Source: Pelotomaculum sp. (GTDB lineage Bacteria > Bacillota > Desulfotomaculia > Desulfotomaculales > Pelotomaculaceae). From it: 64,000 bases of DNA. Positions 1-64,000 of this stretch are shown piece after piece. Each line of letters begins with the position of its first letter. Position 1 is the first letter of the stretch. The stretch is taken from the NCBI GenBank assembly GCA_018435055.1, contig JAHDOA010000020.1, positions 1-64,000 of the forward strand, given 5' to 3'. A program made the position numbers and the translations under genes. The notes beneath the pieces are model-generated. The model was not told the DNA's origin and made no database searches. It saw only the letters and a program-made list of their open reading frames with translations.

Positions 1-537
1 CGGGTTTTCAGAAATGACATAGGTATGGCCAAATTTCTAATGGCCCAGTACGGCGGGCCGGACAGTGAACTGTCGGCGGGGGTCAGGTACCTGACCCAGC
101 GTTACACCATGCCTACCGATAAAGCTAAAGGGCTGCTTACCGATATAGGCACAGAAGAGCTGGCTCACTGGGAAATCATCGCCACCATGATTTACAAGCT
201 GGTCAAAGGCGTACCGGCCCAGCAGCTCAGGGAAGCCGGCCTGGGCGCTCACTTCGCCCAACATGACCGAGCCGTCTACCCGGCTGACGCCGCCGGAGTA
301 CCCTGGACTGCGGCTTACATCCAGGCAACAGGCGACCCGATAGCCGACCTGCACGAAGACCTTGCCGCCGAACAAAAAGCCAGGACCACCTACGAGCATT
401 TGATCCAGCTCACGGACGACCCCGGCATCAAGGACACCCTGCGGTTTTTGAGAGAGAGGGAAGTGGTCCACTTCCAGCGCTTCGGCGAAGCGCTCAACGA
501 CATCCAGGCGCTGATGAATAACAAGACGCTTTTTTAG
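1..537 (+). CDS. cotJC: CotJC-type spore coat protein, manganese catalase family (5' end cut)
   Basis: Member of the manganese-catalase family as found in the CotJ spore coat operon. The frame is open to the first base of the window. CotJC proteins carry a short extra N-terminus before the residues that follow the ATG at 25, so that ATG is probably internal and about a dozen residues are missing. Seen: QYGGPDSEL, then TDIGTEELAHWE and EDLAAEQKARTTYEHL, which carry the Glu/His ligands of the dimanganese site, then REREVVHFQRFGEAL near the end. cotJA and cotJB would lie just upstream outside the window. A rho-independent terminator follows at 564. Family assignment is firm; the catalase activity of coat-located members is less certain. 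Confidence 0.92.
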   Translation, partial: RVFRNDIGMAKFLMAQYGGPDSELSAGVRYLTQRYTMPTDKAKGLLTDIGTEELAHWEIIATMIYKLVKGVPAQQLREAGLGAHFAQHDRAVYPADAAGVPWTAAYIQATGDPIADLHEDLAAEQKARTTYEHLIQLTDDPGIKDTLRFLREREVVHFQRFGEALNDIQALMNNKTLF

Positions 538-563
538 CTCCCGCATTTAATTATAAAAGAACA

Positions 564-600
564 AAACCCTGGAATTATCTCATTCCAGGGTTTGTCGTTT
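564..600 (+). terminator. Rho-independent terminator of cotJC
   Basis: A 12-bp perfect stem (AAACCCTGGAAT at 564-575 with ATTCCAGGGTTT at 582-593) has a 6-nt loop and is followed by a T-rich stretch. It sits 27 bases after the cotJC stop codon. Confidence 0.9.
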
Positions 601-828
601 TTGAATAGCATGAAGACTTCTCGCTCAGGGAACATATTGGCCGGAGCCGGGTGATTATGAACGACGGGGATATTTTGAATCGACAAAAGGTAAAATGTTT
701 CCCGGCAGAAGGGAATCTGGTAATATAAATAGAATCTTTTCCTGGTACCAGGTATTTTTTGAGTCCATAAAATACTTCCTATAGTTGCTTTTTATATGAT
801 TAACAAAAATGGCCAGGAGGGTTTTATC

Positions 829-1833
829 ATGAAAAAGCCTGTTGTGGGGATTACCATCGGGGACCCTGCCGGTATAGGTCCTGAAATCGTAATCAAAGCA
901 TTATTGGATATTGATGTAAAGGAACAGTTGTGTCCGGTTGTGATTGGAAGCGCTCGGGTTTTGGAATCAGAAAGCGCCAGGCTGCAATCCGATGTTACTA
1001 TCAATAAGATACAGTATCCTTGGCAAGGAAGATTTGACAGGGGTTATATAAATATTATCGATATCGATAATGTCGATTTAAAATCTCTTTGTTTGGGTAA
1101 GATACAGCCTGATGTTGGAATGGCTGCTCTCGAATATCTGGAGAAATCTTTTGATATGGCTAAAGAAGGTAAAATAGGCTCTGTCGCAACGGCGCCAGTA
1201 AATAAACAGGCTGTTAACGCCGCATCAAAAGGTTTTGTCGGGCATACGGAAAAACTGGCGGAAATGACTAAAACTGAACCTCTAACCATGTTCGAAGTTC
1301 GCAACTTACGAGTCTTTTTTTTATCCAGACATGTTTCCTTAAAAAAAGCCTGTGAACTTGTCACTTTTGAAAATGTGTTAAACTGTATTCAACATTGCGA
1401 CAGAGCATTACAGAGTTTAGGATTAAGAAAAAGAAGCATAGCAGTATCCGGATTGAATCCTCACAATGGGGATAATGGCATGTTTGGTGATGAGGAAATA
1501 AAGGAGATACAACCTGCGGTTGAAAGGGCGCGGAGCCAGGGGATAGATGCGGAAGGACCGATTTCTGCCGACTCTGTTTTCTTTCTAGCATTACAAGGCA
1601 AATACGATGCTGTAATTGCTCTTTATCATGATGCAGGACATATCGCGACAAAAATGGTAGACTTTAATAGAAGTATTTCAGTAACTATTGGCCTTCCTTT
1701 TATTAGAACCTCTGTTAATCATGGCACGGCTTATGATATCGCCGGGCAAGGTATCGCGAGCGCAGTGAGCATGAAGGAAGCTATTCTTGCTGCAGCTGGA
1801 TATAGCACAATGTATAAAGGTTTTGGCAATTAA
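829..1833 (+). CDS. PdxA-family 4-phosphate dehydrogenase (PdxA2-like)
   Basis: NAD-dependent dehydrogenase of the PdxA family: 4-hydroxythreonine-4-phosphate in vitamin B6 synthesis, or D-erythronate/D-threonate 4-phosphate in the PdxA2 branch. Seen: GITIGDPAGIGPE at the N-terminus, GFVGHTEKLAEM and SRHVSL with two metal-binding histidines, YHDAGHIATK with the third, and IRTSVNHGTAYDIAGQG near the end. The start at 829 is chosen because AGGAGG at 815-820 precedes it by 8 bases; an upstream in-frame ATG at 796 has no such site. YHDxGHI and the neighbouring DUF1537 fragment (1830-2075) favour the PdxA2-type sugar-acid role over B6 synthesis. The surrounding 600-2750 stretch is visibly richer in A+T than the rest, which may mean transfer. 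Confidence 0.85.
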   Translation: MKKPVVGITIGDPAGIGPEIVIKALLDIDVKEQLCPVVIGSARVLESESARLQSDVTINKIQYPWQGRFDRGYINIIDIDNVDLKSLCLGKIQPDVGMAALEYLEKSFDMAKEGKIGSVATAPVNKQAVNAASKGFVGHTEKLAEMTKTEPLTMFEVRNLRVFFLSRHVSLKKACELVTFENVLNCIQHCDRALQSLGLRKRSIAVSGLNPHNGDNGMFGDEEIKEIQPAVERARSQGIDAEGPISADSVFFLALQGKYDAVIALYHDAGHIATKMVDFNRSISVTIGLPFIRTSVNHGTAYDIAGQGIASAVSMKEAILAAAGYSTMYKGFGN

Positions 1834-2075
1834 GTTTTTCCTTCTATGAAATTTATCAATTTACAGAGAGAGCGTTCGTCTCCTGAATTTCCTTGAAAAA
1901 GAACCAATGGCTTTCCATACATTGGGGACCCTTCATCGGCTATTTTACACAATGTACCGCCTGGAACTATAGTACCAAGATAAAAAGCCCTTGAAGCCTG
2001 AATTCCCCATTTTACAACCTCAAACCCGGTATCACTTCCTTTTGTGACAATCCAGCCGATATCATCACAGATCAC
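1830..2075 (-). pseudogene. C-terminal fragment of a DUF1537 four-carbon acid sugar kinase
   Basis: Only about 80 residues remain. GWIVTKGSDTGFEV corresponds to the GGDTA nucleotide-binding segment of the C-terminal domain of OtnK/DtnK-type (DUF1537) kinases. YLGTIVPGGTLCKI and KPLVLFQGNSGDE follow in the family order, where the usual text is PGVPLG and VTKSGGFG. The N-terminal substrate domain and most of the kinase are absent. The fragment converges tail to tail with the PdxA-family gene, overlapping its stop by 4 bases. In intact loci the kinase and PdxA2 are usually co-directional, so this is a rearranged remnant. Confidence 0.65.
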
Positions 2076-2448
2076 TCCAGATTAACATAAGATACTCTTT
2101 AAAAAACCAGTGCACTAGATTAGATAATGCACTTTCAACAGGTGTTACATCTTGATTTGAGATATCTAAATTTTGATCAACATCAGAAAGATGTACCCCA
2201 TAATTACCAAAAGATTGAATAATACGCGCATTGAGAATGATTCTCTCGGGAATTTTGCCGCTCAAGCCAGATAGATATGTCTCTATGGTGGCTTTATGTC
2301 CAGGTCTCCCCACTGTTTCTCGAAAAACCAGGTTTAAAATCAGTTCAGTACATTTACGCGATAACATTAAAAAGACTTCTGGATCCTTTTTGCAATATGA
2401 AAATGTTTTATTAATTTTTTGAATTATGACTTTATTATCTGATAACAA
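2065..2448 (-). CDS. DUF4145-like small protein of unknown function
   Basis: A 127-residue soluble, helical, AT-rich-coded protein. The end (FGNYGVHLSDVDQN followed by SALSNLVHWFFKEYL) resembles the DUF4145 pattern, in which a GNxAVH segment precedes a helix at the C-terminus. DUF4145 domains occur alone and fused to restriction or abortive-infection proteins. The start is a TTG at 2448 preceded by AGGAGG. The stop overlaps the start of the DUF1537 fragment. It may be a leftover accessory or defence gene; the assignment rests on a short pattern only. Confidence 0.45.
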   Translation of the reverse strand: MLSDNKVIIQKINKTFSYCKKDPEVFLMLSRKCTELILNLVFRETVGRPGHKATIETYLSGLSGKIPERIILNARIIQSFGNYGVHLSDVDQNLDISNQDVTPVESALSNLVHWFFKEYLMLIWSDL

Positions 2449-2532
2449 TACTATGTTGCCTCCTATTAATGTTATTGCTAAATACTATATGAACATCTTT
2501 TTAATAGGAGATTAAAATAACTATAAGTCACC

Positions 2533-2682
2533 TTAAACGAAGGCTTTCTGGTACTCAACTATTAACTCATCCAATCGCCTACTTATTTCCAGTAATTTAC
2601 TGTTATTGCGGTAGTGCTCAGCCAACGTATACATTGCTGAGCGCAAGCGTTCAATCTCTACAAGTAGTTCCAAACGGGACAT
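2533..2682 (-). CDS. Spo0E-like aspartyl-phosphate phosphatase
   Basis: A small (49-residue) Spo0E-family protein. The family removes phosphate from Spo0A~P and delays sporulation. Seen: two predicted helices, IERLRSAMYTLAE and LEISRRLDELIVEYQK; the SRRLDELI segment is the family SxxxD signature in helix 2. The start at 2682 (MSRLELL) is preferred because GGGAG lies just upstream; a longer reading from 2742 adds a hydrophobic stretch not seen in the family. It is a single-gene unit, separated from cca by a terminator. Confidence 0.85.
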   Translation of the reverse strand: MSRLELLVEIERLRSAMYTLAEHYRNNSKLLEISRRLDELIVEYQKAFV

Positions 2683-2770
2683 TGTACCACTCCCAAAGAA
2701 TAATAAATATATCTTCGTGGCGAACATTGTTATAACCTGCATTTTAAGGAAGAATTTTATTTAAATAATA

Positions 2771-2803
2771 AAAAAAACGCGAAAATAAATATCCATTTTC
2801 GCG
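2771..2803 (-). terminator. Rho-independent terminator downstream of the tRNA nucleotidyltransferase gene
   Basis: On the minus strand a 9-bp stem (CGCGAAAAT / ATTTTCGCG, plus positions 2778-2786 and 2795-2803) is followed directly by a run of T. It lies about 110 bases after the cca stop. Confidence 0.85.
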
Positions 2804-2915
2804 CGGGGTTTACTGTTCATGATATCAAGCGGGCGCCCTTATATATACCCGGCGTCCAGAATTTCCCCGCCGGTTGAATGATACTTTTCGCAAAAAGCTA
2901 ATGCCCTCTGAGGGT

Positions 2916-4184
2916 CTATTTATTTCTTTTCCTGAGCAAATTAATTAAATTTTCCCTGGTATTTAGTTCAGGTTTTTCTAAAACAAGTTCCAACAGGTCT
3001 TTGATAGTTTTCCCTATTTCCGGCCCAGGTGGGAATCCCATATCGATAAGGTCCCGCCCGCTTATGGCCAGGTCTTTCACACCCAACGGTTCCTTACTGG
3101 ACAGAATTGAGTCTGCCTCTTCCCTCATTCTATCGGCTGCGCCGGTGTCGAACGGCCTGGCGGAGCCCCTGATATCCGCTATTTGCAGTTCAAAAAGGTC
3201 ATTAATGTTATCAACACCGACCCGTTTAATCAACCTTTTTAAACCGGAGGTTGAAATCCGGGCATACCTGCTGGTGTGCTCCCTTATGAGGCTGGTTACG
3301 GCGGCAATAGTGTCGTTGCTTAACCTCAGCTTGTTTAATATAGCCCTCGCCATCTGCTCTCCAACGATATTGTGGTTATAAAAGTGGCCTTCGCCCTTTT
3401 CGTCCAATGAGAAAGTTACGGGTTTGGCCACGTCGTGCAAAAGGGCTGCCAGCCTGACATTCAGGGTCGCCGGTGTATTGTCCAGGACAGCCAGGGTATG
3501 TTCAAACACGTCCCTGTCGTGATGCCTGTTTCTTTGCTCAAAGCCCACGCACCCGGCAAGTTCCGGTATTATGCGCCGCAGCAGCCCGCATTCCTGCAGC
3601 AGCCTGACGCCGCAGCCGGGGCCGCCGCTCAGCAAAATCTTGCAGAGCTCGTCGCGCACCCTCTCCGCCGCGGTCTTTGCGATCAAATGGCTGTTTTCTA
3701 TGATTCCTGCCCAGGTCCCGGCGTGCAGGTCAAAGCCCAGGTCTACAGCAAACCTGACCGCCCTGATCAGCCGCAGCGGATCTTCCCGGAAGCGCTGCTC
3801 CGGTTTGCCGACCGTCCTGATTACCTTTTTTTTTATATCATCCTCGCCGCCGAAGCAATCGTATACCTTCCCGTTGATATCCATCGCCAGGGAGTTCATA
3901 GTGAAGTCCCTTCTGGAAAGGTCTTGTTCCAGGCTCTTAATAGAAGTGACTTCGAAACTCATTTTATTTTCCACCACGGCTACCGTGCCGTGCTTTTCTC
4001 CCACAGGTATTACTCTATCAAAGATTTTTTTAACCCCGGCCGGAGAGGCTGAAGTGATAATATCGTAGTCATGAGGCGCCCTGCCCATGATCATGTCCCT
4101 GACGCCGCCGCCGACCAGGTAAGCCTCGTAGCCCCCTGACAACAGCCTCTGCATAACCTTCTTGACCTGCTCAGTTATATCCAT
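2916..4184 (-). CDS. tRNA nucleotidyltransferase (CCA/CC-adding family) with HD domain; flexible loop missing
   Basis: Class II tRNA nucleotidyltransferase acting on tRNA 3' ends; 422 residues. Motif A is LVGGGVRD (23-30) with the catalytic pair in DYD (39-41). Motif B is RRDFTMNSLAMD (91-102), then DCFGGEDDIKKKVIRT and EDPLRLIRAVRF, the template-recognition helix. An HD phosphohydrolase domain follows (DVFEHTLAVLD; LLHDVAKP). Odd point: between EVTSIK (78-83) and SLEQDL (84-89) nothing intervenes, where CCA-adding enzymes of Bacillus and Geobacillus have about 18 residues, the flexible loop. In established work, loss of this loop distinguishes CC-adding enzymes from full CCA-adding ones. I therefore name the family only and do not assign cca with certainty. 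Confidence 0.9.
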   Translation of the reverse strand: MDITEQVKKVMQRLLSGGYEAYLVGGGVRDMIMGRAPHDYDIITSASPAGVKKIFDRVIPVGEKHGTVAVVENKMSFEVTSIKSLEQDLSRRDFTMNSLAMDINGKVYDCFGGEDDIKKKVIRTVGKPEQRFREDPLRLIRAVRFAVDLGFDLHAGTWAGIIENSHLIAKTAAERVRDELCKILLSGGPGCGVRLLQECGLLRRIIPELAGCVGFEQRNRHHDRDVFEHTLAVLDNTPATLNVRLAALLHDVAKPVTFSLDEKGEGHFYNHNIVGEQMARAILNKLRLSNDTIAAVTSLIREHTSRYARISTSGLKRLIKRVGVDNINDLFELQIADIRGSARPFDTGAADRMREEADSILSSKEPLGVKDLAISGRDLIDMGFPPGPEIGKTIKDLLELVLEKPELNTRENLINLLRKRNK

Positions 4185-4297
4185 GTTAACCTCATAAAGA
4201 TTATCTATTAATACTTATATTTAGCAGGGAAAAACCCCAATACACAGAAATTATACAATATTTTTATTTTTGTTCCTACAATTCAGGGGGAATATTT

Positions 4298-5863
4298 TTG
4301 TCAAGTTGTCCGAATAAAGTAGACGGGTTTATACAAGGACAGGTCAGCCGGCTGGTCGTCCCTTTTTCCTTTAAAATGGGATATGGCGACGCTTGTTTGA
4401 GTTTTACCCGGAGCAGTGGTGAAAAGGTCAGCCACTGGAAACCACAGGACTTTTCCAAAGAAAAGTTGTTTCAACACATTGACCGTCTGATAGACGCCAG
4501 CGGGGATTGCTCAGAAACGATCGGCAGACGGTTTGTTTTGGGTCAGGAAGGCCGGTCCGGTTACGGGTTGCCTCATACCAGGAATACACCTGTCTATGTG
4601 CAAAGCAAAGGCATAGAATTACAGTTATTTATTCATGATGTTGAGATCATTCTGTTTGAAACAAACGTGGGATTTGTTATTTTTGGTTTGGAATACGGCA
4701 AAAGCGCCAGTGTTGAGACAATGATCGACGGAAACTATTTATGCAAAAATTTTAGCAGGCATGATATAAATCTTTTCTATCGCCAAAAATATTATCAGGA
4801 AACAAAACAAATAGATATTAACCTTGGGCGCATCGCCGGTGAAATAACAAAACATCTTGACGTCCTGAGTTTTTTTGACAACAAAGTACAGCCGGCGAAC
4901 AGACTTGCGGCATCCCATGCGCTGGTATTCAATGCTGTGATACTGGATAAAGAGTTTAGTAAAAAAAATGACTTTATGCATGAGCTAAAAAAATATCTTT
5001 TTTTCATGCGGCGGTCTTTCAAGGGATCCTACAAACCCGCTCCCGCAGAATTTGAAATTGAAAATAACCCCGAAGTGATGCAATTCTTTGAAAACAGTTA
5101 CTGGGGAGTTTCCCTGGAGGGTCTTGCGAATATCGTTTACCTGGTTGATGATGAAAATACCAATAAATTTTTTATGGGAGGCTACTCGGGCAATCTCAAG
5201 AACACGTATTTTTATCTGTATATTTTGGCGCTGCACCAGAAATATGCCTTAATGCAGTTTTTTAGCACGGCCACACAACTACCATATACCGACAGCGCCC
5301 TGGCCGACCCGGATAACACCCTCTTAGATGAATTAAACAGCCTGCGCAGAAAAATCGCCCACTTTATTATGCGCTCTTATTTCGGCCAGGTCAGCAATAT
5401 CACTCATCAGAAGAAGCTATATGAAGCAATTCGCCAAACATTAGGGATCCGGGAAATGCTGGACGAGTTGCATTTTGAACTGGAGCAACTTGCCGCCCTG
5501 ACTGAGATGGAGGAACAGAAACGACTTGCCGCGCAAAGGCTGGAACAGAAGTTAATAAGAGAAGAGGAACAGAAACAGCTTGCAGCGCAGAGGCTAATAC
5601 AAGAGGAATTAAGGGCGGCTGAGAACAGGCGTGACAATAAGTTCCAGAAATTCATCGCTGTTATCACCACGGTATTTGTGCTGATTTCAACCGCCCAGGT
5701 CGTTTGGGAAATGTACATCTATGTTTCTTCACAACAATATCCGGCATTATTCTCACGGACTTTTTGGTATATGGTGGTTCCATTTGCTTTTTTATGCTTA
5801 ATAACTGTCTACGGTGTCGTCTATTTTACCAGGTCACAAGGGGGGCGGAAGCCGGATCGCTAA
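4298..5863 (+). CDS. Unrecognised coiled-coil protein with two C-terminal membrane segments
   Basis: 521 residues; I do not recognise the family. There is no signal peptide. A mixed alpha/beta soluble part of about 400 residues is followed by a charged coiled coil (about 400-450) in which EEQKRLAAQRL and EEQKQLAAQRL form a tandem repeat. Two membrane helices then lie at about 451-475 and 487-509, separated by a short loop, with a basic tail. The layout (large cytoplasmic domain, long helix, two C-terminal membrane helices) recalls CorA-type channels, but I see no GMN motif between the helices, so this is only a topological likeness. It starts at TTG 4298, seven bases after AGGGGG. It stands alone between the minus-strand cca and a small minus-strand gene. 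Confidence 0.75.
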   Translation: MSSCPNKVDGFIQGQVSRLVVPFSFKMGYGDACLSFTRSSGEKVSHWKPQDFSKEKLFQHIDRLIDASGDCSETIGRRFVLGQEGRSGYGLPHTRNTPVYVQSKGIELQLFIHDVEIILFETNVGFVIFGLEYGKSASVETMIDGNYLCKNFSRHDINLFYRQKYYQETKQIDINLGRIAGEITKHLDVLSFFDNKVQPANRLAASHALVFNAVILDKEFSKKNDFMHELKKYLFFMRRSFKGSYKPAPAEFEIENNPEVMQFFENSYWGVSLEGLANIVYLVDDENTNKFFMGGYSGNLKNTYFYLYILALHQKYALMQFFSTATQLPYTDSALADPDNTLLDELNSLRRKIAHFIMRSYFGQVSNITHQKKLYEAIRQTLGIREMLDELHFELEQLAALTEMEEQKRLAAQRLEQKLIREEEQKQLAAQRLIQEELRAAENRRDNKFQKFIAVITTVFVLISTAQVVWEMYIYVSSQQYPALFSRTFWYMVVPFAFLCLITVYGVVYFTRSQGGRKPDR

Positions 5864-5902
5864 TCATTTTTTTAAAAAAGTCAATTTATTCTGCAAGTAT
5901 AG

Positions 5903-6232
5903 TTACTGCGCTGGCACAACGTTTTTTACCTTGTCTTTTACCAGCCTGCCGTCCCCGACCAACTCCTCGGCCACAAAAATAAAGGTGATAAAGTCTTTAA
6001 TACCAGCCTTCTCCATCACCGCTTCCATGTTCTCGGCGCTGCCCAGTTCCTTTACCGCCTGATAAACAGACTCCTTCTTATCGTCAATAAACCGGCCTGT
6101 TTCCTCCAGGAATTTATTGGTCCGGCATATGGTCCCGTCAATTTTTTTAAAATAACCCAGTCCGATCAGTTCATCCAGGTTTTCGTCACCCTCGCCCGCA
6201 AACATCAGCATTTTAAAAAACGGTTCGTCCAT
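5903..6232 (-). CDS. Hypothetical soluble protein, 109 aa
   Basis: Not recognised. A soluble, acidic and helical protein with two amphipathic stretches (FIDDKKESVYQAVKELG and NMEAVMEKAGIKDF) and no Cys pairs, membrane segment or signal. The ATG at 6232 is preceded by GGGAGG with good spacing, which supports real translation. Its stop lies 40 bases from the end of the convergent coiled-coil membrane protein gene. Confidence 0.6.
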   Translation of the reverse strand: MDEPFFKMLMFAGEGDENLDELIGLGYFKKIDGTICRTNKFLEETGRFIDDKKESVYQAVKELGSAENMEAVMEKAGIKDFITFIFVAEELVGDGRLVKDKVKNVVPAQ

Positions 6233-6350
6233 ACTGCTTCAACCTCCCTCTACCCCAAACCATTCGGCATTAAACATTATCTTTCCTTTTTATGATTATG
6301 ATCTTTTGTTAATTTACCCGGGATCGGGGGGGATCAAACAGTTGGGTATA

Positions 6351-6412
6351 AGCGGAAAGGGGACACACCTCTCTTTGGGGGCCTGGCTTTGACGCCGGGG
6401 TATGTCCCCGAT
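6351..6412. repeat. Dispersed GGGGACA hairpin repeat, copy 1
   Basis: An imperfect palindromic unit opening with AGCGGAAAGGGGACACACC and closing with TATGTCCCCGAT. Related copies lie at 22961, 33301, 53741 and 60638. This one sits between the small hypothetical gene and the chemotaxis receptor gene, and may act as a 3'-end structure for the latter. Confidence 0.75.
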
Positions 6413-6430
6413 TATACAGCCGTATTAGCG

Positions 6431-9328
6431 CTAAAATTTGCCGTAATCCACGTCATCCAATGATATGATATCTTTCGGGCTTACCTTATCGGCGAACGTT
6501 ATTGCGGCGGCGTCCGCCCTGTATTTCTGAGCGCCCCTGCCTTTGTTATGCGCCAGGTATGGTTTGCCCGTGTTCAAGGCTGCCGGCGTAAAAGCTGCAC
6601 CGGCGCCCTGTTTTTTCAACTTGAATTTGCCAAGCATCTGCATAACCATTTCAGCCTGGCTGGACATCTCTTCGCTGGCCGCGGCGAGTTCTTCCGAGCT
6701 GGCGGAGTTCTGCTGGGTAACCTGGTCCACCCGCTCCAGACCTTCGTTAATCTGGCCTATACCCTGGGCCTGCTCCTTGGAGGCAGACGCGATATCGCTG
6801 ATGAAGTCGGTTACCTTGCTGACCTCTACTACAATTTCTTCAAGGGCACTGGAGGTTTCCCCGGCAATCCTGGTGCCGTCTTCTGTTTTTTTGATCGAGT
6901 CTTCAATCATTTCGGCAGTTTCCTTTGCCGCCTTGGCACTGCGCTTGGCCAGGTTGCGCACTTCCTCGGCCACCACAGTAAATCCCTTGCCGTGCTTGCC
7001 GGCGCGGGCTGCTTCCACAGCGGCGTTTAACGCCAGCAAGTTGGTCTGAAAGGCTATTTCGTCAATGGCCTTGATAATTTTGGATATGTCGGCAGCCGAG
7101 TGACTAATTTCCTCCATAGCCTTGACCATATGGCCCATCTGCACGTTGCCTTTCTCGGCGTTGGACCTGGCCTCGCCGGCCAGCTGGTTGGCATGGACCG
7201 CGTTTTCAGCGTTCTGCCTGGTCTGGCTGCTCATTTGATGCATGGACGAGGCGATCTCATCCATCGTGCTGGCGGATTCCGCGGCGCCCTGCGACAGGGA
7301 CTGGCTGGAATCCGACACCTGCCGGGCCCCCGTGCTGACCTGCTCTATGGCAGCGGCAATCTGTCCCAGAGTTACGTTCAGTCCTTCAATCGTTGTGTTC
7401 AGAGCGTCTTTAATAATTGCGTAATCACCCTTGAAATTGCCCGTTACAGCTACGTCCAGGTTGCCCCTGGCTACCTCCTGCAGGCACCGGACAGCCTCTT
7501 TCTTGATAATATCGTTAAGCGCCTCCAGGGAGGTGTTCAACGCTTCCTTGATAATCGCGTGATCACCCTGGTAAATCCCCGTCATCCTGACGTCCAGGTT
7601 GCCTTCAGCCATTTCTTTAAGACAGCCGGCCGCTTCGTTAATCGGGTTTATTACCGCGTCCATCATATTGTTGATGCCCTCAATAACCTTGCGATATTCA
7701 CCCAAATGCTTTGCGGTGTCAGCACGGGTTTCGAGCCTGCCGTCCGCTGCGGCTGTAACCAGCATGTTGCTATCGTACACCAGTTCCAAAATAGCTTCGT
7801 GCATGCGGATCAGGCTTGGTATCAGTTCGTCATGATCACACCTGCGCCCAATTTTTTTGAGCTCCTCAATTTCACCGAGATCGCCCCTGGATACCCTGGT
7901 TACGATTGCTGTGACTCTTTCAACCCTGGTGTGGACCTGGTTAAGCGCTACCTTGAGGTCATGCCAGACACCCGTATACTCACTATCTACGATTTTGCTC
8001 AGATCGTTGAGCGCCATCAGGGCAAGGACGTCCATAAACTCTTTGACCGGCGCCGCCACAGCCTCCATCAGGCCGTTCATGCCTTCCATCAGCCTGCGGA
8101 ATTCGCCGTTGTAGCGACCGGCGTCAGCCAGCGTGTCCAGTTCGCCCGATGCGGCGTCTGCAGCCATTCTTTCCACATCACCAACCAGGGCCTGGATAGT
8201 CTCCATCATTTTAATTAAGGAAGGCATTAACTCGTCCTGCTCGCTCCTGCGGCCAATCTTATTCAGGACGGCCAGGGGGCTGAAATCTCCATTGCTGACT
8301 TTAGTAACCGCTTCTACAATATCAGTAAATCTTTCTACTGTAGTGTTGGTGGCGCTTCTCATCTCCTCCCAGACGCCGCTGAAACTCTTTTCAATCTTAT
8401 GGCTAAAATCATCGACGTCTATCCGCTGCATTACCTTAATCAGCTCATTTGCCGGTTCAGCCACTGCGTCCATCATATTGTTCAGGTCACCAGCCAACCT
8501 GCCCCAGTCGCCGCTAAACGCCGCCGCGTCACAACGCGCATCCAGTCTTCCTTCCTTGACTGCCTGAACCATGTTGTTGGTTTCATTAATCAATCTCAGC
8601 AGGGTATCCCTGATCTGGTCCGCCTTTTGGCTGGCGAATCCTCCCCTGCCCGGCAGCCTGTCCATGATCGTGGAGAAATCACCTTCCGCATAAGACACAA
8701 TCGCTTTTAGTAGTTTAGTCATATTCCTGACGTGCGTTTTACCCACCTTGTTGGCATCCGCAACAATATCCCGGTAAACCCCTGTAAAGCCCTCTTCAGA
8801 GATATAAAAGTCAATGGCGCCCTCGTTATGGGATTCGTACAGTTTCTTTACCCCGCCTACAACATTGCTGATACTGTCGATACAGGCGTTCAAATTTCTT
8901 TTGATCTCTTCATAGTCCCCGTTGTAGCTCTCAGTAATCTTTGGTGGAATATCACCTTTACTGATTCTGTCAACATGATCCGCCACCACATTTAGCGGAT
9001 TGACTACAGCGTCAAGGGTTGCGTTCATCTCCTGGATAACTTGCTGGAATTCCGCGTCTACCTTGCTTTCATCGCCCCTTGCGTCCAACCGGCCCTCCCT
9101 GATAGCGCCTGCCAGCTGTTTGCTTTCAGCCAGCAGCGAATCAAGAGAGCTTTTTACAGACTTGATAGTAATGAAACTTAGAACACCTCCTGCTAACATA
9201 GAAACGGCATAAAAAATAATATTGCCTGTCGTGTTTTTTGAGATACTTGCCACAAAACCTGCCATAACGAGTAATAATAGTAGAATTGCCAAACACGCTG
9301 CGATCCTGCTTCCAATCCCCGGTTTCAT
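6431..9328 (-). CDS. Methyl-accepting chemotaxis protein with tandem HAMP-like modules and no sensor domain
   Basis: 965 residues. Two membrane helices (about 9-28 and 35-55) are separated by only a few residues, so there is no extracellular ligand domain. From about 60 to 630 run about a dozen HAMP-like half modules recognisable by recurring EGRLDAR, KGDIPPK, EGDFSTI, NGDFSP, SGELDTL, RGDLGEI, EGNLDVR and RGNLDVA. The cytoplasmic signalling domain follows (about 640-880) with the conserved hairpin tip DEIAFQTNLLALNAAVEAAR, which contacts CheA and CheW. There is no CheR-docking pentapeptide at the end. Start ATG 9328 follows AAAGGGGGC. It occupies the place where divIC would follow yabQ in Bacillus. 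It probably senses an internal or membrane signal; the ligand is unknown. Confidence 0.92.
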   Translation of the reverse strand: MKPGIGSRIAACLAILLLLLVMAGFVASISKNTTGNIIFYAVSMLAGGVLSFITIKSVKSSLDSLLAESKQLAGAIREGRLDARGDESKVDAEFQQVIQEMNATLDAVVNPLNVVADHVDRISKGDIPPKITESYNGDYEEIKRNLNACIDSISNVVGGVKKLYESHNEGAIDFYISEEGFTGVYRDIVADANKVGKTHVRNMTKLLKAIVSYAEGDFSTIMDRLPGRGGFASQKADQIRDTLLRLINETNNMVQAVKEGRLDARCDAAAFSGDWGRLAGDLNNMMDAVAEPANELIKVMQRIDVDDFSHKIEKSFSGVWEEMRSATNTTVERFTDIVEAVTKVSNGDFSPLAVLNKIGRRSEQDELMPSLIKMMETIQALVGDVERMAADAASGELDTLADAGRYNGEFRRLMEGMNGLMEAVAAPVKEFMDVLALMALNDLSKIVDSEYTGVWHDLKVALNQVHTRVERVTAIVTRVSRGDLGEIEELKKIGRRCDHDELIPSLIRMHEAILELVYDSNMLVTAAADGRLETRADTAKHLGEYRKVIEGINNMMDAVINPINEAAGCLKEMAEGNLDVRMTGIYQGDHAIIKEALNTSLEALNDIIKKEAVRCLQEVARGNLDVAVTGNFKGDYAIIKDALNTTIEGLNVTLGQIAAAIEQVSTGARQVSDSSQSLSQGAAESASTMDEIASSMHQMSSQTRQNAENAVHANQLAGEARSNAEKGNVQMGHMVKAMEEISHSAADISKIIKAIDEIAFQTNLLALNAAVEAARAGKHGKGFTVVAEEVRNLAKRSAKAAKETAEMIEDSIKKTEDGTRIAGETSSALEEIVVEVSKVTDFISDIASASKEQAQGIGQINEGLERVDQVTQQNSASSEELAAASEEMSSQAEMVMQMLGKFKLKKQGAGAAFTPAALNTGKPYLAHNKGRGAQKYRADAAAITFADKVSPKDIISLDDVDYGKF

Positions 9329-9484
9329 TTTCTTGCCCCCTTTAAAAGTAAGTAAAAGTAATTAGGTCCAGGCCATTACTTTTTCCCCTATATGTTTTTT
9401 CGCTTATTTTCACCTGCCGCATTAATAGTGAATAATAATAAAACCTATTAACAAAACCGGGTTAATACAGGAAAAGTTTTCGCT

Positions 9485-10039
9485 CTATTGCTTTGGTTTC
9501 CGCCAAAAAGCAAGGCGGGACAGTCCAGGTCTAACCGCGCCGGCACTGCGTTTAACAACCCCGCCGGCGAGGTTTTTGCCTGCCGCTTTCAGCCTGCGGC
9601 TGAGCTTTCCAGAGACCAGCCTGCAGTAGTGAAACGGGTAGGTAATTAACATGATCACAAAACGAAAAGGAGCAAGGACAGCGTTCCATATATATGACAT
9701 AATCAACACGAAATAATGCCACAGCTTGTAAAGTATATAAAACTTTATCCCGATCAGGCGGCTCACGGGTTTGCTGAACAAGTAAAAATATAGCAGCGCT
9801 CCCAGGCCGAGTCCCAGGAAAACGTACATCCGCAGTTCACCCCAGTTAGCCTTGAGCAGCAGCGCAAACACCACAACTGTCGTGGCCAGCCAGAAGATCA
9901 GATCACCCAGGAAGACGCCGGCTTTTTTCAGCTTGAATGCCCGCCTGACTGCACGGTAATAGTCATAGCCAAAAGCGGCTATTATTCCTATGCCGATGGT
10001 CATAAAAAAAGCGCGCGCCTGGCTCAACATTGATTCCAA
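9485..10039 (-). CDS. yabQ: Spore cortex biosynthesis protein YabQ
   Basis: 184-residue membrane protein needed for spore cortex formation in Bacillus and located in the outer forespore membrane. Several hydrophobic helices are seen (FFMTIGIGIIAAFGYDYY, then a pair at about 45-90 and one or two more at about 100-135), followed by a long basic tail rich in Lys/Arg. The FYDxxR-like segment YDYYRAVRRAFKLKK is typical. It starts at TTG 10039, with GGGAGGGAG about eight bases upstream. It follows yabP as in Bacillus, but a terminator-like hairpin separates the two genes. Confidence 0.88.
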   Translation of the reverse strand: MESMLSQARAFFMTIGIGIIAAFGYDYYRAVRRAFKLKKAGVFLGDLIFWLATTVVVFALLLKANWGELRMYVFLGLGLGALLYFYLFSKPVSRLIGIKFYILYKLWHYFVLIMSYIWNAVLAPFRFVIMLITYPFHYCRLVSGKLSRRLKAAGKNLAGGVVKRSAGAVRPGLSRLAFWRKPKQ

Positions 10040-10060
10040 AAAGGCTCCCTCCCTGTTAAA

Positions 10061-10080
10061 AAAAGCGCGTTAACGCGCTC
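10061..10080 (-). terminator. Hairpin with T-run between yabP and yabQ
   Basis: On the minus strand AGCGCG-TTAA-CGCGCT is followed by seven T. It lies between the yabP stop and the yabQ ribosome-binding site, so it may partly attenuate yabQ or mark a processed end. Confidence 0.6.
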
Positions 10081-10097
10081 TCTTTCTATAAATTTTG

Positions 10098-10370
10098 CTA
10101 TTTGAACATTCTTTTCAGTATACCCTTACCCGCGCCTTTTGTCCTGTTCTCCACGTACTGAAACGAGTTGAAATTTCCTTCCGCGGTCAGGCCGCCGGTG
10201 TCCTTGCTGAGTTGGGTTATATGCAGCCCTTCGCCTTTTAAAATAAGGGCGCCCATATTGGTCTCCAGGACTATCTCGGTCTCATCAAAGCTGACTACCT
10301 GTATAACTCCTTCCATAACAAGCTGCCTGCGCCCGTAAATGGCCACGCTATGCCGCTGCTTCTCCTCCAT
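10098..10370 (-). CDS. yabP: Sporulation protein YabP
   Basis: 90-residue YabP-family protein, required for cortex formation with YabQ in Bacillus. Seen: RQLVMEGVIQVVSFDETEIVLETNMGALILKGEGLHI, read here as two blocks (MEGVIQVVSFDE and ETNMGALILKGEGLHI), the family's beta-rich core. The ATG at 10370 is chosen because GGGGAG precedes it by about eight bases; the GTG at 10379 would overlap that site. Neighbours are spoIID upstream and yabQ downstream. Confidence 0.88.
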   Translation of the reverse strand: MEEKQRHSVAIYGRRQLVMEGVIQVVSFDETEIVLETNMGALILKGEGLHITQLSKDTGGLTAEGNFNSFQYVENRTKGAGKGILKRMFK

Positions 10371-10526
10371 GCCGGTCACTCCCCCCAGTGATTGTCCTGA
10401 ATTAATTCATCATATGCCGGACGGATTAAAATATGACAGAAAAATGGCGACCCCATTTATGAGGCCGCCAGGTTGCCGGCAAAGTGACGATAGTATTCAT
10501 TCCGCTAATATCGTCAGTTTCTGTTG

Positions 10527-11474
10527 TTAATTCCACTGTTTTTCGATGGCAATATCTTTAAAATAAAAATTGATGATGTCTTCCGGGGATTTACCCTGTT
10601 CCGCCATGAGCCGGGCGCCCCACTGGCACATGCCCACCCCGTGCCCGAAGCCTTTGCCGGTCAAGACCAGCTGCCCTCCTTCGACCCTGACATCGGAAAG
10701 GAGCATTGAGCGCACCTTTTCACTGCCCAGAGCCAGCCGTAAGGAAGGACCGCCCAACGTTACCCCACCCAGCTTGATCTGCTCCGCCCTGCCTGAAGGA
10801 CCCTTTTTTTCGACAGCCGCTGTGGTAATCTGGCCGGTATCCTTGCCGGCCCTGTCCCGCACGGCTGACCTGACCTGCGCCACAGGTATCCTGGCCTCCC
10901 ATGCTTTGTTTTTTGGTTCGGTTATGGACAGACAGCCGTCCTGCGCTCCCCCTTTGATATAAGGGGTAGGTTCCTTGGTGTAGGCCAGGCCTTCTTCCGC
11001 GGTGGCTGAGACGCCGCCGTCACAGGCGGAGAACCAGGCGTGAATATAGTTGCCGCCGTAGGTGACAACCTCGCCCCTGGTCGCTTCCACCGCCTTGCGG
11101 ACGTTGTCATTAATTTTCGCCGGATCGTAGGCCTGGGATTCCTCTACGCTGGTGGACACATCGGCGCCATGCAGCTGCTTTACCCGGCCGGACTTTATGT
11201 TTTCCATGGCGAAGGTTCTGGCCAGAATAGCCTGTGCCGCCAGTGCGTTAACCGGCCATTTGGTATCCATTTCCGCGGCCACAACTCCCTGCACATATTC
11301 TTCAATTTTAATATTTTTCTTCTGGCCGGTTTTGTTGTCATACAGGGAAATGACCGGCTCCTCCTGCATCGCTGGCGGCGCAATCTTCGGCGCCGGTTTT
11401 CTGCCGCAGCCTGCGGCGCAATACAGCAAAGCCAGACAGAGCATTATAATTAGCGCTATTGTTCGCCGTAACAC
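10527..11474 (-). CDS. spoIID: SpoIID/LytB-domain lytic transglycosylase-like protein
   Basis: 315 residues. SpoIID cuts glycan strands of peptidoglycan during engulfment with SpoIIM and SpoIIP. N-terminal hydrophobic segment ending in YCAAGC looks like a lipoprotein signal. The SpoIID domain shows EEYVQGVVAAEMDTKWP with the catalytic-type Glu, ALAAQAILARTFA, AWFSACDGG and the closing GKGFGHGVGMCQWGA. It starts at GTG 11474, whose ribosome-binding AGGAGGGG lies in the 3' arm of a hairpin. It sits inside the yabP/rqcP/mazG cluster rather than next to murA/spoIIQ, so it may be a paralogue of the main engulfment SpoIID. Confidence 0.85.
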   Translation of the reverse strand: MLRRTIALIIMLCLALLYCAAGCGRKPAPKIAPPAMQEEPVISLYDNKTGQKKNIKIEEYVQGVVAAEMDTKWPVNALAAQAILARTFAMENIKSGRVKQLHGADVSTSVEESQAYDPAKINDNVRKAVEATRGEVVTYGGNYIHAWFSACDGGVSATAEEGLAYTKEPTPYIKGGAQDGCLSITEPKNKAWEARIPVAQVRSAVRDRAGKDTGQITTAAVEKKGPSGRAEQIKLGGVTLGGPSLRLALGSEKVRSMLLSDVRVEGGQLVLTGKGFGHGVGMCQWGARLMAEQGKSPEDIINFYFKDIAIEKQWN

Positions 11475-11477
11475 AAA

Positions 11478-11520
11478 AACCCCTCCTGTTTTTTCTTTTT
11501 ATTTTTGTCAGGAGGGGGGG
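11478..11520 (-). promoter_or_regulatory. Terminator-like hairpin overlapping the spoIID ribosome-binding site
   Basis: On the minus strand CCCCTCCTG (plus 11511-11519 region) can pair with CAGGAGGGG (plus 11480-11488), followed by TTTTTGTG. The 3' arm contains the AGGAGG of spoIID and the GTG start falls in the T-run, so the same structure could terminate rqcP transcripts or hide the spoIID start. Confidence 0.55.
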
Positions 11521-11523
11521 TTA

Positions 11524-11793
11524 TTATGTAGCTATATCTTCAATCATTCGATACAGTTCGGCGGCCAATTTGGCTGGCACATTATCCTTGACAGAAACGA
11601 CCTCCAGCGCTATTTTTCTGCTGCCGAAATCAATACCGACAATATCACCTGGTTTAATATCGGCGCCTGCCTTGGCAACTCTCCCGTTTACCTCTACCTG
11701 TCCGCGGTCACAAATCTCTTTTGCCAGAGTCCGCCTTTTAATCACCCGTGATACCTTTAAGAATTTGTCCAGCCGCAAACCAGACGCCACCAT
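11524..11793 (-). CDS. rqcP: RqcP (YabO), S4-domain ribosome quality-control factor
   Basis: 89-residue protein made almost only of an S4 RNA-binding domain: LRLDKFLKVSRVIKRRTLAKE, split here as RLDKFLKVSRVIKRR and the following ICDRGQVEVNGRVAKAG, then KPGDIVGIDF. RqcP works with RqcH to add Ala tails to nascent chains on stalled 50S subunits. The length and the place between hup and the sporulation genes match Bacillus yabO. Confidence 0.92.
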   Translation of the reverse strand: MVASGLRLDKFLKVSRVIKRRTLAKEICDRGQVEVNGRVAKAGADIKPGDIVGIDFGSRKIALEVVSVKDNVPAKLAAELYRMIEDIAT

Positions 11794-11839
11794 CCTTTAT
11801 TTCTAAAAAATTTGCAATCTGATTAGGGCACGGTACTGA

Positions 11840-12115
11840 TTACTTGATCACCGCTTCTCTGAGTGATTTGCCGGCCTTGAAAACAGGAACCCTGGCTGCG
11901 GCAATACTGATTTCTTCGCCTGTCTGTGGATTCCTTCCCTTGCGCGCTGCCCTTTCTCTGATTTCAAAGGTACCGAAGCCTACCAGCTGGACCTTGTCAC
12001 CCTTCCCTAATGCTTTGCCAATAGCCCCTAAAACAGCGTTTACAGCTTTTTCAGAATCCTTTTTGGATAACTCAGCTTGTTCAGCAACACTAGAAATTAA
12101 CTCAGCCTTATTCAT
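11840..12115 (-). CDS. hup: HU-family DNA-binding protein
   Basis: 91 residues, full length. Histone-like protein that bends DNA as a dimer. Seen: [44 protein letters not shown] in two pieces ([28 protein letters not shown]) and [14 protein letters not shown], all as in HBsu. It is insertion-like relative to the Bacillus order, where hbs is elsewhere, but hup next to mazG is usual in clostridial genomes. Confidence 0.96.
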
Positions 12116-12199
12116 ACGACCCCTCCTTTAATGAAAAGAAATGTTAATCCCAACTATTCGCGAAAATTCTTGCAGATCCTTCCCGCATGTAAATGTTTC

Positions 12200-13798
12200 C
12201 TATATTTTTTCTAGTTTTTTTGCGTCTTCCCACCATTTGTCCAGCTCAGAAAGGCTAAATGACAATAAATCCCTGCCGGAAAGCCTGGCCATTTTCTCGA
12301 CATAGTTAAAGCGCCTGGTAAATTTCACAGAGGTTCCGGTTAGGGCTGATTCCGGTTCAACACCAAGGAGCCTGGCCAGATTTACTATTGAAAACAGCAC
12401 ATCCCCCAACTCATTTTCTATTTTAACCGGATCCCCTGTAATAATTACTGTTTCAAGCTCGCTCATCTCCTCATGGACTTTTTCCAGGGCGCCCCGGTAA
12501 TCCGGCCAGTCAAAGCCGGCGCCGGCGGCCTTTTCCTGCAGCTTTGCCGCTCTCAGCAGCGCGGGGAAGCATTGCGACACTCCAGCCAGGATACTCGCGG
12601 GTTCGTCCCCCGCCCTTTCTTCCGCTTTTATCTTTTCCCAGTTCACCAGGACTTCACTGCTGTCCCGCACGTTAACGCAGCCAAAAACATGAGGGTGACG
12701 GCGGATCATTTTTTCTGAGATCCCAGCCACAACATTATTCATGTCAAAATCCTGATTTTCAGCGGCTATCTGGGCGTGAAAGACAATTTGTAGTAATAAG
12801 TCTCCCAATTCTTCACATATTTTATACGTATCACCCTCGTCTATGGCTTCTAAAACTTCGTATGTTTCCTCGATCAGGTAGCGTCTCAGGCTGCGTTGGT
12901 CCTGCTCCCGGTCCCAGGGGCAGCCGTTTTCACCGCGCAGCCGCGCCAAAATCTCAACCAGCGGGTCAAGGGGATAGCGGCAGGCCTGATTCTTAGATTC
13001 AGTACCGGCGCTAAATATACCGCTTTCATCTTCATATATCTGCATGACGACCGGCGCATCTGTTTCACCGGGGTCTAACTCCGCAACGCCGGCCTGTTTC
13101 AAGGCCAGGGTTTGATCAACCAGTGCCGGCACGTAAAGGCTGGTCAGATGATCCAGCCAGGACAGCCGGTCCAGTTCAAAAAGCGATATGGTTTGTATCC
13201 TTTCCTCACCGGGAATACCGGCGCCCTTTATCACTGTAACCTGGTGTTCCGGAGGATAAATGTCAAGCAGCGATATTTTTATATCTGCGGCCACCAGCCG
13301 GCTGTAAACCTGTGTTATAACAGCGGGCAGGCCGGCCAGGGGCGGCCTCTCGTCAAGCCTGAGGCCGTCAACTACCTGCAACCCGGCGCCCGGATCAAGC
13401 CGGAGCGCCGCAAAGAGTGAGTCCAGAAAACTTACAGCCGGGAGAATTTCAATATTGATGCCCGCCGATTCCGCCATCGCGATGATCAGGCGCACTGACT
13501 CCTCCGCCACCAGGGGGTGTCCGGGCACGGCATACAGGACTTCGCCTTTTTGCGAATCGGCCAGCACCTCGGCGGCGATCCTGTTGTAAACCCTCTGGAA
13601 GTCCGGCTCCTCCTCGTAGAGATAATCAAAGGTAGTAAAGGTGATCCCGGCCTGCTGCAGCCATTCTGCCACAGGATGTACGCAGGTGCGCAGCAAAACG
13701 CGCGGGGAAGATTTCAGGGACTCCCAGACGCCAAGGGTAATGCCGCCGGGCGCCCCGGGACCCAGGCCGGCAATGGTTATCTTAGCATGAGAAGGCAT
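12200..13798 (-). CDS. yabN: Tetrapyrrole methylase-like / MazG fusion (YabN)
   Basis: 532-residue fusion. Residues 1 to about 225 form a SAM-dependent tetrapyrrole (corrin/porphyrin) methylase-like domain opening with ITIAGLGPGAPGGIT and including VLYAVPGHPLVAEESV. From about 255 on there are two MazG nucleotide pyrophosphohydrolase units: ENGCPWDREQDQRSLRRYL, EETYEVLEAID and EELGDLLLQIVFHAQIA, then a second EELSELE-type helix and ENELGDVLFSIVNLARL. The EExxE and ExxD residues bind Mg. MazG removes non-canonical NTPs; the methylase-like half has no settled role. ATG 13798 follows AAAGGAG. It heads the gene run to hup, rqcP and spoIID. Confidence 0.92.
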   Translation of the reverse strand: MPSHAKITIAGLGPGAPGGITLGVWESLKSSPRVLLRTCVHPVAEWLQQAGITFTTFDYLYEEEPDFQRVYNRIAAEVLADSQKGEVLYAVPGHPLVAEESVRLIIAMAESAGINIEILPAVSFLDSLFAALRLDPGAGLQVVDGLRLDERPPLAGLPAVITQVYSRLVAADIKISLLDIYPPEHQVTVIKGAGIPGEERIQTISLFELDRLSWLDHLTSLYVPALVDQTLALKQAGVAELDPGETDAPVVMQIYEDESGIFSAGTESKNQACRYPLDPLVEILARLRGENGCPWDREQDQRSLRRYLIEETYEVLEAIDEGDTYKICEELGDLLLQIVFHAQIAAENQDFDMNNVVAGISEKMIRRHPHVFGCVNVRDSSEVLVNWEKIKAEERAGDEPASILAGVSQCFPALLRAAKLQEKAAGAGFDWPDYRGALEKVHEEMSELETVIITGDPVKIENELGDVLFSIVNLARLLGVEPESALTGTSVKFTRRFNYVEKMARLSGRDLLSFSLSELDKWWEDAKKLEKI

Positions 13799-13930
13799 AC
13801 CGCGTCTCCTTTCATGTTTACAGTTGAATATGGGATATGCTACATATTATCACAATTTAGAAGCTGTGTCCTTATATCTGGAGCGGCAAGTCATCTTTAT
13901 TGGAGTTCAGGCTTACGTTAGCCATACCAT

Positions 13931-13957
13931 AAAAAAAGCGGCCCTCAAGAGGCCACT
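13931..13957 (-). terminator. Terminator downstream of spoVT
   Basis: On the minus strand AGTGGCC (plus 13951-13957) pairs with GGCCGCT (plus 13937-13943) and is followed by seven T. It lies directly after the spoVT stop. Confidence 0.85.
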
Positions 13958-13962
13958 TAAAG

Positions 13963-14523
13963 TTATTGTTCCATTTGTTTGGCCAGAAAACCGGCTGCGG
14001 TCTCGGCCAGCTTTAGCTCCATTTCACCCATTTTTACTTCAGGTTCTTTTGATGCCAGTATTACTGCCCCGATTGGATCACCCTCGGAGATAATCGGCGC
14101 GATTACCTCGGAAGAAAATTTACATTCACCATCTTCAATGAGCAGGCACTCCCAGCAGGAGGCGTTTTCTCCCGGGTTATTGATAATTATAGCCTTGCGG
14201 TCCTCCATAACCTTTTCGATAGCATTACCTACCGGCTTATTCAAAAACTCTTTTTTCGGAGCGCCGGAAACAGCGATAATATTGTCCCGGTCCGCTATAC
14301 AGGCGATATGACCCAGAGCCTCATATAATGAATCGGCGTATTCTTTAGCAAATTCCCCCAGCTCACCGATGGGCGAATATTTTTTTAGGATTACTTCTCC
14401 TTCCCTGTCCACAAAAATTTCCAAGGGATCTCCTTCACGGATTCTGAGTGTTCTCCTGATTTCCTTAGGAATAACAACCCTGCCTAGATCGTCAATACGG
14501 CGTACTATGCCCGTGGCTTTCAT
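13963..14523 (-). CDS. spoVT: Stage V sporulation protein T (AbrB-type regulator)
   Basis: 186 residues, usual SpoVT length. N-terminal AbrB-like swapped-hairpin DNA-binding domain (MKATGIVRRIDDLGRVVIPK, then EIRRTLRIREGDPLEIF) and a C-terminal GAF-like domain (about 55-186) with ECLLIEDGECKFSSEVIAPI and GDPIGAVILAS. SpoVT tunes sigma-G dependent genes in the forespore. Own terminator at 13931. Located between prsA-like and yabN, as in the Bacillus mfd-spoVT-yabM-yabN order. Confidence 0.95.
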   Translation of the reverse strand: MKATGIVRRIDDLGRVVIPKEIRRTLRIREGDPLEIFVDREGEVILKKYSPIGELGEFAKEYADSLYEALGHIACIADRDNIIAVSGAPKKEFLNKPVGNAIEKVMEDRKAIIINNPGENASCWECLLIEDGECKFSSEVIAPIISEGDPIGAVILASKEPEVKMGEMELKLAETAAGFLAKQMEQ

Positions 14524-14654
14524 TAATTTACTCTTCCCTCCTTCTTGCTGATTTCACAAAACATTTCTAATGATAGTATATATCCGGAGGGAAACAGTTA
14601 TTCATTTTTTTCCAATCGTACTGAAATAATTTTCCGCTATCTCTGTGATTCTAA

Positions 14655-15635
14655 TTATTGCTCTTGATTTCCTTGTTTTTCATCGAGCTTATTCACTATT
14701 GCGGCCTTGTCCTTTGCTTCCTGCATAAAATCGTTAAACTTTTTCTGTTTGGCCATGTCGGTAAGCTGTGCCGCCAGGGCTTCCTTGACCTCTTCGAAAG
14801 GCTGCTGCTGGGCTGGGATTACTTTTTCCAGCTTTATTATATGGTAGCCGTAATCTGTTTTAACCGGTTCCGCGGTATATTCACCCACTGCCAGGGCAGA
14901 CGCCGCCGTGTAGAACTCGGTTACCGTGCTGGACTTTGTGGCTGTATAGAGCCCGCCATCCTCTTTCGTACCGGTATCTTCCGATTTTTCCCTGGCCAGT
15001 TCGGCAAAATCCCGGCCCTGGTTTAACTGGGCAATAACATCTTCAGCCATTTGCCTGGCTTCGGCGTCAGTGTGCTTTGTGGGCAATTCGGTCGTCCCGT
15101 TGTCCACGAAAAATAATATATGCCGCACTTCCAGCTGTTCTGGTTGGCTGAACTGATTTGGATTATCGTCATAGTATTTTCTTATTTCATCCTCCGCAGC
15201 AGGCGCGACATCTTTGGTCACTTCATCCTGCAGGAATAAAATATGCGCTACTTCTTTTTCATCCATTTTTACCTGTGTTAAAAAATTTTTATAATCGTCC
15301 TCGCTCGGAAACTGCTCCTTCAGCAGCCGGATTTTTTCTTCAACATCCTCCGGCGTTATTCTGTTTTTGGCTTCCTGCAGCATAATTTTTTTCTCTATCA
15401 TCCCCGCCAGGACATCTTTTTGCAGTGAATCCAACAAGTCCGCGCCGTTGTCGCCGCTGAAGTCCATGCCCTGCTTCTCATACATTTCTTTCAACTCGTT
15501 CACCTGCATGGTCAGCTCTTTCATGGTAATTTTCTCGCCGTTGACTTCAGCGACTACATTCTCGCCGCAGCCGGCAAAAATAAAAACGGTTAGAGCCAGC
15601 AAACCGATCATTACCAGGCATTTTTTTAATTTCAC
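14655..15635 (-). CDS. PrsA/SurA-type peptidyl-prolyl isomerase lipoprotein
   Basis: 326 residues. Secreted foldase anchored outside the membrane. Signal with lipobox FIFAGC, then a SurA-N-like chaperone part (VNGEKITMKELTMQVNEL onwards), a parvulin PPIase domain at about 170-270 (LEVRHILFFVDNG; AEDVIAQLNQGRDFAELAREK; DYGYHIIKLE) and a charged C-terminal tail. The GTG at 15635 is chosen: AAAGGGGATG lies just upstream, while the longer ATG reading would run through that site. It lies 33 bases after mfd and may be co-transcribed with it. Confidence 0.9.
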   Translation of the reverse strand: MKLKKCLVMIGLLALTVFIFAGCGENVVAEVNGEKITMKELTMQVNELKEMYEKQGMDFSGDNGADLLDSLQKDVLAGMIEKKIMLQEAKNRITPEDVEEKIRLLKEQFPSEDDYKNFLTQVKMDEKEVAHILFLQDEVTKDVAPAAEDEIRKYYDDNPNQFSQPEQLEVRHILFFVDNGTTELPTKHTDAEARQMAEDVIAQLNQGRDFAELAREKSEDTGTKEDGGLYTATKSSTVTEFYTAASALAVGEYTAEPVKTDYGYHIIKLEKVIPAQQQPFEEVKEALAAQLTDMAKQKKFNDFMQEAKDKAAIVNKLDEKQGNQEQ

Positions 15636-15667
15636 AAACTCATCCCCTTTTAATAAACATAGACACA

Positions 15668-18600
15668 TTATAAATTAATATGTCCGCCTGTGGCAACCTC
15701 CCTGATTTTATTTGTTTTATTTTCAGTGCCCGAATCGGCGCCGGCGCCGGTATCGGCAAGCATAATTAAAAAGTCTTCCAATTGGCTGAGCAGGGATTTG
15801 CTGTCATTGCGGTCCCCGCTAAAACGGTATTTGATTTCAAATTCATCCCCGTTATTCACGAATTTAATCCGGTTCTGATACTTTCTGCTTGCTGCTACCA
15901 GAGTCTCCCCGGTGAGAGGATGGCTGGGATCAAAAAGCAGGCGGAACTGCCCCGGCAGCAGGCTGATTGTTTTTATCCGTAAACCACCGGCCAGGATCCT
16001 CACTTTGGCCACTGCCAGTAAATTCAACACGGGCGGCGGCAGGTCGCCGAAGCGGTCTATGAGCTCATCCGCCAGACCGGCCAGGTCCGCAGGCGACGTC
16101 AAGCCCGCCAGCCGTTTATATATCTCCACTTTCTGATTGGTGTCGGAAATGTACAGGCCCGGTATATAGGCCTCTACCGGCAGTTCGATAGTAGTTTCCA
16201 CAACCCTGGCCGTCTCCTCACCTTTTGCCTCCCGGACAGCCTCTTGCAAAAGCCTGCTGTAAAGGTCGAAGCCGACCGCCGCAATGTGGCCGTGCTGTTC
16301 AGCCCCAAGTATGCTCCCGGCGCCGCGGATCTCCAGATCGCGCATCGCTATCTTAAAACCGGAGCCCAGTTCAGTAAACTCCCGGATAGCCGAAAGCCTT
16401 TTTTCAGCAGACTCGCCCAATACCCTGTCCTTGCGGAATGTGAAATAGGCATAGGCCAAACGGTTGGAGCGACCGACCCGGCCCCTCAGCTGGTAAAGCT
16501 GGGCCAGCCCCATCATACCGGACTCTTTAACAATCAGTGTATTGACATTGGGCAGGTCAAGCCCGTTTTCAATGATCGTGGTACTGACCAGCACGTCGTA
16601 TTCCCTGTTCATAAAATCAATCATGGCCTGTTCCAATTCTTCTTCTCTCATCTGGCCATGGGCCATTACAATCCTGGCCTCGGGAACCAGAGCGTGTACC
16701 CAGGCGGCCACCCGGTCCAGGTCGGCCACCCGGTTGTAGACGAAAAACACCTGGCCGGAGCGGCTCATTTCCCGGCGGATCGCTTCCTTGATCAAAACCG
16801 GGTCTTCCTCCAGAACAAAGGTCTGCACCGGGTAACGGTCTTCCGGCGGTGTCTCAAGGATGCTGGTGTCCCTGATGCCCACCAGCGACATATGCAGCGT
16901 GCGGGGAATCGGAGTGGCGGAGAGCGTCAGCGCGTCCACTCCTTTGCGCAGCATTTTCAACTGCTCCTTGTGGGCTACACCAAAGCGCTGTTCTTCATCG
17001 ATTATCAACAAACCCAGGTCTTTAAAATGCACGTCGTCCTGGAGCAGGCGGTGAGTCCCTATAACCACGTCAACAGTCCCCCGCGCCAGTCCCTGCAGTA
17101 CCAGGCGCTGTTCCCGGGGTGTGCGGAAACGGCTTAACACCTCAACCTTGATCGGATAGCCGGCCATTCTATCCAGGCATGTGCTGTAGTGCTGCTGCGC
17201 CAGGATAGTGGTCGGCGCCAGTATGGCTACCTGCTTGCCGTCATTAACCGCCTTGAACGCCGCCCGCAGCGCCACCTCCGTTTTCCCATAGCCGACATCA
17301 CCGCAAAGCAGGCGGTCCATAGGCTTGGGCCGTTCCATATCTGATTTGATTTCCTCTATGGCCCGCAGCTGGTCCGGAGTTTCCTCATAGGGAAAAGCCT
17401 CCTCGAACTGTTTCTGCCAGACCGTGTCTTTGCCGAACTGATAGCCGATCATGGTCTCTCTGGCGGCATATAAGGCCAGCAGGTCATTTGCCATTTCCCG
17501 CAGAGCCTCCCGGACCTTGCCTTTCGCCCGGGCCCATTCCGCGCCGCCCAGGCGGGACAGCCTGGGCGGCTCACCCTCGCCGCCCAGATATTTTTGGATT
17601 AATCCGACCTGATCAACAGGCACGTACAGTTTGTCTTCCCCGGTGTATTTTATAAGCAGATATTCCTTCTGAACGCCGTCTATGGCCAGCGGCGCCACAC
17701 CAAGGTAGCGCCCAATTCCGTGATTGATGTGGACGACATAGTCGCCAACCTTTATGTCAACGAAAGGAGCCAGGCGGTCAGCGCCTTTCCACTCTTTCCT
17801 GGGCCGCCTGCGCTGGCCGTATATATCATTTTCCGTCACCACAACTAGTTTGCAGGCGGGAAATTCAAAACCCCCCGCCAGGCTGCCCGGAGCTATGACC
17901 ACGTTCCCGCTGCGCAGGCGCCCTTCCAGGGAAGCGGTATAAAACGCGTCTATCTTTTCGTCCCGTAGCGCTGAAATCAGCTGCTGCGGGCGCTGACTGC
18001 CGGATACCAGAACAACAACCGCGCAGCCGGCCCGGCGCCAGCGCTGGATTTCCTGCGCGAGCATTCCAATATCCCCCATGAAACTGGGCACTGCTTTCCC
18101 GGGGAAATTAACGATGTTCCGGGGCCTCATAAATCCCAATTGACGGGGAAGCAAAGAACTGTAAACAACCCGCCTGCCGGCCAGGGCTTTATTGATATGG
18201 TCCCAGCCGGCGTTATCCCGGCACTGGGAAGGCAGCAGCCTCCCCTGCTCCAGCAGATCTTTGCAGGTTTCGGCCCTTTCCCGCTGTACAGCGTCAATTA
18301 TATCCCTGATCCGGGCAGGTTCGCTTAAAAACACCGGGGTTTCATCCGGCAGATAGTCAATAACGGTTACTATTTCACTGTAAAAGAACGGCAGGTAATG
18401 CTCCATACCGTTGAAATATCCGGCAAAATTTTCTATGACCTCGTTGAATTTTTCACTGAGATGCTGCGCCGGCCTGGGATCGCCTAACTTTTTCAGTTTA
18501 GCGGCCTGTTCATTATATTCTTTTCTCAGCGCCTGCCCGGCGTTTTCCCGGCGCTGCTCTCCAACCACCAGTTCCCGGGCCGGGTACAGGGTAAACGCAC

Positions 18601-19258
18601 GGATATTTTCTTCGGATCTCTGGGTCGCCGCGCTGAAACGCCGGATAGAATCCAGTTCGTCATCAAAGAATTCCAGCCGGACAGGCCGGTGCGCCGTCAT
18701 GGGATAAATGTCCAGAATACCGCCGCGCAGGGCAAATTGCCCCCGCCCCTCAATCAGTTCGACCCTTTCGTACCCCATTGCCAGAAGGCTGCGCAGCAGT
18801 TCCGCCGGATCGATCCGGTCGCCGACGGCCAGCTTGCATACCGGCGCCAGAAAATCCTGCGGCGGGACCAGCCGCCGCAAGAGCGCCTCCGCGGAGGCTA
18901 TGACCACTGCCCGCTCCCCCTTGAGCAAACCTTCCAGCACCTGCAGCCTCTGGGCGGCAACCTCTTTGCTGTGGGCAAGGATCTGATAGGGGGGCAGCCG
19001 CCACACCGGGAAAAGCCGCACAGTCAGGCCGGGTAGAAAAAAGGCCAGTTCGTCGGCCAGAACGTTTGCCTCCCGCTCACCAGGTGTAATAATTAAAACC
19101 GGGTATGGGGCGGCTGTTTCCGCCAGAGCGGCAAAAAGATAGCTGAGCCTGGAGCCGGAAAGCCCGTAAACCAGCTGCTGTTTATAATTATTGGCCAGTC
19201 CCTGCTCCAGGCTGGCGTATTCCGGCGCGAGGCTGAGCGGCTTTAAAATACCGCGCAT
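15668..19258 (-). CDS. mfd: Transcription-repair coupling factor Mfd
   Basis: 1196 residues, full length. Mfd removes RNA polymerase stalled at lesions and recruits UvrA. N-terminal UvrB-like damage part (opening [20 protein letters not shown]), CarD-like RNA-polymerase interaction domain ([18 protein letters not shown], about 505-520), RecG-like helicase with Walker [16 protein letters not shown] (about 650), DEEQ box [10 protein letters not shown], and motif VI region [19 protein letters not shown], then the TRCF C-terminal domain that masks the UvrA site. It lies between fin and the prsA-like gene as in Bacillus. Confidence 0.97.
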
Positions 19259-19302
19259 AAGGCCACCTCCTGGTTAGCGGCAATTTTATACTACCACAAA
19301 AA

Positions 19303-19338
19303 GAGCTTTAACAGCGCAAGGCTAAAGCTCGGTTTTTT
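19303..19338. terminator. Bidirectional terminator-like hairpin between fin and mfd
   Basis: GAGCTTTA (19303-19310) pairs with TAAAGCTC (19323-19330). T-runs flank it on both strands, so it could end fin transcripts on the minus strand upstream of mfd. Confidence 0.6.
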
Positions 19339-19370
19339 TCGACATTTCTCTATTTATTACTTAATGCAAC

Positions 19371-19604
19371 TTAATGCAGCGCCGGCCCGCTGAAAAAAGT
19401 GTGATCAGGACCGCCGTACATCATTTCCTGACAGTCATCGCAAAGGGTTGATAACACTAAGTTTTTCGTGCTGCCGTCCGGATTTATTGTACTTAAAGCG
19501 CCTGCCTCAATCAATCTAGCGGACATACCGTCAGGCAGCCGGCCCGGAAATTCAAAACTATCAACTACTTCGTCACAGCACTCGCATATATATAGCAGCT
19601 TCAA
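19371..19604 (-). CDS. fin: Anti-sigma-F factor Fin-like protein
   Basis: 77 residues with two zinc-type Cys pairs, ICECCDE near the start and LCDDCQEMM near the end, as in Fin (YabK/DUF2757). Fin binds sigma-F in the forespore and helps the switch to sigma-G. The middle part is divergent from the Bacillus protein. Position between pth and mfd is exactly that of Bacillus fin, which supports the call. Confidence 0.8.
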   Translation of the reverse strand: MKLLYICECCDEVVDSFEFPGRLPDGMSARLIEAGALSTINPDGSTKNLVLSTLCDDCQEMMYGGPDHTFFSGPALH

Positions 19605-19648
19605 AGCCGGCCTCCAGTTTCATGAAAAAAATATGCTATTTTCAAAGT

Positions 19649-20215
19649 TTATTTTCTATTATACTCATTCATGGCGCTTTCTACCCCTGCGCTGACCAGG
19701 CAATGGATCGCTTCAGCCGCTGTATTGACTGATTCTTCAAATATTTTAACATCTTCTCCGGCCGGGCGGCTCAAAACATAGCGGGCGCCGTCAAAACCGG
19801 GCTGTGCGGGCTTGCCTACCCCGATCCTGAGCCGGGCAAAACCCTCGGTCCCTAAAAACATGATAATTGACTCCATCCCCTTGTGCCCGCCGGAGCCGCC
19901 TTCCCGCCGGAGCCGCAGTTTCCCGGGAGGAAGGTCCATATCGTCAAAAACAACAATCAGGTCTGCCGGCCCAAGCTTGTGCCAGCGCAGGAACGCCGAG
20001 ACAGCCTCCCCGGATAGGTTCATGTAGGTCTGGGGTTTGATCAGCAACACCTTTTCGCTACCAATCTGTCCCAGGCCAAACAGGGCTTTAAACTTCTTTT
20101 TCTCTACAGCCACACCCAGTTTATGGGCCAGGCGGTCGATCACCATAAAGCCGATATTGTGCCTGGTCGCGGCATATTCCCTGCCCGGATTGCCCAGGCC
20201 TGCAATCAGTTTCAT
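19649..20215 (-). CDS. pth: Peptidyl-tRNA hydrolase
   Basis: 188 residues from the ATG at 20215, which follows GGAGG; a longer reading to 20332 runs into repeat DNA and is rejected. Pth frees tRNA from prematurely released peptidyl-tRNA. Seen: MKLIAGLGNPGREYAATRHN with the catalytic His of TRHNIGF, KPQTYMNLSGEAV, DDMDLPPGKLRLR and GGSGGHKGMESI. Placed between rplY and fin as in Bacillus spoVC. Confidence 0.96.
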   Translation of the reverse strand: MKLIAGLGNPGREYAATRHNIGFMVIDRLAHKLGVAVEKKKFKALFGLGQIGSEKVLLIKPQTYMNLSGEAVSAFLRWHKLGPADLIVVFDDMDLPPGKLRLRREGGSGGHKGMESIIMFLGTEGFARLRIGVGKPAQPGFDGARYVLSRPAGEDVKIFEESVNTAAEAIHCLVSAGVESAMNEYNRK

Positions 20216-20289
20216 AAAATGGCGCCTCCATAAGACTAATCCCTCACCTATTTTACCCCAGGGCGGTGGCGGATGGAAGGGCCTTTTTG

Positions 20290-20320
20290 GACGTGGGACG
20301 TGAGACGTGGGATGTGAGAC
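20290..20320. repeat. Tandem GAYGTGR heptamers, upstream of pth
   Basis: Four head-to-tail 7-base units (GACGTGG, GACGTGA, GACGTGG, GATGTGA) followed by GAC. A second array of the same unit lies at 48137. Confidence 0.85.
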
Positions 20321-20329
20321 AATAAAAAA

Positions 20330-20584
20330 CAATTTGACAGGATTAACAGGATGAAAACACGATTTACAGGATTTAAAAACTTAAAATTAATAACTTTATA
20401 CCCTATACCCTTTGTTTGTTTTGGGGGATATATGAAATACACATTATTATTGTTTAAAAAGTTTAAAAAATTATCTTGAAATTTTTAATCTAGCAAATAC
20501 TGATAGTCTTGTAAATCATGTGATAATTGTATTAGGACTTTATCCTGTTAATCCTTATGAATCCTGTAAATCCTGTCAATTTGT
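20330..20584. mobile_element. Palindromic ACAGGATT element, copy 1 (MITE-like)
   Basis: A 255-bp AT-rich stretch bounded by inverted repeats: CAATTTGACAGGATTAACAG on the left and the complement of CAAATTGACAGGATTTACAG on the right. Internal ATTTACAGGATT units repeat near each end. It codes nothing and fills the whole gap between pth and rplY. Related copies lie at 43861 and 50191. Confidence 0.75.
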
Positions 20585-20590
20585 TTGCCT

Positions 20591-21238
20591 TTATTTTGTC
20601 CCTTCCGCAGGTCCGCCTGTTTCCGCCGCGGGCTCCTCTGTTTCTTCTCCAACGGGGGTTTCAGCTTCTTCGTCAGGCCTGTCTGCGGCAGTCACGGCTA
20701 CTACGGGGGCTTCCTGCTCCTCCAAAACCTTAATTTCCGGCGGCAGCGACAGGTCGGCGACTGTAATGGCGTCACCAACATCAAGCCCGGAGATGTCGAT
20801 TTCTATTGATTCCGGAATTTGGGTAGCCAGGCATTCCACTTCGATACGACGCAGCAGGGTCGTTAAAATACCGCCGGCGGCAACGCCGGGGGCAGTCCCG
20901 GTCAGGTGCACAGGAACGGTGGCATGCACCTTGTCCTTCAAAGAAATCTGGTGAAAGTCCGCGTGCAGCAAGTCGCGTCGCACCGGGTCGAATTGCAGGG
21001 CTTTTACCAGCGCCTTGTATTTTTTTGTTCTGCCGTTTTCTTTAATTTTTATGTTGATTAAGGCGTTCGGCCCCCCTTCCGCCAGGGTTTTCCGCAGCGC
21101 TTTTACATCAACAGCTATTGCCGTACTGCCAACATTCTTACCATAAATAACAGCGGGGATCATACCGCTTTCTCTTAGTTTATGTTTACTGGCTTTGCTT
21201 CTTTCCATCCTTATCCTGCCTTCTAATTCAGCTTCCAT
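20591..21238 (-). CDS. rplY: 50S ribosomal protein L25/general stress protein Ctc
   Basis: 215 residues, the long CTC form. Binds 5S rRNA. N-terminal L25 domain (SKASKHKLRESGMIPAVIYG) and C-terminal beta domain (LLHADFHQISLKDKVHATVP; VGDAITVADLSLPPEI), then an acidic Glu/Pro-rich tail after about 185. Start ATG 21238 follows AAAGGGGG. Between prs and pth as in Bacillus ctc, though here a PRC-barrel gene and a SleB-like gene intervene on the other strand. Confidence 0.95.
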   Translation of the reverse strand: MEAELEGRIRMERSKASKHKLRESGMIPAVIYGKNVGSTAIAVDVKALRKTLAEGGPNALINIKIKENGRTKKYKALVKALQFDPVRRDLLHADFHQISLKDKVHATVPVHLTGTAPGVAAGGILTTLLRRIEVECLATQIPESIEIDISGLDVGDAITVADLSLPPEIKVLEEQEAPVVAVTAADRPDEEAETPVGEETEEPAAETGGPAEGTK

Positions 21239-21344
21239 TTATAAAACCCCCTTTGCAGCTTATTATTCCCTTTATTTGTCATAAACATGCGGCGCTAAGA
21301 ATATGAATTAGCTAAGATATTTTTGGATTTGGGGGGGCAAGAAG

Positions 21345-22109
21345 ATGCGGAAAAGCAAACGGTTTGCTTCCATGCCTGTGTTCAGCCTGGAGGAAGGCCT
21401 GCATATCGGCAGCGTTAAGGAGATTGTGGTTGATCCCGACGGTAAAAAGATTGCCGCGCTGATTATTGAACAAAAAGGCTGGTTCAAAGAACAAAGATTT
21501 ATCCCTTACCATAAAGTCTATAGTGTGGGAGATGACGCCATCACTATTGAAAAGACCAGCGGGGCGCAAAGGGCCACCGGCCTTCCTGATATAGTCAGGC
21601 TTTTAAAAGACAAGGTAAAGGTTATCGGCTCCAAAATAGTGACTGAGAATGGAAATTTACTCGGCTTCATAGATGAATACTATGTGGAAGTAGAGACCGG
21701 CAATATTACCGGGTTGGAATTTTCGGGCAGCCTCATTAATAATGTGATGAAGGGCCGCGCCTTTGTAGACATATCCTACGTAAGGACCATCGGCCGGGAA
21801 GTGATTGTTGTTACCAACGAAGCTCTCGAAAATGTATTTAAACTTGACGGCGGGCTGCAGGAAACTTTTAAAAACGTGCGGGAGAGCACCGGCCATTTCT
21901 GGGAAAGCACCTGGCAAAAAACCAGGGATTTCAGCAGTAGCGTGAATAAATCCATAGACAAAGTAAAAAAAGAAATTAAAAAAATAGAAGACGAAGAAAA
22001 CAGCAAAGACCTGAAGGACGGCCAGTCTATAAGGACTCTCCCCGGTGAGCAGCCTCATGACCACGGGAAAACGGCTGGGACGGGCCGGGAAAGCCCTCCC
22101 GCGACTTAA
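21345..22109 (+). CDS. PRC-barrel domain protein
   Basis: 254 residues. Two PRC-barrel-like beta domains: the first at about 5-75 (SMPVFSLEEGLHIGSVKEIV) and the second at about 88-165 (IGSKIVTENGNLLGFIDEYY). A helical, Lys/Glu-rich tail (IDKVKKEIKKIEDEE) follows, then a disordered end. PRC barrels bind RNA, RNA polymerase or membrane/photosynthetic complexes; in Firmicutes two-barrel proteins like this are mostly uncharacterised. It is transcribed opposite to its neighbours. The 10 bases before the ATG contain a G-rich run ahead of AAGAAG. Confidence 0.85.
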   Translation: MRKSKRFASMPVFSLEEGLHIGSVKEIVVDPDGKKIAALIIEQKGWFKEQRFIPYHKVYSVGDDAITIEKTSGAQRATGLPDIVRLLKDKVKVIGSKIVTENGNLLGFIDEYYVEVETGNITGLEFSGSLINNVMKGRAFVDISYVRTIGREVIVVTNEALENVFKLDGGLQETFKNVRESTGHFWESTWQKTRDFSSSVNKSIDKVKKEIKKIEDEENSKDLKDGQSIRTLPGEQPHDHGKTAGTGRESPPAT

Positions 22110-22128
22110 GCGGAACTGCGCAATTTGC

Positions 22129-22177
22129 AGGCGCGGCTTCAGCCGTACATTTTTAGCGGGCTGAAGCCTGCCCTTTA
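22129..22177. repeat. CGGCTTCAGCCG-type palindromes
   Basis: Two successive short palindromes, GCGCGGCTTCAGCCGTAC and AGCGGGCTGAAGCCTGCC. Close relatives occur at 48176-48197, 53866-53913 and, in shorter form, 23029-23055. They lie 20 bases after the PRC-barrel gene stop. Confidence 0.7.
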
Positions 22178-22294
22178 TATCGCCCTGGAATTATTTATGA
22201 AAAATTTGTCCATAATTTAGTTAGGGGACGTTGTAACGGCAGATATTGCACGACCCGAAAGGAAGGAGTACTGATATTTAAATGTGTTAATAAA

Positions 22295-22951
22295 GTGTTC
22301 ACAAGAATAGTGGCGGCGGTCCTGGCTGTTGCCTGCGCAACTGCGCCAGCGGCTGAATGCGCCCATCATGCCGATATCCTGCTGAAGGATTCCGTTTTAA
22401 CCTATACGGTGCATAAGGGCGATACCCTCTATGATATAGCCATAACGCACCAGGTGGAATTGTCTGCGCTGATGCGGGCCAACGATCTAACCGGAAGCCT
22501 GATTAGGCCGGGTGATGTGCTTACACTACCCCCCAGGCAGGAGAGCAAGTTATCAGGCGGCAGCGCAGCCGTCAGCATATCACCAGAGGAAGTAATACTC
22601 CTGGCCAGGCTGATTTACGCAGAAGCTCGTGGTGAAAGCTTCCTGGGGCAGGTCGCTGTCGGCGCTGTTACATTGAACAGGCTGGTCAGCCCCGAGTTCC
22701 CCAATACACTGACAAAGGTAATCTACCAGAAAACCAACAACGTCTACCAGTTCTCACCGGTCGGCGACGGTTCAATCAATATGGAACCCGATGAACAAGC
22801 GGTGCTGGCTGCCCAGCAAGCGCTTGCCGGTTATGATCCCACCGGGGGGGCATTGTTTTTCTATAATCCTGACATCAGCTGGGACCAGTGGATCCGCACC
22901 CTACCGGTTATAAAGAGGATCGGCGACCACGTTTTCGCCACCAGCGCGTAA
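22295..22951 (+). CDS. LysM + SleB-type cell wall hydrolase
   Basis: 218 residues. Signal-like hydrophobic start (RIVAAVLAVACATAPAA), a LysM domain at about 37-80 (YTVHKGDTLYDIAITHQVEL; IRPGDVLTLP) and a Hydrolase_2 (SleB/CwlJ) domain with VILLARLIYAEARGESFLGQ and QVAVGAVTLNRL. Such enzymes hydrolyse spore cortex. The start is uncertain: GTG 22295 has no good site, while AAGGAG at 22263-22268 points to a non-standard codon near 22271-22274 (CTG or ATA) in the same open frame, which would add seven or eight residues with a Lys-bearing n-region. Confidence 0.87.
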   Translation: MFTRIVAAVLAVACATAPAAECAHHADILLKDSVLTYTVHKGDTLYDIAITHQVELSALMRANDLTGSLIRPGDVLTLPPRQESKLSGGSAAVSISPEEVILLARLIYAEARGESFLGQVAVGAVTLNRLVSPEFPNTLTKVIYQKTNNVYQFSPVGDGSINMEPDEQAVLAAQQALAGYDPTGGALFFYNPDISWDQWIRTLPVIKRIGDHVFATSA

Positions 22952-22960
22952 TTCCGCCGG

Positions 22961-23024
22961 TTAGCGGAAAGGGGACAGACCTCTCTCATAGGTATTTCTG
23001 CATGTAGAGGAATGTCCCCGATTG
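22961..23024. repeat. Dispersed GGGGACA hairpin repeat, copy 2
   Basis: Opens with TTAGCGGAAAGGGGACAGAC and closes with GAGGAATGTCCCCGATTGG. Same orientation as the copy at 6351, opposite to those at 33301, 53741 and 60638. Confidence 0.8.
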
Positions 23025-23028
23025 GAAA

Positions 23029-23093
23029 GGCGGGCTTTAGCCCGCCTTTCCAACGTTTCAAGAGCGTGTCAAGAGAACCGTCCCCGTGACACG
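23029..23093. repeat. Short palindrome plus 29-bp REP-like unit
   Basis: First a GGCGGGCTTTAGCCCGCC palindrome (about 23031-23050). Then a 29-bp unit at 23065-23093 that begins CGTGTCA and ends TGACACG. The 29-bp unit is the exact reverse complement of 33241-33269. Together they fill the gap between the SleB-like gene and the convergent prs. Confidence 0.85.
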
Positions 23094-23101
23094 ATTAATC
23101 T

Positions 23102-24046
23102 TTAATCGAATAGTTTGCTCACGGAAAGGTCCTCGTGAATGCGGATGATGGCCTCGCCCAGGAGGGGCGCTACGGAAAGGATCTTTATTTTATCAATCAT
23201 CTTATCTTTTTGCACCGGGATAGTGTTGGTCATGATTACTTCTTTAATCGGCGCTTCTTCCAGACGCTGGATGGCGGGTCCGGATAGGACGGCGTGGGTG
23301 CAGCATACGTAAATCTCTTTGGCGCCCCAGCTCTTCAGGGCTTCGGCTCCCTTGGTAATCGTTCCCGCTGTGTCGATGATGTCATCGACAATCACGACGG
23401 TCTTACCGTTTATGCGACCGATCAGGCCGGCCACCTCGGCTACATTTGGCTCCGGGCGGCGCTTGTCGATAATTGCTATGGTCGCGCCGATACGCTCGGC
23501 CAGGTCCCTGGCCCTGGTAACCCCGCCCAGATCGGGTGACACAACCACGACGTCTTTAAGCTTGCTCTGCAGGATATATTCAGCGAGAATAGGGACACCG
23601 GGCAGATGGTCCACCGGGATATCAAAAAAACCCTGGATCTGCCCGGCATGGAGGTCCATACAGAGGACCCTTCTGGCGCCGGCCGCTGTCACCAGGTTGG
23701 CCACCAGCTTGGCGGTGATGGGATCCCTCGCCCTGGTTTTGCGGTCCTGGCGGGCATAGCCGTAGTACGGCATAACCGCGGTAATACGCCTGGCCGAGGC
23801 GCGCCGCAGGGCGTCAATCATGATCAGGAGCTCCATGATATGTTCATTTATCGGCGTGCAGGTGGGCTGTACGATAAAGACGTCCGCCCCTCTAACGCTT
23901 TCATTAATGGTAACCTGGATCTCCCCGTCACTAAAATGGGTAACCTTTGCATCTCCTACTGAAACGCCAAGGTATCCCGCTATCTCTTCAGCCAGTTCAG
24001 GGTTGGAATTACCTGAAAAAATCCTGAGCCTGTTGCGAGATGACAT
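23102..24046 (-). CDS. prs: Ribose-phosphate pyrophosphokinase
   Basis: 314 residues, standard length. Makes PRPP from ribose 5-phosphate and ATP. Seen: [38 protein letters not shown], the ATP-binding [18 protein letters not shown] and the PRPP loop [20 protein letters not shown]. glmU lies upstream as in Bacillus. Confidence 0.97.
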
Positions 24047-24085
24047 TTAAAGCCAACCTCCAAATCTAAATAATAATCAAGACCC

Positions 24086-25471
24086 TTAATTTTGTGTCTC
24101 ATCCTTTTTATTCTTATCCCTCTTGCTCCAGTCCGGTATAACTGTCTGTTTGGACCTTTCTACTGCCAGAGACCCCGCCGGAACATCTTTAGTAATCGTA
24201 GAACCTGCTCCCGTAACCGAGCCGGCGCCAATTTTCACAGGCGCTACCAGGTTGGTATTGCTGCCGATGAACACACCATCATCAATCCAGGTAGGCCATT
24301 TGTTGCGGCCATCGTAATTACACGTAATAGTCCCGGCCCCGATATTTACGTTTTTGCCGATGGTGGCGTCTCCCACATAGCTTAAATGGGACACTTTGCT
24401 ACCATCCCCCACAATTGATTTCTTAATCTCAGAAAAGTTCCCTATTTTTACCTGCGGTCCCAGGCTGTTCCCGGGACGAAGATGTGAAAAGGGACCGATG
24501 GAACAGCCATCTTCCATGCTGCTCCCGTTGACAACGGAATATTGAATGGACACGCCGTTGCCCACTACAGCGTTAACCAGGCGGGCGCCGGGTCCGATGA
24601 CACAGCCCTCTCCAATAACTGTATCGCCTTCAATAAAAGTATGTGGATAAATTATTGTATCCCGCCCCACTTGAACCTTTCTGTCGACGAAAGCGCTGTG
24701 CGGGTCTATCACCGTCACGCCGGAGAGCATTAAGTCGCGCAGGATCCGCCGGCGCATATAACGGCCGGCTTCAGCCAGCTGCACGCGGTCGTTAATGCCT
24801 TTCATTTCCAGCGGGTTGGCCAATGTTACCGCCCCTACCCGTCTGCCGCGCCTGACGTTTTTTTCGATGATGTCGGTAAGGTAATATTCACCCTGGGCGT
24901 TGTTGGGAGTAAGACGGCTTAAATCCGCAAAGAGACCTTCTGTTTTAAAACAGTATATCCCTGTGTTAACCTCGCGGATTTGCTGTTCTTCAGGCGAGGC
25001 GTCCTTTTGTTCTACTATTCTAACAACGCCGCCCTGATTGTCCCTGACAACCCGGCCGTACCCCGCCGGGTCCTCCAGTCTCGCGGTTAAAACAGTTGCC
25101 GCCGCTCCGGTTGAACGGTGGCTTTGGATAAGTTCTGCAAGTGTCCCGGCTTCGATTAACGGGGTGTCGCCGCACAGAACCAGCAGATGGCCGTTGAAAT
25201 CACGCAATAATGGGCCGGCCTGCAGCAACGCGTGGGCCGTCCCCAACTGTTCCGGCTGACTGACAATCTGTGCCCGGCCTGCAACCTCGCGGGCGACCTG
25301 TTCAGCGCCGTACCCGACTACCACTATTATTTTTTTAACGCCTGCGCCATGGGCGGCATCCAGGACATAAGACAGCATTGTGCCGCCGCAGACATTGTGC
25401 AGGACTTTCGGAAATTTTGATTTCATTCTTGTGCCTTTGCCGGCAGCAAGAATAACCGTCGCCAGATCCAT
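24086..25471 (-). CDS. glmU: Bifunctional UDP-GlcNAc pyrophosphorylase / GlcN-1-P acetyltransferase
   Basis: 461 residues. Makes UDP-GlcNAc for cell wall. N-terminal nucleotidyltransferase with VILAAGKGTRMKSKFPKVLH and GDTPLI; C-terminal left-handed beta-helix from about 250 with hexapeptide repeats (GCVIGPGARLVNAVVG; IGAGTITCNYDGRNKWPT) and the closing KIGAGSVTGAGSTITKDVP. spoVG is upstream and prs downstream, the usual order. Confidence 0.97.
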   Translation of the reverse strand: MDLATVILAAGKGTRMKSKFPKVLHNVCGGTMLSYVLDAAHGAGVKKIIVVVGYGAEQVAREVAGRAQIVSQPEQLGTAHALLQAGPLLRDFNGHLLVLCGDTPLIEAGTLAELIQSHRSTGAAATVLTARLEDPAGYGRVVRDNQGGVVRIVEQKDASPEEQQIREVNTGIYCFKTEGLFADLSRLTPNNAQGEYYLTDIIEKNVRRGRRVGAVTLANPLEMKGINDRVQLAEAGRYMRRRILRDLMLSGVTVIDPHSAFVDRKVQVGRDTIIYPHTFIEGDTVIGEGCVIGPGARLVNAVVGNGVSIQYSVVNGSSMEDGCSIGPFSHLRPGNSLGPQVKIGNFSEIKKSIVGDGSKVSHLSYVGDATIGKNVNIGAGTITCNYDGRNKWPTWIDDGVFIGSNTNLVAPVKIGAGSVTGAGSTITKDVPAGSLAVERSKQTVIPDWSKRDKNKKDETQN

Positions 25472-25580
25472 CCGGCGACCCCCTTTATAGTAGATTATAC
25501 GGTCATGAAAACGCTTAACATTATACCCAACGTTTTTAATTTATTCAACAGATAATTTTCATTTCCTTTTATTTTGAAAC

Positions 25581-25603
25581 AAAAAGAGAGCTGACGCTCT
25601 CTC
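25581..25603 (-). terminator. Terminator of spoVG
   Basis: On the minus strand AGAGAGC-GTCA-GCTCTCT is followed by TTTTGTTTC. It lies just after the spoVG stop. Confidence 0.8.
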
Positions 25604-25609
25604 ATGCAA

Positions 25610-25876
25610 TTAAAGATTCAGGTTGTTGGCATTTTCATATGCATTTAAAACAGCGCTTTGGATTACCTCCCGGGCTGAAGAAGTAATCGGGTGTGCTATG
25701 TCGCGGAACTCGCCATCCGGGGTTTTTCTGCTAGGCATCGCAACAAACAAGCCGTTATGTCCCTCTACCACCTTAACATCATGGATAACAAAGGCATCGT
25801 CAAAGGTTACCGATACAATAGCCTTCATCTTACCCTCGCTTAGCACCTTCCTTACCCGCACATCAGTAACTTGTAT
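25610..25876 (-). CDS. spoVG: SpoVG, RNA-binding regulator of septation and sporulation
   Basis: SpoVG is a small RNA/DNA-binding regulator. Seen: [38 protein letters not shown] and [16 protein letters not shown] at 25861 gives 83 residues, but the family begins MEVTDVRLRRV and the codons immediately upstream read (I)[10 protein letters not shown]. The frame is closed by a TGA at 25885-25883, with only TTA, TTC and ATA before CAA. The ATA at 25876-25874 has AAGGTGGTGA at ideal distance, so I place the start there as a probable AUA initiation (88 residues). The identity is certain; the start is inference. Confidence 0.93.
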
Positions 25877-25980
25877 GAATAATCACCACCTTCCACGCTG
25901 ATACCCCGATAACTGTTATCTTCTGCATTAGTTGCCATAATCCTTCTTATTTCCAATTATTTAAGAAATATTTTCCTATA

Positions 25981-27201
25981 TTATGAAATTGCAGACGGTG
26001 TATAGCCATGGTGTGATAGCAGTGACAGTATTTCATCAATATGTTCTTTGTCCCTGGTTTCCAGGACAAGCTCGACCTCAGCCTGCTTTAACGGGATATT
26101 CGGCCTGATCCGGTCGTGCGAAACAGAAATAACGTTAGCCCGGGCTGCCGCCACCCGGGTCAGCAGCCTGCTCAGGTTGCCCGGCTGATCCGTGATCAGG
26201 GCGCGCAGACGCACATAACGCCCTGTTTTGGCCAGGCCGCGTTCGATGATGATGGACAGGATGTTCACGTCGATATTACCCCCGCTCAAAAGGACCGCCG
26301 TTTTAACACCCGCCAGAAGGGCTTTCCGGTAAAGCAGGGCCGCCAGTCCGGCGGCGCCCGCCCCTTCAGCTACTATTTTGGACCTTTCCAGCAGCATCAG
26401 GATGGCGCCGGCTATCTCTTCATCGTCAACAGTCACGATCTCATCCACATATTCCTGTATTATGGGAAAGGCCAGAGCGCCAGGCTTTCTTACGGCTATT
26501 CCGTCGGCAAACGTACAGGCGCTAGCAGTTTCCACCAAAGCAGCTTCCTTCGTAGAAAGATACAAGGCCGGCGCGCCCGCAGCCTGCACGCCAATCACGC
26601 GTATGGCCGGGTTATGATGCTTCAAGGCATAGGAAACCCCGGCGATCAGGCCTCCGCCGCCGACCGGAATGATGATCGCCCCGATGTCCGGCAGATCTTT
26701 CAGCAGTTCCAGGGCTATGGTAGCCTGGCCCGCGATCACCTCCAGGTCGTTAAAACTGTGTACAAAGGTGGCGCCTTTTTTTTCCTGCAATTCAACAGCA
26801 TGGTTAAAAGCCTCATCATAACCGCCGGCGGCCAGGACTACTTCCGCTCCGTAGCTCTGGGTGGCCATAATCTTGGAAATAGGAGCGCCGGACGGCATAA
26901 CAATAGTGCAGGGCAATCCGGCTCGCGCGGCGGCGTAGGCCACACCCTGGGCATGGTTTCCGGCGGAAGCCGCGATCACGCCGTGCAAACGCTCTGCGTG
27001 GTCAAGGCCCATCACTTTGTTATAAGCCCCCCGGATTTTAAAGGAGCCTGTTTTCTGCATGTTTTCGAGCTTCAGATAAACAGCGGCGCCGCTCATCCTG
27101 CTGAAGCTGGTGGAATAATCCAGCGGGGTGTGATATGCCACTCCATCCAGACGTCTGGCGGCCTCTTCTATTTTTTCCATAGTCAACCGGGCCTCAGCCA
27201 T
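25981..27201 (-). CDS. ilvA: Threonine ammonia-lyase with ACT domain
   Basis: 406 residues. PLP enzyme turning threonine into 2-oxobutyrate for isoleucine synthesis or catabolism. The PLP lysine lies in KTGSFKIRGAYNK. Also seen: SAGNHAQGVAYAA, the phosphate-binding loop PVGGGGLIAGVSYA and SGGNIDVN. One C-terminal ACT domain (about 328-402, VRLRALITDQPGNLSRLL) resembles the short TdcB-like form with a single ACT. Both gaps flanking it are under 120 bases. It is not part of the core Bacillus synteny. Confidence 0.93.
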   Translation of the reverse strand: MAEARLTMEKIEEAARRLDGVAYHTPLDYSTSFSRMSGAAVYLKLENMQKTGSFKIRGAYNKVMGLDHAERLHGVIAASAGNHAQGVAYAAARAGLPCTIVMPSGAPISKIMATQSYGAEVVLAAGGYDEAFNHAVELQEKKGATFVHSFNDLEVIAGQATIALELLKDLPDIGAIIIPVGGGGLIAGVSYALKHHNPAIRVIGVQAAGAPALYLSTKEAALVETASACTFADGIAVRKPGALAFPIIQEYVDEIVTVDDEEIAGAILMLLERSKIVAEGAGAAGLAALLYRKALLAGVKTAVLLSGGNIDVNILSIIIERGLAKTGRYVRLRALITDQPGNLSRLLTRVAAARANVISVSHDRIRPNIPLKQAEVELVLETRDKEHIDEILSLLSHHGYTPSAIS

Positions 27202-27263
27202 AAATAATCATTCCTCTTAATGGCTTTATCCGCCGGAAATAGTATCGAACTCCAGCGGCTTTT

Positions 27264-28346
27264 TTATTCGGTTACCCAAGATCTATGTGGTGTATCAATA
27301 TCCTGTCTATATACTTTGTATTCTCTGCTTCTTATTACACCTGGCAGACTTTGTATGATCCTGTTCATCATGACATTGTTATCCGCCACCAGGGACAGTT
27401 CCAGAGCAGTAACCCCTCTATCGCGCGCACGCCGGGCAGACTCAAGTATTAAAGCCGCTTCCAGCCCTTTGCGCCGGTATTGCGGCAGTACGGAAAGAAC
27501 GGCCAGGCGGGCGTTAAAGCAACCGGCGCCTGAAAAATATCTGCGCCCGAGCGGGCACAGGGTCAGGCAAAGGCCCGCCGGCTCACCATCAACTTCGGCC
27601 ACGAGGATTAGCGCCGGGTCGTAATAGCTTTTCAGTTTCCGCCAGATGGCTGCCCCTTCCACTGGAGACAATGCTGCAAAACCCCATATCTCATGCATTG
27701 AACTGTTGTGTATGCGAGAAAAAATTTCCCCCTCGCCGCTCAGGTCGTTAAAATTTACAGACCTCAATTTCATTTGTTTATTCCGTACTGCCCTGGCGGC
27801 CACCCGCACCAATTTCTCAGGCGCCGGCTGGCGCAGATCATAATGGTAAGCATATAGGGTTATTTCTTTTTCCAATCCGATTTGCTCAAAAAGGTTGGAA
27901 TAATATGGCGGATTGTAGGGCATGCCGGGGTGGTGATATCCCCTGTAGCCTCCCGCCAGCAGCCCTAGACGCTCGTGTGGTGTTAAATCTACCGGCCCTG
28001 TCATCCGGCTTCTGCCGCGGGCGGCCAGCCAGGCGCCCGCCGCCTTGATGAGCGCCCCGGCGACAGCGGCATGGTTTATCGATTCGAAATAACCAAAGTA
28101 GCCGGAATGATTGTCAGGAACGGTATGATTGACACAGGCGGCAATCCTCCCTACCACATATCCTCTCCTTATCGCCAGAAACGGCTGCGCTTCCACCCTG
28201 GAAAACAGCCTGTCAAAGCGCGGGCTGGCCTTTTCCAGCACTGGAAAAAAGGGAGACCTGTGCAATTCCCCGTATATATGACGCGGAAAATTGTTAAAGA
28301 GCTGCATGCCCCGCGGCGTTAAAACTTCTATTACTTCAACAACCAT
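27264..28346 (-). CDS. GNAT-like acetyltransferase, unknown substrate
   Basis: 360 residues from ATG 28346, which follows GGGGTGATG; a longer reading to 28439 crosses the upstream terminator and is rejected. C-terminal GNAT fold (about 230-340): LILVAEVDGEPAGLCLTL and LSVLPQYRRKGLEAALI, with the acetyl-CoA loop QYRRKG. The N-terminal 200 residues (GRSRMTGPVDLTPHERLGLL) match the long group often annotated as N-acetyltransferase with no known substrate. Two-gene neighbourhood with the nucleotidyltransferase upstream, separated by a terminator. Confidence 0.78.
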   Translation of the reverse strand: MVVEVIEVLTPRGMQLFNNFPRHIYGELHRSPFFPVLEKASPRFDRLFSRVEAQPFLAIRRGYVVGRIAACVNHTVPDNHSGYFGYFESINHAAVAGALIKAAGAWLAARGRSRMTGPVDLTPHERLGLLAGGYRGYHHPGMPYNPPYYSNLFEQIGLEKEITLYAYHYDLRQPAPEKLVRVAARAVRNKQMKLRSVNFNDLSGEGEIFSRIHNSSMHEIWGFAALSPVEGAAIWRKLKSYYDPALILVAEVDGEPAGLCLTLCPLGRRYFSGAGCFNARLAVLSVLPQYRRKGLEAALILESARRARDRGVTALELSLVADNNVMMNRIIQSLPGVIRSREYKVYRQDIDTPHRSWVTE

Positions 28347-28405
28347 GACATCACCCCGGCTTTTTAACCACACTATGCCGGAAACCGGCGCCCTGCCACA
28401 GAAAA

Positions 28406-28434
28406 CAAAAAAAACCGGTTGCCAGGCCGGTTTT
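28406..28434 (-). terminator. Terminator of the nucleotidyltransferase gene
   Basis: On the minus strand AAAACCGG (plus 28427-28434) pairs with CCGGTTTT (plus 28411-28418), followed by TTTTGTTTTC. It starts two bases after the gene's stop. Confidence 0.85.
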
Positions 28435-28435
28435 C

Positions 28436-29194
28436 TCAATTTTGCTCTATGATTTTTAACGCCAGTTCATAATCATCCGGTTTGTCCACATCCACACCCA
28501 CTTCCGGGTGTTTGGAAATTACTACTACCCCTTTAATTCCACCCAGCAGCCGGCAGACCTTTTCTTCAGCCTCTTTCAGGGTAAGCGAACGCATCAGGAA
28601 TTTCATAACGAATTTCAGACCCAGCATACGGCAGAGACCTATCGGACTCTTGCGCAGACTAATAATTTTTTCGCCATTTTCCACACATTTTTTATACACG
28701 GCAGGGTTAAGCAAGAAGAGGTTGCCTCCGGTAAAAACCCCTTCTTTTAATTTTACATATGTACGGCTGGCAGCGGGGAATTTTTTCTCTACAACCATTT
28801 TTTCAATAACAGGATAGTAAAGGTCACCCGCCATATCTCCACATAGCTCGAGAAAATCATCAACTGCCTGTGGTGTCAGCAGCGGTATATCCGAGGTAAC
28901 CAGCAGGATCCTTTTCGCGCCTGACAAAATCTTTAATCCGGCCTCAATATTCTCTAAAATGCCGCCTTGAGACGGGGCCATGGATGTTCTGTGATCGAAT
29001 GACAGGCCGGAAAGGTCTTCAGCCGGGCCGATGATTAAAACCCTGTCAACCTGCCGCGCTTGCAACAGCGCATCCACCACGTGCTCAACCATTGTTTTGG
29101 CGCCAAGCGGAATCAAGGCCTCATGGCGCACCGGACTGCATTCCTTCAGAGGGCCGTTGTTGGGGCTGCCGGCCAGGACAACGGCGTCTACCAT
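28436..29194 (-). CDS. MobA-like NTP transferase domain protein
   Basis: 252 residues. Nucleotidyltransferase fold of the GlmU/MobA type: VDAVVLAGSPNNGPLKE at the start replaces the usual LAAGxGxRM loop, then LIPLGAKTMVEHVVDAL, ILLVTSDIPLLTPQAVDDFL and GVDVDKPDDYELAL at the end. The sugar or cofactor substrate is unknown. Its ATG overlaps the stop of the upstream GntR regulator gene (TAATG), so they are translationally coupled. Confidence 0.8.
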   Translation of the reverse strand: MVDAVVLAGSPNNGPLKECSPVRHEALIPLGAKTMVEHVVDALLQARQVDRVLIIGPAEDLSGLSFDHRTSMAPSQGGILENIEAGLKILSGAKRILLVTSDIPLLTPQAVDDFLELCGDMAGDLYYPVIEKMVVEKKFPAASRTYVKLKEGVFTGGNLFLLNPAVYKKCVENGEKIISLRKSPIGLCRMLGLKFVMKFLMRSLTLKEAEEKVCRLLGGIKGVVVISKHPEVGVDVDKPDDYELALKIIEQN

Positions 29195-29868
29195 TAACTT
29201 TCTTCCTCTCTAATGGCGTTGATCAGGTTTTGTTCAGCGTTTTCCATGTGTTCGCTGGCAAGTTTATGGGCCAGATCCACGTTGCGTTCAGATATAGCCT
29301 CAATGATTTTCTTGTGCTCATCTACAGCTATTTTAAGCCGTCCTGGGACGGATAAGGAGGTCAGCCTGAAGCGATTAATCTGTTCCGACAGGTTGGTGAT
29401 GATCTGAGTCAACCGGTGGTTGCGGGAAGCCTTGTAAATTAATTCATGAAATTCATTATCTTTTTTATAAACGGTTAAAATATCTTCCTCGCCGCTTATC
29501 AGATGGATGACCTTCTCCAGTTCCTCCATCTCTTCCTCGGTAATTCTTTCCGCGGCCAGGCCTGCGGCCAGCCCTTCCAGAGCCGATCGGACTTCAAAAA
29601 CATCCGCGATGTCTTTAACTGAAACACCGGCCACATAGGCTCCCCTGCGGGGAACCATTACTACAAAGCCCTCCAGTTCAAGCTTGCGGATAGCCTCCCG
29701 CACAGGAGTACGGCTTACTCCCATTTCTTCCGCCAGTTGAATTTCCATCAAGCGTTCTCCGGGCTTAAGCTTGCCCAGGATAATCGCTTTCCGGAGGGAG
29801 TCAAAAACCAATTCCCTGAGGGGTTTATAATTATCAAGTTTGATCGGCACTAATCTTGACTGTTGCAT
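29194..29868 (-). CDS. GntR-family regulator, FadR/FCD subfamily
   Basis: 224 residues. N-terminal winged helix-turn-helix (LRKAIILGKLKPGERLMEI; MGVSRTPVREAIRKLELEG) and a C-terminal FCD ligand-binding helical domain (VFEVRSALEGLAAGLAAERI; HELIYKASRNHRLTQII) with the Asp/His metal-type residues of the subfamily. It occupies the place between ispE and spoVG where Bacillus has purR. Coupling to the NTP transferase suggests joint control; the effector is unknown. Confidence 0.9.
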   Translation of the reverse strand: MQQSRLVPIKLDNYKPLRELVFDSLRKAIILGKLKPGERLMEIQLAEEMGVSRTPVREAIRKLELEGFVVMVPRRGAYVAGVSVKDIADVFEVRSALEGLAAGLAAERITEEEMEELEKVIHLISGEEDILTVYKKDNEFHELIYKASRNHRLTQIITNLSEQINRFRLTSLSVPGRLKIAVDEHKKIIEAISERNVDLAHKLASEHMENAEQNLINAIREEES

Positions 29869-29947
29869 ATTCGTCCCCCCTGTTTAATACATACAATATA
29901 CTAGTTTATTTTAACTCCCAGCGCACATTACTGCAAGTATCAACCCT

Positions 29948-30802
29948 TTAGCGATCAACAGTCGCAGTGACAAACACCTCCTCACCATCACTTTTATAAC
30001 AGCCGGCAATGCCCCTGGCGGTCTCCGTGTCCGCAGCCAGCCCAAAAACAGTCGGGCCGCTGCCGCACATAAGCACACCAAGAGCGCCAGCCCTGGATAG
30101 TTTTGCTTTGATCCGGCCAATTTCCGGGTGCATTCTGGTTGTTACCGATTCCAGGGCATTGGCCAGGTTTTGTGCTATACCGTTAATATCTTTGTTCCTG
30201 ATGGCGCTGATCATTACCTGGTTATCAGGCCTGTTTACCGCAGGACCCGGGGTATAGGCGCGATAAACTGAGGCTGTGGAAACGCTGAATTGAGGCTTTA
30301 TCAGTACCAGTCCCAGGCGAGGACAGGGTGGAAGCCTCTCCAGCAGCTCGCCCCTCCCTTTGGCCAGGGCTGTACCGCCTAAAAGGCAAAAAGGCACATC
30401 CGAACCCAGCTGGGCGCCAAGTGACATCAGCTCTGACAAAGACAGCCCGGTTTCCCACAATTCATTTAGCGCCTTGAGCGCTGCCGCCGCGTTGGCGGAT
30501 CCCCCGCCCAGACCGGCCGCAACCGGTATTGCTTTTATCAGCCGTATTTTTACGCCGGCCTTGATCCTCCCTTGCCGGCGCAACAGTTCAGCTGCCTGGT
30601 AGACCAGGTTATCCGGGCCAGGAGCAAGATCAGCCCCCTCAACTGTAAGAATAATATCCCGGCCGGCGGGAATAAACTCAAGGCTGTCGTGCAGTTCTAT
30701 TGACTGCATCACCATTTCCACCTCATGGTACCCGTCCGGTCTCTTGCCGAGGATATCCAGGGTAAGGTTGATTTTCGCCCTGGCGGCAGCTGTAATAATC
30801 AT
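29948..30802 (-). CDS. ispE: 4-diphosphocytidyl-2-C-methyl-D-erythritol kinase
   Basis: 284 residues from ATG 30802 (GAGGGGAAGG upstream); a TTG at 30826 has no site. GHMP kinase of the MEP isoprenoid pathway. Seen: AARAKINLTLDILGKRPDGY, ATP loop PVAAGLGGGSANAAAAL and the GHMP C-terminal motif LGVLMCGSGPTVFGL. In Bacillus it sits between sspF and purR. Confidence 0.96.
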   Translation of the reverse strand: MIITAAARAKINLTLDILGKRPDGYHEVEMVMQSIELHDSLEFIPAGRDIILTVEGADLAPGPDNLVYQAAELLRRQGRIKAGVKIRLIKAIPVAAGLGGGSANAAAALKALNELWETGLSLSELMSLGAQLGSDVPFCLLGGTALAKGRGELLERLPPCPRLGLVLIKPQFSVSTASVYRAYTPGPAVNRPDNQVMISAIRNKDINGIAQNLANALESVTTRMHPEIGRIKAKLSRAGALGVLMCGSGPTVFGLAADTETARGIAGCYKSDGEEVFVTATVDR

Positions 30803-30944
30803 TTTGCAGCCCTTCCCCTCTTCCAATAATCATCAGTTAGCTGTTAGGACAAAAAAATCCTCTTTTAACAATAAAAACATTTAATACGCGCAACCACATA
30901 TGATATTAATAAGCATTTATCTGCAAAGGGGGCATTTTTCAAGT

Positions 30945-31490
30945 ATGGTGCATGCACGCGGCAGTCAAATTACAATCAATCTTGCCAACCGGCGTCTATC
31001 CCATTACGAAGGCAACCGGTTGAGTAAAGTCTACCCCGTTGGCGTGGGCAAACCTGCCACACCAACACCTACCGGCAGCTATACTGTGATCAGCAAGATT
31101 GTGCAACCTGGCGGCATGCTTGGCACCAGGTGGATGGGCCTGTCCATCCCCATCGGTAATTACGGCATCCACGGCACCAACAACCCGCCGTCCATCGGGG
31201 GCTACGTTTCAAACGGCTGCATCAGGATGTACAACCAGGATGTTGAGGAACTGTTCCCAAGTGTGACCATTGGCATGCCGGTAGAAATCATTGCCGGGAC
31301 AGGCGAAGGAAAACCAGTCAATGTGCCGGCCGGCGTGCCGGGCGGAGGCATTATTCATACTGTGCAACCCGGTGAAAGCCTGTGGGGAATTGCCCGGAAA
31401 TATGGAAAAGATCTGGGGCTTATTGCCCAGGTTAATAAAATCGCCGACCCAAACGTTATTTTTCCCGGACAAAAGATAATAATTCCTTAA
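30945..31490 (+). CDS. L,D-transpeptidase (YkuD) with C-terminal LysM
   Basis: 181 residues from ATG 30945. YkuD catalytic domain (about 5-115): INLANRRLSHYEGNRLSKVY, GTPTPTGSYTV-like TPTPTGSYTVISK, IHGTNNPPSIGGYVSNGCIR with the catalytic Cys in SNGCIRM. A LysM domain ends the protein (IHTVQPGESLWGIARKYGKD). No signal peptide is visible in either start version, unlike most secreted enzymes; Bacillus YkuD is likewise short and spore-located. AAAGGGGGC at 30925-30933 is the best upstream site, at somewhat long spacing. Confidence 0.88.
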   Translation: MVHARGSQITINLANRRLSHYEGNRLSKVYPVGVGKPATPTPTGSYTVISKIVQPGGMLGTRWMGLSIPIGNYGIHGTNNPPSIGGYVSNGCIRMYNQDVEELFPSVTIGMPVEIIAGTGEGKPVNVPAGVPGGGIIHTVQPGESLWGIARKYGKDLGLIAQVNKIADPNVIFPGQKIIIP

Positions 31491-31606
31491 ATCCGGTCGC
31501 TGTTGTCATACCAAATCACCCTGTTTAAATCTCACAACTCTGGTCTACCGCCTTCCACCACCTAATAAGATTGATTTTAGGCAAACTTTTATAGGAGGGT
31601 TTGGTA

Positions 31607-32326
31607 TTGGGCGGTATTGTAATCCAGGGACTAATTGCCGGCTTTGGCACATTTCTTGGCGCAATTCTTGTAACCTGCTGCGGCTATTTGCGCCCGCGCA
31701 CCCTTGCCCTGCTGCTTGGTTTCGCTTCCGGGGTTATGGCTTCTGTGATTATCTTCGATTTGCTTCCTTCTTCTCTAAATCACGGCAGTTTTACTTTTAC
31801 CCTGGCCGGATTCTTGGCCGGGATTGGACTGATGTTCATACTGGACCTGCTGCTTAACATCCGCTACCCCGCAAATCTGCAAGGCAAAGGGTACCTGAAG
31901 ATGGGCTACCTGATCGCTGCCGGTATTGCGCTGCATGACCTCCCGGAAGGGCTGGCTATAGCGGCCGGCTTTGCCGTGGCGGAAAAACTGGGGCCGCTGC
32001 TCGTTTTTGCCATCGGCATCCATAACATTCCCGAAGGCATGGTATGCGCGGCGCCTCTGAGAGCAGGCGGATACAGCGCGACAAAAACGCTGCTGATAAA
32101 TATCCTGATCAGTCTGGTCACACCCCTGGGTGTGTTTATTGGGCTGTTACTGGTCCAGGCATCCTCCTTTTTTATCAGCGCCCTGCTATCTTTCGCCGCA
32201 GGGGCTATGGCCTATATCGTGCTGCGCGAGTTGGCGCCGGAATCGCGCCGCCACAGCAGGTTTTTCGCCAATCTGGGGATGTTATGCGGCTTGTTTTTAA
32301 TCCTTGGCCTGCATTTTATCGTTTAA
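31607..32326 (+). CDS. ZIP-family divalent metal transporter
   Basis: 239 residues, about eight membrane helices. ZIP transporters bring zinc or iron into the cytoplasm. Both family motifs are seen: IALHDLPEGLAIAAGFAV in helix 4 and IGIHNIPEGMVCAAPLRAGG in helix 5, with metal-binding His/Glu. The start is TTG 31607, seven bases after AGGAGGG; the TTG at 31601 is too close to that site. Confidence 0.9.
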   Translation: MGGIVIQGLIAGFGTFLGAILVTCCGYLRPRTLALLLGFASGVMASVIIFDLLPSSLNHGSFTFTLAGFLAGIGLMFILDLLLNIRYPANLQGKGYLKMGYLIAAGIALHDLPEGLAIAAGFAVAEKLGPLLVFAIGIHNIPEGMVCAAPLRAGGYSATKTLLINILISLVTPLGVFIGLLLVQASSFFISALLSFAAGAMAYIVLRELAPESRRHSRFFANLGMLCGLFLILGLHFIV

Positions 32327-32762
32327 GGATCAGCCACGCACCACCGGCCATTAGTAAAATGCCCATAACCTTGTAATAGTTGAAGGGGATTTTATTCAGG
32401 CCGAACAACCCCAGGTGGTCTACCAGGCCTGCTGTAAACACCTGGCCCAGGATAATAGCGGTTGTGGCCGGCGCGACTCCTACTTTCGGGATAGCCAGGA
32501 CCACACTGTATATGATTATAACCCCCAGTACGCCGCCGAAGTAGGAGTACCAGGGGGCTTTTTGTATTTCGGCCAGGCTGCCGTTCCCCAGTTTAAAGAT
32601 AAACAACAGCAGCGACACCAGCAAAAGTCCGACCAGATGGACGATAAAGGTAGATTCCCACAGTCCGATCACCTTGCCCAGGGCTGAATTAATGCTGCCC
32701 TGTACAGCCATGGCCACACCGGAAAAGGCGGCTACCAACAAAGGCAATATTTCTAAAGGCAT
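32316..32762 (-). CDS. DMT-family YdcZ-like small membrane protein
   Basis: 148 residues, five hydrophobic helices. DUF606/YdcZ branch of the drug/metabolite transporter group: AFSGVAMAVQGSINSALGKV at the start, VIIIYSVVLAIPKVGVAPAT, AIILGQVFTAGLVDHLGLFG and a closing GILLMAGGAWLILKR. The ATG at 32762 lies seven bases after AGGGGG. Its end overlaps the convergent ZIP gene by 11 bases. Substrate unknown. Confidence 0.85.
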   Translation of the reverse strand: MPLEILPLLVAAFSGVAMAVQGSINSALGKVIGLWESTFIVHLVGLLLVSLLLFIFKLGNGSLAEIQKAPWYSYFGGVLGVIIIYSVVLAIPKVGVAPATTAIILGQVFTAGLVDHLGLFGLNKIPFNYYKVMGILLMAGGAWLILKR

Positions 32763-32912
32763 GCGCAAACCCCCTTTTCCTTATTTCTTTCCATCTTTTC
32801 AGCCATTATTCTATAAGGTCTAATGGATTGAACAGCCGCATAAAACAATGGCCTCTGTAACATATTGCCACAATACAACATAAAATAATCATGAATATGG
32901 AGGTGTGTTATT

Positions 32913-33215
32913 TTGAAACGACTATTCAACCCGATGCTTTTTTTGATGGCCAATACTCCTAATGTGGAAAGAAATATGGAACTCCTGACATCATTACTTC
33001 AGACAGCGGCTGATTCTGTTAGAAATATTAAAAGCGGTTTTGACAATTTTAACGCAACCATTATTAAGGTAGCCGAGAGCATGCCGGGCCCCCACCACAA
33101 TCAGCATAAACCCTCCGCCCCAACGGGACCGGCGGCAAAAAAAGAGGTGCCCGTAGAACCGGTTACAGACTTCGAACCGGCCCCTTCTATCCAGATGCCG
33201 GACGGGGAGGCTTAA
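32913..33215 (+). CDS. Hypothetical protein, 100 aa, Pro-rich tail
   Basis: Not recognised. The first 60 residues are helical (NMELLTSLLQTAADSVRNIK); the rest is Pro/Ala/Glu-rich and probably disordered. Start TTG 32913 with GGAGG nine bases upstream gives good support for translation. No signal or membrane helix. Immediately followed by repeat DNA. Confidence 0.55.
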   Translation: MKRLFNPMLFLMANTPNVERNMELLTSLLQTAADSVRNIKSGFDNFNATIIKVAESMPGPHHNQHKPSAPTGPAAKKEVPVEPVTDFEPAPSIQMPDGEA

Positions 33216-33216
33216 A

Positions 33217-33269
33217 CGTGTCACGGGGACGGTTCTCTAACGTGTCACGGGGACGGTTCTCTTGACACG
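33217..33269. repeat. 29-bp REP-like unit, tandem (one partial, one full)
   Basis: A 5' part (CGTGTCACGGGGACGGTTCT) at 33217 is repeated and completed at 33241-33269. The full unit is the exact reverse complement of 23065-23093 and can fold by its CGTGTCA/TGACACG ends. It follows the stop of the 100-residue gene almost directly. Confidence 0.9.
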
Positions 33270-33300
33270 CTCCCACGCTACTGCCACGTTTCGGGACACT

Positions 33301-33366
33301 CCAATCGGGGACATTCCTCAGGCCCGAAAGGAACACCTGTGAGAGAGGTGTGTCCCCGATCCGCTA
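33301..33366. repeat. Dispersed GGGGACA hairpin repeat, copy 3
   Basis: Opens with CCAATCGGGGACATTCCTC and closes with GAGAGGTGTGTCCCCGATCC. The outer GGGGACA/TGTCCCC arms pair. Together with the REP units before it, it fills the stretch up to the remnant region. Confidence 0.85.
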
Positions 33367-33429
33367 ACGCCGCGCTCTGACGGGAGCGGCAACTTTCAAT
33401 ACCATGGTCCCGGCAATAGTAATTCCCGA

Positions 33430-33458
33430 TAGTCTAAACCCCGCAAATAATTGCGGGG
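33430..33458 (-). terminator. Terminator-like hairpin downstream of the lemA remnant
   Basis: On the minus strand CCCCGCAA (plus 33451-33458) pairs with TTGCGGGG (plus 33439-33446), followed by TTTAG. It sits where a lemA/TPM operon would end. Confidence 0.55.
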
Positions 33459-33575
33459 TCTGGCTTTTCCGTCGCCGGCGGCGCTTCTACTTCCGGCGCG
33501 CAGTATGGCAATTGCTTTTCACTATTTTAGCAGCGGACATTTTACACTTGACGCAACAGTCGTCTTTGATATCGT

Positions 33576-34038
33576 TCAAATAGTTGCAGGCATGGCGCTG
33601 CCGCAGTTTGTACAGAATCTGACGTTTTTATCCGAGTCAACGCCGCAATGCGGCAGAGCAAACTCCCCCCGGGGCTTTAATCGCAATTTGCTAGCGGCCG
33701 CCGTAGCTTGAACCGCCGCCACGGCAAATAATGATTTTAATGCCCCGCTCAAAAGGTTTTCCGCCTGAGACTGCTCCCTGACGTTTCCGGCCTTTATGGC
33801 CATATTCCGGGCCTGTGTCACCCTCTCCAGGGTATCTTTTTCATGACCGCATATCCTTTGACCGCATTCACTAAATTGGGGATCAAATCATAGCGCCTCT
33901 TAAGTTGCACATCAACCTGGGATCAGGCGTTTTGCACCCGCTGCCTGAGCTTCACCAGACCATTGTAGGTGGAAATGAGAAACACGCCCAGCAAGAGCAG
34001 CAACGCTGCGATGGAAATAACTGTAGCCCAATATCCAT
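33576..34038 (-). pseudogene. Decayed lemA fused by deletion to a TPM-protein end and a zinc-ribbon end
   Basis: Reading the minus strand from about 34038: a membrane helix, then STYNGLVKLRQRVQNA, an in-frame TGA at 33925-33923 where LemA has Trp, then [20 protein letters not shown]. After a lost base near 33847 the text resumes as [19 protein letters not shown] and NLLSGALKSLFAVA. All of this matches LemA. At about 33720 LemA text stops; the next bases in another frame read GGGSSYGGR-stop (stop at 33693-33691), typical of the end of TPM-domain proteins, and then a zinc ribbon (HCGVDSDKNVRFCTNCGS) runs to the stop at 33576. So an internal deletion joined neighbouring genes after or during decay. 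The interval 33367-34240 contains nothing else that I recognise. Confidence 0.75.
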
Positions 34039-34243
34039 TCCTCCCTGTTTATAATTTAATAGCTTTTCTTTCCCGACCCCGGGGTAACCTTCATATGAGG
34101 CAATAATGCTGTTCGTTTTTACATAAACGTTGTACCAGCCATTCTATGTGTCCATCAAACCGGGGTAGTGTTATATCAAAAAGCCGCCCTTTGCGAAGCC
34201 ATGAAAAGCAGCTTTAAAGGGCAGCCCGCAGGAAGCCAATAAT

Positions 34244-34576
34244 ATGATGGAACTACTGTATAAATGGCCCAGAGAGGAAAATGAAGCCAGGCCGGACATG
34301 ATTAATAATTTTTTAAGCGACCTCAGCCGCTTTCATTTCAAAAAAATAGCCCCGTCACCGGTTATTGATCTACAAAAACCGTATTACAAGGCCGTCTCTG
34401 AAGTCGAGGCGTATTATGGCAACGGAGCAAACAAGAAGCGGTGCTTACTTTTCTATCTCTGGTACTGCAAAACGAAAGGCCGCAAACCCTGCTGCTCTAT
34501 AGCGATGAAACATGGGATGGCTGACAGAGGACCGCGAGTTTACCATGAAATGTCGAACCAATCGTGGCCATGCTGA
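34244..34576 (+). pseudogene. Unrecognised ORF, possibly frameshifted
   Basis: The first 65 or so residues (MELLYKWPREENEARPDMIN; IDLQKPYYKAVSEVEAYYG) have a protein-like composition and AGGAAG precedes the ATG. The last 45 residues are Cys/Trp-rich and look like an alternative frame; from about 34445 another frame reads FLSLVLQNERPQTLLLYSDE and then stops. This suggests a short broken gene. I do not recognise the family, and chance ORFs cannot be excluded. Confidence 0.35.
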
Positions 34577-34642
34577 AACGCTGAATGTGCAAATCCTGTA
34601 TTCTTCAGGGCGCCAATTAAGGTGCCCCGGCGGTTCCGGCTT

Positions 34643-35251
34643 TTAGGCTTTTCTGCGTTCATCCAGTTGGTCCCATTTCATGATTTTGGGAACTTCCCGC
34701 TTGACTTGTTTCTCCTCTCCCGCTGCTTTTGAGCCGGCGGCATTTTCCCTCACCCCGGCGGCAGGCTGCCCGGGACCGGGAGCCGGCTGGACAGCGCCGC
34801 CTCCCCCGGGTCCGGCCACCGCCTTGGCGCCGCTCCCCAGCATACCGGACATCATGCTCATCAGACTGTTCAGATCAACGTTCTGGCTAAGAACGCTCAG
34901 CATGTTCATAAGTGTTGCCGGATTAATCCCTTGTCCCGCAGGTGTGTTACTGCCACCCTGGCCGCCAAGCATTTTCATCAACATGCCCATCAGGTTTTCC
35001 ATAGACTGGCCGCCTGCCGGAGCTGTCCCTGATGTTGCCGGCGAAAATGCGGGCAGATCTGCCGGGATAGGCAGCGACAGGTTTGGTTTACTCCCGTAAC
35101 GACGCCCGATAAGTCCTAAAATGCTCATCAAATTAACTGAACTGATGTATATCAGCATGGTTTCTTGATCCAGGCCGTACCTGGATGCCTGTTCCAGCAG
35201 CCTGATCACCGGCTCCTCCGGCAAGCCCTCGCCCTTTATGTCCTCAGCCAA
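34643..35251 (-). CDS. Met/Gly-rich protein of the SPOCS locus, unknown function
   Basis: 202 residues; not recognised. N-terminal helical part (RLLEQASRYGLDQETMLIYI), then a Pro/Gly-rich region with Met-rich segments (MENLMGMLMKMLGG; LMNMLSVLS; LMSMMSGMLGSG), a Pro/Gly/Ala linker and a charged C-terminal tail (VPKIMKWDQLDERRKA). The TTG at 35251 is preferred, with GGAAGGGG about eight bases upstream. It follows the YbaB paralogue by 22 bases, so they are probably one unit. The Met-rich repeats and disordered linker suggest a structural, possibly spore-associated protein, but this is inference. Confidence 0.65.
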   Translation of the reverse strand: MAEDIKGEGLPEEPVIRLLEQASRYGLDQETMLIYISSVNLMSILGLIGRRYGSKPNLSLPIPADLPAFSPATSGTAPAGGQSMENLMGMLMKMLGGQGGSNTPAGQGINPATLMNMLSVLSQNVDLNSLMSMMSGMLGSGAKAVAGPGGGGAVQPAPGPGQPAAGVRENAAGSKAAGEEKQVKREVPKIMKWDQLDERRKA

Positions 35252-35273
35252 ATTTATCACCCCTTCCAACCCT

Positions 35274-35573
35274 TTAAAACAACCCGGATATATTAGGCAG
35301 GTTTAGTTCGCCGGTCAGCTTCGCGATCTCATTTTTTATCATTTCTTTTGATTGGGCAATAGCCCTGTTAAAGGCACTGGCGACCATTGTTTGCAGCGCT
35401 TCAATATTGTTGGGGTCCAGCGCGGCGGGGCTAAACGCGACGCTCTGCACCTGCTGGTGGCCGTTCATCAAAAGGCGGAACGAACCCTCTCCTGCGCTGA
35501 TTTCAATGGTCATATTTTGTAATTCCTTTTGCAGCTTTTGCATTTCTGCAAAAATCAGCCCCATGTTCATCAT
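35274..35573 (-). CDS. YbaB/EbfC-family protein, second copy
   Basis: 99 residues with the YbaB layout: N-terminal helix (FAEMQKLQKELQNMTIEISA), beta sheet (RLLMNGHQQVQSVAFSPAAL) and C-terminal helix (ASAFNRAIAQSKEMIKNEIA), ending LTGELNLPNISGLF like the canonical copy at 63670 ([11 protein letters not shown]). It lacks the [12 protein letters not shown] turn of ordinary YbaB, having EGSFRLLMNG. The ordinary protein binds DNA as a dimer. This divergent copy sits among spore-envelope genes, so a specialised role is possible. Confidence 0.8.
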   Translation of the reverse strand: MMNMGLIFAEMQKLQKELQNMTIEISAGEGSFRLLMNGHQQVQSVAFSPAALDPNNIEALQTMVASAFNRAIAQSKEMIKNEIAKLTGELNLPNISGLF

Positions 35574-35629
35574 CAGTTTTCACTTCCTTATCATATCGGT
35601 AATGCTGCTTATAAAATTTTTTAGCTGGT

Positions 35630-35683
35630 GTAAAAAGAAAGCTGTTATTCAACAGCTTTTTTTCAACAGCTTTCTTTACCAGC
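35630..35683 (-). terminator. Terminator of the SPOCS/carbohydrate-binding gene
   Basis: On the minus strand AAAGAAAGCTGTT and AACAGCTTTCTTT form a long stem with an inner AACAGC repeat in the loop, followed by TTTACACC. It lies just after the stop at 35703. Confidence 0.7.
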
Positions 35684-35702
35684 ACGTTAAAAAATGTGGT
35701 TT

Positions 35703-36761
35703 TTATGTTGTCAGCAAGGGTACGCATTCCAGCACCACATCGTCTATCTTGACTGTGTTGGTGTTACCTGCCCCCGGAATGAAGGAGAAACGGACCATGG
35801 CGCTGGCCACGTTAGCATCGGTCACAGGCGTTGTGAACTGTACCTGGGTGTAAGCCCCATCTGGGATTCCAGCATTTGACAGCGTTTGTGAGCCAATTCC
35901 CACCTGGACGCCGTTCTGATCAAAGAATACTACTTCAGCATTCAAGCTAAAATTGCCGTTCTGGCCCCGGACATCCTCTGCGACCCAGAAGGTCAGCCGG
36001 TACTGGCGGCCGCCCACAATCCCGTTAGATACCATCTGGAAAAGCGATCCGGGCAGAACCGGGTTTAGAATTCCTACTTCCGCCGCATACGAACCTGAGT
36101 GCGCAAATGTGGTTTGCTGGACATTGCTGCTCCCCCAGAATACCGGGTGGAAGGGATCCGCCCAGTACTCGAGGCCGCCGTCCCTGAGCCGGTTGCCGGG
36201 CGGGCAGACTTTCGGGCTCGGGCAGATCTGCACGTATATCTGTTGGTCCTCTACAAGTTTGGCGGTAAGCTGGACCACAGCTGTCTGGTGCAGACGGCTG
36301 GCGCGCGGGAGTTCCCAGTTTATATCCACATCAATGTTGTGGAACTGAATAAAGACATCGTTCCTGTTTTTTACTTTTTTCATCTCTCTCAGTTCCTGCA
36401 TTTTGGAAAACGGCACATCCTCGGCAAAATGCCTGACCTCATTGTTCTTATTCACATAGAAAATCTGCTTGTGGATGGTGCCGCTGATAATGACCTTCTT
36501 CGCCCATACTTCTCTTTCCGGACTGACTGTGGGAACCAAAACGATATCCCCGGACGAAAGCTGGTCCACAAATACCGGGGTGCCCTTCAGGTCACGCACG
36601 GATGCGGTAATATGGTCTATTTTCAGCGCCAGTTCGGGCAGGGTAATGGTGCTGTCCACCACCTGCTCTATATCGACAGCTTCAATTACTACGGGTACCT
36701 TAATTTCAAGGCATTTAATCGCAGCGGGTTCTGTATATAAAAACTGCGAAGGAACGGACAT
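35703..36761 (-). CDS. Single-SPOCS protein with C-terminal carbohydrate-binding-like domain
   Basis: 352 residues. A beta-rich N-terminal half with the SPOCS/DUF3794 pattern (IEQVVDSTITLPELALKIDH; VIISGTIHKQIFYVNKNNEV; VDINWELPRASRLHQTAVV) is joined through a Cys/Pro segment (CPSPKVCPPGNRLRDGG) to a jelly-roll module (about 195-345): LEYWADPFHPVFW, AAEVGILNPVLPGSLFQMV, RLTFWVAEDVRG and VKIDDVVLE, the CBM4/9-like order. SPOCS domains occur in spore morphogenesis proteins. Gene start follows AAAGGAGG; the SipL-like gene lies 28 bases upstream, so both are probably one operon. No signal peptide, as expected for a coat or envelope protein made in the mother cell. Confidence 0.8.
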   Translation of the reverse strand: MSVPSQFLYTEPAAIKCLEIKVPVVIEAVDIEQVVDSTITLPELALKIDHITASVRDLKGTPVFVDQLSSGDIVLVPTVSPEREVWAKKVIISGTIHKQIFYVNKNNEVRHFAEDVPFSKMQELREMKKVKNRNDVFIQFHNIDVDINWELPRASRLHQTAVVQLTAKLVEDQQIYVQICPSPKVCPPGNRLRDGGLEYWADPFHPVFWGSSNVQQTTFAHSGSYAAEVGILNPVLPGSLFQMVSNGIVGGRQYRLTFWVAEDVRGQNGNFSLNAEVVFFDQNGVQVGIGSQTLSNAGIPDGAYTQVQFTTPVTDANVASAMVRFSFIPGAGNTNTVKIDDVVLECVPLLTT

Positions 36762-36789
36762 TCTTTAAAACCTCCTTTAAAATCTTTTA

Positions 36790-38337
36790 TTAACCCATGG
36801 CAGGGCAGGGTATCATTATTACCTGGCCGACTTCCAAAACATCCGGGTTAGTGATCTGCGGGTTAATGTCCAGGATCATCTGGACAGTGACCCTGTTGGC
36901 CGCGGCTATTTTAGATAAAGTGTCGCCGGCCCTGACTGTATACGGTGTCGGCGGGCAGGGTGTGGCGGTGGGTTCCACGGTCGGCGGCATCTCAACCGGC
37001 GTATAAACCATGGGTTGGGACAATTCCCAAACCGTGGCGGCAACCCGTAGCACCACTTCCGTATGCAGGTCTAGACCGTCCTGGTCCACATTGACATATT
37101 CCGCATCAATTCTCACCTTAACCCTCATGTCCGGCTCCGCGCCTTCTACAACCACAAAAGTGCGGAAATCAAGGCGCTGGTGCATGGCGTGGACAGCCTG
37201 GTCGGGCTTTGCGCTGACATAGACAATCTCCACGTCGGCGTAACCCCTGATCAGTACTTTTCCGCTGAGAATATTGGTGTCAGTGACCTCTGTCTTATCT
37301 ACCCTGGCATCCAGGACTTTCTCAATATCCGGCTTTTCTCCAGGGACCTCCGTGGTGTCACGTAAAACTACCTGGGTTTCCCCGGCGCCGATTTCCTGTT
37401 CAACCTTGAGCCGAATTCTTTCAAAGCCTTCTTCGTTTTCCAGTTCAGTCGGGACATCCCGCAGGGTCCTTGTTTCAGTAACAAATACAGTAAGTTGAAT
37501 AATTATATCGGCGAACAAGGCCGGGTCCTTGATCAGACCCACCTCAGCGCTTTCTACCACCGCGCGCACCTGCACATTCATGCCGGGTTCAGCATCAGGC
37601 ACTTCCACAAAATCGCTGAATCTAATCGTGTGATGAAGGCTATGCACTGTTTGGGCCGGTTTCATGGCTACATACATAACCTGAAGCCTAACTGCGCCGT
37701 CCACAATAACCTTGTTGGCAATTATCTTTTTGTTGGTGATGTCAACCTTGGCTTCAGTGCGTAAAATCCTTTCAGCATCAGGTTTTTCTTCCGGCACATC
37801 AAACTGGTCGCTGACAATTATCTGTTTGGTTACTTTTTCACCTATCAGATGCTCGACGGTGATGTCCTGTTCTTCCAGGGCTGTGTTGCCTTCAGGGGTC
37901 TCAGTAAGTATTTCGATCTCGTCTATATCAGTAACTTTGGCAAAAACACTGAGCACTGCCGCAACATTAAACTTACGGGGGTCTCTGGTACTCCGTGTCA
38001 GGCTCACATCCTCTACTGTAAACTCGACATCAACGTCATCTCCCGGCTCTGCGCCTGGCACATCTAAAGAGCTGGTAAAATTCACACTGTCATGAAAAAA
38101 GTTGACAGATTGATCCGGCTTAAAGGCGACGTAAGTTACCTGCACGTCCAGGGTCCCGTTCACAATAACCTTATTAGGGACGATGGTAACATCTCTTACC
38201 TTTGCCTTTGCTTCTTTTGACAGAATTTTATCTACGTCCGGTTTGGCTTCCGGTACTTCAATCTGTCCCCTGACTACGGTCTGGACTCTATTTTCACCCT
38301 GAACCAGATGGACCTTAAGCCGTTCGGTTTCAGCCAT
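36790..38337 (-). CDS. SipL-like spore morphogenesis protein: three SPOCS domains plus LysM
   Basis: 515 residues. Three DUF3794/SPOCS repeats, each beginning with a VPE-AKPD/EKPD box (VRGQIEVPEAKPDVDKIL at about 22, DQFDVPEEKPDAERIL at about 178, TTEVPGEKPDIEKVL at about 330) and carrying the VQVTYVAFKPDQ / LQVMYVAMKPAQ / VEIVYVSAKPDQ core. A Pro/Thr linker leads to a C-terminal LysM (YTVRAGDTLSKIAAANRVTV, about 463-510). This is the build of C. difficile SipL, which works with SpoIVA to assemble the spore envelope; the LysM can bind cortex peptidoglycan or SpoIVA. Start ATG 38337 follows AAAGGAGG. Close to yabG, as in clostridia. Confidence 0.85.
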   Translation of the reverse strand: MAETERLKVHLVQGENRVQTVVRGQIEVPEAKPDVDKILSKEAKAKVRDVTIVPNKVIVNGTLDVQVTYVAFKPDQSVNFFHDSVNFTSSLDVPGAEPGDDVDVEFTVEDVSLTRSTRDPRKFNVAAVLSVFAKVTDIDEIEILTETPEGNTALEEQDITVEHLIGEKVTKQIIVSDQFDVPEEKPDAERILRTEAKVDITNKKIIANKVIVDGAVRLQVMYVAMKPAQTVHSLHHTIRFSDFVEVPDAEPGMNVQVRAVVESAEVGLIKDPALFADIIIQLTVFVTETRTLRDVPTELENEEGFERIRLKVEQEIGAGETQVVLRDTTEVPGEKPDIEKVLDARVDKTEVTDTNILSGKVLIRGYADVEIVYVSAKPDQAVHAMHQRLDFRTFVVVEGAEPDMRVKVRIDAEYVNVDQDGLDLHTEVVLRVAATVWELSQPMVYTPVEMPPTVEPTATPCPPTPYTVRAGDTLSKIAAANRVTVQMILDINPQITNPDVLEVGQVIMIPCPAMG

Positions 38338-38424
38338 ATTAATCCTCCTTTCAAAACTTTTCTATACTAATATATGAGTGTGACACGAAAAAGTACCAAA
38401 AAGTGTAGCCACCATTTAAATAAA

Positions 38425-38450
38425 CAAAAAAAAGGGGGGTTACGCCCCCT
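38425..38450 (-). terminator. Terminator of the CAP-domain gene
   Basis: On the minus strand GGGGGCGTAACCCCCC is followed by eight T. It lies about 90 bases after the stop of the CAP-domain gene. Confidence 0.88.
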
Positions 38451-38538
38451 TCCTTTTATTGTTATTTAACCATTTAATGTCATATTTTTTGTTTTATTAG
38501 CAAATATTAATTAATTTAATATCTCAAGTTATATTTTC

Positions 38539-39525
38539 TTAACCGGTAAACATCTGAACAAACATTTTGCTGTAAGGACCGCCGCTAACAACGCCAATCC
38601 CTACTTTTGTATAGCTGGCATTAAGAATGTTGGCGCGGTGGCCCGAGGAATTCATTAAATTGTTATGCGCGCTCTGCACGGTGGGGGCTCCGGCCAGGTT
38701 TTCCCCGGCGTAGCTGTACTGCACCCCGTATGTCTTCAGCATATCAAATGGCGAACCGTATGTGGGCGAGGTATGGCTGAAATAGCCCTTGTTGATCATA
38801 TCCTGCGCTTTCAGCCTGGCCACTTTGACCAGGGTCATATCCACCTGAAGAGGGCGCAGCCCCGCTTTGGAACGTTCCTGGTTGACCAGGTCGAACATGG
38901 CCTGCTCGTCTGCGTTCAGACCGCTGGTGTCTGGCGCCGGCTCAGGAGTTTGGGGTTGCACGGGTTCCTGTGGTGGTGCAGGCTCCTGTGGTGGTGCAGG
39001 CTTCTGTGGCAGGGTTGGTATTTTTGAAGTTGGTTTGATGAATAACTTAACAAACGCTTTGTTGCATACATCGCTTCTGACAACATCAATCCCCATTTTT
39101 GTTGTATAGCCGGTATTAAGGATACTGGCGCAGCTGCCTGAGGAATTCATTAAACAGGTATGCGCGCCCTGCCCGGTAGAAGAGCCGGCCGGGTTCTTCC
39201 CGGCGTAGCTGTACTGCGCCCTGTCTGCCTTCATTATATCAAATTGTGAACCGTAGGCGGGCGAGGCAGGGCAGAAATTGTTGTTTGAAGTTATGCCCAG
39301 GGTTTTAATTTTGGCTGGATCCGGGGGTGTGGCGTCACTTGCAGGGGCTGGCAGCCCAACGGCATCGCTTGCCTCGTTGGGAAGGTCTGCCACCTGCTGT
39401 TCATCTGCAGCGGTAACAGCTACCGATGCGCCGGTTTGTGTAAATACTGTTATAGATAGCAGAGATACAAAAAGGAACAAGGAAGCAACTAAAACTAACG
39501 GAACCCATTTCGCACGGAATCTCAT
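38539..39525 (-). CDS. Secreted CAP/SCP-domain protein with a degenerate duplicated half domain
   Basis: 328 residues. A signal peptide (VPLVLVASLFLFVSLLS) leads to a degenerate half CAP domain (about 85-165), a Pro/Gln-rich linker of repeated PPQEPA units and a full YkwD-type CAP domain (about 200-328): MFDLVNQERSKAGLRPLQVD, GYFSHTSPTYGSPFD, SYAGENLAG and NSSGHRANILNASYTKVG. The first copy keeps PAYGSQFDIMKADRAQYSYA, GKNPAG and NSSGSCASILNTGYTTKMG, but has lost the N-terminal helices and the conserved His of SSGHR. CAP proteins of spore formers are secreted or spore-surface proteins of uncertain activity. A c-di-AMP riboswitch precedes the gene. ATG 39525 follows AAAGGGGA. Confidence 0.9.
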   Translation of the reverse strand: MRFRAKWVPLVLVASLFLFVSLLSITVFTQTGASVAVTAADEQQVADLPNEASDAVGLPAPASDATPPDPAKIKTLGITSNNNFCPASPAYGSQFDIMKADRAQYSYAGKNPAGSSTGQGAHTCLMNSSGSCASILNTGYTTKMGIDVVRSDVCNKAFVKLFIKPTSKIPTLPQKPAPPQEPAPPQEPVQPQTPEPAPDTSGLNADEQAMFDLVNQERSKAGLRPLQVDMTLVKVARLKAQDMINKGYFSHTSPTYGSPFDMLKTYGVQYSYAGENLAGAPTVQSAHNNLMNSSGHRANILNASYTKVGIGVVSGGPYSKMFVQMFTG

Positions 39526-39544
39526 TTTATTTCCCCTTTCTTTT

Positions 39545-39705
39545 TGAGCCTACGGAGTTAGCTGACGGGTTCGGTAAAAGACACCCTACGGTTTCGGAGG
39601 CCGGTCATCGGATTGCTGAATTCCATCTTAACTGACCTTGGGACTGCGGGTCTCCGGCCTCTGAAATCGATTCACCCCTTTAATTGGGTCCTCCGTTCCT
39701 AATGT
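39545..39705 (-). promoter_or_regulatory. c-di-AMP riboswitch (ydaO/yuaA class)
   Basis: The minus strand carries the class hallmarks in order: GGAACGGAGGACCCAATT (plus 39682-39699), AGGGGTGAATC (plus 39668-39678), two interior hairpins including AGAGGCCGGAGACC, and the closing CCGAACCCGTCAGCTAACTC (plus 39554-39575), ending with GTAGGC. ACGGAG and CTCCGT can form P1. These match the consensus of the ydaO motif, which senses cyclic di-AMP and usually turns genes off. The CAP gene starts only about 20 bases beyond, leaving no room for a separate terminator. Control may therefore act on the ribosome-binding site, or by overlap with P1. Confidence 0.88.
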
Positions 39706-39849
39706 TCCAGGATTCGGCCTTATAACTAACCACGCCATAATTTTTGGGTGGTAAAAATTTGCCTTGTTTTGGGCATGGCGCCGGGTCATTAAGGGAGATT
39801 AAAATCTAAAGGGCTTGTACAAAGGAAAAAACTGTACAAACCCAATATA

Positions 39850-39885
39850 TAAGAAAATACCGCCGTATGGCAAAGCCGGTATTTA
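39850..39885 (-). terminator. Terminator of the Gly/Tyr-repeat gene
   Basis: On the minus strand AAATACCG (plus 39877-39884) pairs with CGGTATTT (plus 39855-39862), followed by TCTTATAT. The T-run is short. Just beyond lies a TTGTACA ... TGTACAA palindrome (39817-39842). I see no gene between the riboswitch at 39705 and this gene's end at 39980. Confidence 0.6.
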
Positions 39886-39979
39886 AAGTATATCAAGCAT
39901 AATGTTAGCAGGGCTGCCAAGCTCCTATTATATATTTATTATTGCTCTTAATTATTTAATATTGTTAGATGTTGACAAT

Positions 39980-40384
39980 CTATAGTTTTGTTCCCAATCC
40001 TGCCACAGTAGCGTCTATTTTGATCAGTTTTAATAGCCCCTCGGCTTCCCGGGCGGCATAACCGGTCAGGAATAATCCAGCCTGCCCGTTGGCAATCAGT
40101 TTTTGTAAAGTCTGACACACACACTCTTCCAGGTTCTTATTGGGTTTTATATTTCCTTCACCCAACCCCAGGGCATCCAGAAAACCATTATTATAGCCGA
40201 GTGCGCTCCCTTCGGAGTATCCTTTTTCATACCCGGACTCAAAGCCCAGATTATATCCCAGATGATAACCCATATTTTTGCCAGCGCGGTAAGCTTCCTC
40301 TTCGGCCTTTTTTCGCTCCGACCGGCGTTCCCGCTTACCGCAGGCATAGCTATACGCAAAATCCCCGGAGAAATTCTCGCCCAT
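39980..40384 (-). CDS. Protein with GY-type tandem repeats, unknown function
   Basis: 134 residues from ATG 40384 (AAAGGGCGGTGACC upstream). A charged N-terminal helix (CGKRERRSERKKAEEEAYRA) runs into a striking repeat of period four or eight: GKNMGYHLGYNLGFESGYEK and GYSEGSALGYNNGFLDALGLG. The C-terminal 55 residues are helical (CQTLQKLIANGQAGLFLTGY). Such GxxxGY repeats resemble those in flagellar-assembly or essential YAE1-like proteins only superficially. No signal peptide. It lies downstream of a small hypothetical and a trypsin-like protease gene on the same strand. Confidence 0.7.
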   Translation of the reverse strand: MGENFSGDFAYSYACGKRERRSERKKAEEEAYRAGKNMGYHLGYNLGFESGYEKGYSEGSALGYNNGFLDALGLGEGNIKPNKNLEECVCQTLQKLIANGQAGLFLTGYAAREAEGLLKLIKIDATVAGLGTKL

Positions 40385-40478
40385 GGTCACCGCCCTTTCT
40401 TGTAATGGTTGCTCCCAGCATGCCGGCAAAAAAATACCCGGGTAGTTTAGCGGGTTTTATCAGCCGCCAGATCATGCC

Positions 40479-40886
40479 TCAAGGCCGCCATTTATTTATA
40501 GTATAAGGGGCATATAATACGGCGCCTAAACCCTCGGTCAATACAAGGCATTCCAGCTCATCTACTTTTTCCACAAAACAAGTTAAGATAAACATCTCTT
40601 TTTTTAAACCCTTGCAGAACCTTTTGAGAAACAATTCGTCGACGTTGAACAGCTTTCCCATAGGCTGTTGAAACCCTTCGACCATAATAGAATAGCGGCC
40701 ATCGTCCTGTCTTTTGATTTCTATTACAACAGGCGTTTCACGGCGCCCCGCCGCTGTTTTGTCTATCCCCGCCAGATACTGTCTGGCTTTCTTTACGGCT
40801 TCTTCCCTGTCCTTGAACCTGGGGCCGATTACCGGGATATTTTCACATAAAAATGTTAAAGCCATATCTCCTGACCGGTAAGCCAT
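40479..40886 (-). CDS. Hypothetical protein, 135 aa
   Basis: Not recognised. An alpha/beta protein with VVIEIKRQDDGRYSIMVEGF in the middle and helix KDREEAVKKARQYLAGIDK near the start; no Cys motif, membrane segment or signal. GGAGG precedes the ATG at 40886 with normal spacing; a second ATG at 40865 also has GGAG upstream. It lies 16 bases after the trypsin-like protease gene and is probably co-transcribed with it. Confidence 0.65.
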   Translation of the reverse strand: MAYRSGDMALTFLCENIPVIGPRFKDREEAVKKARQYLAGIDKTAAGRRETPVVIEIKRQDDGRYSIMVEGFQQPMGKLFNVDELFLKRFCKGLKKEMFILTCFVEKVDELECLVLTEGLGAVLYAPYTINKWRP

Positions 40887-40902
40887 GTAAAAGCACGCCT
40901 CC

Positions 40903-41910
40903 TCATGAAAACTTGATCGCCAGGCGGTCTATTACATTGGATATCCGGTTAAATACAGTCAGTCTTTCAGAGCCGGCAAACAGCAAACCCACTACATCGC
41001 GGTTTTCTTTCAGGACCAGGGCGCCGCTGTCCCCGGGCTGAGAGGGCATATCAGTAACAACCTGATCGGAAAACCAGATTTTTTCGCCTTCCATCATTTC
41101 AACTTGCAGGGTAGTGCCGATTGATTTTACCACACCCCTGGTCAGAGCCGTGGTCCTGCCGCTTTTTTGTACTTTGTCGCCCGGTTTGGCTTCAGAAATT
41201 CCTCCTATATCGCCTATATCCATAATGCTTGACTCGACGGCCTCTATAGAGTCAAGCTTCGCCAGGGCACAGTCAACTGTGTTCTCAGTTTTAAAACGTT
41301 TATATATACGCACCTCATAATCGTTCTTGACTACATTCAGAAGCCAGGTAGCTGCCGCGGACACAGCCATTGCCACCGGGCAGTCTGATTTTGCAGCGTT
41401 TTTTACCAGGGGCACATAGCGGTACAGGGTACCGATGCGGTCATCCGGCTTTCCCCCGTCATACGGCCCGGGCTGCAGAATCGGGTCGCCTGTCCTGGCC
41501 CTCACTTCCTGTACACTGGAACCGTTGGCCAAAACATGATTATTTGACAGGATCATCAATTGATTGGTGGTTTTATCCCTTACAACCGCCCCTAGAGTAC
41601 CGGCTGTTGACTTGTAGTGGGCCACGCTTACCCCCGGTTGGCATGGCCTTGCCCTGACAGTGCGGATCCCGAGCATCCTGACCCGGCCAATTTCAACAAC
41701 ATCAGTTTCCAGTCCGTCTATTTGAGGGGGGACCATATGTCGCCTGGACATATCCGCAGGCGCCAGTTTCTCTTCCACATATACTATAAAAGCCGTCTTC
41801 CCCGTACTTTCATCCCCCTGGTATTTATAACCCACACCTACGCCAACCACATTTTTTAATCCTAATATTTTTCCGCGGCTCTTTTTCAAAACCCTGAAAT
41901 ATTGATCCAC
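40903..41910 (-). CDS. Trypsin-like serine protease domain protein
   Basis: 335 residues. Chymotrypsin fold with the full triad: His in ILSNNHVLANGS (about 135), Asp in VDCALAKLDSI (about 226), Ser in PSQPGDSGALVLKENRD (about 295). The N-terminal 80 residues (LGLKNVVGVGVGYKYQG; GKTAFIVYVEEKL) match the extension seen in bacterial S1-like proteins of this type. There is no signal peptide, so it may act inside the mother cell or spore. Neighbours include the YabG protease upstream. Start ATG 41910; GGAGGAGAT lies upstream. Confidence 0.85.
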   Translation of the reverse strand: MDQYFRVLKKSRGKILGLKNVVGVGVGYKYQGDESTGKTAFIVYVEEKLAPADMSRRHMVPPQIDGLETDVVEIGRVRMLGIRTVRARPCQPGVSVAHYKSTAGTLGAVVRDKTTNQLMILSNNHVLANGSSVQEVRARTGDPILQPGPYDGGKPDDRIGTLYRYVPLVKNAAKSDCPVAMAVSAAATWLLNVVKNDYEVRIYKRFKTENTVDCALAKLDSIEAVESSIMDIGDIGGISEAKPGDKVQKSGRTTALTRGVVKSIGTTLQVEMMEGEKIWFSDQVVTDMPSQPGDSGALVLKENRDVVGLLFAGSERLTVFNRISNVIDRLAIKFS

Positions 41911-41977
41911 CGGCTTTCATCTCCTCCTTTGGCATCCTACAACATCATATGCAGGACACCAAAAAGAGGTACGCTGT

Positions 41978-42883
41978 CTAATAAGGTGATTTAGGCACCC
42001 CAAACCTGTATTTTCCACGTGTTTCCATACCGCCGATTCCGTTAAAGCCTGTTATCGTGCCTGTAATAATTTCTTTAATTGATATCGGATCATAAATAGA
42101 TGTATAAGCAATTTTCTCCACCACAAAAACCGGATCGTAAGCATGGATCATCACCCGGTGCGGGGAGCTCGCAAAATTTGCGCCGGCATTCAGAATAGCC
42201 TCATAGTGCGACTGACAGGCCCCGGCGAAAATAACCAGATCATCCCTGCTTTTTTCATACAGGCGCGCTGCCTTGACCGCTTCCACAAAACATCTTGAAG
42301 AGTAGTAGTTGTTGATGTCTAAAAAATCACTTTTACCCTTTATAAAACCGTCATGGCCGGTGATGACCAGCAGGTCGGGATTGTGTTTTTTCAGCAGCTC
42401 CGGCACCACCTCAGACTGCTGTTTTTCTTCGATGTTGTAACCATCAGCTGGAATACTGAGCTGCCTGTAAGTTGTTAAGCAGAGATCAAGATAGTCGCTG
42501 TCACCGTCTATATGAAGGACTGTACCGGGTATATCAAAACCGTTTACCCCATTTTCCCCATAACCGTTACTGAGTTTATTGTTGTGCCCATGCTGTGCCG
42601 CCCTGCCGAGAATAACCTCCCTGTCTCTTTCCCGCCTGGCAAAAATGCGTTTCATGTGCTCGCTGCTTTTCATCGTATGCTCGCGCAGGCGCTGGGACAG
42701 TTCACCCGGCCCGATCTTGATCAGGTCCTTCCGCGGGGCGTCAGCAAGCAACCTGTAGTGAATGCCCTTTAGTTTGCAGTATTCCTCTTTGTCGTTAACT
42801 TGATAGACATCTATGACCTTAAAAAATATATCCTTGCTATATGATCTGCGTCCGACCACATCGCCCTTTTTTATCTCTTCCAC
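41978..42883 (-). CDS. yabG: Sporulation-specific protease YabG
   Basis: 301 residues, family length. YabG is a cysteine protease made in the mother cell that trims coat proteins such as SpoIVA and, in clostridia, CspBA. Seen: GDVVGRRSYSKDIFFKVIDV at the start, GTVLHIDGDSDYLDLCL, NPDLLVITGHDGF with the conserved His, and VIFAGACQSHYEAILNAGAN with the catalytic-type Cys. Located between ksgA and the spore-envelope genes, close to the Bacillus order. Confidence 0.96.
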   Translation of the reverse strand: MEEIKKGDVVGRRSYSKDIFFKVIDVYQVNDKEEYCKLKGIHYRLLADAPRKDLIKIGPGELSQRLREHTMKSSEHMKRIFARRERDREVILGRAAQHGHNNKLSNGYGENGVNGFDIPGTVLHIDGDSDYLDLCLTTYRQLSIPADGYNIEEKQQSEVVPELLKKHNPDLLVITGHDGFIKGKSDFLDINNYYSSRCFVEAVKAARLYEKSRDDLVIFAGACQSHYEAILNAGANFASSPHRVMIHAYDPVFVVEKIAYTSIYDPISIKEIITGTITGFNGIGGMETRGKYRFGVPKSPY

Positions 42884-43008
42884 TACTAAGACCCCTTTTT
42901 TTTTATATCATATGAAAGGAAGAGCTGTGTTTGTGTATCGGCCAGGCAACATTTTAGCAAAATTTCCATATCTTAGAGAAAACCTATTTTTGTAAGAGGG
43001 GGATGTTT

Positions 43009-43800
43009 GTGATTGCAGCAGTGATGCCGGTTAAAGACGAGGAGAAGCGTCTGAAAAAAACGGTTGAAACACTTTTGTCTGTTCCTTTGGACATAATTAT
43101 TCCGGTCATCAACGGGAGCAGCGACAGCTCTTGCAGCATTATCCGCCAGGTCGGATCGAAGCGGATCCAGCCCATTTATTTCATAGAACCCCTTGGCATA
43201 GACGTACCCCGGGCCATCGGGGCCAGAGCCGCGCTGGATAAAGGAGCGACAGCCGTTCTTTTTTTAGACGGGGACATGGAAGGTGATATCGCCAAAAATC
43301 TGGTTGATTTAATCTCGGCTGTATATGAAAAGCATGCTGATATGGCTTTAACCAATTGTTATCCCGGAGACTATATTACCCGTCTCCCCAAACTCGCCGC
43401 GGCAGTTTTAAACGCCCGCATCGGGCTGAACCGGGAGATCGGCCTGGAAGAAACAATAGGCGCGGCCTCACCCAGCCACGGCCCGCATGCTGTATCCCAA
43501 CGCTTCCTTCTTTCTGTGCCGCTGCGTGAAATCGCTATACCACCCGTATCCCTTGCCCTCGCTGCCAAAAAAGACCTCCGGATTTGCGTCGGCACAGAAA
43601 TAGCGCATAACGAGCTGGGTTCACCCGGAAAAGATTCCGCGCACGCGGATTTAATCGCCTGGACAATTATTGGCGACTGCATTGAAGCGCAGCATGTTTA
43701 TAGAAACACAAAACGGCGGAGGTCGTCAGGTTCCGTAGAATACCAGGGTTATCACTCCCAGAGGCGGTGGGATTTGCTGGACCAATTCCTCAGCCAATAA
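43009..43800 (+). CDS. Family 2 glycosyltransferase
   Basis: 263 residues from GTG 43009, six bases after GAGGGGG; the ATG at 43003 is too close to that site. GT-A fold: AAVMPVKDEEKRLKKTVETL, IIPVINGSSDSS for sugar-nucleotide binding and VLFLDGDMEGDIAKN with the DxD-type metal motif. No membrane helices, so a soluble cytoplasmic enzyme. Inserted between yabG and ksgA and divergent from yabG. The acceptor is unknown; a spore-surface polysaccharide is possible from the context only. Confidence 0.85.
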   Translation: MIAAVMPVKDEEKRLKKTVETLLSVPLDIIIPVINGSSDSSCSIIRQVGSKRIQPIYFIEPLGIDVPRAIGARAALDKGATAVLFLDGDMEGDIAKNLVDLISAVYEKHADMALTNCYPGDYITRLPKLAAAVLNARIGLNREIGLEETIGAASPSHGPHAVSQRFLLSVPLREIAIPPVSLALAAKKDLRICVGTEIAHNELGSPGKDSAHADLIAWTIIGDCIEAQHVYRNTKRRRSSGSVEYQGYHSQRRWDLLDQFLSQ

Positions 43801-43807
43801 TGGCATA

Positions 43808-43830
43808 GAAAAACCGGCTAAACAGCCGGT
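43808..43830 (-). terminator. Terminator for the ksgA/ykuK transcript
   Basis: On the minus strand ACCGGCT-GTTT-AGCCGGT is followed by TTTCTA. It lies beyond the palindromic element after the YkuK-like gene, and converges with the glycosyltransferase gene. Confidence 0.65.
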
Positions 43831-43860
43831 CCAAAATATAAATGATTTCCTTGACTTAAA

Positions 43861-44020
43861 CAAATTGACAGGATTAACTGGATAAAAAATGATTTACAGG
43901 ATATTAAAAAATTTTACCTTTATTGCTTTTTTGAAAAACAGTACTATTTTTTTATTAGATTTTTTTTAAAATATTTTAATCCTGTCAATCCTGACTAATC
44001 CTGTAAATTCTGTCAATTTG
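43861..44020. mobile_element. Palindromic ACAGGATT element, copy 2
   Basis: A 160-bp AT-rich stretch starting CAAATTGACAGGATTAACTG and ending with the complement of the same end. It is non-coding and fills the gap between the glycosyltransferase and YkuK-like genes. Confidence 0.78.
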
Positions 44021-44042
44021 TTTTAAATATTTTCTCGTAAAC

Positions 44043-44522
44043 CTACTTGGTGTGTTTGTCGGCTACGGTGGAGGCGCCGTAGGCCTCCGGTTTTATTTTT
44101 GCCCTGAAGCCGCTGCCTGTGACCATTCCTACTACTTCGCGGATCAGGTCTTTTGTGTCACCATGGGCACTGACATCTATATGTATTTCTACGCTCGGGT
44201 CATCGGACTCATTAAAGCCGAAATCCGCAAAATACTTGTGCACCATTCCACCTACCTCAAGGCTCAGCGCTGTCTCATAAAAAATTTTTTGCCGCAGGCT
44301 TTTTATTTTTCGTTGTATCTTTTTATGATAGAAATAACGCGCCCCTTTACCCAGCCGGTGTACGATGACAGCGGTGATAAAACAGGTCTTGTTTTTCACC
44401 ATAGAGTCGGATCCGATAATAATTTTGTAATCCGAGGCGGGGAGATCTTTTATGTATTTAATAATGTCAGCCATCATGGCTGAAAAATGCATCTTTCCCT
44501 TGGAAGGACTGATAAAATACAT
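44043..44522 (-). CDS. YkuK-family RNase H-like protein (DUF458)
   Basis: 159 residues from ATG 44522, which follows GAGAGGGG; an upstream TTG reading overlaps the ksgA region and lacks a site. DUF458/YkuK proteins have an RNase H-like fold: YKIIIGSDSMVKNKTCFITA with the first acidic residue, SVEIHIDVSAHGDTKDLIRE with the next, and FRAKIKPEAYGASTVADKHT at the end. Function unknown; Bacillus YkuK is late-sporulation expressed. It lies right after ksgA. Confidence 0.88.
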   Translation of the reverse strand: MYFISPSKGKMHFSAMMADIIKYIKDLPASDYKIIIGSDSMVKNKTCFITAVIVHRLGKGARYFYHKKIQRKIKSLRQKIFYETALSLEVGGMVHKYFADFGFNESDDPSVEIHIDVSAHGDTKDLIREVVGMVTGSGFRAKIKPEAYGASTVADKHTK

Positions 44523-44584
44523 TTTTCCCCTCTCTCTTTCGTGTGGGCGGAATTCCTCTTTTTCGTTTACGCGATAAGGCAAAC

Positions 44585-45460
44585 TTAGCTATTGGCTTCA
44601 ATAATACTGTTGGTTAGAGAGGCAAATTCCGCCAGGCTTAAGGTCTCAGCGCGCCGCCCGGGATCAATGCCGGCATTTCTCAGGCCGCTCAGACAGGTAT
44701 CCCGGTCAATACCAAGGGCGGACCCGGTGAGGGAGTTTAACAGGGTTTTGCGTCTCTTGCCGAAGGCTGACCGGATAATGTTAAACAGCATGTTTTCATC
44801 ACACACAACTGCGGCGGGCTCGGGCCTTACCGTCAGCCGGACCACCGCCGAATCAACCCCCGGCTCAGGATAAAATACCGTCCTGGGCACTCTAAATAGT
44901 ATTTCCGGTTTGGCAAAATACTGTACAGCCAGGCTCAGGGCGCCGTAAGCTTTACTGCCAGGCGCAGCGGCCAGGCGCTCAGCTACCTCAACCTGGATCA
45001 TGATCACAATAATCGATATGTTGAAGCGACCGAGCAACAGTCGCATCAAAACAGGACTGGTTATATAGTAGGGCAGGTTGGCCATCAACTTGTATTTTTT
45101 TCCTGTGCTGCCATACTCTTCACCGGTTCTTTCCCCGGCCAGACGGTCAAAATCTATTTTAAGGGCGTCGCCCAGTATCATTTCCACGTTCGGCAAACCG
45201 GAGAGGATCTCAGACAGCGCTGCCAGCAGCCCGCGATCAAGTTCAACAGCTATCACCTTGCCGGCTCTATGAGCAATCTCTGTGGTTAGAGCCCCCAAAC
45301 CAGGCCCGATCTCCACTACAAGATCAGACTCTGTCAGGTCTGCCGAGGCTATTATTTTTCTAACAATATTATTGTCAATAAGAAAATTCTGCCCCAGGCT
45401 TTTGCGGCAGGAAATGCCGTGGCTTTGCATAATATTTCGTATGGCGGCGGGTGATATCAT
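44585..45460 (-). CDS. ksgA: 16S rRNA dimethyladenosine transferase
   Basis: 291 residues. Dimethylates two adjacent adenines of 16S helix 45. Seen: KSLGQNFLIDNNIVRKIIAS, SAM site VVEIGPGLGALTTEIAHRAG, NLPYYITSPVLMRLL (the NLPY catalytic motif) and RSAFGKRRKTLLNSL. In Bacillus rnmV (RNase M5) precedes ksgA; here yabE-like sits directly upstream and rnmV is absent. Confidence 0.97.
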   Translation of the reverse strand: MISPAAIRNIMQSHGISCRKSLGQNFLIDNNIVRKIIASADLTESDLVVEIGPGLGALTTEIAHRAGKVIAVELDRGLLAALSEILSGLPNVEMILGDALKIDFDRLAGERTGEEYGSTGKKYKLMANLPYYITSPVLMRLLLGRFNISIIVIMIQVEVAERLAAAPGSKAYGALSLAVQYFAKPEILFRVPRTVFYPEPGVDSAVVRLTVRPEPAAVVCDENMLFNIIRSAFGKRRKTLLNSLTGSALGIDRDTCLSGLRNAGIDPGRRAETLSLAEFASLTNSIIEANS

Positions 45461-45592
45461 CTGTGCAACCTCTATATCCTTATAGCTTTAATGGTTATAC
45501 CTGTCATTCGACATGTAAAAAAATATTTCCTCTTATTATTCCCGCTTTTGTCCTGAACAAGTAAAAAACAGCCCCTGTTTGGGTCTGTTTTT

Positions 45593-45623
45593 ATCAATAA
45601 TTAAAGGGCCTGCGGCCCTTTAA
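45593..45623 (-). terminator. Terminator-like hairpin after the yabE-like gene
   Basis: TTAAAGGGCC (45601-45610) pairs with GGCCCTTTAA (45614-45623) around a 3-base loop, immediately beyond the stop at 45625. The following T-run is poor (TTATTG). A second hairpin-like block (CAGCCCC ... GGGTCTG) lies at 45568. Confidence 0.6.
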
Positions 45624-45624
45624 C

Positions 45625-46638
45625 CTAGTCTATCCTGTAAACTTTAACGTTCCTGATACCCCAGCGCATGGCCTCGTTATAAGATTCAAAAAAGAGGTCA
45701 CTCCTGTTTCCTTTAATACTGCCGCCCACGTCCAGCGCAGTAGCATAACCATACCCCTCCACATAAAGCTTCGTCCACAAAGGTATAAATGCCGGGTCAA
45801 CCGCCGCCACACCATAGTAAGGAGCGACTCCGCAGCTGGTATTATATCCGGTATGGGTATATGCCGACGCTACCATATCAATGGCCTCGGCATACCTGAT
45901 ATTTTCACCGCCCCTGGACACAACCAGGCCGCTGCCCACCATGACTAACTGGTTAACCGGGGGCGCAATCATCTTGCTCGAGACCAGCTGCCGGGCTATC
46001 TCAATGCCGTCCTTGTATTTAACCTTCCAAATCTGCTGTGCGGTACCATTCCTGCCTTCCTCAGCTATCCGGGTAGTACCCTGCGGCAGATTAACAGTGT
46101 ATTTTTGTTCTGTTTCAAAATTTACCACAGCTTCTTTTTCTTCAGTTTTAGTAACAACCCTCGCCACAACAACATTCATACCCGGTGTTACAGCAGCATT
46201 CAAAGCGGGGCTCACCTCATCCTCCGGGCCCGGCGCGACGCCCGCCTCATTAAGCAGGTCACCGACTACACGGCACTGGGTCCTCACCGGCAACATCCGC
46301 CCGTCCACACTAATGCTTACATCGGTTGCCCTGTCGATTCTAATAGCCATGCCGCTTACCAGCGCAGAGTCTAATGACGGCGTTACCTCATCGTTATTTA
46401 ACAGGACAATATCTTTGACCGCTAAAGCGTCTGCTACTGTGCCGGCATAGGTCCTTACCGCCAGCTCCTTACCGTCGTCAATAATTACCACTGATTTTTC
46501 TGCCCGGACACCAATGGCCAAAACAAATAATACAACCATTAGTGAGACAGCCGCCTTTAAAACGCTCCGGTTTTTCTCAGAGCATTTTTTATAACCTGCG
46601 CTTCCCCACCAATCTAACAAAGATTTTTTCCAACTCAT
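45625..46638 (-). CDS. yabE: YabE-like cell-wall protein: DUF348, G5 and 3D domains
   Basis: 337 residues from ATG 46638, which follows AAAAGGAGG. An N-terminal membrane anchor (LKAAVSLMVVLFVLAIGV) precedes two DUF348 repeats (VRTYAGTVADALAVKDIVL; VRTQCRVVGDLLNEAGVAP), a G5 domain (VVNFETEQKYTVNLPQGTTR) and a C-terminal 3D domain (MVASAYTHTGYNTSCGVAPY; ALDVGGSIKGNRSDLFFESY), the RpfB/YabE layout of muralytic enzymes. The three conserved Asp of 3D are read in the last two segments. Same position as Bacillus yabE, between tatD and ksgA, though three genes are inserted before tatD. Confidence 0.93.
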   Translation of the reverse strand: MSWKKSLLDWWGSAGYKKCSEKNRSVLKAAVSLMVVLFVLAIGVRAEKSVVIIDDGKELAVRTYAGTVADALAVKDIVLLNNDEVTPSLDSALVSGMAIRIDRATDVSISVDGRMLPVRTQCRVVGDLLNEAGVAPGPEDEVSPALNAAVTPGMNVVVARVVTKTEEKEAVVNFETEQKYTVNLPQGTTRIAEEGRNGTAQQIWKVKYKDGIEIARQLVSSKMIAPPVNQLVMVGSGLVVSRGGENIRYAEAIDMVASAYTHTGYNTSCGVAPYYGVAAVDPAFIPLWTKLYVEGYGYATALDVGGSIKGNRSDLFFESYNEAMRWGIRNVKVYRID

Positions 46639-46972
46639 CAAATGCCTCCTTTTTAACAGGTCCGGCTCCCATCCATTAAGAAGAATTTTCAACTGAATTA
46701 ATCATCAAAACCGGTTATTCCAACACTTTTATATTTTACTATGAGTTGTCAGTTTTGGGTAGGGTTTATTAATGTCGCTTTTTGTATGATATTACACTAA
46801 CTGGAAATATTGCCATTGATTAATGAAATTATCAACAAGGAAAACTGTGAGAGATGAAGAATTTTTAACTAATCTAATCTAATAATTTTGCCATGTTTTC
46901 ACAACGCCTTTTTTAAATTTCAGTAATAATGTTGCTAATTACAGGCAATTTATAGTGATGGAGGGAATGTGT

Positions 46973-48133
46973 ATGTTTAAATCCAGGCTTTGCATGCTAC
47001 TGGCGTTCCTGGCGCTGATCCCGGCGCTAATTGCCGCTGGTTGTATCGGCGGCGTTAAGGACCAGCCCCAACAGGATGAAAAAGTGATAAAAATCGCTTT
47101 TATCGGACCCCTTTCCGGAGACATGAAAACCTTTGGCGAGTCTGCAAAAAACGCTTTTAACCTTGCTGTAGAACAGTCAGGCGGCAAGGTTGGCGACTAT
47201 AGAATTGAAGCCATAATTCTGGATGACCGCAACGACGCCGCTGAAGCTGCCGATAGCGTCACTAAATTGATTGCGGAAGATAAAATTACAGGGTTGGTCG
47301 GCTCCTTCAGCCACCGGGCAACCCTGCCGATTTCACAAATAGCCAATGACAACAAGGTTGTAATGGTTGCCGCCACCGCGACTAACCCGGCAATAACGCT
47401 GGATAACGGTGTGCGCAAGGATTATGTTTTTCGCGCCTGCTACATAGATCCCTATCAGGGGACCATCGCGGCCAGGTTCGCCGCAGACAACCTGAAAGCT
47501 AAAACAGCAGCGGTACTGTATAACAGGGAAGACAGCTATTATAACACCGGGCTGGCGGCCTCTTTTCAGAATACCTTTACAGAATCGGGGGGCAAAATTC
47601 TGGCATTTTCCTCCTACCTGCAAGACGATGACGACTTCTCCGAGGCATTGAATAACATCGCCGGGCTGAAACCCGATGTTTTATACCTGCCGGATCTTTA
47701 CCAGAAGGTCAGCCTGATTGCCAAACAAGCCCGGGAGAAAAAAATCAACGCAATATTTATAGGCGGCGATGGGTGGGACTCAACTGGATACGAAGGCGCG
47801 ATGGAAGGCGGTTATTTTACCAATCATTTTTCAGCCAATGACCCCAGGCCGGAAATCAAGAAGTGGGTGGAAGATTACAATGCCAAATACGGCGCGTCCC
47901 CGGACGCCCGATCTACTCTGTACTACGACGCCACCAACCTGCTTCTGAACGCCGTCAAGGTTGCCGGCAGCGACGACCCCGCCCTGATCAAGGAGGCCCT
48001 CCAGACGACTGAAAATTTCCCGGCGGTCAGCGGCAAAATTTCTTTCGATAGCGAAGGCAACCCGATCAAACCGGTGGCTGTCATGCAGGTAAAGGATGGG
48101 AAACAAATCTATGTGACCACCATGGCGCCCTGA
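46973..48133 (+). CDS. Branched-chain amino acid ABC substrate-binding lipoprotein (LivJ-like)
   Basis: 386 residues from ATG 46973, eight bases after GGAGGG. A lipoprotein signal (LCMLLAFLALIPALIAAGC) precedes a type I periplasmic-binding fold: IKIAFIGPLSGDMKTFGESA, AEAADSVTKLIAEDKITGLV, VMVAATATNPAITLDNG and AIFIGGDGWDS. The ligand is inferred from family only. No permease or ATPase genes lie nearby, so it is an orphan or works with a transporter elsewhere. The preceding 330-base gap (46639-46972) is AT-rich with no gene or clear RNA motif that I recognise. Confidence 0.9.
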   Translation: MFKSRLCMLLAFLALIPALIAAGCIGGVKDQPQQDEKVIKIAFIGPLSGDMKTFGESAKNAFNLAVEQSGGKVGDYRIEAIILDDRNDAAEAADSVTKLIAEDKITGLVGSFSHRATLPISQIANDNKVVMVAATATNPAITLDNGVRKDYVFRACYIDPYQGTIAARFAADNLKAKTAAVLYNREDSYYNTGLAASFQNTFTESGGKILAFSSYLQDDDDFSEALNNIAGLKPDVLYLPDLYQKVSLIAKQAREKKINAIFIGGDGWDSTGYEGAMEGGYFTNHFSANDPRPEIKKWVEDYNAKYGASPDARSTLYYDATNLLLNAVKVAGSDDPALIKEALQTTENFPAVSGKISFDSEGNPIKPVAVMQVKDGKQIYVTTMAP

Positions 48134-48136
48134 TGA

Positions 48137-48197
48137 GATGTGAGATGTGAGATGTGGGATGTGGGATGTGAAACGTGTAGGTGCGGCTTCAGCCGCA
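48137..48197. repeat. Tandem GATGTGR heptamers joined to a CGGCTTCAGCCG palindrome
   Basis: Five head-to-tail 7-base units (GATGTGA twice, GATGTGG twice, GATGTGA) at 48137-48171 start three bases after the lipoprotein stop. They run directly into a GTGCGGCTTCAGCCGCAC palindrome (48180-48197). The heptamer unit is the same as at 20290. Confidence 0.88.
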
Positions 48198-48232
48198 CAA
48201 CAGCTGCGAATACAGGATATACTCAAAACTCA

Positions 48233-48272
48233 CGAAAAAAATTACCGGTTAATTTATACCGGTAATTTTTTG
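48233..48272. terminator. Bidirectional terminator
   Basis: AAAAATTACCGG and CCGGTAATTTTT form a long stem around TTAATTTATA, with A and T runs on both sides. It serves the lipoprotein gene and the convergent UPF0158 gene. Confidence 0.85.
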
Positions 48273-48296
48273 CTTAGTACCAGAAATTATGGAATG

Positions 48297-48716
48297 TTAT
48301 TTCTCAACAATCTCTATTCCTTTTTCCATGAACCACTGTTTTAAGTAATCCGCGTATTTTTCGTTTTGAAACTTATACCACTGACGCCGCTCATCTTCGT
48401 AGTCCATCAGGATTCTTCTGTATCTCGCATCTGTTTCGAGCTCTTTTTCCAGCTGGTTTTTTAAATTCTGGTCCACTATAGTTGCTATATAATCTTTTTT
48501 TACCTGCAAAGAAAATTCTCTTTCAATCTTTGGCAGTCTGATGAACCGTTCGGTCTGACTGTCAAGTTTCTCCATCAACTCTGTATGTTCGGGGAAATCC
48601 AGGGGTGAAAAAAACTTGACGTCGCCCGTCTGGAGATCAATGTAGTATTCGGAGTGTTGGCTGCTGTTTTCAAAAGCATTAATTAGCCATGCTATTATAA
48701 CGGGCGCCTGTCGCAT
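48297..48716 (-). CDS. UPF0158-family protein
   Basis: 139 residues from ATG 48716, which follows AAAAGGGGGG. The UPF0158 pattern is seen: IIAWLINAFENSSQHSEYYI, a YYIDLQTGDVKFFS strand pair, RFIRLPKIEREFSLQV and a C-terminal RRQWYKFQNEKYADYLKQWF segment with GIEIVEK at the end. No function is known for the family. Stands between a convergent lipoprotein gene and cobO. Confidence 0.85.
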   Translation of the reverse strand: MRQAPVIIAWLINAFENSSQHSEYYIDLQTGDVKFFSPLDFPEHTELMEKLDSQTERFIRLPKIEREFSLQVKKDYIATIVDQNLKNQLEKELETDARYRRILMDYEDERRQWYKFQNEKYADYLKQWFMEKGIEIVEK

Positions 48717-48773
48717 CAGCAAACCCCCCTTTTCTTGAGTTTTTTTTGAAATTTGTTATTTGTGCCGGGCCTC

Positions 48774-49313
48774 TTAAAATTCAATACCCTTCTGGGCAGG
48801 TATCCCTTTTTTATAATGGTGTTTTATTTCTCGCATTTCGGTAACCAGGTCAGCCCGCTCGATGATCTCCGGCGGAGCGTTGCGGCCGGTCAGGACAAGG
48901 TGCAGTCCCCCGGGTTTCTTCGCCATTAAATCAAGCGTGTCAGGGAGGGCGACAAGCCCGTAGTTGATCGCGTAGAGTATCTCGTCCAGGATGATCAGGT
49001 CGTACTTGCCGGAGGAAATTTCTGTTTTAGCCGCCGCCAGGGCTTCCACCGCAGCATGGCGGTGCTCTTCCAGGAATTTATCGCCCGGTCCCTTGATAAA
49101 TCCCTCACCCATCTGACGTATCTCAAAATTTGGCCCGAGTTTTTCGGCGGCTTTCAGTTCGCCGTATTTCCAGCCGCCCTTGATAAATTGCAGTATAAGC
49201 ACCTTCATTCCCTGCCCCCAGGCCCTGAGCGCCATGCCCAGCGCGGCGGTGGTCTTGCCTTTGCCGTTGCCTGTGTTTACCAAAATCAACCCGTTATTTT
49301 TCTGTTCAGCCAT
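48774..49313 (-). CDS. cobO: Cob(I)yrinic acid a,c-diamide adenosyltransferase (CobO/BtuR)
   Basis: 179 residues. Adds the adenosyl group to cobalt in B12 synthesis or salvage. P-loop NTGNGKGKTTAALGMALRAW at the start, then MKVLILQFIKGGWKYGELKA, YDLIILDEILYAINYGLV and LHLVLTGRNAPPEIIERADL, all family hallmarks. No other B12 genes are adjacent. Same strand as tatD, which lies upstream. Confidence 0.95.
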   Translation of the reverse strand: MAEQKNNGLILVNTGNGKGKTTAALGMALRAWGQGMKVLILQFIKGGWKYGELKAAEKLGPNFEIRQMGEGFIKGPGDKFLEEHRHAAVEALAAAKTEISSGKYDLIILDEILYAINYGLVALPDTLDLMAKKPGGLHLVLTGRNAPPEIIERADLVTEMREIKHHYKKGIPAQKGIEF

Positions 49314-49389
49314 AACTCTCCCCCTTTACTAGTAGACCATATTAAAAAAACCAACTCCTGGGAACCTTTTATCATACTTTACTATTTAT

Positions 49390-50160
49390 TCAAGCAATTC
49401 GGAATAATCTCCTGCCGTTTTCCGCACACATCTGCGCCAAATTTTCTTTTTCCATTCCCCGTACCCTGGCAATTTCCGCAGCGGTATAAATTATATGCGC
49501 TGGTTCATTCCTCCGTCCCCGGTAGGGCATAGGGGTCAGATAGGGGGCGTCTGTTTCGATCAACAGGCGGTCCGCAGGCGCTCTGGCAGCAACCTCTTTC
49601 AGTTTCGAAGCGTTGGGAAAGGTAACCGGACCGGCGATAGAAAGATAAAATCCCATAGCCAGCAATTCCCTGGCCATTTCCCAACTGCCCGAATAACAAT
49701 GCATAACCCCGCCGGCCGGCCCCAGTTTTTCCTTTCTTAAAATATCCATCATATCTCCATGCGCGTCACGGTCATGAATAATAATGGGTTTTTGCAGTTT
49801 TTTAGCCAGGGCCAACTGCTCCAGAAAGACCTTGCGCTGCACCGGGCGCGGGGAAAGGTCCCGGTAATAATCCAGGCCGATTTCCCCAATCGCCACCACC
49901 TTCGGGCGCCGGGCCAATTCCTGCAGTTCCTCCAGATAGCCGGGACCGGTCCCTGCCGCATCATGGGGGTGAATGCCCACGGAAGCGTAAATTAGATCAT
50001 ACCTTTCAGCCAGGTCTATTGATTGGCGGGACGATGCCAGGTCGAAGCCGATATTTACAATAAGCGTAATCCCGGCCAGGCGGGCGCGCTGGATCATCTC
50101 ATCCCGGTCCGTGTCATATGCCTCGTCGTTCAGGTGGGCGTGCGTGTCAAACAAGTTCAT
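49390..50160 (-). CDS. tatD: TatD-family metal-dependent deoxyribonuclease
   Basis: 256 residues from ATG 50160 (GGAAGGGTG upstream); an in-frame extension to 50193 enters repeat DNA. Metal site: LFDTHAHLNDEAYDTDRDEM, VAIGEIGLDYYRDLSPRPVQ, IIHDRDAHGDMMDIL and LLIETDAPYLTPMPYRGRRN. Probably a 3'-5' DNA/RNA exonuclease. Next to metG as in Bacillus yabD. Confidence 0.95.
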   Translation of the reverse strand: MNLFDTHAHLNDEAYDTDRDEMIQRARLAGITLIVNIGFDLASSRQSIDLAERYDLIYASVGIHPHDAAGTGPGYLEELQELARRPKVVAIGEIGLDYYRDLSPRPVQRKVFLEQLALAKKLQKPIIIHDRDAHGDMMDILRKEKLGPAGGVMHCYSGSWEMARELLAMGFYLSIAGPVTFPNASKLKEVAARAPADRLLIETDAPYLTPMPYRGRRNEPAHIIYTAAEIARVRGMEKENLAQMCAENGRRLFRIA

Positions 50161-50190
50161 AATTACACCCTTCCTTATTTCAATTTTAAA

Positions 50191-50438
50191 CAAATGGACA
50201 GGATTTACAGGATTTAAAAACGATTAACAGGATTTTAAAATAATATATTAATAAATTTAGTAAAACTTCAAACAAAACAAATTCTTTTTTGCCCTTACCG
50301 GGGCAATATCAAATAATAAAACAAATCTGTTTTTATTTAAGAACTTTAATCTTTTAATCTTATTAATCTTGTAAATCCTGTGAAATGTTTTAATTCTTTG
50401 TTTTTAATCCTGTAAATCCTGTTAATCCTGTCAGATTG
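50191..50438. mobile_element. Palindromic ACAGGATT element, copy 3
   Basis: A 248-bp AT-rich stretch bounded by CAAATGGACAGGATTTACAG and the complement of CAATCTGACAGGATTAACAG, with further ACAGGATT units just inside. It fills the gap between tatD and metG, and no gene is visible in it. Confidence 0.78.
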
Positions 50439-50455
50439 TTTTAATGTTTAATGTT

Positions 50456-52000
50456 TTACTTACCTTTAGTATCGATGCGCGGGAATAAGGCGGGGCCGCG
50501 CTTTACTACAGCGCCGGCCGGCAGCCTGCCCCAGGAAAGGGATCCCCAGGCATGCAGTTCAGGCCGTCCGGCGATGCCCAACTGGCTCCAGACCTTGCCA
50601 GGCACGTGGGGCATAAATGGCGACACCATGACAGTGATGAAACGAAGCGATTCGGCAAGATTATACATTACTGTGGCAAGCCGTTCCTTTTTAGCTGGAT
50701 CCCTGGCCAGAGCCCAGGGGGCGGTTTCATCCACATATTTGTTGGCGCGCCCGACCAGGCGCCAGATGGCGGCCAGGGCGCCGGAAATATCGCACTTATC
50801 CATTAACTCTTCAACGATAGCAGGGGTTTGTTCGGCCAGGTCAATCAAATCCTGATCCGGAGTCTCAAACGCTGAAGGCGATTGAACCTGCCCCTTAAAA
50901 TATTTTTCCACCATTGCTATAGAACGGCTGATCAGGTTGCCCAGGTCGTTGGCCAGGTCCTTGTTAATCCTTTCTACCAGGGCGTCCTCACTGTAAGACC
51001 CGTCCGCGCCGAAAGGCATCTCCCTGAGCAGGTAGTAGCGGATAGAGTCAACACCGTACTTGTCAATCAATATCAGCGGGTCCACCACGTTCCCCTTGGA
51101 CTTGGACATTTTACCGCTGTCAAGCAGTATCCAGCCGTGGCCTACCACCTGCCGGGGCAGTTCGATACCCAAAGCCATTAAGAGCATCGGCCAAATGATA
51201 CTGTGAAAACGCACAATATCTTTACCCATCAGGTGCACATCGGCCGGCCAGTATTTTTTAAAAAGGCTGTCGTCCCCGGCGCCGTAACCCAGGGCGGAAA
51301 TATAGTTGGTCAGGGCGTCCACCCAAACGTAAATCACGTGTTTAGTGTTGAACGGCACAGGTATGCCCCAGTTGAATGTCGTCCTGGAGACGCACAGGTC
51401 TTCCAGTCCGCTTTTAATAAAACTAACCATTTCATTGCGCCGTGAGGTGGGCTGGATAAATTCAGGGTGTTCTTCAATATGCCGCAGCAGACGCTGGGCA
51501 TACTTGGACAACCTGAAAAAATAACTTTCCTCCTGGAGCAGTTCCACCGGGCGCCCGCAGTCCGGGCAATTGCCGTCCTCCAGCCTGCTTTCGGCCCAGA
51601 AAGCCTCGCAGGGTGTGCAGTACCATCCCTCATAACTGGCTTTATATATGTCTCCCTGGTCGTACAGCCTCTGAAATACAGCCGCTACCACCTTTTTATG
51701 GCGCTCTTCCGTGGTCCGGATAAAGTCATCGTAATCCACCTCCAACTTGCCCCAGAGGTGTTTAATGCCGGCCACAACCTCGTCCACAAATTCTTGTGGT
51801 GTTTTGCCGCTGGCTTTGGCCGCCCGCTCGATCTTTTGTCCGTGTTCATCGGAACCTGTTAAAAAACGCGTTTCGTACCCGGTCATCTTTTTAAAGCGGG
51901 CTATGGCGTCCGCCGCCACAGTAGTGTATGCGTGCCCGATATGCAGGTTGCTGCTGGGATAATAGATTGGTGTGGTAATGTAGAATGTCCCCTTGCTCAT
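50456..52000 (-). CDS. metG: Methionyl-tRNA synthetase, short form
   Basis: 514 residues. Class I synthetase: HIGH as NLHIGHAYTTVAADAIARF, the zinc knuckle CTPCEAFWAE with CPDCGRPVEL, and KMSKSKGNVVDPL. The anticodon-binding helices follow. The C-terminal EMAP-II-like tRNA-binding domain of the about 650-residue Bacillus enzyme is absent; the protein ends soon after the helical domain. Controlled by the T-box leader at 52025. tatD follows downstream across a palindromic element. Confidence 0.97.
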   Translation of the reverse strand: MSKGTFYITTPIYYPSSNLHIGHAYTTVAADAIARFKKMTGYETRFLTGSDEHGQKIERAAKASGKTPQEFVDEVVAGIKHLWGKLEVDYDDFIRTTEERHKKVVAAVFQRLYDQGDIYKASYEGWYCTPCEAFWAESRLEDGNCPDCGRPVELLQEESYFFRLSKYAQRLLRHIEEHPEFIQPTSRRNEMVSFIKSGLEDLCVSRTTFNWGIPVPFNTKHVIYVWVDALTNYISALGYGAGDDSLFKKYWPADVHLMGKDIVRFHSIIWPMLLMALGIELPRQVVGHGWILLDSGKMSKSKGNVVDPLILIDKYGVDSIRYYLLREMPFGADGSYSEDALVERINKDLANDLGNLISRSIAMVEKYFKGQVQSPSAFETPDQDLIDLAEQTPAIVEELMDKCDISGALAAIWRLVGRANKYVDETAPWALARDPAKKERLATVMYNLAESLRFITVMVSPFMPHVPGKVWSQLGIAGRPELHAWGSLSWGRLPAGAVVKRGPALFPRIDTKGK

Positions 52001-52024
52001 GCTTTACCTTCCTTTCTGTAACCT

Positions 52025-52320
52025 TAATTAAAATAAAAAACCCCACCCCTGTTTTCCGAGGGGCGAAGTTTTAATTTTCGCGGTACCACCCTTTTTACCG
52101 GAACCTTGCGGCGCCGGCCTTAACAGGTACGGGGAAATTTCCCGATACCCAAGCTTAGTTAACGGGGCTAATACCGGCCCTGCTTACTGTTATTCAGCAG
52201 GACAGCTCCGGGGCCATGTTCGGCCGACTTGATCCGGCGGGCTTCCACCTGCTCCCGCTCGCTGTCCGGATACCCTGTCTGGCTTACTCTTCCCTTCATA
52301 GCTTTTCAACCTGTTAAAAA
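52025..52320 (-). promoter_or_regulatory. T-box leader of metG, methionine specifier
   Basis: On the minus strand the conserved T-box AGGGTGGTACCGCG lies at about plus 52078-52094, followed by a terminator (CGCCCCTC ... AGGGGTGGGG then six T, about plus 52030-52067). The 5' half has the stem I features: AGTAAGCC (AG bulge region) near the start, GGACAGCGAGCGG and a specifier-loop segment GAACATGGCCCCGG, whose ATG (plus 52217-52215) is the methionine codon. Uncharged tRNA-Met would stabilise the antiterminator and switch metG on. The 170 bases from 52321 to 52498 hold an AT-rich divergent promoter region. Confidence 0.95.
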
Positions 52321-52498
52321 ATCACTATTTTAGATTCTAGATTAATACGGCGGCCTTGTCAAGGCCGTCAACATTGTAACAAATCAATTGTAGAAATTTA
52401 CAAAAATATCTTGACTCTTAATGGAATTGCTGGTACCATTTACTTGTTAAATTTTTTATATATTTGTCGAAATTTGTTGAAAGGGAGGGATAGATGTT

Positions 52499-52753
52499 AT
52501 GAAATCAACAGGTATTGTCAGAAAGGTAGACGAGCTCGGCAGGGTGGTAATTCCCATTGAACTAAGACGCACACTGGGAATCGACGAAAAAGACGCGCTT
52601 GAGATATACGTTGACGCCGAGAAAATTATCCTGAAAAAGTATGAACCCGCCTGCGTCTTCTGCGGCAATGCTTCCGAAGTACAGCATTATAAAAACAAAT
52701 TGGTTTGCCGCGAATGTGCTATAGCCATGTTTGAAAAAGCCAAAGCAATCTAA
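52499..52753 (+). CDS. abrB: AbrB-family transition-state regulator with C-terminal Cys pairs
   Basis: 84 residues. The DNA-binding half (MKSTGIVRKVDELGRVVIPI, then ELRRTLGIDEKDALEIYVDA) is nearly the same as Bacillus AbrB. The C-terminal half is different: CVFCGNASEVQHYKNKLVCR followed by EC, a CxxC...CxxC pattern that suggests zinc binding, common in clostridial homologues. AbrB represses stationary-phase genes. GGGAGGG precedes the ATG. Divergent from metG, as in Bacillus. Confidence 0.92.
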   Translation: MKSTGIVRKVDELGRVVIPIELRRTLGIDEKDALEIYVDAEKIILKKYEPACVFCGNASEVQHYKNKLVCRECAIAMFEKAKAI

Positions 52754-52771
52754 GATCGACAGATATTTTAC

Positions 52772-52799
52772 TGAGAGATTTAATCTCTCATTTTTTTTT
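52772..52799. terminator. Terminator between abrB and rsmI
   Basis: TGAGAGATT and AATCTCTCA form a stem at 52772-52790 followed by nine T on the plus strand. The rsmI stop lies within the structure, so it probably ends abrB transcripts. Confidence 0.85.
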
Positions 52800-53669
52800 G
52801 ATCTCTTTAGATTTTTTATCCTCCACCACCAGGCGGTAAACATCCCTTTTGGGAAGGCCGCGCTGGCGGGCAACCTCCTGGACGGCCTTTTTCCGTTCCA
52901 TCCCTTCCGCTTCCAGCATGGAAACGTGTACCGCCGCCCCGATATGCCGCCAGGCGATCTCCTGTTCGGGCAGGGTTCCTTCCGGCGACGCCCCGGCCAC
53001 AACCAGGGTGAATTCACCCCTTGGTTCTACTGTATTAAAATGGTCCACTAATTCTTCTAAAGATCCCCTGATTACTTCCTCGTGTAGTTTAGTCAGTTCT
53101 CTTGCCGCAGCAGCCCGGCGGTTACCAAACGCTTTTAACAGTATAGCCAGTGTTTCTTTCATCCGGTGCGGGGCTTCATAAAAGATCATGGTCCACTGCT
53201 GGCGGGATAGCTCTTTCAATTTCTCCGTGCGGGCTTTTTTAGCTGCGGGGAGAAATCCCGCAAAAACATATGTGCCGGCAGGCAGCCCCGAGACCACCAG
53301 GGCGGTAACCGCCGCGCTGGGTCCCGGCGCCGCGATTACCGCACAGCCATTTTTCACAGCCTCAGCCACTAATTCCACCCCGGGATCGGAAACGCCGGGC
53401 ATACCCGCGTCAGATACAAGCGCAATATTCCGGCCCGCTGATAACAGGCTTAAGAGATGTTCAGCCTTTTTTTTACAGTTGTGCTGGTGATAGCTTGTAA
53501 GCGGTGTGTGAATTTGAAAATGGCTTAAGAGTTTACGGGTATGGCGGGTATCCTCCGCAGCGATCAGATCGACTTCCCGCAGTATCCGCAGGACTCTGAG
53601 GGTGATGTCCTCCAGGTTGCCGATGGGCGTCGCGCAGAGATAAAGTGTTCCCTTTGCATCCTCAGTCAA
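52788..53669 (-). CDS. rsmI: 16S rRNA 2'-O-ribose C1402 methyltransferase
   Basis: 293 residues from TTG 53669, with GGGGGTGAG just upstream. The open frame continues to 53816 but crosses a dispersed repeat, so the longer reading is rejected. SAM-dependent tetrapyrrole-methylase fold: LYLCATPIGNLEDITLRVLR, VDLIAAEDTRHTRKLLSHFQ, ISDAGMPGVSDPG-type LVSDAGMPGVSDPGVEL and EAPHRMKETLAIL. Last gene of the tmk-holB-ricT-yabA run. Confidence 0.95.
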   Translation of the reverse strand: MTEDAKGTLYLCATPIGNLEDITLRVLRILREVDLIAAEDTRHTRKLLSHFQIHTPLTSYHQHNCKKKAEHLLSLLSAGRNIALVSDAGMPGVSDPGVELVAEAVKNGCAVIAAPGPSAAVTALVVSGLPAGTYVFAGFLPAAKKARTEKLKELSRQQWTMIFYEAPHRMKETLAILLKAFGNRRAAAARELTKLHEEVIRGSLEELVDHFNTVEPRGEFTLVVAGASPEGTLPEQEIAWRHIGAAVHVSMLEAEGMERKKAVQEVARQRGLPKRDVYRLVVEDKKSKEIKKK

Positions 53670-53740
53670 AAGTTTTGTCTCACCCCCATTTGTCAAAGTA
53701 CCGGCCCTAACAATCATTTCCGTAACACACCCCAGCCATC

Positions 53741-53806
53741 CCGATCGGGGACATACCTCGACCCTAAAAGAATACCCGTCAGAGAGGTGTGTCCCCATTC
53801 CGCTGT
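53741..53806. repeat. Dispersed GGGGACA hairpin repeat, copy 4
   Basis: Opens CGATCGGGGACATACCTCG and closes AGAGAGGTGTGTCCCCATTC, then CGCTGTC. It lies in the 5' region of rsmI. Confidence 0.85.
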
Positions 53807-53865
53807 CTGGCGCCACGCAACGATACCATGTTGCAGTAATATTGAAGTGTCCCCATTCCTATGCA

Positions 53866-53913
53866 GAGCGGGCTGCAGCCCGCCAAAAACGTGCGGCTGA
53901 AGCCGCGCCTACA
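53866..53913. repeat. CGGCTTCAGCCG-type palindrome pair
   Basis: AGCGGGCTGCAGCCCGCC is followed by GTGCGGCTGAAGCCGCGCC. It is the inverted arrangement of the pair at 22129 and ends a few bases before the yabA stop. A GTGTCCCCATTCCTA fragment just upstream repeats the end of the GGGGACA unit. Confidence 0.75.
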
Positions 53914-53917
53914 TTAC

Positions 53918-54259
53918 TCACGCTTCGTAACCCGCCTTTACCGCGGGCTCCTGTTCCTTTCTTAGAAAGGCCATGCAGAAAAGACAGTCGCCGGCCCTCT
54001 TCCGACCAAAATAAATGTTGCAGATATGGAATCCATGGTCGTACAGCCCCAGCAGGTTGAAAAACCCTTTTTGCAAGTCAGTCGTCCCGCCACCGGTTTC
54101 TTCACCCAACTCTGCGCGGTAAATGGCGGCAAGCTCTTTCCGCAGACGTACGTTCTCTTCCTCCATTTCCCGCGCTTTATTTTTTAGTTCCTGCACCTCT
54201 GCCAGCAGAGCGTGCAGCTTCATTTCCATTTCCTTTGTGACCTTATATAAATACTGCAT
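53918..54259 (-). CDS. yabA: YabA, replication initiation control protein
   Basis: 113 residues from ATG 54259; AGGAG lies about eight bases upstream and the ATG shares its A with the ricT stop codon (TAATG). YabA limits re-initiation by binding DnaA and DnaN. Seen: N-terminal coiled coil (HALLAEVQELKNKAREMEEE) and C-terminal zinc domain GFHICNIYFGRKRAGDCLFC. Position after ricT matches Bacillus. Confidence 0.94.
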   Translation of the reverse strand: MQYLYKVTKEMEMKLHALLAEVQELKNKAREMEEENVRLRKELAAIYRAELGEETGGGTTDLQKGFFNLLGLYDHGFHICNIYFGRKRAGDCLFCMAFLRKEQEPAVKAGYEA

Positions 54260-55131
54260 TAAACAATCTCCTCGCCTGCCTGGGCGGGGCAACCCTTTTT
54301 ACAGCAACCCCGGCTTTTAGTCTTGTTCTCCTTTAATATTATATCCACACACTGGTATTCTTTGATAATTTTACTTGCTTTTAATTCAACACCCACAGTA
54401 TTCTTGAATATATTAGTCCCTACTACCTTGCCCTCACCGTCAGGCGTATCGACTATGCTGCCGTTATCCGGAAAGTCTTCCCTGGCCTGTTCATAAGATT
54501 CGTTTTCATATTTAAGACAGCACATCAGCCTGCCGCAAATTCCTGATATTTTGGTGGGATTCAATGACAGGTTCTGCTCTTTGGCCATTCTGATGGAAAC
54601 TGACGCAAAATCCGAAAGCCACATCGAACAGCAAAGTTCCCTGCCGCAGCAACCCAGTCCGCCGATCATTTTGGCTTCATCGCGCACACCGATTTGCCGC
54701 AGTTCGATACGGGTCCTAAAAACAGCGGCCAGGTCCTTGACTAGTTCCCGGAAGTCAATCCGCCCGTCTGCTGTAAAGTAAAATATTATTTTATTGCCGT
54801 CAAAGGTTTCTTCCACACCCACAAGCTTCATCGGCAGGTTGTGCGCCGCTATTTTTTCCAACCCTGTCTGAAAAGCGCTTTTTTCTTTTTCTTTATTGGC
54901 TGCCAGTTGCTTCATGTCCTGTTCGGTAGCTTTTCTGATTACCTTTTTCAGCGGCGCGACAATTTCGCTCTCTTCCACTTCCAGTGGATCTACTGCCACA
55001 AGTCCGAATTCCACTCCCCTGGCTGTTTCTACAATAGCGCCATCTTCTTTGGCAAGTGAAATGTCTTCCGGATCAAAGAAATAAATTTTGCCCGCTTTTT
55101 TAAATCGAATCCCTACAACTTTTATCCCCAA
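54259..55131 (-). CDS. ricT: RicT (YaaT), PSP1-domain regulator
   Basis: 290 residues. In Bacillus the RicA/F/T complex carries 4Fe-4S clusters and helps RNase Y processing, affecting sporulation and competence. Seen: PSP1 core with VRFKKAGKIYFFDPEDI-like IRFKKAGKIYFFDPEDISLA, TRIELRQIGVRDEAKMIGGL, and the Cys cluster CGRELCCSMW plus CGRLMCCLKYE. The C-terminal tail has extra Cys (SRGCCKKGCPA). Overlaps yabA by one base. Confidence 0.95.
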   Translation of the reverse strand: MGIKVVGIRFKKAGKIYFFDPEDISLAKEDGAIVETARGVEFGLVAVDPLEVEESEIVAPLKKVIRKATEQDMKQLAANKEKEKSAFQTGLEKIAAHNLPMKLVGVEETFDGNKIIFYFTADGRIDFRELVKDLAAVFRTRIELRQIGVRDEAKMIGGLGCCGRELCCSMWLSDFASVSIRMAKEQNLSLNPTKISGICGRLMCCLKYENESYEQAREDFPDNGSIVDTPDGEGKVVGTNIFKNTVGVELKASKIIKEYQCVDIILKENKTKSRGCCKKGCPAQAGEEIV

Positions 55132-55157
55132 TTAAATACCTCCCCGGTATCTCTTTG

Positions 55158-56156
55158 TTAATATTGTTGGCCGGAGCCGCCGCACAGCCGCAGAAACAGC
55201 GTCTCCAGGGCCAGTCTTGTGTTGGCGTTAACCTCTATTTTTCTTTTTGTTGCGGCGATTTCCTCTATTATAGCCAAAATGCGGTCAGTATCATATCGCG
55301 CCGCTTCCATTTTTATCATGTCCACCCGATCGGTGTTGAATAAACCGCCCGTCTCCCCTGTTTCCCGCCATAGCATTAGATCACGGTACCAGCAGGCCAG
55401 CGTATCAAGCGTAAAAAACGCCTTTTGTTTGCTCTCAGAGACTTTATCCGCCATTTCCACAGCGTCAAGCGGACCGCCGTGCCAGAGTAGCCCGGACAAG
55501 GCGTTTACCCCGTCCCTGTCAGCCATAAGCGAGCCGGAGGCATAAGACAGCGCCCTGCCCATACTGCCGCCTGACAGCGCAGCATATAAACGCGCCTCCT
55601 CCTCCGGCATCCCTTTCAGGTTAACAAGTCCCCGGATCAGGTCCGGCATTGACATAGCTTTAAAATATATTGCCTGGCAGCGGGATAGTATTGTCGGCAG
55701 CAGGATTTGGGGCCGCGCTGAAAGTAAAATAAAAACCGTGTCCAGGGGAGGCTCCTCCAGTGTTTTGAGTATACAGTTGGCGGCCTCCGCGGTCATTAAC
55801 TCCGCCTGGCGGATGAGAAAAACCTTGCGCCCGCCCTGGTAAGAACAGTAAGGAACCCGGCGCTGTATTTCTCTTACCTGTTCAATTTTAATGGATGAAC
55901 CAGCCGGCTCTACCAGGCAAAAATCGGGGTGGGCGCCGCTACTGAACAGGCGGCATTCGCGGCAAACTCCACAGGCGTCCCCATCTTCGGAAAGAGAACA
56001 AAGCAGGGCCCTGGCAAAAGACATAGCGGTTGTTTCCTTGCCCACTCCCTCGGGTCCGGCAAAAAGATAAGCGTGCGCCACCCGCCCGCTGGAAACCGCT
56101 TTTTTTAATATTTTGACTGACTGCCTATGCCCTACTATTTCCTGTAATAATTTCAT
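55158..56156 (-). CDS. holB: DNA polymerase III delta' subunit
   Basis: 332 residues. Clamp-loader subunit. Seen: AYLFAGPEGVGKETTAMSFA (modified Walker A), the zinc module CGVCRECRLFSSGAHPDF and CILKTLEEPPLDTVFILLSA (SRC-type sensor region LPTILSRCQ). The start overlaps the end of tmk by 32 bases, indicating translational coupling. Confidence 0.94.
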   Translation of the reverse strand: MKLLQEIVGHRQSVKILKKAVSSGRVAHAYLFAGPEGVGKETTAMSFARALLCSLSEDGDACGVCRECRLFSSGAHPDFCLVEPAGSSIKIEQVREIQRRVPYCSYQGGRKVFLIRQAELMTAEAANCILKTLEEPPLDTVFILLSARPQILLPTILSRCQAIYFKAMSMPDLIRGLVNLKGMPEEEARLYAALSGGSMGRALSYASGSLMADRDGVNALSGLLWHGGPLDAVEMADKVSESKQKAFFTLDTLACWYRDLMLWRETGETGGLFNTDRVDMIKMEAARYDTDRILAIIEEIAATKRKIEVNANTRLALETLFLRLCGGSGQQY

Positions 56157-56775
56157 GTAGAACTCCCTCTGCCGCCGTCATGACATCTTTATGCACCTGT
56201 TCTACCGGCCTGTTGGCGTCAATTACGCTGTAACGGCCGGCGTCACGCCCGGCCAGGGCCAGGTATCCCGCCCCGACCTTTACGTAAAAAGCCCTTGTTT
56301 CACGTTCTATCCGGTCTATAGGCCGGCCGGACTTGTTAATCCTGTCCATGCCGTCTTCAGCACAAAATTCAAGGATAATGGTCATATCCGGAACCAGCCC
56401 GTCAGTAGCCGGCTCGTTAATCCTTTCCAGCAAACTGATATCTATACCGCGACCAAATCCCTGATAGGCCAGACTGGAATCCAGGAAACGATCGCAAAGC
56501 ACGATTGTGCCCGCCGCCAGAGCCGGCACGATTACCTGGGTTACATGCTGCGCCCTGGCCGCGGCGTAAAGAAGGGCCTCAGCCCGGGGAACCAGATCGC
56601 TGTAGGCTGGGTTTAACAAAATTTCTCTGATTGCTTCTCCGACCCGGGTACCGCCGGGTTCCCTTGTATACAATACCGGCAGTCCCCTCCCCTTCAGCTT
56701 ATCGCCAAGAAGTTTCAGCTGGGTGGTCTTGCCTGAGCCGTCTATTCCTTCAAAAACTATGAATTTACCTTTCAT
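56125..56775 (-). CDS. tmk: Thymidylate kinase
   Basis: 216 residues. Phosphorylates dTMP. Seen: KFIVFEGIDGSGKTTQLKLL (P-loop), YTREPGGTRVGEAIREILL (DR/EPGGT motif) and CDRFLDSSLAYQGFGRGIDI. Overlaps holB. yaaO lies 80 bases upstream on the same strand. Confidence 0.97.
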   Translation of the reverse strand: MKGKFIVFEGIDGSGKTTQLKLLGDKLKGRGLPVLYTREPGGTRVGEAIREILLNPAYSDLVPRAEALLYAAARAQHVTQVIVPALAAGTIVLCDRFLDSSLAYQGFGRGIDISLLERINEPATDGLVPDMTIILEFCAEDGMDRINKSGRPIDRIERETRAFYVKVGAGYLALAGRDAGRYSVIDANRPVEQVHKDVMTAAEGVLHEIITGNSRA

Positions 56776-56855
56776 TTATAAACCCTTTCCTCAATGCGGG
56801 CTCAACACCGCAGGAACCCTGTCTGCAACCTATGCTGACATACAGCTCTATACTG

Positions 56856-58304
56856 CTATTCTATCACAATTTTAATCGTTTTTAATGTGGGATCGGACGG
56901 CCCCTGGCAGGGAAGTCCCAGCCTGCTTACATCTAGCAGGTATTCATATATTTCATCAGTTATTTCTTCGCCCGGGTGCAGCACAGGTATGCCGGGCGGG
57001 TAAACCGCAATAAATTCTGCGCTGATTTTCCCCCTGGCTCCCGCCAGAGGCGCCTTTCTTGAGCGGGCAAACCACGCGTCACGAGGCTTCATGACCTTTT
57101 TATATAATGACGGCGCCGCGGGCTGCGGCGGCAAGGCATGCAGTTTATTCCTGGCGGCAATGTCCCGCAGCGCTTCCACCAGCCTGTCACAGTCTTCTGC
57201 GGTGGCGCCTGTGGATATAAAAGCCACTATATTATAGAAGTCCGCCATTTCAACAAAAACCTTGTAACGCGCAACCAGTAACTCGCTGACCTGGTAGCCG
57301 GTCAGCCCCAGGTTCCGCACTGAAATTACCAGTTTTGTGGAATCCAGTCTGCAGTTCCCCCCGGGCAGGCAGGCAGCGGTTAAAATACGCAAATCCCTGC
57401 ATCCGGCCAGCCGGTCCCGCACACTGCGCGCCAGGCAGAGCGCCCTCTCCATAAGGTCGCCGCCCTGCCGGGACAGCCGGCGCCTGGCCAGATCCAGCGA
57501 AGCCATCAGGAGATAAGAAGGACTGGTAGTCTGCAGCAGGCGCAGGGCTGCGGCGACGGCGCCGCTATCCACGAGATCGCCCCGCAGGTGCAACATGGCG
57601 CTCTGCCCCAGTGAACCGCCCAGTTTATGTGTGCTCTGGACAGCCGCGTCAGCGCCGGCGTCCATGGCGTCCCGCGGCAGATCCCGGTGAAAACGCAGGT
57701 GCGCGCCATGCGCTTCGTCTACCAGCACTGGCATGCCCGCCTCATGGGCGGCCTGGACCATACCGTCCAGATCAGCCGCAACCCCGTAATAGTTAGGCCG
57801 CACCGTCAGCACCGCCGCAGCGCCCGGGTCTCCAGCCAGCGCCTGACGGATAACCGCAGGTGTTACACCACATTCAATTTCGAAATCAGGGATAATATCC
57901 GGTAAAACATAAACCGGATCCGCGCCGGAGAGGACCAGTCCTCCCAGCGCCGAACGGTGAGCGTTTCTGGTTACAAGCACTTTCCTCTGGCGCACCAGCG
58001 CGGTAATCAGGGCATGGATACCCGCTGTTGTACCGTTAACAAGGAAAAAGCTCCGGTCGGAACCATAAATTTTTGCCGCCAGGTCCTGGGCGGCGGCTAT
58101 AGGTCCGGCGGGGTTGTGCAGGTCATCAAGCCCCGGCAATTCAGTCAGGTCCAAAGCGCACAAGGCTTGTCCCGCCTGCCCGGCTAATTCCGGCGGCAGT
58201 CCCCGGCCCTGTCCGTGGCCGGGGATATGAAAACCGGCCGGGTTTTGCCGGGCGTGTTTTATTAGAGCGGCAAAAAGCGGGGCGCCGCGCTGGTCGTTAA
58301 GCAA
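56856..58304 (-). CDS. Orn/Lys/Arg decarboxylase-fold PLP enzyme (YaaO-type)
   Basis: 482 residues. Fold type I PLP enzyme of the group that includes arginine and lysine decarboxylases. Seen: GFHIPGHGQGRGLPPEL, NGTTAGIHALITALV, VLVDEAHGAHLRFH (PLP ring Asp) and the Schiff-base lysine in AVQSTHKLGGSLGQSAML. C-terminal domain with AEFIAVYPPGIPVLHPGEEI. Substrate unknown. In Bacillus yaaO sits upstream of tmk, as here. Start TTG 58304 with GGGGG upstream. Confidence 0.92.
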   Translation of the reverse strand: MLNDQRGAPLFAALIKHARQNPAGFHIPGHGQGRGLPPELAGQAGQALCALDLTELPGLDDLHNPAGPIAAAQDLAAKIYGSDRSFFLVNGTTAGIHALITALVRQRKVLVTRNAHRSALGGLVLSGADPVYVLPDIIPDFEIECGVTPAVIRQALAGDPGAAAVLTVRPNYYGVAADLDGMVQAAHEAGMPVLVDEAHGAHLRFHRDLPRDAMDAGADAAVQSTHKLGGSLGQSAMLHLRGDLVDSGAVAAALRLLQTTSPSYLLMASLDLARRRLSRQGGDLMERALCLARSVRDRLAGCRDLRILTAACLPGGNCRLDSTKLVISVRNLGLTGYQVSELLVARYKVFVEMADFYNIVAFISTGATAEDCDRLVEALRDIAARNKLHALPPQPAAPSLYKKVMKPRDAWFARSRKAPLAGARGKISAEFIAVYPPGIPVLHPGEEITDEIYEYLLDVSRLGLPCQGPSDPTLKTIKIVIE

Positions 58305-58477
58305 ATAATAACCCCCGGAAAAAATTTATAAACAATACAATTAATGCTGATCTTTAATTTTATCATAACATGATTGACATTGCCAATTCCATCCTCCAAT
58401 ATTCCCATCAGTTTAACATTATAGATGCCGGATTAACGGCTAAAATAAATAAAATATTTTTTGTAGGGAGGGTCAAT

Positions 58478-58729
58478 GTGACTAAGATGTGGCAAGTGGA
58501 TGAAAAGGCGCTGTCAAAAAAATACCGGACTAATGTCGGCAGGTTGATCAGAGCATGGAAGCATGGCATCACGGACCAGGAAATCACTGTTAAAACCGGT
58601 ATAGCGCCGGTAACGCTGCATTTGATCAAACAGGATATCGAGTTGACGCACCGGCATATACGGCTGGCCCAAAAAAAATTAAAGCTGGCGAAGGATCAGT
58701 CAGCCAGCCTGAGACCAGATTTTTTTTAA
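58478..58729 (+). CDS. Small HTH-like protein, unknown
   Basis: 83 residues from GTG 58478, eight bases after GGGAGGG; the longer reading from 58370 lacks a site. A helix-turn-helix-like centre (RLIRAWKHGITDQEITVKTG then IAPVTLHLIKQDIE) and a basic C-terminal helix (IRLAQKKLKLAKDQ) suggest DNA binding. I cannot name a family. The last 30 bases overlap the convergent gin gene. Confidence 0.65.
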   Translation: MTKMWQVDEKALSKKYRTNVGRLIRAWKHGITDQEITVKTGIAPVTLHLIKQDIELTHRHIRLAQKKLKLAKDQSASLRPDFF

Positions 58730-58891
58730 TTTTTGCATATATATCTGATAAACGGAATCATCTATGTCAATTGATACTATTTTCTCTTCACAGTCCCGGC
58801 AGATATGGCATCCATTCACGTAAAGGCCCTGTCTGCCGCCTGGACAGGGCTGCCGGCACAAGATGCAGCAGCCTGGCGCTTCACCGCTCAT
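58700..58891 (-). CDS. gin: Gin (CsfB), anti-sigma-G/E factor
   Basis: 63 residues from ATG 58891 (GGTGGTGA upstream; ATG 58909 is also possible). Gin binds sigma-G and sigma-E and holds them inactive. Two zinc Cys pairs, CCILCRQPC and CHICRDCEEK, and the conserved end VSIDIDDSVYQIYMQKLKKI. Position near yaaO matches Bacillus csfB. Confidence 0.9.
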   Translation of the reverse strand: MSGEAPGCCILCRQPCPGGRQGLYVNGCHICRDCEEKIVSIDIDDSVYQIYMQKLKKIWSQAG

Positions 58892-58985
58892 TTGCTTTTC
58901 ACCACCCATGTTAATATTACTGTATTATAAAAATATGGATTAATCCGCAGTTTGGTGAAAAATACCCTCTGGCAAAATAAACAAG

Positions 58986-59240
58986 TCAATTTATTAATTT
59001 TTTCCTCTTATCTATCCTGATGGCGCAATCGGGGCAAACGTTCTGACAGATCCCACAGGCGATGCACCTGTTGTCGGCCTCCACCGAAGGTGTGCCGTAA
59101 ACCCCCAAAACATCGCTCCAATCAATACAGTCAACCGGACATTTTTCAACGCAAAGGCCGCAGCCTTTACAAAGACCCGGGAATAGGGTCCAAAAAGCTT
59201 TTTCCAGCTCCAGGGTCCTGCCATTAAAATCCAGTGTCAT
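58986..59240 (-). CDS. korD: 2-oxoacid:ferredoxin oxidoreductase delta subunit, 2[4Fe-4S] ferredoxin
   Basis: 84 residues. Two 4Fe-4S motifs: CKGCGLCVEKCPVDC and CIACGICQNVCPDC. It carries electrons from the TPP site of KorAB. Start codon overlaps the korC stop (TAATG). Last gene of the kor operon. Confidence 0.92.
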   Translation of the reverse strand: MTLDFNGRTLELEKAFWTLFPGLCKGCGLCVEKCPVDCIDWSDVLGVYGTPSVEADNRCIACGICQNVCPDCAIRIDKRKKLIN

Positions 59241-59818
59241 TAGTTTATAACCCCTTCCGTACCGCAGCCTAATTCCATGCCGCGCTCCAGCGCCCTGAAA
59301 TTTAAATCCCGCAGCTGCGGCTGCTTTTCAAATTTGTAACCAAACCTCTTTTCTATAGCAGCCCTGGCTCTATCCAAAGGAATAATCCCGGTAGCGCCGA
59401 TTAGCGCCCCCATCATGACCATGTTATAAACCCGCGGATGAAATTCCTTTTTTGCTACCTCCATGGCCGGCACCGGCATAACTCTGGCCGCGTCCTGCGG
59501 CAGATCATCCGCCACGCCCTCCATGGCGCTGTCATAGATAAAGGTAGTTTCCGGTCCGGCGTATGGCGCCGTACGTTGTACAGCGCGATCGCTCAGAGCC
59601 GCCACAACATCACCCTTGAGAAATTTGGGGGAGCCTATAGCATCGTCGCTGATCTGCAGAAAAGCAACTGAAACCCCTCCTCTTTGCTCTACTCCAAAAT
59701 TCGGGATATAGAGAGCCTGCCGGCCCTCTTCGTTGGCGGCCTCTGCCAGAATCTCAGCTATGGCCTGGACCCCCTGACCGCCTTCACCGGCCAACACCAT
59801 CCGTGTGGTTTCAGGCAT
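59240..59818 (-). CDS. korC: 2-oxoacid:ferredoxin oxidoreductase gamma subunit
   Basis: 192 residues. Gamma domain with MVLAGEGGQGVQAIAEILAE, NFGVEQRGGVSVAFLQISDD and VYNMVMMGALIGATGIIPLD. Start overlaps the end of korB by eight bases. The four-gene layout is that of KorABCD-type 2-oxoglutarate enzymes, but the substrate (2-oxoglutarate or branched-chain 2-oxoacids) cannot be told from sequence alone. Confidence 0.9.
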   Translation of the reverse strand: MPETTRMVLAGEGGQGVQAIAEILAEAANEEGRQALYIPNFGVEQRGGVSVAFLQISDDAIGSPKFLKGDVVAALSDRAVQRTAPYAGPETTFIYDSAMEGVADDLPQDAARVMPVPAMEVAKKEFHPRVYNMVMMGALIGATGIIPLDRARAAIEKRFGYKFEKQPQLRDLNFRALERGMELGCGTEGVIN

Positions 59819-60572
59819 TTGCCGTAGCCTCCTTTTGTCCCGGGATTTTTATCTCTCCCCTTTTAAAATACCCGGCCATGTCTTTTTCAATGAACTCCCA
59901 TGTCCTGGCCGCATCAGTCCGCCAATTGGTGGGACAGGCGGAAAGCGCTTCAACAAGGGAGAAACCATGACCATCAATCTGATTTTTCAAAGCCTTTTTT
60001 AAAAAACCGGTTAGCTGCGTCAGGTGAGAAATGCTGCCCCTGGCTACATAAGCCCCATCCGGCGCTATAGCGGAAATCATTTCCGCCCCCTGGAACGGCA
60101 ACCCTGTGGCCCCGGGATCCCGGCCATAGGGGCAGGTTTCTGTTTTTTGGCCCGGCAGCGTGGTGGGCGCCATCTGGCCGCCGGTCATAGCATATTGGGT
60201 GTTATTGGCGACAATAACAGTTATTTTTTCATTGCGCATGGCGGCGCCGACCAGGTGCTGGACGCCAATTGAATATCCCCCGCCGTCACCCATATACGCT
60301 ATGCAGAGCAACTCCGGCCTGGCTCTTTTCATACCGGTCATTACCGGGGTCGTGCGTCCGTGGTGGGTCTGCACCGTATCAAGGTTAAAAAGGTCCCAGG
60401 AAAGCAGGGAGCAGCCGATATCACACCCATAGACAACCCTGGACTGAATTTCCAGTTCGTCAATGGCCTGTCCCAGGCATTTTAAAATCAACCCGTGGCC
60501 GCATCCCGGGCAAAATTTATGCGGCTTGTTATCAACCCGCCATGATTTTGGCATTGCCGGCGCTGGTTGCAT
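59811..60572 (-). CDS. korB: 2-oxoacid:ferredoxin oxidoreductase beta subunit (TPP-binding)
   Basis: 253 residues. TPP/Mg site: AYMGDGGGYSIGVQHLVGAA and VIVANNTQYAMTGGQMAPTT. First conserved block FCPGCGHGLILKCLGQAIDE and VYGCDIGCS. Reduces ferredoxin while forming acyl-CoA from 2-oxoacid and CoA. Separated from korA by 187 bases holding repeat DNA. Confidence 0.93.
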   Translation of the reverse strand: MQPAPAMPKSWRVDNKPHKFCPGCGHGLILKCLGQAIDELEIQSRVVYGCDIGCSLLSWDLFNLDTVQTHHGRTTPVMTGMKRARPELLCIAYMGDGGGYSIGVQHLVGAAMRNEKITVIVANNTQYAMTGGQMAPTTLPGQKTETCPYGRDPGATGLPFQGAEMISAIAPDGAYVARGSISHLTQLTGFLKKALKNQIDGHGFSLVEALSACPTNWRTDAARTWEFIEKDMAGYFKRGEIKIPGQKEATANA

Positions 60573-60598
60573 AGTAAAACCTCCATTTAAAAATATTC

Positions 60599-60702
60599 CA
60601 CAGGATTTACAGGATGATCAGGATTTACAAGATTTAAATCGGGGACATTCCTCTGACATAAAAGAAATACCCGTTAGAGAGGTGTGTCCCCATTCCGCTG
60701 CC
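60599..60702. repeat. Solo ACAGGATT repeats and GGGGACA hairpin repeat, copy 5, inside the kor operon
   Basis: ACAGGATTTACAGGAT and CAGGATTTACAAGATT at 60599-60637 run into a GGGGACA unit (ATCGGGGACATTCCTCTGAC ... AGAGAGGTGTGTCCCCATTC, 60638-60697). Both lie between korA and korB on the same transcript, so the hairpin will be present in the mRNA. Confidence 0.85.
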
Positions 60703-60759
60703 ATAGTATGTTTACTAAGACAAGAGTTTGCTGACAGGGGGACAGAGGGGCTGTCCCTC

Positions 60760-61848
60760 TTATTTCAATATCTCCTTGACCCTGTCCTCGATTTCCCCGG
60801 CGGCGATGCCAACGCCGGGCTTAAACAAAGTATGTATTTCGCAGGCGGCGCCGTAGGCTGCCTCCTTCAGCAGCCTGGCTATTTGTCCATAGGCGGACTC
60901 AACCACCAGGATTTTCTTTAGCCCGTCCACCAGGTCCCTTATTTGGGGCGCCGGCAACGGCCGCAGCGTGACCGGGCGGAAACCGCCCACACGCAAACCC
61001 TGTTCGCGCAGGTTGCCGACAGCTTCCCTGACTGCCCGGAAAACAATGCCGTGGGCTACAATCACCAGCTCCGCCTCTTCTGTATGCATGGACTCATATT
61101 CCGCTATCTCGGTGGAAATTTTTTCAAAGTCTCTTATGTCGCTCATCAATTTTTCATAAAGCTCTTCTTCCAGGTTATAGGTGTTCCTGTACTGGGCCGG
61201 CGGCCTGTCCCGGCCGGGTTCTCCTTCCCTGCCCACATAGGGATCCGGCTCCAGCAGGGTGATCCCCCGCTTTTCCGGGTCATAAATTGTCAGCGGTTCA
61301 CGCATTTTAGCCTGGTAGCCGTCCCCCAGCACAAAGGTGGGAAAACGGTATTTCCAGGCCAAGTTAAAAGCTTTAATCGTGTAGTCATAAAGATCCTGGT
61401 GCCCCGCCGTGGAGTAAACCACTCTCATTCCTTCCCCGTTGCCGCCCATTGTGGTAAGGGTTACTTCCTGCTGGGAGTAAATCACCGTTGCGGTGGAAGG
61501 GCCGCCTCTCTGCTGCACCACTGTCACGGTAGGCAGTCTCATCATTTCAGCCATAGCCAGGGGCTCCTGCATCAATACACTGCCGCTGCCCGCTGTTGCT
61601 GTAAAAGCCTTGCGCCCCGCCATCACTCCGCCAGCAGTGGCAAAACCGGCGGAAAGTTCATCTTCCGTCTGCAGGAAATCCTTTCCGTATCTGGGAGCAA
61701 GCCTGCTCCAGTAATGCATAATCTCGTTTTGCGGTGTGATTGGGTAGCCGTACATGATATCCGCCCCGGCAGCCAGCGCCGCCCATGCCACCACTTCATT
61801 TCCAGTCATAAAAACCCTTTTTTCTTCTATAACAAGTTCCTCTGACAT
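60760..61848 (-). CDS. korA: 2-oxoacid:ferredoxin oxidoreductase alpha subunit
   Basis: 362 residues. Pyrimidine-binding domain GNEVVAWAALAAGADIMYGY and PITPQNEIMHYW, ELSAGFATAGGVMAGRKAFT, QQRGGPSTATVIYSQQE and the CoA-binding C-terminal domain (LRVGGFRPVTLRPLPAPQIR). First gene of korABCD; the P-loop gene lies 18 bases upstream. Confidence 0.93.
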   Translation of the reverse strand: MSEELVIEEKRVFMTGNEVVAWAALAAGADIMYGYPITPQNEIMHYWSRLAPRYGKDFLQTEDELSAGFATAGGVMAGRKAFTATAGSGSVLMQEPLAMAEMMRLPTVTVVQQRGGPSTATVIYSQQEVTLTTMGGNGEGMRVVYSTAGHQDLYDYTIKAFNLAWKYRFPTFVLGDGYQAKMREPLTIYDPEKRGITLLEPDPYVGREGEPGRDRPPAQYRNTYNLEEELYEKLMSDIRDFEKISTEIAEYESMHTEEAELVIVAHGIVFRAVREAVGNLREQGLRVGGFRPVTLRPLPAPQIRDLVDGLKKILVVESAYGQIARLLKEAAYGAACEIHTLFKPGVGIAAGEIEDRVKEILK

Positions 61849-61866
61849 TCAATCCCTCCTCCGGCA

Positions 61867-62532
61867 TTACCAGAACGCTTTGGGCATAAATCTTTGCAGG
61901 GGGCGAACCTGGTTGCCCAGGCAATCCGCCGGGCCAATTATTTCGGCAAGCTTTGTGTCAGCCAGGGTGGCCACCACCGGCAAGTCCAGTATAGCCGCAG
62001 CGTCAGCTACTATCCTGGCTCCAGCCTGTACCAATTCCACAGTCGTTTCCTCCGCCAGGTGGGTGTTGTTGATCAAGCCGTCCACCCGCCCCATGGCGCT
62101 GACCTCCGCCACAATATCCTTGACACTGGCCGTCATCGGCCGGGATACATTTATTACCGCTAAAATTTTTAAATCAGGATCACACGCGGCGCCTGCCAGC
62201 AGGTTCAGGGTCCTGGCCCCTTCTACCCCGTAACCGGTATCCAGGATAATATCTCCTTCGCGCCTCAGCGCCCAGCGCGCCGCTGGTTTGATCACCGCGC
62301 CGGCCTCGCCCAGCCCCAGGGTTTCTTCGGTTTTCCAGGCGATTACCTCCAGCCCCAGGCCGGACAGTTCTTTTTGCAGGGGGCGCAGGGTGTAAAATGG
62401 CTCAACCAGGTCCAAATCGACCAGGTTAACCTTCCTGCCCTGCCTGGCTAGTTCCAGAGCCCTGTTGATGGCGCTTTCACTTTTGCCCGAAGCATATTCA
62501 CCAATATATGCTTCCACGATCCGGCCTGTCAT
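61867..62532 (-). CDS. P-loop ATP-binding protein linked to korA
   Basis: 221 residues from ATG 62532; AAGGAG lies about 12 bases upstream. Walker A-like AYIGEYASGKSESAINRALE, then VNLVDLDLVEPFYTLRPLQK (a switch-type DxD), IILDTGYGVEGARTLNLLAG and LKILAVINVSRPMTASVKDI. It resembles CobQ/MinD-type P-loop proteins, but no exact family comes to mind. Adjacent to korA and co-directional, so it may help maturation or regulation of the oxidoreductase (inference). Confidence 0.75.
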   Translation of the reverse strand: MTGRIVEAYIGEYASGKSESAINRALELARQGRKVNLVDLDLVEPFYTLRPLQKELSGLGLEVIAWKTEETLGLGEAGAVIKPAARWALRREGDIILDTGYGVEGARTLNLLAGAACDPDLKILAVINVSRPMTASVKDIVAEVSAMGRVDGLINNTHLAEETTVELVQAGARIVADAAAILDLPVVATLADTKLAEIIGPADCLGNQVRPLQRFMPKAFW

Positions 62533-62745
62533 TAGTATACTTAACTCCTTATTTTTTAAGCGTAAATTCCTTGAAAAAGCAAAAAAGCAGGTTGGCAAGA
62601 TGGATCCGGCAGGACCCTTCCATCTATACTTCTCCCTGCTTCCCGTTATTATTCTTTAAACGACAGATCTGGACTAAAGGACAGAATCAAAACTTGAGGG
62701 GCTCAATGCTCAATAAGGATATCCTCTCCAACCTGGTGTTTTTTA

Positions 62746-63018
62746 TCAACCCATAAAAAAACAGTTCAGCAGCACCAGGAGAGCCACGCCGGGCAGTTGG
62801 AGCAGGCCTGCTGTCAGTATTGTTGTGGGGTTGATGGCGATATGAAAACCGAACTGACCGAACAACGCGTTGATGGCCGCCAGCAGCACTCCCCCCAGCA
62901 AAGCCCAGGCGGCCAGGCGAATAAGAAACCGTAAAGGGCGAAATAAAACAGACCCGACCAGATAAATCCCAAAAAGCCCTGCCAGCGCGACAACAACCAA
63001 TTTCCATTCCAAAGCCAA
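62746..63018 (-). CDS. bofA: BofA-family pro-sigma-K processing inhibitor
   Basis: 90 residues, two to three hydrophobic segments (LVVVALAGLFGIYLVGSVLF; LLGGVLLAAINALFGQFGFH) and the family block INPTTILTAGLLQLPGVALL. BofA holds the SpoIVFB protease inactive in the outer forespore membrane. Next to recR as in Bacillus. Start ATG 63018 follows GGGAGGTGCC. Confidence 0.92.
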   Translation of the reverse strand: MALEWKLVVVALAGLFGIYLVGSVLFRPLRFLIRLAAWALLGGVLLAAINALFGQFGFHIAINPTTILTAGLLQLPGVALLVLLNCFFMG

Positions 63019-63064
63019 GGCACCTCCCCTGGGACCATTATATGGCCTGAAATGAAAATTATTC

Positions 63065-63667
63065 CTATTTCATTTCCCGCCTGCCTTCCAATGCTTTGCT
63101 GAGCGTCATTTCATCTGTGTATTCCAGGTCGGCGCCGACAGGAAGCCCGTGGGCCAATCTAGTCACCGTAATTCCCAGGGGCCTGATCAAACCGGACAGG
63201 TAAAGGGCTGTCGCATCCCCTTCCACGTTAGGGTTGGTAGCCAGAATAATCTCTTTAACAGAACCGCTTTCCAGGCGTCTTATAAGTTCCTTGATGCGCA
63301 GTTGCTCCGGCCCGACGCCGTCCATCGGCGAGATTGCCCCGTGCAGCACGTGGTACAGGCCTTTAAAACTCCTGGCCTTCTCCATCGCCACAATGTCCCT
63401 GGGACGTTCCACCACGCATATGACGTCGTCACGGCGCCGCCCGTCACTGCAGACAAAACAGCGGTCGCTGTCAGTAAAATTACCGCACACCTGGCAGTGG
63501 CGGACAGTCCGCCGCGCTTCCGCAATAGCCCCGGCCAGGTCCGCAGCCACCTCCGGCGGCGCCACCAGCAAATAAAAGGCCAGGCGCTGGGCTGTTTTGG
63601 GGCCGATACCGGGGAGTTTGGACAGCTGGTCAATCAGCCGGGCTACTGTTTTAGCATAATAGTTCAT
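63065..63667 (-). CDS. recR: Recombination mediator RecR
   Basis: 200 residues. HhH region (LSKLPGIGPKTAQRLAFYLL), zinc finger CQVCGNFTDSDRCFVCSDG and Toprim domain with VCVVERPRDIVAME-type VICVVERPRDIVAMEKA. Loads RecA with RecF/RecO. Two bases separate it from ybaB. Confidence 0.97.
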   Translation of the reverse strand: MNYYAKTVARLIDQLSKLPGIGPKTAQRLAFYLLVAPPEVAADLAGAIAEARRTVRHCQVCGNFTDSDRCFVCSDGRRRDDVICVVERPRDIVAMEKARSFKGLYHVLHGAISPMDGVGPEQLRIKELIRRLESGSVKEIILATNPNVEGDATALYLSGLIRPLGITVTRLAHGLPVGADLEYTDEMTLSKALEGRREMK

Positions 63668-63669
63668 TT

Positions 63670-63987
63670 TTAAAACATACCGGGTATTTTCAGACCACCG
63701 GTAAGTTTGCCCATTTCCCGGGATACCATCTCCTGCGCTTGGCGCAAGGCCTCGTTAACCGCAGCGGTAATCAGGTCCTGTAACATTTCCACGTCCTCCG
63801 GGTCCACCGCTTCCGGTTTAATTTCTATTGAAATAATTTCATTTTTCCCGTTAGCGATTACCTTCACCACCCCGCCACCGGCGGTGCTTTCCACCTTGCG
63901 CTCACCCAACTCCTCCTGCAGCTTTACCATTTCTTGCTGCATTTTCTGGACTTGTTTCATCATTTTGTTCATATTGCCGCCCATCAT
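63670..63987 (-). CDS. ybaB: YbaB/EbfC nucleoid-associated protein
   Basis: 105 residues. N-terminal helix ([20 protein letters not shown]), turn [20 protein letters not shown] and C-terminal helix, ending [13 protein letters not shown]-binding dimer encoded with recR. GGGGAAC at the window edge serves as its ribosome-binding site. dnaX would lie just outside. A divergent paralogue is at 35274. Confidence 0.95.
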
Positions 63988-64000
63988 TTTATAGTTCCCC

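Follow-up and report, generated by a model that had tools for sequence, protein, structure and literature searches.

Bacterial CC-adding tRNA nucleotidyltransferases of the B. halodurans/D. radiodurans type are among the closest known counterparts of the protein analysed here, P0001. In these enzymes, as described by Neuenfeldt et al. (2008) in the form relayed by PMC3925840, PMC7014341 and PMC11784652, the flexible loop between motifs A and B is deleted, the other core motifs are kept and a second nucleotidyltransferase is paired with the first. Loop deletion is the published hallmark by which bacterial CC-adding enzymes are recognised. The loop works like a lever, shifting the template from CTP to ATP recognition, and class II enzymes that lack it do not proceed beyond CC (PMC7014341, PMC3925840, PMC11784652). 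In the class II enzymes discussed, deleting the loop abolished or strongly inhibited A incorporation (PMC11784652, PMC7014341). The loop is not the whole determinant, because transplanting it does not always convert a CC-adding into a CCA-adding enzyme (some cases fail according to Toh et al. 2009, as cited in PMC3925840). Variation at the first position of the template (xDxxR) has been found only in CC-adding enzymes (PMC11784652).

Several solved structures are also relevant. The CCA-adding enzyme of Geobacillus stearothermophilus (1miv) carries the 18-residue loop. The CC-adding enzyme of Aquifex (AaS, 3wfq) has a short loop and the class II fold, and its stop after CC has been explained by the shape of its body. 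The A-adding enzyme of Aquifex (AaL, 1vfg) and the CCA-adding enzyme of Thermotoga maritima (TmCCA, 3h37) both have an intact loop; the latter is homologous to the A-adding enzyme but adds full CCA (PMC3925840).

The window, by which we mean the whole 64,000-nucleotide stretch of DNA analysed, is the start of contig C53 of a binned assembly (G000; 3.28 Mb, 70 contigs, contamination 4.36%). The features of interest are as follows.

2916..4184, minus strand: class II tRNA nucleotidyltransferase without the flexible loop (P0001, 422 aa), from the open reading frame, Pfam, AlphaFold2 and fold superposition
2916..4184, minus strand: domain order of P0001, namely head (PolyA_pol), neck (PolyA_pol_RNAbd), HD domain and C-terminal tail
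4059..4124, minus strand: motif A region, residues 21-42, AYLVGGGVRD ... HDYD, with catalytic carboxylates D39 and D41 (sequence; coordinates by codon arithmetic)
3918..3953, minus strand: site of the missing flexible loop, residues 78-89, EVTSIK/SLEQDL (phmmer and homologue alignments)
3882..3914, minus strand: motif B, residues 91-101, RRDFTMNSLAM (sequence; columns invariant in the homologue alignment)
3771..3785, minus strand: motif D amino-acid template, residues 134-138, EDPLR, EDxxR intact (sequence and alignment)
3174..3500, minus strand: metal ligands of the HD domain, residues 229-337 (H229, H250-D251, H271, H303, D337), intact (Pfam and alignments)
4298..5863, plus strand: divergent neighbour of 521 aa with weak CorA-like similarity

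A sequence-only reading of this gene had noticed that EVTSIK (residues 78-83) directly abuts SLEQDL (84-89), with no loop of about 18 residues, and comparison with homologues bore this out. Eighteen residues are absent at the junction of residues 83 and 84 (plus strand about 3936/3935, by codon arithmetic). The PolyA_pol profile match was split there, with its first part running to residue 83 (profile position 67) and its second beginning at profile position 85, and the phmmer alignment with Geobacillus 1miv was split in the same way (query 9-84 on chain 10-85, and 78-211 on 97-229). In an alignment of 45 homologues from the named genome collection, 24 residues lie between the positions of S81 and D88 in 43 sequences and 35 in one; only P0001 and its nearest named record, a Desulfotomaculaceae MAG sequence (L057), have 6. 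The stretch absent from P0001 corresponds to nearly invariant columns in canonical homologues, R..(4)..Y.D.R.P. The exact junction is shared with G001, a relative within the same genus, with G014 and G017, and with a second copy on contig C23 of the same genome. This identity across three other genomes and a second copy ruled out a frameshift or assembly artefact at the junction.

Outside the junction, P0001 has the features of a class II enzyme. Pfam matched PF01743 (PolyA_pol), PF12627 (PolyA_pol_RNAbd), PF01966 (HD) and PF13735 (tRNA_NucTran2_2), and the head and neck domains are accompanied by the DxD of motif A, in which D41 is invariant and D39 nearly invariant among homologues, the RRDFT of motif B and the EDxxR template. 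VGGGVRD, DYD, RRDFTMNSLA and EDPLR were each found in the protein, in agreement with the earlier description of these motifs as intact. The AlphaFold2 model, built from 46 sequences of the window and the named collection, had a mean pLDDT of 95 and the seahorse fold of class II enzymes (Z 24-34 to these enzymes). In the model, strand 75-81 turns straight into helix 85-90. Among solved structures, 1miv matched best in sequence as well as in fold (Z 34.3, rmsd 2.3, 377 residues); the Aquifex CC-adding enzyme 3wfq scored Z about 30.8, with only 27% identity in the structural alignment and 525 aa against 422. As modelled, P0001 thus has the make-up of a CCA-type enzyme from which a single stretch is cleanly deleted. 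Unlike the B. halodurans/D. radiodurans type, with which the comparison is by published description of BhCC and DrCC, it retains an intact HD domain, and the tree places it among Clostridia-type CCA enzymes.

The gene had also been judged not to be broken, and this view is upheld by its open frame, by its junction in other genomes and by dN/dS values of 0.14-0.25 against relatives, which indicate purifying selection on the loop-less gene. Because the catalytic, template and HD residues are intact and selection is purifying, P0001 would be a working enzyme rather than a pseudogene.

What would such an enzyme do? With the loop deleted, the EDxxR template would be unable to swing from CTP to ATP recognition, and synthesis would stop after CC. 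P0001 would then add CC to trimmed tRNA, its HD phosphohydrolase domain may clean damaged 3′ ends before re-addition, and a DHH-CBS-CBS nucleotidyltransferase encoded on contig C49 would add the terminal A. We think it quite likely that P0001 adds C74 and C75 but not A76, that the C49 enzyme supplies the A, and that the pair repairs tRNA 3′ ends; here we infer the nucleotide specificity of both proteins as well as the repair role. The CC-adding assignment, proposed from the sequence alone, is favoured because the 18-residue deletion lies exactly at the published hallmark position, and because the sister gene in G001 (L140) has ADPLR instead of EDPLR, a variation published only for CC-adding enzymes (PMC11784652). 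The predicted partner is present as well.

That partner came from a profile search of the genome, which found two further class II nucleotidyltransferases besides P0001. Searching for a second enzyme had been suggested as a check on the CC-adding assignment, and it led to the C49 protein of 882 aa, with DHH-CBS-CBS, PolyA_pol and RNA-binding domains, a complete loop region and an intact ED template. Motif D is ED in all 26 DHH-CBS orthologues sampled, and the enzyme was found in 108 of the 113 genomes of the order. The NCBIfam model NF041569, 'A-adding tRNA nucleotidyltransferase', has a curated cut-off of 1440 bits that was exceeded in none of the 113 genomes; it matched the C49 enzyme over its full length at a lower score, 714.9 bits. 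The C49 enzyme has the same head, neck and intact loop as AaL and TmCCA; the alignment extends into the tail for TmCCA but not for AaL. Judging by homology, the genome would hold an enzyme able to add A76. The earlier expectation of an A-adding partner elsewhere in the genome thus stood insofar as the DHH-CBS enzyme exists, but the statement that the organism needs one was too strong, since complete relatives have the DHH-CBS enzyme alone.

The DHH-CBS enzymes of the order vary in architecture. A-adding-type nucleotidyltransferases that lack the DHH-CBS part and stand alone at about 450-470 aa occur in G013 (L050, G013:C4:7697-8962) and G107 (G107:C65:5732-6994), and the full 880-aa DHH-CBS form occurs in G106 of the same genus. 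In family f14, the model match of the enzymes of G031, G032 and G037 (G031:C1:1304172-1306397, G032:C45:52832-54886, G037:C1:755053-757350) breaks off at position 697-772 of 880, so that they seemingly have no C-terminal tail; these three genomes have canonical-loop second enzymes. In G012 we found two DHH-CBS-type nucleotidyltransferases (G012:C12:9208-11811 and G012:C33:27906-29720) and no other second enzyme.

The tRNA genes bear on the role of the pair. A 3′ CCA is encoded in all 44 distinct tRNA genes of the window's genome and in all 48 of G015, as shown by ARAGORN on Rfam tRNA loci; in this, too, the system is unlike the B. halodurans/D. radiodurans type. Because all examined tRNA genes encode CCA, P0001 and the C49 enzyme would serve the repair of trimmed or damaged ends and not synthesis. 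The intact HD phosphohydrolase domain fits a cleaning of ends before re-addition. Genomes with the DHH-CBS enzyme alone, including complete ones such as G015 (one contig), G010, G085, G051 and G052, likewise fit a repair-only role under encoded CCA. P0001 may even be dispensable, because several complete genomes of the order yielded no class II enzyme besides the DHH-CBS one. At the thresholds used, and with some of the genomes incomplete, 35 genomes of the order had a window-type second enzyme, 34 an Aquifex AaS-type one, the other second enzyme of this order, and 44 neither.

Loop states differ across the order. Exact deletion was found in the window's genome (two copies), G001, G014 and G017, all of the same family, and G063 and G067, which belong to another family, have lost the loop as well. 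Short loop remnants occur in G112, G018, G062 and G040, and a long degenerate stretch without Y.D.R.P in G013, G106 and G107. The window-type enzymes of the remaining families have canonical loops; one such genome, G026 (86% complete), is among the five in which no DHH-CBS enzyme was detected. The first template position was E in P0001, in all canonical, short and degenerate forms read and in the DHH-CBS enzymes read; in the AaS-like genes of the order this position varied widely. In L056/L155 (G022) and other f5 relatives the loop is canonical, and the HD residues are lost in L056, the one aligned, which is the reverse of P0001. In a tree built without the loop columns, loops must have switched between the canonical and a non-canonical state four times or more. 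Support was 100 for the five-member window clade and 83-93 for the forks separating the main loop events, and two cases were single long branches. As these separating forks are moderate and two of the branches single and long, we claim from the tree that the loop was lost on at least two lineages, probably four.

The distribution of the loop-less gene is patchy, with 4 of the 25 genomes of the family carrying it. Between genera g1, g5 and g10 its dS was 0.49-0.81, while dS in the same genomes was above 2 or saturated for both the DHH-CBS gene and the gene beside it (L006 6075-6692), and the surroundings of the loop-less gene differ among these genera. Inside the genus, synteny with G001 is retained at the locus, where dS is only slightly above that of neighbouring genes. 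Because the loop-less gene is this similar between genera whose core genes are near saturation, the best account of its history appears to be horizontal transfer across genera and subsequent vertical inheritance. The divergent gene at 4298-5863 may have moved together with it, since a homologue adjoins the loop-less gene in G017 (L286:7142-8407). Elsewhere in the window, PdxA (796-1833) and a large methyl-accepting chemotaxis protein with five HAMP_2 matches (6431-9328) are interposed between genes that lie close together in G001, so this region has acquired insertions.

The second copy, on contig C23, is 84% identical to residues 1-326 of P0001 and ends early at a TAA stop, so that it lacks the C-terminal region along with D337, the final HD ligand; it is probably incomplete as an enzyme. 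A 73-bp remnant of the 4298-5863 neighbour gene lies upstream of it. The copy lies 3′ of the BREX operon genes PglX, PglZ and BrxL, an adjacency seen in one genome only. On this stretch (L007:31-9079, G000:C23:12030-21078) pglX, whose 5′ part lies beyond its edge, is followed by pglZ and brxL; the truncated copy comes immediately after them, and then a Fic gene on the opposite strand. Recent duplication within the genome is not supported, as the copies differ by a dS of 0.37, a value similar to that separating species of the genus. An origin of C23 by contamination from a related bin was judged unlikely, with some doubt left by the binned, partly contaminated assembly: C23 very probably belongs to this genome, because it carries the genome's only SpoIIR gene.

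Could P0001 still make full CCA without its loop? Its template keeps the E at the first position, as in CCA-adding enzymes, its body is closer to CCA-adding 1miv than to the Aquifex CC-adding enzyme, and the transplant work cited in PMC3925840 indicates that the loop is not the sole determinant. Because of this closeness to 1miv, the body-based stop of AaS cannot simply be assumed for P0001. However, A incorporation was lost or strongly inhibited in the published loop deletions (PMC11784652, PMC7014341), the loop columns are nearly invariant in canonical homologues, and the template glutamate has gone from the sister gene, so we regard full CCA addition by P0001 as very improbable. We give equally little credence to a decaying, functionless gene of which the truncated C23 copy would be a later stage. 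Such decay would fit the patchy distribution, a dN/dS for the window gene (0.19-0.25) above that of the DHH-CBS gene (0.10-0.13), and a copy stopped after about 326 of 422 residues, but it sits poorly with an open frame in which all catalytic and HD residues are kept, with dN/dS well below 1 and with the synteny retained between this genome and G001.

A stronger alternative agrees that P0001 is CC-adding and differs only on the partner. The C49 enzyme may be strictly A-adding, or it could be full CCA-adding, because it is solitary in several complete genomes and its tail is nearer to Thermotoga than to Aquifex. If it adds full CCA, P0001 would be a redundant, horizontally acquired CC helper whose loop was free to go, its loss being tolerated because the DHH-CBS enzyme always covered A-addition. 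In eight complete or near-complete genomes DHH-CBS was the only class II nucleotidyltransferase above cut-off. A relaxed PF01743 search for a hidden second enzyme in DHH-CBS-only genomes gave weak extra matches only, of which the two inspected were chance matches to ClpC, and the archaeal-type enzyme (PF09249) stayed below cut-off in all eight genomes tested, seven of them the same. The C49 enzyme aligned with 3h37 over the whole catalytic half, head to tail (235 bits), and with 1vfg over head and neck only (188 bits), and the loop-less gene is patchy and transferred between genera. Against this, A-only repair may suffice where CCA is genome-encoded, so a solitary DHH-CBS enzyme is no proof of CCA activity; about 60% of the order's genomes have a second enzyme of one of the two kinds; and the A-adding model NF041569 is matched full length. 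A CCA-adding C49 enzyme is therefore a serious candidate, though we lean mildly away from it.

The order-wide data also suggest a broader scenario, which we find evenly poised between right and wrong. The near-universal DHH-CBS enzyme would cover A-addition, or all CCA repair, while the HD-type enzyme would have lost its loop repeatedly and independently, with living intermediates, and the loop-less form would spread horizontally from genus to genus as an optional CC-repair module. The proposed series runs from the canonical loop through a long degenerate stretch without Y.D.R.P and a short remnant to exact deletion. If true, it would be a natural evolutionary series showing a CCA enzyme becoming a CC enzyme.

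An enzyme of this kind is already known; what the present case adds is a role probably confined to repair, a likely spread by horizontal transfer, intermediates with degraded loops, and complete genomes in which DHH-CBS stands alone. P0001 would represent a clean conversion from CCA to CC addition by one small deletion in an HD-type enzyme with a CCA-like body, and it offers a test of whether an enzyme that has no Aquifex-type body will stop after CC through loss of the loop alone. The graded loops of related proteins, together with the complete genomes that have the DHH-CBS enzyme alone, make the A- or CCA-adding status of that enzyme directly testable. The system also corrects the view of split CCA systems as makers of tRNA ends, as here the CCA is encoded in every tRNA gene examined.
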